Virus record (IMG/VR): IMGVR_UViG_3300022890_000098
Coordinates: 1-24,843 of that record
DNA: 24,843 nt
Direction: 5' to 3' (one strand)
Origin: a virus
The notes under the pieces are model-generated. The model saw only the letters and a program-made list of their open reading frames with translations, was not told the origin of the DNA and ran no database searches. The translations under genes and the position numbers were made by a program. This document shows positions 1 to 24,843 of the stretch, piece by piece (position 1 is the stretch's first letter; each line of letters begins with the position of its first letter).

Positions 1-54
1 GAGTTGGTCGAATGGTGTGAGCGAATCGGATGGTGTGAGTTGGTCGGATGGTGT
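1..54 (+). repeat. Three tandem imperfect 18-bp repeats inside a coding region
   Basis: Units 1-18, 19-36 and 37-54 all end in ATGGTGT and begin GAG. They differ at a few positions, mainly in the middle (TTGGTC against CGAATC). The unit length is a multiple of three, so each unit encodes one hexapeptide (SWSNGV, SESDGV, SWSDGV). The array probably continues beyond the left edge. It could change copy number by slippage without breaking the frame. Confidence 0.85.
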
Positions 55-469
55 TTATAACTGTTTATTCATCTCCAAGCAGCGTGGCGTAGCAGATATG
101 ATATTTAACAAGCAAACGAGCAAAGAACGAGCGGCACAAGTTATCGGCTTATATCGTGAAAAATTAAATGGTTGGAGGCCGAGATACAATAATGCGATTA
201 AATTATACGAGGCAAGTGGAAGAGAATGGAAAAACGTAGATGCTTCTAAGATTGAAGAAGTGGATAATAAAGTAGCATGGGAAGGTATGCCCACAGAAGC
301 TATTGATTATCTAAAGTCGTTGCCAGAGTGGAACGCTGAGATTTTTAAAGAGATAACTGGTATTGATGTAAACCAACCAAAAGTTGAAGTATTGATCACA
401 GTTAATGGAAAAGAAATAAACGAACCGATGTCGATTGAAACTGCAAAGAGATTTGGGATTGTTAGTTGA
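2..469 (+). CDS. Hypothetical protein with N-terminal hexapeptide repeats, 5' end outside window
   Basis: The reading frame is open to the left edge, so the gene probably begins outside the window; an in-frame GTG at 17 is a possible but poorly supported start. The visible N-terminus is three hexapeptides of form S-(W/E)-S-(N/D)-G-V, encoded by three 18-bp units at 1-54. A unique region follows, starting YNCLFISKQRG, then a mixed charged segment with a Trp-rich middle (NGWRPRYN, GREWKN) and a C-terminus containing VNGKEINEP. No enzyme motif is visible. Hexapeptide repeats of this kind could form a small beta-solenoid or be a variable binding surface, but that is inference. It lies upstream of the tRNA-like RNA and is co-directional with the left gene group. 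Function unknown. Confidence 0.7.
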   Translation, partial: SWSNGVSESDGVSWSDGVYNCLFISKQRGVADMIFNKQTSKERAAQVIGLYREKLNGWRPRYNNAIKLYEASGREWKNVDASKIEEVDNKVAWEGMPTEAIDYLKSLPEWNAEIFKEITGIDVNQPKVEVLITVNGKEINEPMSIETAKRFGIVS

Positions 470-486
470 TTGATCTTTAACAGCTA

Positions 487-680
487 GGGCGTGTGGCGGA
501 ATAGGTAGACGCATGACAGATACGGTGTGGTGGAAACATTTGAAACAAACCCACTATGGCAGGGAACGTCAGCCCATAGTCGACCGATCATGCTAGGTGA
601 CTATACGAGTTAATGCAGACAAATTCTGGGAGAGTATACCGCAAGTGGCCCAGCGTCTCGGCAAATCCTAGCCACGCTCT
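487..680 (+). ncRNA. tRNA-Leu-like RNA with insertions in anticodon and T loops
   Basis: Seen directly: GGGCGTG (487-493) pairs with CACGCTC (673-679) as a 7-bp acceptor stem with one G-U. U494 and G495 occupy tRNA positions 8 and 9. GCG (496-498) and CGC (510-512) form a D stem closing an 11-nt loop GAATAGGTAGA typical of tRNA-Leu. TGAC (514-517) can pair with GTCA (568-571) as a short anticodon stem, but about 50 nt lie between instead of about 9. A leucine-type long variable region (572-591) follows. GCTAGG (592-597) pairs with CCTAGC (667-672) as a T stem, with CAAAT before the 3' strand, but about 63 extra nt (599-661) sit in the T loop. No clear anticodon and no encoded CCA. It could be an intron-bearing tRNA, a tRNA mimic or a decayed tRNA. 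Confidence 0.5.
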
Positions 681-695
681 ACGCTGTTATTTTAT

Positions 696-706
696 AAAGG
701 AGGTGA
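696..706 (+). promoter_or_regulatory. Full-length Shine-Dalgarno sequence
   Basis: AAAGGAGGTGA lies 3 nt before the ATG at 710 and is close to a perfect complement of the 16S rRNA 3' end. It fixes the start of the 80-residue protein and shows the host uses SD-led initiation. Confidence 0.85.
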
Positions 707-709
707 ACG

Positions 710-952
710 ATGAGTAGACCATCTACAGCACCTATATACAATATTGAAGATTGTGAGGTAGTATTTAGGAGTGAGCATATAATACGGGTACGTAGACCAG
801 ATGGTACTAGAGCTATTGCTTGTAAGACTAAAGAAGGTATGCGTAGACTAGAGGAGTATGCTAGTGATCCCTATTTTAAAGATTGGGCAGTATTTAGACT
901 ACCAGGTGGTACACCGTATTTAATGGAGGAAGTAATTGAGGAGGGGGGATAG
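710..952 (+). CDS. Small hypothetical phage protein (80 aa)
   Basis: ATG with an excellent ribosome binding site (696-706). The protein is 80 residues, mixed charged, without a signal peptide or membrane segment. It contains a basic stretch (RVRRPDGTR, about residues 27-35) and an acidic C-terminus (EEVIEEGG). No family recognised. It is the first gene of the compact plus-strand operon after the tRNA-like RNA, and its TAG stop directly abuts the GTG start of the next gene, which suggests translational coupling. Confidence 0.8.
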   Translation: MSRPSTAPIYNIEDCEVVFRSEHIIRVRRPDGTRAIACKTKEGMRRLEEYASDPYFKDWAVFRLPGGTPYLMEEVIEEGG

Positions 953-1186
953 GTGGAATATACGGATTTAATAATTATAGTGTGGGCCATAATCTGCCAA
1001 ATATGGGGATTCTGGTTAGGGTACTATAAAGCTAAACGATACTATAGTGAACAGATAAATATGCTTGAAATGGAGAAGAGAAAGTTACGGGAGGTAGCGG
1101 TAAGCTATAGTGGTACTATGGAGGAGATTCTCGTAACCCTTAGAGAGCATTTAGGAGGAATAGATGACACAGAAGGTAAGAGATAA
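953..1186 (+). CDS. Small single-pass membrane protein with coiled coil (77 aa)
   Basis: GTG start at 953, immediately after the TAG of the previous gene, preceded by a GAGGGGGG ribosome binding site about 4 nt upstream. Residues about 5-24 are a hydrophobic, Trp-rich membrane segment (IIIVWAIICQIWGFWLGYY). A charged region follows with heptad-like spacing (residues about 33-50), likely a short coiled coil. The predicted topology is one membrane anchor with a soluble C-terminal tail. It overlaps the next gene by 23 nt. Function unknown; small anchored proteins of this kind are common in phage early regions. Confidence 0.75.
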   Translation: MEYTDLIIIVWAIICQIWGFWLGYYKAKRYYSEQINMLEMEKRKLREVAVSYSGTMEEILVTLREHLGGIDDTEGKR

Positions 1187-1382
1187 AGCTGAAGATCTTA
1201 ACAGACCAATAGTAGATAAATATGGATATGCTGGGATTACACAAAAGGATCTATTATGGCTCTGCACTACCATAGAGAAGTTATGTGATGTGGTAGATAG
1301 TCTAACAGAAGGGCAAAAAGATTATATATGGGATACTGATAAGCCATGTGCAACCCTTAAAGAATGGGAAGAGAATGGCTGA
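1164..1382 (+). CDS. Small hypothetical phage protein (72 aa)
   Basis: ATG at 1164 preceded by GGAGGAATAG, a good ribosome binding site inside the 3' end of the previous gene; the 23-nt overlap suggests coupled translation. The 72-residue protein is soluble, predicted alpha-helical in the middle (CTTIEKLCDVVDSL), with an acidic, Trp-containing C-terminus. No recognised domain. It overlaps an in-frame upstream ATG of the following gene (1364), but that gene has a better start at 1409. Confidence 0.75.
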   Translation: MTQKVRDKAEDLNRPIVDKYGYAGITQKDLLWLCTTIEKLCDVVDSLTEGQKDYIWDTDKPCATLKEWEENG

Positions 1383-1397
1383 AAATAGATTTAACAA

Positions 1398-1406
1398 GGG
1401 GGAGGA
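1398..1406 (+). promoter_or_regulatory. Ribosome binding site deciding the start at 1409
   Basis: GGGGGAGGA sits 2 nt before ATG 1409. The alternative in-frame ATG at 1364 lacks a comparable signal and lies inside the previous gene, so 1409 is preferred. Confidence 0.75.
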
Positions 1407-1408
1407 TA

Positions 1409-1732
1409 ATGGACAAACAGAAGCTAAATAAAGACAGACTAAATAAACTGATGGCAATTAAGATAATGGGAATGTCCTTAGAATCATATAACATACTGTA
1501 TTCTAAACGTATGCTCCCTAACTTCTGCGATAACATAGCAGATGCTTTTATGCTTATTTTAAAGATGATAGAAGATGGTCATTGGTTTGGCTTGTGTAGT
1601 CCTGATGGTGATAATTTTAGGTCATGGTCTGCTGTCTTTGAAAATATAAAGTTTATTGAAGCACTTGCACCCACACCCTCACTCGCTATCGTATTGGCTA
1701 TTGAAAAGACTTTAGAGGTAGATGATGCCTGA
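1409..1732 (+). CDS. Phage ABA-sandwich-like hypothetical protein (107 aa)
   Basis: Start chosen at ATG 1409 because of the strong GGGGGAGGA site; an upstream ATG at 1364 would add 15 residues. The middle and C-terminus (NIADAFMLILKMIEDGHW, then a Trp-rich strand, then ALAPTPSLAIVLAIEKTL) follow the pattern of small phage proteins with an alpha/beta/alpha sandwich: an A-x-x-V/I-x-x-K-M helix, one or two strands, and a final helix with A-P-x-x-x-L-A-I. The family has no assigned biochemical role. It overlaps the next gene's start by a few nt. Family assignment comes from pattern memory and should be treated as moderate. Confidence 0.75.
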   Translation: MDKQKLNKDRLNKLMAIKIMGMSLESYNILYSKRMLPNFCDNIADAFMLILKMIEDGHWFGLCSPDGDNFRSWSAVFENIKFIEALAPTPSLAIVLAIEKTLEVDDA

Positions 1733-1900
1733 TATATCAATGTGTTTAAATGAAGAGTGTGAGAAAAAGAGACTTGTTATAGATATAAAGCTATGGCTAG
1801 TAGGAGACAGACATACTCATTGTTTGACTATGACGAAGATAATACGTGTTATTGGCCACTGTATCCCAAAGACACTGAAGATGGGGAGGATAAGATATGA
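1725..1900 (+). CDS. Small Cys-motif phage protein, needs a -1 frameshift at an A5 run
   Basis: From ATG 1725 the zero frame reads MPDISMCLNEECEKK and then turns into an unlikely tail running on to 1922, 26 nt into the resolvase gene. If the ribosome slips back one base after AAG (1767-1769), or if the A-run 1764-1768 really has six As, the protein continues KETCYRYKAMASRRQ and ends at the TGA 1898-1900, overlapping the resolvase ATG by ATGA as a normal operon junction would. The restored 58-residue product has cysteines at about 7, 12, 18 and 42. It resembles a widespread small phage protein with a C-x4-C-x5-CYRY pattern, probably metal-binding. Function unknown. Either a programmed shift, a sequencing error in a homopolymer, or a true lesion. 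Confidence 0.65.
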
Positions 1901-2409
1901 TACTAGGATTAGATATATCTAGTAGCTGTACTGGCTATGCAGTACTTAATAATAATGGTGAAGTAGCTACCTTTGGACAAGTAAGACCTAAAGCTAAGTT
2001 AGGGCATGGTCAGAGGTATAGCTTTATTGTGGAGGGCCTTAAGTATGTAATACGTAGGTATGATATTACTGATGTTGTTATTGAGTCTTATTTTGTTAGT
2101 CAGGTAAGGGGTCAGAGTACATTTATATGTGCTGAATGTAGAGGGGCAGTAAAGGCAATGTTGGCTGAATGGCTCCCTAATGCCGTACTACAGCCGGAGA
2201 TCTCCCCATCTACCCTTAAGAAAGGTGTTACTGGTAATGGTAGAGCAGGTAAGCTATTAGTAGCTAGGACTGTACTAGATAAGTTAGGGATTGAATATAC
2301 TGAACTTAAAGGTAATGATAAGAACTGTAGGTTTATGGTGAATGGGGAGAAATATTATGACGATGTTAGTGATGCTTTGGCTCTTGCTTATTTGTTTTAT
2401 AGCAAATAA
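1897..2409 (+). CDS. RuvC-type Holliday junction resolvase, phage form (170 aa)
   Basis: Cuts four-way DNA junctions during phage recombination, replication or before packaging. The RNase H-fold layout is clear: first strand ILGLDISSSCTGYAVL with Asp6, the second acidic residue Glu63 in DVVIES, and the C-terminal DDVSDALALA with Asp156 and Asp159. The Lys-rich segment TLKKGVTGNGRAGK (about residues 107-120) matches the conserved RuvC stretch before the last helix. At 170 residues it has the usual length for RuvC-like nucleases. The ATG overlaps the corrected stop of the preceding small gene (ATGA), with GGGGAGGA upstream. It sits among small early genes, near the end of the left module. Bacterial RuvC and phage RuvC-like nucleases cannot be separated further here. 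Confidence 0.9.
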   Translation: MILGLDISSSCTGYAVLNNNGEVATFGQVRPKAKLGHGQRYSFIVEGLKYVIRRYDITDVVIESYFVSQVRGQSTFICAECRGAVKAMLAEWLPNAVLQPEISPSTLKKGVTGNGRAGKLLVARTVLDKLGIEYTELKGNDKNCRFMVNGEKYYDDVSDALALAYLFYSK

Positions 2410-2445
2410 CTATAATGATGATTAACCACTAGAGGAGTAATCTAT

Positions 2446-2727
2446 ATGGCTACTAAAGGATTACCAATAGGCTATTTAAAATGTATGGAGTGTGGTAGAC
2501 CTGCTTTATGGTTGATGGACAGTATTAAATATACACCACAGGCCGGTAAGAATATTGCAGTACATGTTAAATACAATCTAATCAACTTAAAAGAGCTAGG
2601 CTATGATCCCGAAGCAGTAGAATACTTCCTATGTGATGGGTGTGGGTGTAGGGTATCCCCTGGTAACTACGTTGAAGAGTATGTAGTATTCTTAGGAGAT
2701 TCGGAAGGTAACGAGACTATGCACTAG
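2446..2727 (+). CDS. Zinc-ribbon-like hypothetical protein (93 aa)
   Basis: ATG 2446 preceded by AGAGGAG about 8 nt upstream. The protein carries two Cys pairs that could bind one zinc: C13-x2-C16 (KCMECG) and C63-x2-C66 plus C68 (LCDGCGC), 46 residues apart. The intervening part is a mixed alpha/beta segment; the C-terminus is acidic. It is the last plus-strand gene before the terminator at 2761-2792. It may bind nucleic acid or a host protein; no specific family recognised. Confidence 0.8.
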   Translation: MATKGLPIGYLKCMECGRPALWLMDSIKYTPQAGKNIAVHVKYNLINLKELGYDPEAVEYFLCDGCGCRVSPGNYVEEYVVFLGDSEGNETMH

Positions 2728-2760
2728 TACGTAGAATATCCCCCCGTAAGTGTAATAAAA

Positions 2761-2792
2761 ATACCCCCAAGGGTTTTAATCCAAGGGGGTAT
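2761..2792. terminator. Bidirectional terminator between convergent gene groups
   Basis: ATACCCCC (2761-2768) pairs perfectly with GGGGGTAT (2785-2792) over 8 bp; the 16-nt loop allows further pairing (GG with CC). On the plus strand it is followed by AGTTTTAT. On the minus strand it is followed by the complement of the A-run at 2756-2760, giving a T-run. It lies exactly between the last plus-strand gene and the last minus-strand gene, so it can stop transcription from both sides. Confidence 0.85.
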
Positions 2793-2823
2793 AGTTTTAT
2801 CTACTACTTTTCCTAACTAATAC

Positions 2824-3120
2824 TTAGTTACCACCAATCGCTACGTACTTATACGTCTTACCACTCGCATTCAATTCAGCACCAGTACCAAGGGCGAACC
2901 CTGTAGCACTCAATGTAATGGCATCTGCGGCATCCAATGCCACTGCTGTAGTGACTACACATGCGGTATCATCCGTCATGCCATCAATAAAGATACCTAA
3001 TGTATCTCCATCTTCTTCGTTAAAAATAATAAGTAAATCAGGTTTGAACCCTAGTGTTATCGTAAGGGCCCCTGCTGTTCCTTCGTATGTACCTGAGACA
3101 CACTCAAAAGGCTTTGGCAT
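2824..3120 (-). CDS. Beta-rich virion surface or fibre-type protein, paralogue A (98 aa)
   Basis: Starts MPKPFE after AAGGAGAATTATT. The whole protein is a likely beta-sandwich: glycine-rich N-terminus, LGFKPDLLIIFN strand (about residues 23-34), FIDGMTDDTA (44-53), ITLSATGF (68-75) and a C-terminal KYVAIGGN. This pattern (GFKPDL... then ITLSATGF... then Y-x-Y-V-A-I-G) recurs in phage tail-fibre and decoration proteins. It is a full-length paralogue of the adjacent gene at 3139-3435, and both share the same N- and C-termini with the larger protein at 3447-4193. It is the last minus-strand gene before the terminator. Role in adsorption or capsid decoration is inferred. Confidence 0.8.
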   Translation of the reverse strand: MPKPFECVSGTYEGTAGALTITLGFKPDLLIIFNEEDGDTLGIFIDGMTDDTACVVTTAVALDAADAITLSATGFALGTGAELNASGKTYKYVAIGGN

Positions 3121-3138
3121 AATAATTCTCCTTAATTC

Positions 3139-3435
3139 TTAGTTGCCACCAATAGCAAAGTATTTGAACACTTTAAGATTCTGATTGACTGAATTGTCAC
3201 TACCTACATCGAATCCAGTAGCACTCAAAGTAATCCCATTAGCTGCTATCAATGATATTAGACTTACCATACTGATGGCCGTATCATCGGTCATACCATC
3301 AATAAATAAAGTCAGTTGTGTCCCATCGGTAATATTGAACAAGATTAAAAGATCAGGCTTGTAGCCCAACGTAATAGTCTGTGCTGTCCCATTACCAGTG
3401 AAACTACCTGATACTCCTTCGAATGGTTTAGGCAT
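3139..3435 (-). CDS. Beta-rich virion surface or fibre-type protein, paralogue B (98 aa)
   Basis: Same length as the next gene downstream and alignable from end to end: both begin MPKPFE, contain LGFKPDLL/LGYKPDLL, FIDGMTDDTA and ITLSATGF, and end FAIGGN/VAIGGN. Residues between about 53-65 and 76-88 differ most, as expected for loops. AAGGAGAACAACA lies before the ATG. Tandem duplication followed by loop divergence is the simplest origin, which fits host-facing proteins. Function is inferred from similarity to the C-terminal domains of phage fibres. Confidence 0.8.
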   Translation of the reverse strand: MPKPFEGVSGSFTGNGTAQTITLGYKPDLLILFNITDGTQLTLFIDGMTDDTAISMVSLISLIAANGITLSATGFDVGSDNSVNQNLKVFKYFAIGGN

Positions 3436-3446
3436 TGTTGTTCTCC

Positions 3447-4193
3447 TTATTTAATTGCTACCCAGTAGAGGTCTTCACCACTTACATTAAGGTCAGCATC
3501 TACTCCAATGGAAAAGCCATTGAACATCGGGGAAATAGCATCACTACTAACTACGGACATTCCACCAGCAGTACCAGTGAAAGCTGCTGTATTAGCATGA
3601 CTATGTGTACCATCTAATGCTGCTGTAGAGGCATGGCTATGTGTTGCCAATGGTGAACAGCCTACAATCTTATATGTTCCACCATCCGTTACAGGGGGTA
3701 CACCAATACATGTTAAGACTGCTTGGGCACCTGCAACAATCGTATTACTAGCAATAAGTACAGGGGGTGAGGATGTAAGAGCATCCGCAATGAACCACAT
3801 ACCTGCTGCTGAATCTACTGCTGGCATTGTCTGATTGTCAGTGGTTGTAATTACCTGACTTGATGTAACAAACCCAGTACCACTAAATGCTGGGGAAGCT
3901 AGGTTAAGAGGAGCGGGGGTTCCTGCACTATCAGCATGGGGGGTTACAGAGATAGCTCCTCCACTATCTGCATGGGGAATTACTGCAATGGAACCATCCA
4001 CATCGGCATCTACAACCTTTACCATTGAATCTGCATCCATTAAATCATCCCAATGCGCCCTTACTAGTCCATCGACATTCATTATGAATATGGACTTAGG
4101 CCTAAATCCGCACACCACCTCTATGAGTACTCCTGTACCCTCTACAAAACCAGATGATACGTGGTTACTCAGTTTACGTTCTGCGTCTGCCAT
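3447..4193 (-). CDS. Tail-fibre-like protein with HxH repeats, expanded paralogue (248 aa)
   Basis: Residues about 20-50 (VCGFRPKSIFIMNVDG) and 222-248 (MFNGFSIGVDADLN, then YWVAIK) match the framework of the two 98-residue neighbours. Between them is an insertion of roughly 150 residues. The insertion contains two PHADS repeats (73-77, 85-89), a Thr/Ser-rich segment, and two HSH motifs (185-187, 197-199) in near-repeat units SHASTAALDG and SHANTAAFTG. His-x-His repeats in phage fibres (known from T4 long tail fibre) bind iron and hold trimers. The ATG at 4193 follows AAAGGTAGGAC. It is probably a trimeric fibre or spike tip. The start is well placed; assignment to a tail rather than the capsid surface is uncertain. 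Confidence 0.8.
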   Translation of the reverse strand: MADAERKLSNHVSSGFVEGTGVLIEVVCGFRPKSIFIMNVDGLVRAHWDDLMDADSMVKVVDADVDGSIAVIPHADSGGAISVTPHADSAGTPAPLNLASPAFSGTGFVTSSQVITTTDNQTMPAVDSAAGMWFIADALTSSPPVLIASNTIVAGAQAVLTCIGVPPVTDGGTYKIVGCSPLATHSHASTAALDGTHSHANTAAFTGTAGGMSVVSSDAISPMFNGFSIGVDADLNVSGEDLYWVAIK

Positions 4194-4277
4194 ATTGTCC
4201 TACCTTTCTATGTGCAATCAGACGTAACCTAAATTACGCATTACCTCACACATTTGGTTATTATACTACTTCTATAT

Positions 4278-4505
4278 TTATACTTCGTGCCAAAACATTA
4301 GCTGTAGTTGCCTACTTGTATTTGCCTGATCGGATCCTTTTAGATTAGTCCACACATCTTTTTCAGATATAGGTAAAATAACAGTGGTGACGGAAGGCGA
4401 TATTTTAGAGCTAATGCTATAAAGGCCATCAACCTTGTAAACAAAACCACTATTGCCAACTGTAGCCGCGATAGCGGAGGATGCTTGAATTGGAACTATT
4501 GGCAC
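4278..4505 (-). CDS. Short protein homologous to a fibre C-terminus (75 aa)
   Basis: GTG start at 4505 preceded by GAGGGGG at good spacing. The last 60 residues align with the last 60 of the fibre protein at 16958-17524: GNSGFVY against GNGYVFD, then K-G-x-x-Q-x4-R-x5-FW-x-EV at the end (LMFWHEV against ITFWYEV). So it is a free-standing version of a fibre C-terminal domain without shaft or capsid anchor. It may be a chaperone-like tip, an exchangeable adhesin tip or a remnant. The 84-nt stretch on its downstream side (4194-4277) has no gene that I can support. Function inferred. Confidence 0.65.
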   Translation of the reverse strand: MPIVPIQASSAIAATVGNSGFVYKVDGLYSISSKISPSVTTVILPISEKDVWTNLKGSDQANTSRQLQLMFWHEV

Positions 4506-4530
4506 TATTCCCCCTCAATGGCTGGACCGA

Positions 4531-4722
4531 TTACTTACCTTTCTTCTTCAACCATTTCTTTTCATTCTTACCTACTTGGACACCAGACATAGCTTCCATT
4601 GCGGGGCCTAGTAATCTATCCTGCTCATCCATCTTAGCACCCTTTTCTAACCATTTACGCCCTGTTTCAGATATTTGTACCCCTGACTGCTTCTTCAACT
4701 GCTTCTTTATATTTCTAGCCAT
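4531..4722 (-). CDS. Small lysine-rich hypothetical protein (63 aa)
   Basis: ATG 4722 overlaps the stop of the preceding gene (TAATG), so translation is probably coupled. The protein is very basic: N-terminus MARNIKKQLKKQSG and C-terminus KKWLKKKGK, about a quarter Lys/Arg. An internal near-repeat is visible: SGVQISETGRKWLEKG (about 13-28) and SGVQVGKNEKKWLKKKG (about 46-62), so it may be two copies of a short helical unit. No membrane segment. It lies beside the lysis genes; nucleic-acid or membrane binding is possible but unproven. Confidence 0.7.
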   Translation of the reverse strand: MARNIKKQLKKQSGVQISETGRKWLEKGAKMDEQDRLLGPAMEAMSGVQVGKNEKKWLKKKGK

Positions 4723-4895
4723 TATTTACCTTCTTTCTGCTTTTCTTTGAGTAGTTCATTTAGTTTATAAAGACCGTCTTTAATGTTAGATGTTGCAATA
4801 AAGTATTTCATCTTTAATACTTCATCTAATGGGGCCATAGGGACTAGTCTTTGCAATATTCCTTTTAATGCCTCTACCTCTTGTTTAACTGACAT
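4722..4895 (-). CDS. Small helical protein (57 aa)
   Basis: A 57-codon frame between two well-supported genes. The ATG (4893-4895) overlaps the TAA of the upstream gene (TAATG) and its own TAA (4722-4724) overlaps the ATG of the downstream gene the same way. Begins MSVKQEVEALKGILQRLV and ends KEKQKEGK. It is amphipathic and probably mostly alpha-helical or coiled-coil, without a membrane segment. The perfect overlaps on both sides make it a real gene. It lies between a membrane protein and a basic protein in the lysis region; role unknown. Confidence 0.75.
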   Translation of the reverse strand: MSVKQEVEALKGILQRLVPMAPLDEVLKMKYFIATSNIKDGLYKLNELLKEKQKEGK

Positions 4896-5170
4896 TATTT
4901 ATCCCCTTTTTGTAACTTCTGTATTAGTAATTCTTGGGCATGTAGTTGTTCAACTAGGTCATCTATTTGACCATCCTTAACTAGTAACTGAGCTTCTAAT
5001 ATATCTATTCTAGCTGATAGCTTTACAGCCCACTCCATTATATTACCTACTATTACACTATCTGTATCAGCACCAGCTTTACGCTTATTGAACCAATTAG
5101 TAACTAGAGAGGATATAGCACCACTACCTAGTACTAAACCTATTATCTCTACTATTCTCATAATATTCAT
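4895..5170 (-). CDS. Small membrane protein with coiled coil, holin or spanin candidate (91 aa)
   Basis: ATG 5170 follows AAAGGAGTGAGTA. Residues about 4-25 form one hydrophobic segment (IVEIIGLVLGSGAISSLVTNWF) followed by NKRKAG. The rest (about 45-88) is a long charged helix with heptad character (KLSARIDILEAQLLVKDG, then LVEQLHAQELLIQKLQKG). One N-terminal anchor plus a coiled coil is typical of inner-membrane spanin subunits and of some small phage membrane proteins. It is the first gene downstream of the endolysin, which fits a lysis role. No outer-membrane lipoprotein partner with a lipobox was seen nearby, so the spanin reading is unproven. Confidence 0.75.
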   Translation of the reverse strand: MNIMRIVEIIGLVLGSGAISSLVTNWFNKRKAGADTDSVIVGNIMEWAVKLSARIDILEAQLLVKDGQIDDLVEQLHAQELLIQKLQKGDK

Positions 5171-5239
5171 TACTCACTCCTTTAACAATACCTCTGAGAG
5201 CTGTTAGAATGCTCTGTATTGAGTTATATACTCCTACCC

Positions 5240-5695
5240 CTACCCTACCCCTTCTAAGTATGTTCTGAGGGCTTGTAGCCTATTTAACCAGCCTTTAAGG
5301 AACCTTCTATTACTACCTACTGCAATCGCTTTGTAAAAGGCTTCTCTACGATCTAAGTATGCTTCTAAGTTATTGTGTGAGGTGGCTAAGTATCTAGTGG
5401 CTCTGTGTACCCCACTATTTACTGCAAAGTCGAATAATGCAATGGCTACCTTTAGGGACTCTTTATTACAACCTGCTTTTAGCCAGTAATTATTGTAGTA
5501 AATATCTTTTACTTCTTTATTACTAATATCTTTTACAGGTCTATTAGGTATGTGTGTAGAACTACAATAGTTATCATAGGTCCTTTGAGTAATGCCCTTA
5601 TTAGTGGGACCACCCTTGTCATAACTATCATTGACGTAACCTCCCTCCCATCGTAGGGTGAAGGTTAGGGCTTTTATGAAGGACTCTGAGTACAT
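5240..5695 (-). CDS. Endolysin, GH108-type lysozyme (151 aa)
   Basis: Degrades peptidoglycan at the end of infection. The N-terminus (SFIKALTFTLRWEGGYVND) contains the family's catalytic glutamate in the EGGY motif (Glu17), followed by DKGGPTNKGITQRTY (about 26-40), a signature of the GH108 N-acetylmuramidase group. The C-terminal half, with NSGVHRATRYL (about 93-103) and RFLKGWLNR (about 130-138), matches the peptidoglycan-binding part usually joined to it. Length 151 is slightly short for the family (about 160-180). There is no signal peptide or signal anchor, so export needs a holin; the next gene is the nearest candidate. ATG 5695 has AAAGGG upstream. Confidence 0.9.
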   Translation of the reverse strand: MYSESFIKALTFTLRWEGGYVNDSYDKGGPTNKGITQRTYDNYCSSTHIPNRPVKDISNKEVKDIYYNNYWLKAGCNKESLKVAIALFDFAVNSGVHRATRYLATSHNNLEAYLDRREAFYKAIAVGSNRRFLKGWLNRLQALRTYLEGVG

Positions 5696-5737
5696 TAGTT
5701 ACCCTTTGTTATAAAAATAGATCGTTATTTCTGACAC

Positions 5738-6097
5738 CTACCTATTGGGGGCTAATACCTTAAGATCTACGGCATTGGTGGCGTTACTACGTACTGCGCG
5801 TATTCTAATAGCCTTTACGGGACTCTTTAGGTCACATTTGTAGACCTTATCAGAGACTAATACTGATACCCCTGGTCCAGCGTAGTCTTCAGTGTTATCA
5901 ATAAATACTGATCCATCAAGACTATCACTAATAGTAATATCCATAGCAGTAAGGGTACCAGTCTGAATGCTAAAACCTTTTTCAAAGTTACATTGACTAG
6001 AACTTAGTATAATATCGTTGTTGCCTGCATCAATGTCTGTCCCTGACATGGTACGGTACTGTGGGGGGTATGTGTGGGTTTGTGTGGCTGCTGCCAT
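5738..6097 (-). CDS. Beta-rich phage structural protein (119 aa)
   Basis: ATG 6097 follows CAAGGAGAATAATT. The protein is Thr/Ser/Asp-rich and predicted to be mainly beta strand, without membrane segments. The N-terminus is MAAATQTHTYPPQYRTMSG; the C-terminal part alternates short strands (VYKCDLKSPVKAIRIRAVRS). It resembles small virion decoration or accessory proteins. Located between the transglycosylase gene and the endolysin gene, 3 nt after the stop of the former. No specific family recognised. Confidence 0.7.
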   Translation of the reverse strand: MAAATQTHTYPPQYRTMSGTDIDAGNNDIILSSSQCNFEKGFSIQTGTLTAMDITISDSLDGSVFIDNTEDYAGPGVSVLVSDKVYKCDLKSPVKAIRIRAVRSNATNAVDLKVLAPNR

Positions 6098-6099
6098 AA

Positions 6100-7848
6100 T
6101 TATTCTCCTTGTTTCATGAATTGTGGTAAGAGTGTACTTAATATACGTAGTAGTTCAGGGTTCTCTAGGGCACTACCTGCTGCACCCATTCCTGTAAAGC
6201 CTGGGACTGTTTGTCCAGCTAGCATGGCTGCGGTAGTAGCACCTCCTATGACGGGGCCACCTACTGCCCCTGCTCCACCACCTGCTGTTACTGCGGGGAC
6301 TACTTTAGCAAATAGGGACCATGCTGAGGGTTTCTTAGACATTTGTTTATTTAGTGCTGCGGTTAGGGCTATGTGTTTGGCCTCTTGTTCATTTAAGAGC
6401 CTTACTGTATCATCTGTATTATCTTCAATTAGCTTCTTTACTTTATTAGCAATCTTGGCTGTATTCTTGGCATACGCGGAGCCTTTCATTTTACCTGTTG
6501 CTGAGTAGGCATCAGTGTATAATGCTCTTTTAATTACATTTAATTCGTAAGGTTGTAAATGTCCTGTTTGCATTAGTCTATCAGCTAAGTAATTTAATTG
6601 GTCTACTACTTCTTGAGGGGCTCTGTCAGATATTGCTTCTTTAGCAGTTTGTCTAACCATATCTGGTGTTAAAGTATCTTTAGGTATCTTTACGTTTACT
6701 TTACCATATTTATTTAGGGTTTCTTGTAATCTCTTTTCTGTTTCAGCATACATTGCTTTATTCTTATTAGCTAGGGACTTCATAGATTTAGTCCAACCGA
6801 ATACTTTATTTATCCATTTACCAATGTTGGTCTTTCCAATGGTTATGTCTCCGGCTTTATTTGCTAGGGCTTTTACGCTGGCTACGATGGGTTTTAAGAC
6901 TACTGGTATTGCTCCACCTATAATGGCTGATGTGGCTACGCTACTAGGGGTTGCTTCGGGGTCGAAGCCTCCTTCTACTAAAGCTCCTACGGAAGCACCT
7001 TCTACTACATTCTTACCTAAACCTAGTAATCCTTTAATAATCTTAGGGAAATCTTTAGACTTAGTGGCTAACTTCTGTAGGGCTGGTATTGCCTTCATTA
7101 TTTGTTGCCCAGCCATTCGGGGTATTGCTACTGCACCACCTGCTATACCTTCCCCACCCATACCTAAGGTAGTAGCTACGCCTATATCCCTCTCCGATAG
7201 CCCTGTTTGCTTCATTAGACTTTGTTGCATCCTACCTACTAAATCTAGTTCTTTGTCCTGTGACGGGGCTTGTACGGCTTCCTGGGGGGCTTCTTGTAGG
7301 GGTTGGGTAGATACATCGAACATACCTTCTGGTATATCTATGTCCTCTATTGTTACTAGTCTCTTCTCTCTATTCTCTTTAGCTTTAATGGAGTGGCCTA
7401 GTACTGAGGGTATCCATTTCTTTCTATCTTTGGGGGCAGGGTAACCTCTTAGGGCTTTATTCATATTGTCGGGGTGTTTATCCATGCCCTTCTTTAATAG
7501 AGCGATACCGGCTCTAATGTTCTCATCGGGTATGTCTCTATTGTAGCCTAGACCTACGGCTGTGGGTTTGGTTACTTGCATAGTACCACGTACACCTGTA
7601 GGACTTACTGCTTTGGGATCGAAGCCTGATTCTTGAAAAGCTACTCCGGCGGCTATGTCGGGATCTAGGCCCATTTGGTGTGCAGCGGTCCTTACGCGGT
7701 ATTCTTCTAGTTCTCTACCTGCGGGGGCTAGGCTAGGTCTTAATAGGGGGTCGCTGTATGAGTCTGGTAGCTTAGTAGGTAGTGCAGTAGAGGCATCGTC
7801 TAGGCCTACTCCATACTGTACTTCCATTTGTCTTAGGTAGTCACTCAT
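6100..7848 (-). CDS. Virion lytic transglycosylase / internal ejection protein (582 aa)
   Basis: Residues about 53-165 are an SLT-type lytic transglycosylase domain: AAHQMGLDPDIAAGVAFQES with catalytic Glu73 in QESGF, then VSPTGVRGTMQVTKPTA (81-97), NIRAGIALL (110-118) and a GYPAP in place of the usual Tyr-Asn-Ala-Gly. It cleaves peptidoglycan locally during DNA injection. The central part (about 225-330) is glycine/alanine-rich and hydrophobic, a feature of ejection proteins that enter the host envelope. The C-terminal third is charged and helical, then another Gly/Ala-rich stretch (VPAVTAGGGAGAVGGPV). The ATG overlaps the stop of the preceding gene (TAATG). It is one of four neighbouring virion-internal proteins (6100-10084). 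Confidence 0.85.
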   Translation of the reverse strand: MSDYLRQMEVQYGVGLDDASTALPTKLPDSYSDPLLRPSLAPAGRELEEYRVRTAAHQMGLDPDIAAGVAFQESGFDPKAVSPTGVRGTMQVTKPTAVGLGYNRDIPDENIRAGIALLKKGMDKHPDNMNKALRGYPAPKDRKKWIPSVLGHSIKAKENREKRLVTIEDIDIPEGMFDVSTQPLQEAPQEAVQAPSQDKELDLVGRMQQSLMKQTGLSERDIGVATTLGMGGEGIAGGAVAIPRMAGQQIMKAIPALQKLATKSKDFPKIIKGLLGLGKNVVEGASVGALVEGGFDPEATPSSVATSAIIGGAIPVVLKPIVASVKALANKAGDITIGKTNIGKWINKVFGWTKSMKSLANKNKAMYAETEKRLQETLNKYGKVNVKIPKDTLTPDMVRQTAKEAISDRAPQEVVDQLNYLADRLMQTGHLQPYELNVIKRALYTDAYSATGKMKGSAYAKNTAKIANKVKKLIEDNTDDTVRLLNEQEAKHIALTAALNKQMSKKPSAWSLFAKVVPAVTAGGGAGAVGGPVIGGATTAAMLAGQTVPGFTGMGAAGSALENPELLRILSTLLPQFMKQGE

Positions 7849-9140
7849 TATTTGTTACCTTTTAGTTTGAGATTAGGGGAGTCTAGTAATGCTATGTTTA
7901 GGTATTCGAATAGCTTTGCATTTTGGGGGTCAGCGAATATCATTAGTTCTGATTTATTGTCTATTGCTCTTTTGATTAGTTGGGCCTTTAGGACTTTGTA
8001 TGCTCTTACTTGGTCTATGTCCATACCTTCTCTGTAGGCCACTTCTATGTTACCAGCTTTGTGTGCTTTACGCATTATTCTGTCGTATTGGTTCCATAGG
8101 GTAGTGTTGTGGAGCATTGTTACACCTCGTTTAAACATCTTAGGGTCATCCCATTCACTAGGCATTGCTGACTTGATCCACTGTAGCTCTCTGAAACCGT
8201 ACTGGACACCTGATTGGGTTTTAACGGCTTTCATTACCATCTTCTTTATACCCCTCATTTGTTGTAATTGCTCATTGGTGTACATGCCCATTGTTGCACC
8301 TATTCTTGCACTTACAGGGGATTTACCCATTACTGCTGATAGTACGTTTTGTTCTATTCCTGAGTTTAGCTGGTCTAATGAGAAGCGTAGGGCTGATATT
8401 GCTTCTCTACCATCTGTTAGGGACTTCTCTTCTCCTACCTTCCACTTCTCTCTACCTATTCTAGATTTTTCTTCTGCTAAGTCTGCTTGTCTATTTCTAT
8501 ACATTTCATCTAATTCTATGTCACGTTGGGTTTTAGCTTGGGCTTTCGCTTGGGGAGATTGGTAGTCTTGTACTGCTAGCATCTTCAGTATGTCGTTGAG
8601 GGGGTTTGCTTCAGCGGATCTTTGTGAGGCTTGGCTAGTTACTACCTTTTCGGCTAAGTCTGGTCTGAATTCTGCTAGTCTCTGTAGGAACTCAGGGGAT
8701 TGTAGGTCTGGGGGCCCTTGAGGGGCTTGGGGGGACTGTATTGCTACTTCTGGGGAGAGTGCTGCGGATTCTGCTAATAGTGATGGATCTATGGGGGACT
8801 GTAGGGATTGGGGTAATCCTTGCTGTACTGGTTGTTGGGCTATGTTTACTGGTTGTTCAAAATTGTTTAGTACTCCTGGTAGTCCTCCTCCTTGTATTAG
8901 GTTTGCTACTTCGTCGGGTAGGTCTGCTGTGTGAGGGTTGGAGGCTAGTGCTTTTTGTAGGTCTTCGGTCATTCGTTCATTTTGGAGGTATGCACTGCCC
9001 AACTTGAAGGGTAGTCCGAAGTCTACGTTTTGACCAGTGATTAGTGGACCTGCTATTTGGCCTAATGCACCTAGTACACCTAATAGTGTTTCACCTATCT
9101 TACCACCTGGTTTGGATTTTTTATCTTTATCGTCGGCCAT
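7848..9140 (-). CDS. Probable internal virion protein (430 aa)
   Basis: ATG 9140 preceded by AAAGGATAG. The N-terminus is lysine-rich, then a Gly/Leu-rich hydrophobic stretch (IGETLLGVLGALGQIAGPLI). A long Pro/Gln-rich low-complexity region follows (about residues 95-160, with repeated Q-S-P and P-Q-A-P), then charged helices (about 200-300) and a final helical domain. No enzyme motif. Such length, composition and position, just upstream of the transglycosylase, match the ejection proteins of podoviruses (P22 gp7/gp20/gp16 or T7 gp14-16 in role, not in detectable sequence). Role inferred. Confidence 0.75.
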   Translation of the reverse strand: MADDKDKKSKPGGKIGETLLGVLGALGQIAGPLITGQNVDFGLPFKLGSAYLQNERMTEDLQKALASNPHTADLPDEVANLIQGGGLPGVLNNFEQPVNIAQQPVQQGLPQSLQSPIDPSLLAESAALSPEVAIQSPQAPQGPPDLQSPEFLQRLAEFRPDLAEKVVTSQASQRSAEANPLNDILKMLAVQDYQSPQAKAQAKTQRDIELDEMYRNRQADLAEEKSRIGREKWKVGEEKSLTDGREAISALRFSLDQLNSGIEQNVLSAVMGKSPVSARIGATMGMYTNEQLQQMRGIKKMVMKAVKTQSGVQYGFRELQWIKSAMPSEWDDPKMFKRGVTMLHNTTLWNQYDRIMRKAHKAGNIEVAYREGMDIDQVRAYKVLKAQLIKRAIDNKSELMIFADPQNAKLFEYLNIALLDSPNLKLKGNK

Positions 9141-9149
9141 GACTATCCT

Positions 9150-9758
9150 TTATATGAATGATTTATTGGTAGATTCTGTACCACTCTCTGATATGGTTCT
9201 ACTGCCAGCACGTTTGTCACCTCTAGCTACTTGGCCCATTTGTATTAGGGTTTGGAGGAGGTTGGTGCCTTGCCCTAGCTGTTGTATCTGAGTTTGTCTA
9301 CCAGCTAGTTTATCTCTGTTTATTCCAGATATCATGCTTTGTCTGGCAATGTCTTGCATGCGTTGCTGTTCAATGCCAGTAGCTCGTAGTTGGTTACCTG
9401 CGGCTGCTCCGCTTAGTGCTGATTGTCTGTTTAGTATGTTTAGGAGGGCTGCGTTATTGCCTGTACCTGCTGTGTTTAAGACATTGGCTGTTTGTTGGCC
9501 TCTAGTGTTCTGTTGGGCTTTGATGTTTTGTATGCCCTTACTAATGGTGTTTTGGACTACGGGGTCTAAGCCTGTGGAGTATATGGGGGCTTCCTTTAGG
9601 CCGAGAGGGGTGTTCTGTAGGTTTTGGTATTGCTGATATATGTCTTTGTAGCCTTGTCCGAAAGGGGTAGTGTAGGGCTCTAAGCCTGTAGGGGTTGTAC
9701 TGCCTGTTTCAGTAGTAGTACCTCTTTTGGAATAATCTGAACTGGTTGATCCACCCAT
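9150..9758 (-). CDS. Probable internal virion protein, Gln/Thr-rich (202 aa)
   Basis: ATG 9758 follows AAGGAGAATTAAC. Thr/Ser/Gly-rich N-terminus (SSDYSKRGTTTETGSTTP), a central Gln-rich helical part (KGIQNIKAQQNTRGQQT, then GNQLRATGIEQQRMQDIA), and a Ser/Thr-rich tail. No Cys, no membrane segment. Proteins of this size and composition commonly sit among podovirus ejection proteins and form part of the internal core or the DNA-injection channel. Third of four consecutive genes of this class. Confidence 0.7.
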   Translation of the reverse strand: MGGSTSSDYSKRGTTTETGSTTPTGLEPYTTPFGQGYKDIYQQYQNLQNTPLGLKEAPIYSTGLDPVVQNTISKGIQNIKAQQNTRGQQTANVLNTAGTGNNAALLNILNRQSALSGAAAGNQLRATGIEQQRMQDIARQSMISGINRDKLAGRQTQIQQLGQGTNLLQTLIQMGQVARGDKRAGSRTISESGTESTNKSFI

Positions 9759-9769
9759 GTTAATTCTCC

Positions 9770-10084
9770 TTAATATTTAAATTTTAATGCATCTAGTAAT
9801 GAAGGGTTGCTTAGTTGTCCTGTAGCTCTATCGAATGTGGGGTTTATGGCTGCACTTACAGGAGTAGTTATACCTGGGTCTGCGCTAGCTAGTTGTCCAC
9901 CTAAGTAGGCTCCACCTACTCCTTGGGCACCGCCCATTAGCATGTCTACTAATGTGCCTCCACTCTTTAAGCCTTGTAGGGCACCCATGCCTCCTGCGGC
10001 AGCGGCTCCTCCTATGGGGCCTCCTGCGGCTGTGGCGGCTGCGGTTAGTCCTAATTTACCTATACTTTTAAGGAATCCACCCAT
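9770..10084 (-). CDS. Gly/Ala-rich small virion protein (104 aa)
   Basis: Starts MGGFLKSIGKLG after CAGGAGTATAAATC. Residues about 14-65 are dominated by Gly and Ala with hydrophobic character (TAAATAAGGPIGGAAAAGGMG), suited to membrane insertion or helix packing. The C-terminus is more polar. In podoviruses such glycine-zipper proteins are ejected first and help to form the channel through the cell envelope. It overlaps the acetyltransferase-like gene by 25 nt in another frame. Confidence 0.7.
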   Translation of the reverse strand: MGGFLKSIGKLGLTAAATAAGGPIGGAAAAGGMGALQGLKSGGTLVDMLMGGAQGVGGAYLGGQLASADPGITTPVSAAINPTFDRATGQLSNPSLLDALKFKY

Positions 10085-10641
10085 GATTTATACTCCTGTG
10101 TCCATTTGTCTTTATTTTTGTTGTAGTAGTAAGCACTCATTGAGTACCTTAGTTCGTTTTGGAACTTACCATTCATAAAGCACTCTTGTAACATTTTACC
10201 TTCTCTGAAGAAGCCTGTCTTTTCTAGGCATCTCTTTAAACTCTCGTTAGACTCTAGTATCTCTATTATTACTTTGTTGTAACCTTGTCTGTTGAATATG
10301 TAGTCCATTAGTATTATCATTACTTCATTAGTTAGGCGTTTATTTTGTTGTTCTTTATCTATTATTATACCTATGTAACAGGCTTTATTCTTTTTGAAAC
10401 AGGGTACTAATTGAGCTAAACCTATTACGGAGTTGTCTGTTAGGGAATGGGCCATGAATACTTCACCACCTATTACATTGTTATAGTTCTGGAAGTCGGC
10501 TTCGGTGAACATTCTTGTAAACTGTCGGAAGAAGCCTTTGTAGTCTTCATTGTAGAACCATTGAGCTATGTTGGTCCAGTATTTACTCTCGAAAGGGAGT
10601 AACTGTATTGTTGTTCCTTTTAGCATTATCTTGTTATCCAT
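10060..10641 (-). CDS. GNAT-fold acetyltransferase-like protein with degenerate cofactor loop (193 aa)
   Basis: The protein follows the RimJ/RimL layout: LLPFESKYWTNIAQWF near the N-terminus, YIGIIIDKEQQNKRLTNEVM (about 89-108) at motif A, and LESNESLKRCLEKTGF (about 129-144) plus REGKM at motif B. The family transfers acetyl groups to amines. Here the cofactor loop, normally R/Q-G-x-G-x-A, reads Q-N-K-R-L-T, so both conserved glycines are missing. It may not bind acetyl-CoA and could have been reused as a structural part, or it binds differently. ATG 10641 has TTGGAGAACAG upstream. It sits between appendage and ejection genes and its 3' end overlaps the next gene by 25 nt, so it is firmly in the late operon. 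GNAT-like genes beside tail genes are known from other podoviruses, role unclear. Confidence 0.8.
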   Translation of the reverse strand: MDNKIMLKGTTIQLLPFESKYWTNIAQWFYNEDYKGFFRQFTRMFTEADFQNYNNVIGGEVFMAHSLTDNSVIGLAQLVPCFKKNKACYIGIIIDKEQQNKRLTNEVMIILMDYIFNRQGYNKVIIEILESNESLKRCLEKTGFFREGKMLQECFMNGKFQNELRYSMSAYYYNKNKDKWTQEYKSWVDSLKV

Positions 10642-10658
10642 TTAACTGTTCTCCAATA

Positions 10659-11654
10659 TTACCTCTTTATCTCCATTATACCGCTTCGAATGCTTATGCT
10701 ACAGTCTGCTACTGCTGAACCCCATGTGAGGCTTAGTATTAGGTCTTTAGAGGTTGTAGTGTCTATTACTATTGCTGCACTATTGGCTATGCCTGTGGCT
10801 CCTATGCCCATTCCTCTGTTAGCGGGGGAAGTGTTACTGTTCCAGGCTATTGTACCTTGGGCTTCCATTGTTCCGGTAGCCCCTATTGATATGCAGGTTA
10901 GGAGGAAGTCTAGTTTTATTTGGCTGTTTACTAGGCTTACTGTGGGAGTTATTGCCCCACTGTCTAATAGGACTGTTCCGGCTACACCACCTAGTTTTAC
11001 TTCTACTTGAATAGTGGCGGGGGCTGCACCTGGGGTGCCCATTAGTCCATAGAAAGAGCCTTTAATGGTTGTTCCTGCTTTTAAGAAGTTTGCGGGTACT
11101 GTTATAGTTGTACCTGTTACTACTGTTTCTGTTGCATCATTGGCAATGGTAATGGGTGTGGTTAATATTTTGCTCACCAGAGGGGCTGAGAGGTCCGTCA
11201 GTGTACGAACGGTAGCTTTGTAGGGGTAACCAGTGCTGGTGGTTACTGAGTGGTATCCTGAGCCTGTGTTGGAGTTTGATACCTTGTGGGTGTCTCCTGT
11301 ACCTGCGTTTACTAGTTCTTCTATGCTTACTGAGCTAGCTGCATTCGTTAGGCTACGGTATACTAAGGGGGCGTTGATCTGTATGGCTGCGCTGGTAATG
11401 TAGTCACCGTATTTACTAGTAGCCATTACACTGCTTACTGATAGGCTTCTATTGTGGTTGGCTGAGTCAGCTATTACCCACGTGTGCTTACCTGTCCAGG
11501 GGAATGTGGCTGTTAGGTCTACGTTGCTAGGGCCTGTGTTAGTGCCGTTGAGCCATGTTTTTATGTCATTGTATCTGACTAGTACTACTTGACCATCGGC
11601 ATCTGCTGTGTCATTGTCAAATAGAGCGTCGGCATTGGAGTATGAGAATACCAT
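10659..11654 (-). CDS. Virion appendage / tail-fibre protein (331 aa)
   Basis: ATG 11654 after AAAGGACAATAAC. N-terminal region begins MVFSYSNADALFDN and contains a Trp segment (DIKTWLNG), then a long Thr/Ser/Gly/Ala-rich beta region. The C-terminal half (TITVPANFLKAGTTIKGSFY, GTVLLDSGAI, DLILSLTWGSAVADCSISI) has the alternating pattern of a jelly-roll-type fibre head. No enzymatic motif. It lies between the propeller-like appendage gene and the acetyltransferase-like gene. Probably a fibre or spike; exact place on the particle unknown. Confidence 0.75.
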   Translation of the reverse strand: MVFSYSNADALFDNDTADADGQVVLVRYNDIKTWLNGTNTGPSNVDLTATFPWTGKHTWVIADSANHNRSLSVSSVMATSKYGDYITSAAIQINAPLVYRSLTNAASSVSIEELVNAGTGDTHKVSNSNTGSGYHSVTTSTGYPYKATVRTLTDLSAPLVSKILTTPITIANDATETVVTGTTITVPANFLKAGTTIKGSFYGLMGTPGAAPATIQVEVKLGGVAGTVLLDSGAITPTVSLVNSQIKLDFLLTCISIGATGTMEAQGTIAWNSNTSPANRGMGIGATGIANSAAIVIDTTTSKDLILSLTWGSAVADCSISIRSGIMEIKR

Positions 11655-11665
11655 GTTATTGTCCT

Positions 11666-13225
11666 TTATTCGTAGTCAGTAAAGTCTATGGTAGAGAATT
11701 CAAAGTTGGAGTAATCCCCAGAGGCGGGGTTTCTAATGAATAGTAGGGAACCATCTGTTTCATTACAGGCAAAGCTATTCATGTATTGGCTACCTACACC
11801 TGTTGAAGCTACGGGAGTGAAGAAGTTTATTACTTCGCTGGTTGTGGGGTCGTAGCGGAGTACGATGGTTGCAGCCATTGGTCCATTTACTAGGTTGGTT
11901 TGGGGGAATACTATGTATATGTATGTACCGTCTGATATTATTGTGTTTAAGAAGTAAGTTGTGTAGGGAATGCTTACGGGTACGAATGTGAAGGTGTAAG
12001 GGGTTGTGGTGTTTATTTTTACTATTCCAGTGCAGTAGGTTACTGTGCCACCATTGGTGTCGTGGGCTTGAGAATATTGTACGGGTACATGTACATAGCC
12101 ATTTAAGAATATGCCATCGTGAGCTGAGAAGGCAGAGGTACTGGTTAGGGTATCAGTTAGTGTGAATAGAGGGGCAGCGGTGGTTGCATCTATTATATCT
12201 ACTCTGAATATTTCGGCTGCGGCTTTATAGTTGTTGTCCACTATTACGAATAGGGCACCGTTGGTAGTGCCACTAGCGGGGACATATATTATGTCCCCTA
12301 AGTAGTTTAGTTGTCCTGCTCCTGATGTTATTAGGTTTATTTGAGATATGGCACCTGATGATTTAGTTACACGTACTAGAGTAGCTTTACGGTCGGTGCT
12401 TGCTCCTGATAGGTAATACATGTAGGTACCATCTACAAATAGGCTACTACTGCATTTATGGGTAGACTCTCCTGGGAATATGTTTAGCCAGGAGTCTGTT
12501 ACTGCGAAGGTGGCTGTATCTACTTCGTATATATTACTGGTAGCTGTTCCAGTATCACCACTTACTAGTACGTATACATGACTACCATAGTTGTAAATAT
12601 CTACTACATCTCTGGTAGCACAGGTAGCAGTGAAGTCTATGTAGTCTACTGTTCCGGTAGTTCTATTGATTCTCCAAAGTATTTGACCTGCACTACCTAT
12701 TACATAGAAATTCTCTGAACCTGCTAGTACTCTATTGTAAGTATTGGTAGGGGGGCCACCTATGGCGCATGGGTTTGGGAGTATGCTGGATCGTAGGGCT
12801 AGGGGTTTGTATTGTACTACTACTTCCTCTATGTATGATATTTCTTGGATTACTGTTTCGGTGGTTATTGTGTCGGTGTCTTTGTAGCCTGGGCCACCTA
12901 CTTCTTTTAGAGTGGCATTGGTTATGGCGGGACCGAACATTATTAGTACCTTGTAGGCTACTTGGGGTTTAGTGCTTCTTATGTCTATGTACTTGTCGCT
13001 TATTTCTTGGAAGTATACATCCCCTATTAGGGGGATACAAAGTACGGGTCTTGTGCTGCCTGAGTGGATTACTAGATTTTGGAGGTCGGAGTCTTGGGTT
13101 ACGCCTTCTAGTATTCTTACGTTCATATTATCAAGAGATACGTTACCACATAGGGTACCTTTAATAGATTCGAAGTTCTCGTCTATTGTCTTATCTGATT
13201 TTATTGTTTCTATTATTGGGCGCAT
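11666..13225 (-). CDS. Virion appendage protein with adaptor N-terminus and propeller-like repeats (519 aa)
   Basis: The N-terminal 100 residues (SLDNMNVRILEGVTQ, then a Pro-rich strand region) match the short adaptor domain that many phage fibres use to dock on the virion. The remaining 400 residues show several strand groups with recurring patterns such as DGTYMYYLSGAS, NGYVHVPVQYS and DGTYIYIVFPQ spaced at about 40-60 residues, as in a beta-propeller. It may bind a host surface polymer or protein. ATG 13225 overlaps the 3' neighbourhood of the tail-hub gene (stop 2 nt away); the AGGA site is rather far upstream, so coupling to the previous gene is likely. Confidence 0.75.
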   Translation of the reverse strand: MRPIIETIKSDKTIDENFESIKGTLCGNVSLDNMNVRILEGVTQDSDLQNLVIHSGSTRPVLCIPLIGDVYFQEISDKYIDIRSTKPQVAYKVLIMFGPAITNATLKEVGGPGYKDTDTITTETVIQEISYIEEVVVQYKPLALRSSILPNPCAIGGPPTNTYNRVLAGSENFYVIGSAGQILWRINRTTGTVDYIDFTATCATRDVVDIYNYGSHVYVLVSGDTGTATSNIYEVDTATFAVTDSWLNIFPGESTHKCSSSLFVDGTYMYYLSGASTDRKATLVRVTKSSGAISQINLITSGAGQLNYLGDIIYVPASGTTNGALFVIVDNNYKAAAEIFRVDIIDATTAAPLFTLTDTLTSTSAFSAHDGIFLNGYVHVPVQYSQAHDTNGGTVTYCTGIVKINTTTPYTFTFVPVSIPYTTYFLNTIISDGTYIYIVFPQTNLVNGPMAATIVLRYDPTTSEVINFFTPVASTGVGSQYMNSFACNETDGSLLFIRNPASGDYSNFEFSTIDFTDYE

Positions 13226-13226
13226 G

Positions 13227-15149
13227 TTATTCTGCTATCATCCTGTATATTATTCTCATTGATTTGATTGCCATTGGGGAATCTATTGTGGAGTTGTAGA
13301 AGCCGAACCTTCCTAAGTAGGCTTTTCTGTTGGGGTAGAATCTTATTAGGGAGTATTTACTTCCAGCCCATTTGAATGTATTCCATTTACCACTGTTCCA
13401 TTTAGTAGAGGTTGTTATTGTAGCTACTTCTGATTTTACTACGTAGTCTCTACCATTCTCTTCCCATGTGTTAGTTAGGGTGTTGGTGGGGGAAGCTGCT
13501 CCGGTAGTTGCTAGGTAGTTTACTGATTGGAAGCCTTTTAAGCCTATGGCATCTTTTCCTACTTCCCATTGGTCTTTTACTAGGAAGTATATTGGATCTG
13601 AATCATCGTTGGTCCCTATACCATATTGACATACTTTACCATTACTGTTACTGCTACCGAAGTAGGGTTCTTGTAGTCCATTTATTATGGCTGACCATAG
13701 GCAGCTTATTGGGAGTCCTGGGTGGGTTGTAGGGTCTACTCCTGGTCCGAACATGGTCCATGCTACTGAGGTGCCGCTACTGTAGTGTCCTACTATCTGG
13801 TAGTCTGGTTCTAGTTCTCCATTACGTACTACTGATAGTATTATTTGGCTAGGGTAGAGGTATTCATAGACACTGAATTTATAGGATTGGTCGAAGTTAA
13901 ATGTTCTTATTGTGTTACGTATTCGGTTAGCTACTGCTTTGACTACGAAGCCATCTGTCATGTATACGTTGTCTCTGCCTAGCCATGCCATGTTGTCGCC
14001 TATGGAGAATATGGTGTGGAAGCTAGTTGCGGTACAAGGGTCACTTAAGCCTCTGTAGAGGTACTTCTTAGAGCCACCTGTTTCTAGTCCTCCTATGGAT
14101 AGATCTAGTGGTAATAGTTTACCTATTTTAGTTTCTTTTACTACTCCTACCTTAGTGCCTATCATTCCTAGTCCTACTACTACTTCGCCATCATTTATGT
14201 TGCAGTCTACTAGGTCGGCTATTTGGAAGGATTCAAACATTGAGCCGTTGATGCCTATCTTAGAGTATTGTATTCTGCTCTTGTTTGAGGGGAAGCCTCC
14301 TACGAATAGTCTATTGTCTGCTAATATGGCAAATTTGGCTGCTTCGGGGAGTCGGGAATCATCTAGTTCTAGTTGGTCACCTAGTCCTGCGTCTGATGAT
14401 TGGGAGGTGTAGGTGGTGGCATCTATTGTGGTGGAACCCTCGAAGAAGTATATTGTGCCTCCACTGGCTGTGCGGTATACATCTATTGTGTCGGCGGTAT
14501 CTGAATCTCCTGGGGTTATAGTAATCTTAATGCCGTTGGTACCCGCTGCTTGGGTACCTGCCGTTAAGGTGGGGCTAGGGAGGGAAGGGGAGGATTGGGC
14601 ACCTGTTACTGAGTTACGGTATTTGTATGTGTATACGTAAAAGCCTCCATCATTTAGGTTGCCGGAGGTTAGGGAGTTTAATGAGGGAGCTACGGAGGGT
14701 TCTGTGATGCCTATTTGTCTTGTTGAGGTTCCATCATATATTAGGTCTGATATGCCTGTGAATATGAATAAGAGGGGTCCTGCTTGTACTAGGCAGGGTT
14801 TAATACCGTCTGGTAAGCCTGTTGTTATGTCTACAATGGCTCCGCCTACTACTACTCTTCCCAGTATGCCACTAGAGCCTGTTACTGTAGTTGATTCTAA
14901 GTATACTATGTGTTCTTTAGTTCCGTCTGATTTAGTGTATTGTATACCATTTCTTACGTTGTAGTTAGATTTAGCTGTGGTGACTCCTACGTAGCCTGGT
15001 CTTGTTTGTAGTATGTTGGAGTCTGCCATTACTACGTTTAGACCTTCGGATAGGGTATTGAATATTTCTTCGGATTCAAGTGGTGTAGTGTTATCTACCC
15101 CATTGCTGAAGTTTCTTTTGGGTTTATATTGTCTGTTTAGAGTAGCCAT
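13227..15149 (-). CDS. Large tail-hub / nozzle-type protein (640 aa)
   Basis: The N-terminus, QYKPKRNFSNGVDNTTPL followed by a segment ending RPGYVGVTT, is typical of the big podovirus tail protein that follows the adaptor (role of P22 gp10 or T7 tail tubular protein B). A fibronectin-like segment (YVYTYKYRNSVTGAQSSPS, about 185-203) precedes a propeller-like body with recurring strand motifs (FAILADNRLFVGGFP, GLGMIGTKVGVVKE, GDNMAWLGRDNVYMTDGF). Together with the 238-residue adaptor it would build the short tail that closes the portal after packaging. The SD sequence is weak; the gene starts 7 nt after the adaptor's stop, so translation is probably coupled. Confidence 0.8.
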   Translation of the reverse strand: MATLNRQYKPKRNFSNGVDNTTPLESEEIFNTLSEGLNVVMADSNILQTRPGYVGVTTAKSNYNVRNGIQYTKSDGTKEHIVYLESTTVTGSSGILGRVVVGGAIVDITTGLPDGIKPCLVQAGPLLFIFTGISDLIYDGTSTRQIGITEPSVAPSLNSLTSGNLNDGGFYVYTYKYRNSVTGAQSSPSLPSPTLTAGTQAAGTNGIKITITPGDSDTADTIDVYRTASGGTIYFFEGSTTIDATTYTSQSSDAGLGDQLELDDSRLPEAAKFAILADNRLFVGGFPSNKSRIQYSKIGINGSMFESFQIADLVDCNINDGEVVVGLGMIGTKVGVVKETKIGKLLPLDLSIGGLETGGSKKYLYRGLSDPCTATSFHTIFSIGDNMAWLGRDNVYMTDGFVVKAVANRIRNTIRTFNFDQSYKFSVYEYLYPSQIILSVVRNGELEPDYQIVGHYSSGTSVAWTMFGPGVDPTTHPGLPISCLWSAIINGLQEPYFGSSNSNGKVCQYGIGTNDDSDPIYFLVKDQWEVGKDAIGLKGFQSVNYLATTGAASPTNTLTNTWEENGRDYVVKSEVATITTSTKWNSGKWNTFKWAGSKYSLIRFYPNRKAYLGRFGFYNSTIDSPMAIKSMRIIYRMIAE

Positions 15150-15155
15150 ATTATA

Positions 15156-15872
15156 TTAGCAGTTGTTCCACCATACGCATCTTAGGAAATCGTCGTAGGT
15201 TGTTCCGTAGGGTTGTAGTTCTTCTTCCCAGAATTTGAATCTTGCTCCGTTTTCTAGGTGTTTCATGTCTGCGTTTATTGCGTTTCTTTTCCACAATGCT
15301 TCTATTTCTTTGAGTAGGTTGTCTCTACGGGTATCATTGTCAATAATCATTGCCTCGGCTAGTACCATCTTCTCTAATAGGTAGTGACAATAATCGGGTA
15401 CTCCTGTGATGGATTCTATATCATCTGAGTCACTAGTCATTAGTACTGCTTTTGATTTGTACAAGTATTTCATGACGTATATGCCATCTGGAATGCTGTC
15501 TAAATATATATGTTTAGATCCCCAAGGGGCATACCTCCTGGGCTTACCTGCTTCACTGCCTCCTGGGAACTGTTTACGGATTATGTGTAGGTCTACTTTA
15601 GCCATGAATGTCTTGTTAGTAGAGTCCCAGATTACTTCTAGGTCTTGTGAAGATCTTACGTAGGCACTAGATACTGAGAGATCATAAGATTCTGTACCAT
15701 CTACTGTACTGAATGTACCATCTTTGTGTGTCCAAACCCAATCGTGCATATCAAATAAGGCGAATAGCATCTGATCTATACGTCCATCTAGGAAGGATAG
15801 GAAATCGGTATCTCCTGGTCTTTCTAGGAAAGAGGCTATGTTGTTCTTAAGTTGTAAGCGGGTCATTGCCAT
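15156..15872 (-). CDS. Head-to-tail adaptor protein (238 aa)
   Basis: ATG 15872 after AAAAGGAAATAACC. Begins MAMTRLQLKNNIASFLER and continues with an acidic/aromatic helical stretch (IDQMLFALFDMHDWVW), then a beta region with SYDLS and PRRYAPWGS, and a C-terminal helical part (YLLEKMVLAEAMIID, ending CVWWNNC). This matches the phage adaptor family (P22 gp4 / T7 tail tubular protein A in role), which sits under the portal. Its position directly upstream of the large hub protein supports this. The Cys/Trp-rich C-terminus is unusual. Confidence 0.75.
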   Translation of the reverse strand: MAMTRLQLKNNIASFLERPGDTDFLSFLDGRIDQMLFALFDMHDWVWTHKDGTFSTVDGTESYDLSVSSAYVRSSQDLEVIWDSTNKTFMAKVDLHIIRKQFPGGSEAGKPRRYAPWGSKHIYLDSIPDGIYVMKYLYKSKAVLMTSDSDDIESITGVPDYCHYLLEKMVLAEAMIIDNDTRRDNLLKEIEALWKRNAINADMKHLENGARFKFWEEELQPYGTTYDDFLRCVWWNNC

Positions 15873-15874
15873 GG

Positions 15875-16507
15875 TTATTTCCTTTTAGCTAGCATTAGGG
15901 GTAGTAAGAAGAATGCTCCTAGAGCTGCTCCATAGTGTCCTAAGTGAGCTATTCCATCGGGGGCTATGAGGGATATACCAGAACGCATGCCTTCGAGCAT
16001 AAAGTAGAATAATGCGGGGAGTATTAAGAGTGGTCTTTTTTCCATTATATTGTGGAGTATCCATATCATCATCATTCCGAAGATACTGCCACTGGCACCT
16101 ATTGCGTGGGCATTGGGGAGGAAGAGGGCGAATAGGGCACATCCAAATATACCAGTTACTATATATGCTAGTAGTATAAATATACTTCCGTATTTCTTTT
16201 CTATTGGGGGGAAGATGAAGGATAGGAATAGCATATTGCCTAAGAGGTGGCGTACGCTGCCATGTAAGAAGCATGAGGTAATATATGTGTACCATACACT
16301 GCTATTTAGTGCGAAGCATTCAGTGAAGTTAAAGACTAGTATCTGTACTATAAATAAAGCTATATTGACACCTATTAGTAATTGTGTCATTGGGACATGT
16401 TTTGCTGGGATGTCCCTGTTAAGCATAGCCATGGGAGGCTGTGAGAGCCTCGCTACGGCCTTAACTAATCTTTTTAGGGGTCTGAGTACCTTAGTTAGAA
16501 AATCCAT
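15875..16507 (-). CDS. Rhomboid-family intramembrane serine protease (210 aa)
   Basis: Cleaves membrane-spanning proteins inside the lipid bilayer. All family signatures are present: H82-x4-H87-x3-N91 (HGSVRHLLGN), matching the GlpG positions that form the oxyanion pocket; GASG at 137-140 with nucleophile Ser139; and catalytic His188 in AHLGHYGAALGAF. About six membrane helices are visible (roughly 41-60, 88-100, 108-130, 136-153, 160-172, 185-205), the minimal bacterial form, with a basic cytoplasmic N-terminus of about 38 residues. ATG 16507 has ACAGGAG upstream and overlaps the preceding small membrane-protein gene by 13 nt, so the two are co-translated. It sits in a late virion operon, between adaptor and capsid genes. 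Substrate unknown. Confidence 0.92.
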   Translation of the reverse strand: MDFLTKVLRPLKRLVKAVARLSQPPMAMLNRDIPAKHVPMTQLLIGVNIALFIVQILVFNFTECFALNSSVWYTYITSCFLHGSVRHLLGNMLFLSFIFPPIEKKYGSIFILLAYIVTGIFGCALFALFLPNAHAIGASGSIFGMMMIWILHNIMEKRPLLILPALFYFMLEGMRSGISLIAPDGIAHLGHYGAALGAFFLLPLMLAKRK

Positions 16508-16770
16508 AGTAATGCTCCTGTTAGTACTGGTATTAGTAGTTTACTGCCTAAGTCCCAATATGTGTCTAATCCTTTAAAACCATCTACAATGAATTCATCG
16601 TATAGGTGCCATATTATCCATGCTACTATAATGGTAGGGCTTACTAGGTAACCTAATAACGATACTGCTATTGACCACCCTAGGTGGGCTGCAAACTCTA
16701 CTCGTTCTAGGTAGGATATTAGGCCACACTTGGTTAGTAGCTTTATTAGTGGGGTTAGGGGGTTAAACAT
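16495..16770 (-). CDS. Small polytopic membrane protein, VanZ-like pattern (91 aa)
   Basis: ATG 16770 after AAAGGTAG. Two to three membrane segments (about 27-40, 42-55, 73-91) enclose conserved-looking polar residues: ERVEFAAHLGWS (about 22-33), HLYDEFIVDG (about 55-64), DTYWDLGSKLL (about 69-79). The order E/H in helix 1, H-x2-D-E after helix 2, and D-x2-D-L before a final G-A-L-L helix recalls VanZ-type proteins but is much shorter. It overlaps the rhomboid gene by 13 nt, so it may be a partner or substrate of the protease. A holin role cannot be excluded. Confidence 0.7.
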   Translation of the reverse strand: MFNPLTPLIKLLTKCGLISYLERVEFAAHLGWSIAVSLLGYLVSPTIIVAWIIWHLYDEFIVDGFKGLDTYWDLGSKLLIPVLTGALLWIF

Positions 16771-16771
16771 G

Positions 16772-16954
16772 TTAATCTACCTTTATGAAGTCTGTTTGTA
16801 GTACGTCATCTATGTCTTTGCATTTCATAGAAAGTAGATAATTGCCAGTGGCTTCGTCTACGTCTATTGTGGTATCTTTGTTAAATACAATGTTTTCACC
16901 ATTATCGAATCTTCTAATGGCTACTTGGCAATCTGCTTGTTGTTTTATTTTCAT
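16772..16954 (-). CDS. Small hypothetical protein (60 aa)
   Basis: ATG 16954 after TGAGGTATAAACT; stop 1 nt before the next gene's ATG region. Sequence is mixed charged (MKIKQQADCQVAIRRFD, then NKDTTIDVDEATGNYLL). It is predicted to form several short strands, possibly a small beta barrel; similar short proteins often accompany fibre or capsid genes. Followed by the membrane-protein pair and preceded by a fibre gene. No family recognised. Confidence 0.65.
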   Translation of the reverse strand: MKIKQQADCQVAIRRFDNGENIVFNKDTTIDVDEATGNYLLSMKCKDIDDVLQTDFIKVD

Positions 16955-16957
16955 AGT

Positions 16958-17524
16958 TTATACCTCATACCAAAAAGTTATTTTAATAGTTCTACCACCT
17001 CCGGATTGGTTTTCTCCCTTAATAGTGCCTATGGTGGTTAGGTCTGACCAATAGATGAGTCCTGCAACATCGGCACCTGCTGATAGGTCGGGTAATACCA
17101 AGTATTCATTGGCAGTTCCATCAAATACGTATCCATTACCTGTGTATACACCAGGCCAGCTGGCAGATACAGTTATTGGGAGAGCAATCTTCAAATTGCC
17201 TGTTCCGGCACCTGCGTCACCAGTGGCACCAGATAATCTAATACTTACGAATACTACTCTACCTATTCGCGTATATCGTCCACTATTGGTGGAGTACTCC
17301 GGTACTGTATTACCCGTACCTCCAACGAGGGTGACGGTGGGGGTGAAAGTACCTTCATCATAGTCGTCTAAGTCTTCGTTACCTAGATTTATACCTGCAA
17401 ATCCTGGGGTATCGGTAGCTCCTACTCCAAGGGCTTCAGTGGCATCGGCTGCACTGGTTGATCCTGTTCCGCCCTCTTCAATTTCTACTGGGATTTGGCT
17501 AGGCTTTCTTGGGTATATTGGCAT
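16958..17524 (-). CDS. Tail-fibre-type protein (188 aa)
   Basis: Residues about 17-34 carry the EGGTGSTSAADATEALGV pattern, the short Gly/Thr/Ala shaft motif common in phage fibres (GGTG-x-T-x-A-x2-A-x2-LG). DLDDYDEGTFTPTV (about 51-64) is a second recurring fibre motif. The C-terminal half is a jelly-roll-like head ending KITFWYEV. ATG 17524 after AAGGAACCCC. Its C-terminal 60 residues are homologous to the free-standing 75-residue protein at 4278-4505. Probably a trimeric host-recognition or decoration protein. Confidence 0.8.
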   Translation of the reverse strand: MPIYPRKPSQIPVEIEEGGTGSTSAADATEALGVGATDTPGFAGINLGNEDLDDYDEGTFTPTVTLVGGTGNTVPEYSTNSGRYTRIGRVVFVSIRLSGATGDAGAGTGNLKIALPITVSASWPGVYTGNGYVFDGTANEYLVLPDLSAGADVAGLIYWSDLTTIGTIKGENQSGGGRTIKITFWYEV

Positions 17525-17533
17525 TGGGGTTCC

Positions 17534-17959
17534 TTAGTAAGTGTGGTAGAATGTTGATATTGTTAATGTGTCACTGTCTCCTGTGGAGGACATTAGTTTT
17601 GCTTGTATCTGTGTGTCTGCTGGTAGTACGTGTGATTGGAAGGGCATGCTTGGTAGTAGGGTTGCATTTGCTATGTCTACGGTTGCTAGTCTTATTCTTC
17701 CTATTTCTGTGGTGGAGGCATATAATACTAACTCGTAGCCTGCCTCTGCTGATGCTCCTTCTATATTTATATGGTGTATGTCAAATAGGGCTCCTATAGT
17801 GCTTGCTGGTACTACTTCTGCATAGCTTCCTAGTGTCCAGGCTGCTGAGTCGCTTGCTGTTATTGTTACTCCTGCTGCGCCTGTGGGATAGGCCTTACAT
17901 GGGTTGTGGAAGTGATCGCCCATGTCCTCTATAAATCTAAAGTTTGGATATACTAACAT
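17534..17959 (-). CDS. Beta-rich virion decoration-type protein (141 aa)
   Basis: Start chosen at ATG 17957-17959, which has TAAGGAA at 17967-17973 with 7-nt spacing. The longer frame from 17986 would start in the loop of a hairpin with no ribosome site. The protein starts MLVYPNFRFIEDMGDHFHN and continues with a strand-rich domain: ALFDIHHINIEGASAEAGYE, then GRIRLATVDI and a C-terminal TLTISTFYHTY. This pattern is seen in small phage head-decoration or accessory proteins. Lies between the two-domain surface proteins and a fibre gene. Confidence 0.75.
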   Translation of the reverse strand: MLVYPNFRFIEDMGDHFHNPCKAYPTGAAGVTITASDSAAWTLGSYAEVVPASTIGALFDIHHINIEGASAEAGYELVLYASTTEIGRIRLATVDIANATLLPSMPFQSHVLPADTQIQAKLMSSTGDSDTLTISTFYHTY

Positions 17960-17978
17960 ATAATAATTCCTTAAGAAG

Positions 17979-17996
17979 GGGGTCATTTCTGACCCC
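17979..17996 (-). promoter_or_regulatory. Stem-loop in the leader of the 141-residue protein gene
   Basis: GGGGTCA (17979-17985) pairs with TGACCCC (17990-17996), 7 bp with a TTTC loop. On the coding (minus) strand it lies 12 nt after the stop of the 286-residue protein gene and just before the ribosome site of the next gene. No T-run follows, so it is more likely an RNA-processing, stability or attenuation element than a full terminator. Confidence 0.5.
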
Positions 17997-18007
17997 TATC
18001 TTAAAGA

Positions 18008-18868
18008 TTACTCAATTTCTTGCCAGATTATTGCATAAGGCATTACTCTATCACCACCTTCGTCGGCACCTTCGGTGTATGTTAGTTTGAAATCCTGGGA
18101 TACGCCCATGTTGAGATCAATGTATACACCATCACTGTCTGTAGCGACTGTGAAGGCTTCTGAGGAAAACTCACGGTAATTGGTTCCATCGACCTTGTAG
18201 TAGCATTTAATGGTTCCGTTTTGGGTCATGTTAAAAAGATCTAACCATGCACCTTGGATAATTTTTCTATCCGTGATTGTGAGTTCAATGATAGTCTGCT
18301 CTGCACCAGCATCTAGGTAATTAAAGTTACCTGCGTTCTCACCACTTGTTCCTGGATCTATTGCTGCTATTGCGGTATCAACATCATCAAAGCGTGCTTT
18401 GACTGTTTTAGCATCATCGCCCATCTTGGCTGATAGGGAGATAAGTGTATCTCCTGATGGATCACCAACGTCTGTTACAATGCCATCGACTACGGTATCG
18501 ACTGTGCCAATGTCACTAATGGCTGTATCTACCTTGGCCTCACATGCAGCAATGTCAGTAATGGCTGTGTCGACTAATACATCTACTGCGTCTACCTTGC
18601 CATCCGTTACACCAAAAGCTGCTGTTACTACGCTGGCTATTGCACATAGGTCAACTACGCTTTTTATGGCTGCGATGTCAGCACTAATGCTGGCACCTAC
18701 TGCTGAACCTAGTACACTAGCTTTTGCTACTGTACTGTCTAGGGCCATATCTGGAATGGCACTTAGCCCTAATCCTGCTACACCTATCTGTGTTTGGAGG
18801 TCGTCTGTGTCAGACTGTACTCCTGCTATGTCTGTGTAGACTTTAGCTAAACTTTTGTTAATAATCAT
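18008..18868 (-). CDS. Virion surface protein: coiled-coil stalk plus beta C-terminal domain (286 aa)
   Basis: ATG 18868 after ACAGGAGTAAATC. The N-terminal 165 residues are Ala/Val/Asp-rich with heptad-like units (VLVDTAITDIAACEAKVDTA, then ISDIGTVDTVVDGI), suggesting a trimeric helical stalk. The C-terminal 115 residues (TIIELTITDRKIIQGAWLDL, KCYYKVDGTNYREF, VYIDLNMGVSQDFKLTY) are homologous to the C-terminal domain of the next upstream protein at 18937-19851. Anchor or tip function is inferred. Located among decoration genes after the capsid gene. Confidence 0.75.
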   Translation of the reverse strand: MIINKSLAKVYTDIAGVQSDTDDLQTQIGVAGLGLSAIPDMALDSTVAKASVLGSAVGASISADIAAIKSVVDLCAIASVVTAAFGVTDGKVDAVDVLVDTAITDIAACEAKVDTAISDIGTVDTVVDGIVTDVGDPSGDTLISLSAKMGDDAKTVKARFDDVDTAIAAIDPGTSGENAGNFNYLDAGAEQTIIELTITDRKIIQGAWLDLFNMTQNGTIKCYYKVDGTNYREFSSEAFTVATDSDGVYIDLNMGVSQDFKLTYTEGADEGGDRVMPYAIIWQEIE

Positions 18869-18936
18869 GATTTACTCCTGTTTCTTATTAACTGTCTGAT
18901 TACGTATATTCATGTGTCCTTATCAAGGGATTCTCG

Positions 18937-19851
18937 TTACTCTTTTACTTCATATATTAACTGATAGGGGATATCAATCGCTCCGGCTTCGGCTATTGCT
19001 ACTTGGTAGGTAATCTTGAAGTCTTCTGTGATACCCATATTCAGATCGAGATATACTGCATCGTCCATTGTTGCTACTTCGAATAGTTCGGAGGTTGCTA
19101 TCTTATAGTTGGTTCCGTCTACTTTGTATTCTACTCCTATGGTACCGTCTACGGTAGCATTGGCCATGTCTAGCCATGCTCCACATACTATCTTACGGGT
19201 GGAGGTTGTTAGTTCTACTACTGTTTGTTTGTCTGTGTTGGCTAGGAAGGATTTGGTTCCTGAAGAGTCTGCGCTTCCGTTGGTGTCTATTAGAGTGTCT
19301 AGTTTACCATCTACTGTTGAGGAATCTCCTACGTATCCGGCTATGTCTGGTATTGCAGGGTAGTATGTGGTTCCACCTATATCGTAACTAGTGTCTCCTT
19401 GGGGGATAATGACGAAAGCATCGTCTAATGCCCAATTTGCTGAGGCGAATGTTATGTCTACGTAGACTCTACCGTCTGATTTGGACCAAGCTCCTCCTGT
19501 TACTATATTAGTAGTTGCTCCACCTCTAACTCTGTCTAGGTTGTATGTGCCAGCGGTAATATCGGCTACGGGGACTAGTCCTACGTCTTTATCTACTATG
19601 GTGGCTCCGAAGTGGCCTACGTTGTCTACGTCTACTACTTGGGGGCCGAATATGGCTATTTCTGATTGGGAGTTTGCTATGCCTAGTACGGTGGTTAAAA
19701 TGCCTTTACAGTAGGACATAATAGACTTGTCAGCAGCTACTACTACTGCTTGGGCATCTGTTACTAGTCCTGTGGATGCTAGGATGTTTGCTACTTCGGG
19801 GTCTACATCCATGTAAATAGCATAGCTTAGTACTTGTGAGTTGAATGACAT
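18937..19851 (-). CDS. Virion surface protein sharing C-terminal domain with neighbour (304 aa)
   Basis: ATG 19851 after AAGGAGCATTAA. N-terminal part starts MSFNSQVLSYAIYMDVDPEV and includes a beta region (VYVDITFASANWALDDAFVI) unlike the neighbour. The last 110 residues (TVVELTTSTRKIVCGAWLDM, VEYKVDGTNYKIATSELFEV, AVYLDLNMGITEDFKITYQV) align closely with those of the 286-residue protein. Two different N-terminal modules with one C-terminal domain indicate duplication and domain exchange. The N-terminus probably docks on the capsid or tail. Role as decoration or fibre is inferred. Confidence 0.75.
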   Translation of the reverse strand: MSFNSQVLSYAIYMDVDPEVANILASTGLVTDAQAVVVAADKSIMSYCKGILTTVLGIANSQSEIAIFGPQVVDVDNVGHFGATIVDKDVGLVPVADITAGTYNLDRVRGGATTNIVTGGAWSKSDGRVYVDITFASANWALDDAFVIIPQGDTSYDIGGTTYYPAIPDIAGYVGDSSTVDGKLDTLIDTNGSADSSGTKSFLANTDKQTVVELTTSTRKIVCGAWLDMANATVDGTIGVEYKVDGTNYKIATSELFEVATMDDAVYLDLNMGITEDFKITYQVAIAEAGAIDIPYQLIYEVKE

Positions 19852-19861
19852 TTAATGCTCC

Positions 19862-20278
19862 TTATAGCTTTCTATTTATGAAATTTCTTGGTAATTCGAG
19901 CCTGTTGGGTTCGAAGTAAGTGTTGAACACTTTTTCAGCTTTAGGTTGGGTAATGATGCCCATTCTTATTAGTCCGCCTACTATTGCTCTCCAACCTCTC
20001 ACTAGTACACGTTCTTCGTATGGCTCTGCGAAGCCTGTATTTAGTATTGCTTCAATTCTCGTTCGTTTATTGGCTTGGAGTAGTTCATTGAAGTCTACGG
20101 CTGCTGTGGAGAGTTCAGGGACGTATTCATGGGGGATTGCCATTATGTGTCTGGTTCCACAGTATAGGCCCTGTACGGGGTAGTCAGAGCGTCCAGAGGG
20201 GTATACAATATGGTTAGTGTCTACCCATAGTTCTTGGTTGCATTTACGTAGTTTATGTATGAAATTGAATGTAAGCAT
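19862..20278 (-). CDS. Hypothetical late protein following the capsid gene (138 aa)
   Basis: ATG 20278 after CTTGAGGTAAT. Begins MLTFNFIHKLRKCNQELWVD and contains HIVYPSGRSDYPVQGLYCG and a Glu/Arg-rich helical middle, then RVLVRGWRAIVGGLIRMGII (about 90-109). No membrane segment and no known motif. It is separated from the capsid gene by 52 nt with a hairpin. Proteins of this size directly downstream of a major capsid gene are often head-completion or minor head proteins; that is a guess here. Confidence 0.7.
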   Translation of the reverse strand: MLTFNFIHKLRKCNQELWVDTNHIVYPSGRSDYPVQGLYCGTRHIMAIPHEYVPELSTAAVDFNELLQANKRTRIEAILNTGFAEPYEERVLVRGWRAIVGGLIRMGIITQPKAEKVFNTYFEPNRLELPRNFINRKL

Positions 20279-20293
20279 TATTACCTCAAGGAA

Positions 20294-20312
20294 AGGGACA
20301 GTGAATGTCCCT
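20294..20312 (-). terminator. Hairpin downstream of the capsid gene, probable leaky terminator
   Basis: AGGGACA (20294-20300) pairs with TGTCCCT (20306-20312), 7 bp with a 5-nt loop. Reading on the minus strand, it comes 18 nt after the capsid stop and is followed by TTCCTT, a weak T-rich tract. A partial terminator or mRNA-stabilising stem here would raise capsid expression relative to downstream genes. Confidence 0.55.
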
Positions 20313-20330
20313 GACCATCAAACAATAATA

Positions 20331-21317
20331 TTATCCACCTGTAGCTGCACCACGGATTTGGATACAAAGATCGGCTCCTGCACCCTCATGGTCTGAGAAT
20401 GATCCACCGACATAAGTGCTACCGAACTGCATTTTATATCCTACCGTTGCAATCTGGTTGAGAGGATCGGATGATCCTGCACTGCCCTGTTGCTTGGTGA
20501 TTAGTTCAATGAAATCTGAATCAAAGGATGTAAATGCGAAAGCGTTTCTTGCAAACATTAAGGATCTGTAGACTGCAATACTGCTGGCATTGTCTACGGA
20601 GTTGATGTTATTCGATTCAACGACTCTAGCACCATAGACTTTGCCTACTTCGCCTTTGAGAGGTTTTTCGGCTAGTCCGGCTACGTATTTGTTTAATTCA
20701 ATGAAGCCACCTGCTGATGTGTCACTCTGGATGTCCATACTAATTAGATCATGGACTACCCAGGTGTAAGAACCATCGTCCATCTTAGGTGCATCTTGTC
20801 CTTTGAGGACTCTTACTGCTTTGATGGAATCTTGGGCTATGAATACATCTGTAGCGGTTACTGTGTTATCTGCGGCTATGCCACTACCTACGTACTGTAT
20901 GTTGGATGTGGCTCCGGCTATACAGACGTTACGGACTAATGAGTCTGCTGATTTAGCAGCGTCGTAGCTTAGTTCTTTAACGTGGTCTTCCATTACGGGG
21001 TCAATAGCTGTAGAGACTAGCAAATCAGTAATGGGGATGTACTTACCATACTGTTTCATGCTTACAGTGTACTTGGTTGTTTTGAGTGACGAGGCTGTTG
21101 GGGTTACACCTTCACTCAGTTCACTGAGGTCTTCGGCTATGTGCCCATATTTCAATACGTAGCTGTCTTTACCCGTTCTGCGAGGGTGGAGCAGTTTCTT
21201 GCCTAGTTGTACTATCACGAGTTTTTTCTTTGCTTGTTCTAAAAGCAGTTTGAAATAATAACTGTGTAAGTTATCACTCATGTTAGTTGTGTTCTGTGCG
21301 AATCCTGCGGAAATCAT
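20331..21317 (-). CDS. Major capsid protein, N4 gp56-type (328 aa)
   Basis: Forms the icosahedral shell. The protein has the layout of the N4 gp56 capsid family: N-terminal segment, LLEQAKKKLVIVQLGKKLLH helix, GKDSYVLKYGHI (about 49-61), YGKYIPITDLL (about 91-101), a long middle with SYTWVVHDLISMDIQSD (about 181-197), and a late strand region (YKMQFGSTYVGGSFSDHEGA). Length 328 fits. The gene follows the scaffold gene directly and has a strong site TAAGGAGTAACAT before ATG 21317. A hairpin follows the stop. The fold is presumably HK97-like, as for all tailed phages. Confidence 0.85.
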   Translation of the reverse strand: MISAGFAQNTTNMSDNLHSYYFKLLLEQAKKKLVIVQLGKKLLHPRRTGKDSYVLKYGHIAEDLSELSEGVTPTASSLKTTKYTVSMKQYGKYIPITDLLVSTAIDPVMEDHVKELSYDAAKSADSLVRNVCIAGATSNIQYVGSGIAADNTVTATDVFIAQDSIKAVRVLKGQDAPKMDDGSYTWVVHDLISMDIQSDTSAGGFIELNKYVAGLAEKPLKGEVGKVYGARVVESNNINSVDNASSIAVYRSLMFARNAFAFTSFDSDFIELITKQQGSAGSSDPLNQIATVGYKMQFGSTYVGGSFSDHEGAGADLCIQIRGAATGG

Positions 21318-21335
21318 ATGTTACTCCTTAGATCT

Positions 21336-22148
21336 CTACTCGTTGATGTCTATGTCGCCTTTCTCGAAGGCTGCTTTCATTTCAGCGGCAGAGAGTTTGG
21401 TTATGTCTAGTTTCTTGCCTCCTGATTTATTGGAAGGGCCTTCTACTCTGGCTTTTCCCTTTTGGCGATGGACTTTCTCGCCTTTTTCTGCGCCTTTAGC
21501 TTCGGCTTTCTTTACTATTTCAGCGGCTTTTACTCCTCTTGCTGCTAGGTGTAGGATGTCTAGGAGTCTTGGATCCATTCGCATAGAATCGGGGATTAGA
21601 TCACTGTATTGCGTGGCAATGGCTGCCATTGTGGGGTCTAATTCAGCGAAGTCGCTATTGGTATCAGCTATGCGAGCATCGTATACTCTTTTGAACTCGC
21701 TGGCTTTTACATCTCCTTTTAGTTCGTTGACTATCTTACGGGTGCGGGCATCGAGGGCTGCTTCGGGATCGGCAGCTAGTTCTTCTGCGAATCTTTTTAG
21801 GCGAGTTGCTCTTTCATCAGAGGATTCTCCCCTCTCTTGGGGTACCACGATGGCTGTACGGAGTTTTTGAATTTCGGAACTCTGTCTGCCTGTGAATGAT
21901 TCGAGTTCTTGATATGCTTTTAGCACATCGGCCTGAGTTTTGAACCTTCCTGGTACGACCCATTCTTCTTCTTCAGTAGTTACCGTAGGTGGGTCTTCTT
22001 CTACGACTACTTCAGGTGTTACCTCTTCTGTAGAGGCACCTTCTTCGGATTCCACTGTTACTTGAGTTCCCGCTTCGTTGGGATCTACTTCTACTTGATC
22101 CTCTTCGATAGCGGCTCTAAGCTCTTCTAGTGACTTTTCCATTACCAT
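21336..22148 (-). CDS. Head scaffolding protein (270 aa)
   Basis: Assists capsid assembly and is then lost. The N-terminal 65 residues are very acidic (many Glu, with EEVTPEVVVEEDPP). VPGRFKTQADVLKAYQELES (about 65-84) is the signature segment of podovirus scaffolds. The C-terminus is strongly basic then helical (KGAEKGEKVHRQKGKARVEG, then LSAAEMKAAFEKGDI), suited to bind capsid subunits. ATG 22148 after AGGAGGAAGACA; a second in-frame ATG lies 2 codons later. Position between portal and capsid genes is exactly that expected. Confidence 0.85.
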   Translation of the reverse strand: MVMEKSLEELRAAIEEDQVEVDPNEAGTQVTVESEEGASTEEVTPEVVVEEDPPTVTTEEEEWVVPGRFKTQADVLKAYQELESFTGRQSSEIQKLRTAIVVPQERGESSDERATRLKRFAEELAADPEAALDARTRKIVNELKGDVKASEFKRVYDARIADTNSDFAELDPTMAAIATQYSDLIPDSMRMDPRLLDILHLAARGVKAAEIVKKAEAKGAEKGEKVHRQKGKARVEGPSNKSGGKKLDITKLSAAEMKAAFEKGDIDINE

Positions 22149-22169
22149 TGTCTTCCTCCTGGTTGCTGT

Positions 22170-22472
22170 TTATATTCCAAATTCTCTTATGTTGTTTTCG
22201 TCTTCTATTATGTTCTGTATATCCTGGTGTAGTTTTTCTTTTATTGCTTTGGCTGATTGTAGTGTTTGTATTACACTGTTGAATGCTCTATATCTTTCTT
22301 GTAGTACCATTAGTTTGTTGAAGTCTTTTTCTAGTAGTAGGGCTTCCATTACTACAGTCTTTACTTCGCCTAGGTGGTCTAGGAGTACTTTCCAGCCCTC
22401 TTGTTCAGTTAGTCTTTCTAGTGATTCATATTTTTTGGCTGCGATTACTACGCTCTCTTTTTCGTGGTTCAT
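22170..22472 (-). CDS. Small coiled-coil head-region protein (100 aa)
   Basis: Start ATG overlaps the portal stop (ATGA), so translation is coupled. Almost entirely helical with heptad-like spacing (ALLLEKDFNKLMVLQERYRA, then LQSAKAIKEKLHQDIQNIIE). No known enzymatic motif. A short helical protein between portal and scaffold is common in N4-gp56-type podoviruses, perhaps acting in portal or scaffold assembly; that role is inferred. Confidence 0.75.
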   Translation of the reverse strand: MNHEKESVVIAAKKYESLERLTEQEGWKVLLDHLGEVKTVVMEALLLEKDFNKLMVLQERYRAFNSVIQTLQSAKAIKEKLHQDIQNIIEDENNIREFGI

Positions 22473-24346
22473 TGTTGTCCACCTTCCTCACCACCTTGTA
22501 GTTGTGATATGGGTACTACTTGGACGGGTTGACCCTTTTCATCGACTAGTTGTCCATCTTCTGTTTGGACTACTATTGTGGGGCCTTCGGGGAGTACATA
22601 TTCTGCTGGTCTTGAGAAGCCTTTTAGTTCGAAGGCTTTTGTGCCTAGTTTCTTTATGTCGAATGTTCCTGGTTTTACCTTTTCTATTTGGCCTACTACT
22701 TGGAGCATGTAGTTTAGGGATTCTGCTTGTTCAGCTATTGTTTTCCTTATTGGGGTAGATTCAGGTATGAAGTCTATATCTGACTTGAAGGCTAGAGAGT
22801 CTAATGTACTGAAGGGATTGACTTCATCTCCGGTTACGCGATATTCTAGTTGGTCCTTGCTGCCATCTCCTAAGAACTGTCTGTTGTACCAGAGTAGTAT
22901 TCTAGCTAAGGGCCTTATGAATGTGTATTGTAGGAGTTTGGCTTTGGCTGATATGCGTAAGCCTGTGGAGCTTGCTAGGTAGTTAATGCCGGTGGCTGTA
23001 CGACCGAAGGCTGCTCCTACGTTACTTACGTCTTGGCGAGGGTTTAGTATTTGGGTGGTGTTTTGAATGTCGTAGTCTATACTGCCTACTTCTTCTACGG
23101 AGGCGGGGTTGGGGCCTGTGTTCTCGAATTTTTGTATGCCATTGAGATCATCGCATAGGACTACTTTATCTGGGCTAGTGTAGAGTTCTCTAGTGTTAAT
23201 GCCGGATTGTCTTTCTACTAGCCACATGCTATTTAGTGACATGTTGGTTCTGTCTAGTCTCGCGTTGCGTAGGGCAGTGGATTCGGATATTAGACCTTTA
23301 ATGTGGTTTAGTTCGCCGTAGCCGTAGGTTTCACCGTCTATGGGGTAGTCGTAGGACATTACGAATGGTTTGAATTTGTATTTGAAAGGGTTTGGGTCTT
23401 TACGTAGTAGTATGGGTTCTAGTTCACTTGGGTAGGCTATTACTATTAGTACTGGTTCTTTGTAGCCCTTACCTAAGTTGTATCTGCCCCACCATTCTAC
23501 TACTCTCCATTTACCTTGGTTCTTTTGTTGTTGTTTGGATTGGTTGCTGTAGAGGGCTAGGGCTGCTTCTTTGGAATGGTTGGATTCAGGTTTGTTGGCT
23601 GGTACGGGTTCTTCTGATATGGGGGTGTTGGGGTCTTTCTTTCCTATTAGTTTCTTTATTTTGGAGTGGCCTCTCCAATAGTTCTCATTATCTAATAGGT
23701 CGTCGGGATCTCTGTAGACTTCGTGGGCTACCCATTGCATTCTTTGGATGTCACAGTCTACGGAGCCTTTGGGGACCATGAATTCGAATAGGCTTAGGTT
23801 GTAGAATCTGGGACCGTCGAACATTACATCGTCTGAGGTTAGGGATTTGGGTTCGGGGTTGCCTTCGTCAAATTCTAGTTCGTCGGGGTCTAAGTCTCTT
23901 TCTATTGTGTCTTCTTCCCATATTATCTTCATTACGGAGTTACCTAGTTTTCCTAGGTTTCTGAAGTATTTTCTCATTTCTGGGTAGAAGTCACCTACTT
24001 CTAGTTGCCATTGGGTGAAGTTGCTTACGTCTGCTGCTGATTCTACTACTTCTTCGCCTTTAGTTCTGGGGGAATAGGCTATGTAAGGGGTTTCACCGAA
24101 CATTAGTTCTGATAAATGGTCTACGAAGGGTTCTATTTGTTGGAAGGCTATTGGGAGTTCTAGGTTGGCTCTGCCTCTGGGGGTGTTCTTTTTGGAGGCT
24201 CCTTTGGTGTAGAGGTACTCGAATACGTTCCACTTTCTTCTGAGGGGTCTGTAGAAGGTTTCGGAGTCTTGTAAGAGGCCAGCTACGTAGTCTATACATG
24301 CTTGAGTAGCTTTGCTTTTAGACGTGCTTTTATATGCTTTAGCCAT
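22469..24346 (-). CDS. Portal protein (625 aa)
   Basis: Dodecameric ring at the capsid vertex through which DNA is packaged and ejected. The N-terminus (basic, then YVAGLLQDSETFYRPLRRKW) and central segment (NLELPIAFQQIEPFVDHLSE, then FRNLGKLGNSVMKIIWEED) match the portal family of podoviruses. The wing/stem region includes a GEL helix after YPIDGETYGYGEL, NARLDRTNMSLNSMW and a C-terminal Gln-rich barrel-like tail. Length 625 is within the family range. It lies just downstream of the terminase with an 8-nt gap; its SD is weak, so coupling to the terminase stop is likely. Confidence 0.85.
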   Translation of the reverse strand: MAKAYKSTSKSKATQACIDYVAGLLQDSETFYRPLRRKWNVFEYLYTKGASKKNTPRGRANLELPIAFQQIEPFVDHLSELMFGETPYIAYSPRTKGEEVVESAADVSNFTQWQLEVGDFYPEMRKYFRNLGKLGNSVMKIIWEEDTIERDLDPDELEFDEGNPEPKSLTSDDVMFDGPRFYNLSLFEFMVPKGSVDCDIQRMQWVAHEVYRDPDDLLDNENYWRGHSKIKKLIGKKDPNTPISEEPVPANKPESNHSKEAALALYSNQSKQQQKNQGKWRVVEWWGRYNLGKGYKEPVLIVIAYPSELEPILLRKDPNPFKYKFKPFVMSYDYPIDGETYGYGELNHIKGLISESTALRNARLDRTNMSLNSMWLVERQSGINTRELYTSPDKVVLCDDLNGIQKFENTGPNPASVEEVGSIDYDIQNTTQILNPRQDVSNVGAAFGRTATGINYLASSTGLRISAKAKLLQYTFIRPLARILLWYNRQFLGDGSKDQLEYRVTGDEVNPFSTLDSLAFKSDIDFIPESTPIRKTIAEQAESLNYMLQVVGQIEKVKPGTFDIKKLGTKAFELKGFSRPAEYVLPEGPTIVVQTEDGQLVDEKGQPVQVVPISQLQGGEEGGQQ

Positions 24347-24354
24347 TTAGGTGC

Positions 24355-24843
24355 CTATATGGGGAATCCGGTGGTGGGGTCGTATTCTTGGGATTGGTTG
24401 TTGTAGGGTTTAGTGGAGTTGTTTAATGATGTTCTTAGTACGAGTACTTGTTCCCAGGCTAGGGCTAGGGCCATTATTCTATCATCTCTTGCAGAGCCTT
24501 TAGCTCCTAGTTTGCCTGTCTTTTCATCTACTACGAAGGTGCTTAGTTCTCCTATTGTGTATTTATCATATACTTTTAGATCCCCATCTCTTAATGCTGC
24601 TTTTAGGTTGCTTATTAGGTTGTTTTTGTTGCCGCCTGTGGTTCTCCAACCTATTGTTTTAGTCTTTTTCTTGGTGTACTGGTCGTATTCGTATCTCTTA
24701 TATAGATAGGGGTATCTTAGGCTGTTACTGTATACCCCTGATAGGTTTGTTATTACTGCGTGTCCACTATTGTTCTCTTCTACTATTACTCTAGCTTTGT
24801 TGTAGAAGTGTCCTGCTTTATATATCTCAGCTGCGTAGTTGTC
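24355..24843 (-). CDS. Large terminase, C-terminal nuclease part, 5' end outside window
   Basis: The frame runs from the right edge to TAG at 24355-24357, 163 codons minus stop. It is the C-terminal half of a packaging motor subunit: ARVIVEENNSGHAVI (about residues 18-32 of the visible part), TIGWRTTGGNKNNLISNLKA, and the nuclease signature KGSARDDRIMALALAW, in which the two Asp residues bind metal in an RNase H-like fold that cuts concatemeric DNA. The ATPase part lies beyond the window. Its place before portal, scaffold and capsid genes is the classical head module order. Confidence 0.88.
   Translation of the reverse strand, partial: DNYAAEIYKAGHFYNKARVIVEENNSGHAVITNLSGVYSNSLRYPYLYKRYEYDQYTKKKTKTIGWRTTGGNKNNLISNLKAALRDGDLKVYDKYTIGELSTFVVDEKTGKLGAKGSARDDRIMALALAWEQVLVLRTSLNNSTKPYNNQSQEYDPTTGFPI

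Follow-up and report, generated by a model that had tools for sequence, protein, structure and literature searches.

Rhomboids are intramembrane serine proteases that occur in all domains of life and, to our knowledge, the functions of most bacterial members remain unclear. What, then, would such an enzyme do for a phage that encodes it among its late genes? The question is raised by the virus record IMGVR_UViG_3300022890_000098 of IMG/VR, analysed here over its whole length (24,843 bases, referred to below as the window), which does not imply a full phage genome.

Identity of the rhomboid and organisation of the late genes

The gene under study and the landmarks of the late strand are listed from upstream to downstream.

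24355..24843, minus strand: terminase, C-terminal part, cut by the contig end (phrog_24361, 1.2e-22)
22469..24346, minus strand: SU10-type portal (PF23899, 7.8e-17)
20331..21317, minus strand: major capsid protein, used as the marker for finding the lineage (phrog_1357, 2.3e-50)
16495..16770, minus strand: small membrane protein, 91 aa, 2-3 hydrophobic segments (27-31% identity; immediately ahead of the rhomboid in the window and its relatives G004 and G012)
16515..16519, minus strand: AGGAG, Shine-Dalgarno-like, 7 nt ahead of the rhomboid ATG and within the upstream gene (read from the sequence)
15875..16507, minus strand: rhomboid-family intramembrane serine protease, 210 aa, six-TM-helix rhomboid core (PF01694, model and orthologues)
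15156..15872, minus strand: SU10-type head-tail adaptor, beginning 2 nt past the rhomboid stop (PF24175, 2.5e-10)
13227..15149, minus strand: 640-aa late protein, weak connector match (phrog_8040 head closure, 1.8e-4; 72% identity in G004)
5240..5695, minus strand: GH108 endolysin (PF05838, 3.3e-27)
4895..5170, minus strand: coiled-coil protein with a single TM, neighbouring the endolysin and oriented N-out/C-in according to the positive-inside rule, candidate substrate

An intact open reading frame occupies exactly the positions at which a preliminary description of this DNA had placed a rhomboid protease, on the minus strand, a detail absent from that description. Its product matches the Pfam family Rhomboid PF01694 in a profile search (2.9e-23, 83.1 bits for a curated cut-off of 22.6), and its AlphaFold model, built from 32 sequences (pLDDT 85, pTM 0.78), was paired by Foldseek with GlpG chains at a probability of 1.00 and a moderate TM-score of about 0.55-0.69. 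Both the identity of the protein and its predicted activity are well supported, and we hold them to be highly probable.

The surroundings also agree with the preliminary description, which had mentioned a phage late operon, an adjacent adaptor and an overlap with a membrane-protein gene. Indeed, the start of the rhomboid overlaps the upstream 91-aa reading frame by 13 nt and, because of this overlap and of the 2-nt gap before the adaptor, the small membrane protein, the rhomboid and the adaptor probably share one message. The minus strand showed no terminator-like site from the capsid gene to the rhomboid and adaptor, and no tRNA gene was found in the window or in the relatives scanned. The rhomboid gene is part of the late operon, in which it is coupled to the small membrane protein and to the SU10-type adaptor.

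Active site

Residue invariance was judged over 52 aligned rhomboids from phages, bacteria and archaea, which gave the following assignments.

16235..16264, minus strand: HGSVRHLLGN, with H82, H87 and N91, the TM2 oxyanion-side residues (invariant in 52/52)
16091..16093, minus strand: codon of the catalytic Ser139 (GASG; invariant in 52/52)
15935..15937, minus strand: codon of the catalytic His191 (AHLGH191YG), the dyad histidine (invariant in 52/52; aligned with the GlpG TM6 His)

The preliminary description had proposed Ser139, His188 and the H82/H87/N91 set as catalytic residues. The serine and the H/H/N set stand; the histidine has to be moved by three residues. Position 188 is variable among the 52 rhomboids (Y in 23, H in 15, W in 6 and other residues in 8), and the orthologue of G012 (L015) carries a Tyr there while keeping H191. 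The latter residue is also invariant in alignment A8, whose profile search pairs it with the TM6 His of GlpG (GAHIAG), and in cellular homologues, which have GVAYWAHIGGF or GVAHWAHAGGF at this place, conservation falls on the last His. Since H191 is invariant and aligned with the GlpG histidine whereas position 188 varies, we assign the dyad to Ser139/His191; His188 is present but is ruled out as the catalytic histidine. A mutant of H188 would consequently be the wrong test of activity. The claim that the enzyme should be active holds as a prediction, through Ser139/His191, and Ser and His are kept in the phage homologues, whose lack of these residues the preliminary description had named as a result that would speak against it.

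Conservation of the locus in one phage lineage

Relatives were located by a capsid search. Single-protein queries of viral and genome contigs gave no match, and alignment queries succeeded. Rhomboid orthologues were found at L011:10547-11158 and L015:9959-10555. The order of the window recurs in G004 (41,550 bp), running from the small membrane protein (30% identical) through the rhomboid (65%) and the adaptor (73%) to the 640-aa protein (72%); it is the same again in G012 and in three near-copies from other datasets, whose rhomboids are 54-58% identical to that of the window. In L012, the first 45 rhomboid residues are present before the contig ends, and, going by coordinates, the capsid-bearing contigs without a rhomboid (L008, L009, L010 and L116) stop short of the site. 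Every contig of the lineage found to extend across it has a rhomboid. The search for phage homologues and gene neighbourhoods recommended in the preliminary description thus gave orthologues with the same flanking genes in independent assemblies.

Two further relatives, G010 (41.2 kb) and G011 (35.9 kb), with capsids 57-60% identical, carry a rhomboid in a second place. There the rhomboid and the adaptor are separated by 12-16 kb, with the virion genes largely in the same order. The immediate predecessors of the rhomboid in G011 are a Phage_lysozyme gene (2.6e-42), the gene of a coiled-coil protein with a single TM and that of an Rz-like spanin (0.0011). The G010 rhomboid lies downstream of genes for an M15-type endolysin and a coiled-coil protein, from which one unassigned ORF separates it. 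This adjacency to lysis genes was seen in G010 and G011, the window rhomboid being about 10 kb from the endolysin. Both proteins keep the H/H/N set, the Ser and the His, G010 having GASV for GASG. Altogether a rhomboid is present, with Ser and His kept, in all five species, all of them uncultured, of this podovirus-like lineage, and none was seen in twelve distant capsid relatives (about 30% identity, fragments).

Between the two groups, rhomboids are about 25% identical, compared with 38-41% for the GNAT acetyltransferase and 41-44% for the 640-aa protein. A tree including the long branches parted the two podovirus rhomboid groups at a starred branch, whereas they were joined (support 81/60) once the long rows were removed. 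Because of this low identity and of the disagreement of the trees on a single origin, the rhomboids of the two groups might do different jobs. Recruitment may even have happened twice, once in each of the sister groups and each time to another place of the late operon.

Several other features of these genomes were recorded. The late operon of 5/5 podovirus-like phages includes a conserved gene for the GNAT acetyltransferase, with 38-67% identity (window 10060-10641; L011:16520-17101; L015:15976-16566; L140:16108-16644; L139:12861-13427). ORFs of the early strand with short tandem peptide repeats (SDGVS-type and NARVYGNAWV-type) occur in the window (1-110) and in G010 (L138:9170-9757 and L138:6375-7013). 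In both groups the late operon closes with small proteins that are related and share a motif of the G(Y/F)KP type; those of G010 and G011 come immediately after the rhomboid (window 2824-4193; L100:6212-8041; L139:1091-2061; L141:5885-6517). Finally, G011 has a phage integrase (L141:9335-10609, PF00589, 4.4e-19) and may therefore be temperate; no integrase was noticed among the G004 ORFs read.

Rhomboids in other phages and comparison with known systems

The enzyme family is known and viral rhomboids are already in databases. The window protein matches phrog_16931 (3e-07), a rhomboid family already recorded in phages together with annotated viral rhomboids, and structural matches in BFVD include A0A8S5Q3G3 (Siphoviridae sp. 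ctLqe90), A0A8S5QAB7 (Podoviridae sp. ctsfx1) and A0A6J5NSS0 (uncultured Caudovirales phage). The family is nevertheless rare in phages, as the preliminary description had stated: 6 of 50,697 phage records gave a rhomboid match, all of them weak. At least three of these six matches (L002, L003 and L006, from INPHARED) look like bacterial DNA by their neighbours; their rhomboids lie, judged by eye, among housekeeping-like bacterial genes, which points to host DNA in these records. A search of the open-access literature turned up no functional study of a phage rhomboid.

Rhomboids of large phages (L103-L108, L111, L112; L004, L005) share the same invariant residues but form a separate clade (100/99) with another gene context. 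In three of these large phage contigs, a sigma-70/ECF-like gene (Sigma70_r4_2, 2.8e-11), a small ORF of 72-94 aa and the rhomboid follow one another (L103:8725-10456; L107:8722-10456; L112:8801-10459). The arrangement comes in two diverged types, those of L103 and L112, each with the sigma-70-like gene two genes ahead of the rhomboid.

Among characterised enzymes, GlpG of E. coli and H. influenzae (PF01694) has the same six-helix core, with the GxSG Ser on TM4, the His on TM6 and the H/H/N set on TM2, but the phage protein is only about 19% identical to it, belongs to a phage late operon and, judged by its length, has no N-terminal cytosolic GlpG domain. It scores 32.7 bits with the GlpG equivalog TIGR04239, well below the cut-off of 250. 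Rhombosortase (TIGR03902) is of similar size and shows a weak profile similarity to the five phage rhomboids (26-41 bits, with 27.3 for the window and a maximum of 41.4 for G010, under a cut-off of 84). Rhombosortase has a His at the position of GlpG Tyr205 (PMC3237569), whereas the phage rhomboids have no His four residues after the Ser (F143 in the window; F, C, S and S in the other four). A scan of the available sequence of the five phages for GlyGly-CTERM targets gave no convincing target. With a score below the cut-off, the His absent and no phage target, assignment as a rhombosortase acting on GlyGly-CTERM proteins was rejected.

Selection and candidate membrane partners

The rhomboid is under purifying selection, as judged from substitution rates within the window's group (dN 0.27-0.43 and dS 0.9-2.4, the larger dS values being saturated), and its constraint is close to that of the adaptor and of the GNAT. 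By comparison, the small membrane protein has changed far more rapidly (dN 0.68-1.05). It has no Pfam, PHROG or NCBIfam match, except for the G012 copy against a holin PHROG (E 0.11), no phage match by tblastn, and a structure model of low confidence (pLDDT 69). Its assignment to a known family was accordingly rejected, that holin PHROG being the sole profile match. A holin is expected in the window since the GH108 endolysin has no evident signal, and the small membrane protein is a holin candidate by size and topology only.

A hydropathy scan of the late strand gave few convincing membrane proteins, namely the small upstream protein, the single-TM coiled-coil protein and the rhomboid itself; the weaker hydrophobic segments of other ORFs are probably not transmembrane. 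G011 also encodes a spanin-like protein, as does G004 on the opposite strand. Several PHROGs found in phages at large resemble the TM-coiled-coil type. A rhomboid-type motif is visible by eye in its helix in four genomes, deep in the TM; as a recognition motif it was set aside as uninformative, on account of this depth and of its frequency by chance.

Possible role of the rhomboid

Rhomboids are directed by a P4/P1/P2' motif to cut transmembrane proteins close to the periplasmic face (PMC2941825). In bacteria, AarA of Providencia stuartii activates TatA by trimming its periplasmic end (PMC3712462, PMC2941825), and other rhomboids clear orphan membrane proteins (PMC7232013) or deliver substrates to FtsH (PMC7231995). 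By analogy with the family, the phage enzyme would sit in the host inner membrane, where it would cut transmembrane proteins near that face. A role in the late phase of infection is suggested by the neighbours of its gene, which encode membrane or lysis proteins. In our proposal, the gene is a stable one of a single podovirus-like lineage, expressed from the late operon, and its product an active intramembrane protease whose most likely target is a membrane protein from the phage's own late or lysis set. The substrate would be the co-encoded small membrane protein in the window's group and the coiled-coil or spanin-type lysis proteins in the other, and the cut would switch it on or clear it around lysis, much as AarA activates TatA; the likeness to AarA, which activates a small N-out membrane protein by trimming, lies in this proposed action only. 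The weakest step is the choice of a phage late protein as the main substrate.

The preliminary description had left the choice among several jobs open. A late, phage-internal membrane job gains weight from the position of the rhomboid after endolysin and spanin-type genes in two relatives and from its coupling to the small membrane protein in three. Counting against such a substrate, the small membrane protein is not adjacent to the rhomboid in G010 and G011; because of this, and since the TM-coiled-coil type resembles PHROGs from phages at large, neither candidate evidently needs the rhomboid everywhere. Moreover, adjacency in dense phage operons is weak evidence for partnership. Taken whole, with a phage late membrane protein as the class of substrate, the proposal remains tentative, although it is the reading that we prefer. 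Its sharpest version, in which a timed cut of a co-encoded phage membrane protein triggers or completes lysis, is doubtful; no description of lysis control by such a cut was found in searchable papers.

The substrate could also come from the host. Bacterial rhomboids do cut membrane proteins of host type (PMC7232013, PMC7231995), and cleavage of inner-membrane proteins involved in receptor assembly, signalling or defence, which would block superinfection or silence a membrane sensor, fits the restriction of the gene to one lineage, as expected of a host-specific need. The late operon is nevertheless a late position for such a role, nothing ties the gene to defence, and we regard this explanation as rather unlikely, though not far behind the preferred reading. 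Genes for exclusion or anti-defence are usually early. Removal of orphan or misfolded proteins, as by GlpG, Rhom7 or YqgP, is a documented role of bacterial rhomboids (PMC7232013, PMC7231995) that would here concern proteins piling up with late phage membrane-protein synthesis or when host synthesis stops. It would explain why position and neighbours differ between the two groups; yet most phages do without a rhomboid and the host presumably has its own, one being present in 14/14 control genomes, so that we consider such quality control slightly less likely than a host target, though it too comes near the preferred reading.

The remaining explanations are weaker. That the gene is a moron, a borrowed cellular gene without phage-specific function, agrees with a cellular family limited to few phage lineages; it appears improbable in view of the five species that keep the gene with an intact dyad, of a dN well below dS, of its conservation with capsid and adaptor in the window's group and of the lack of any spanning contig without it. 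Processing of a virion component, for instance an ejection-machinery or capsid-side protein, was suggested by the position of the window gene between capsid-side genes and the adaptor, but a six-helix membrane enzyme works in lipid and, in G010 and G011, the gene stands apart from the adaptor while the virion genes keep their order; we consider it very improbable. As for host DNA wrongly joined to the phage contig, which the preliminary description had named as a possible refutation, the bacterial look of other rhomboid matches in phage-labelled records gives it some precedent. The gene order recurs in contigs assembled from separate metagenome datasets, with proteins 65% and 54-58% identical, which excludes such a misjoin for practical purposes, and host contamination was rejected.

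New here is the evidence for a rhomboid as a kept gene of one phage lineage, located in two places of the late operon. With few late membrane proteins in a small genome, the phage partners of the enzyme are narrowed to a handful, which makes a simple co-expression search feasible. If the partner is indeed a late phage protein, this would be a phage using intramembrane proteolysis for its own programme.
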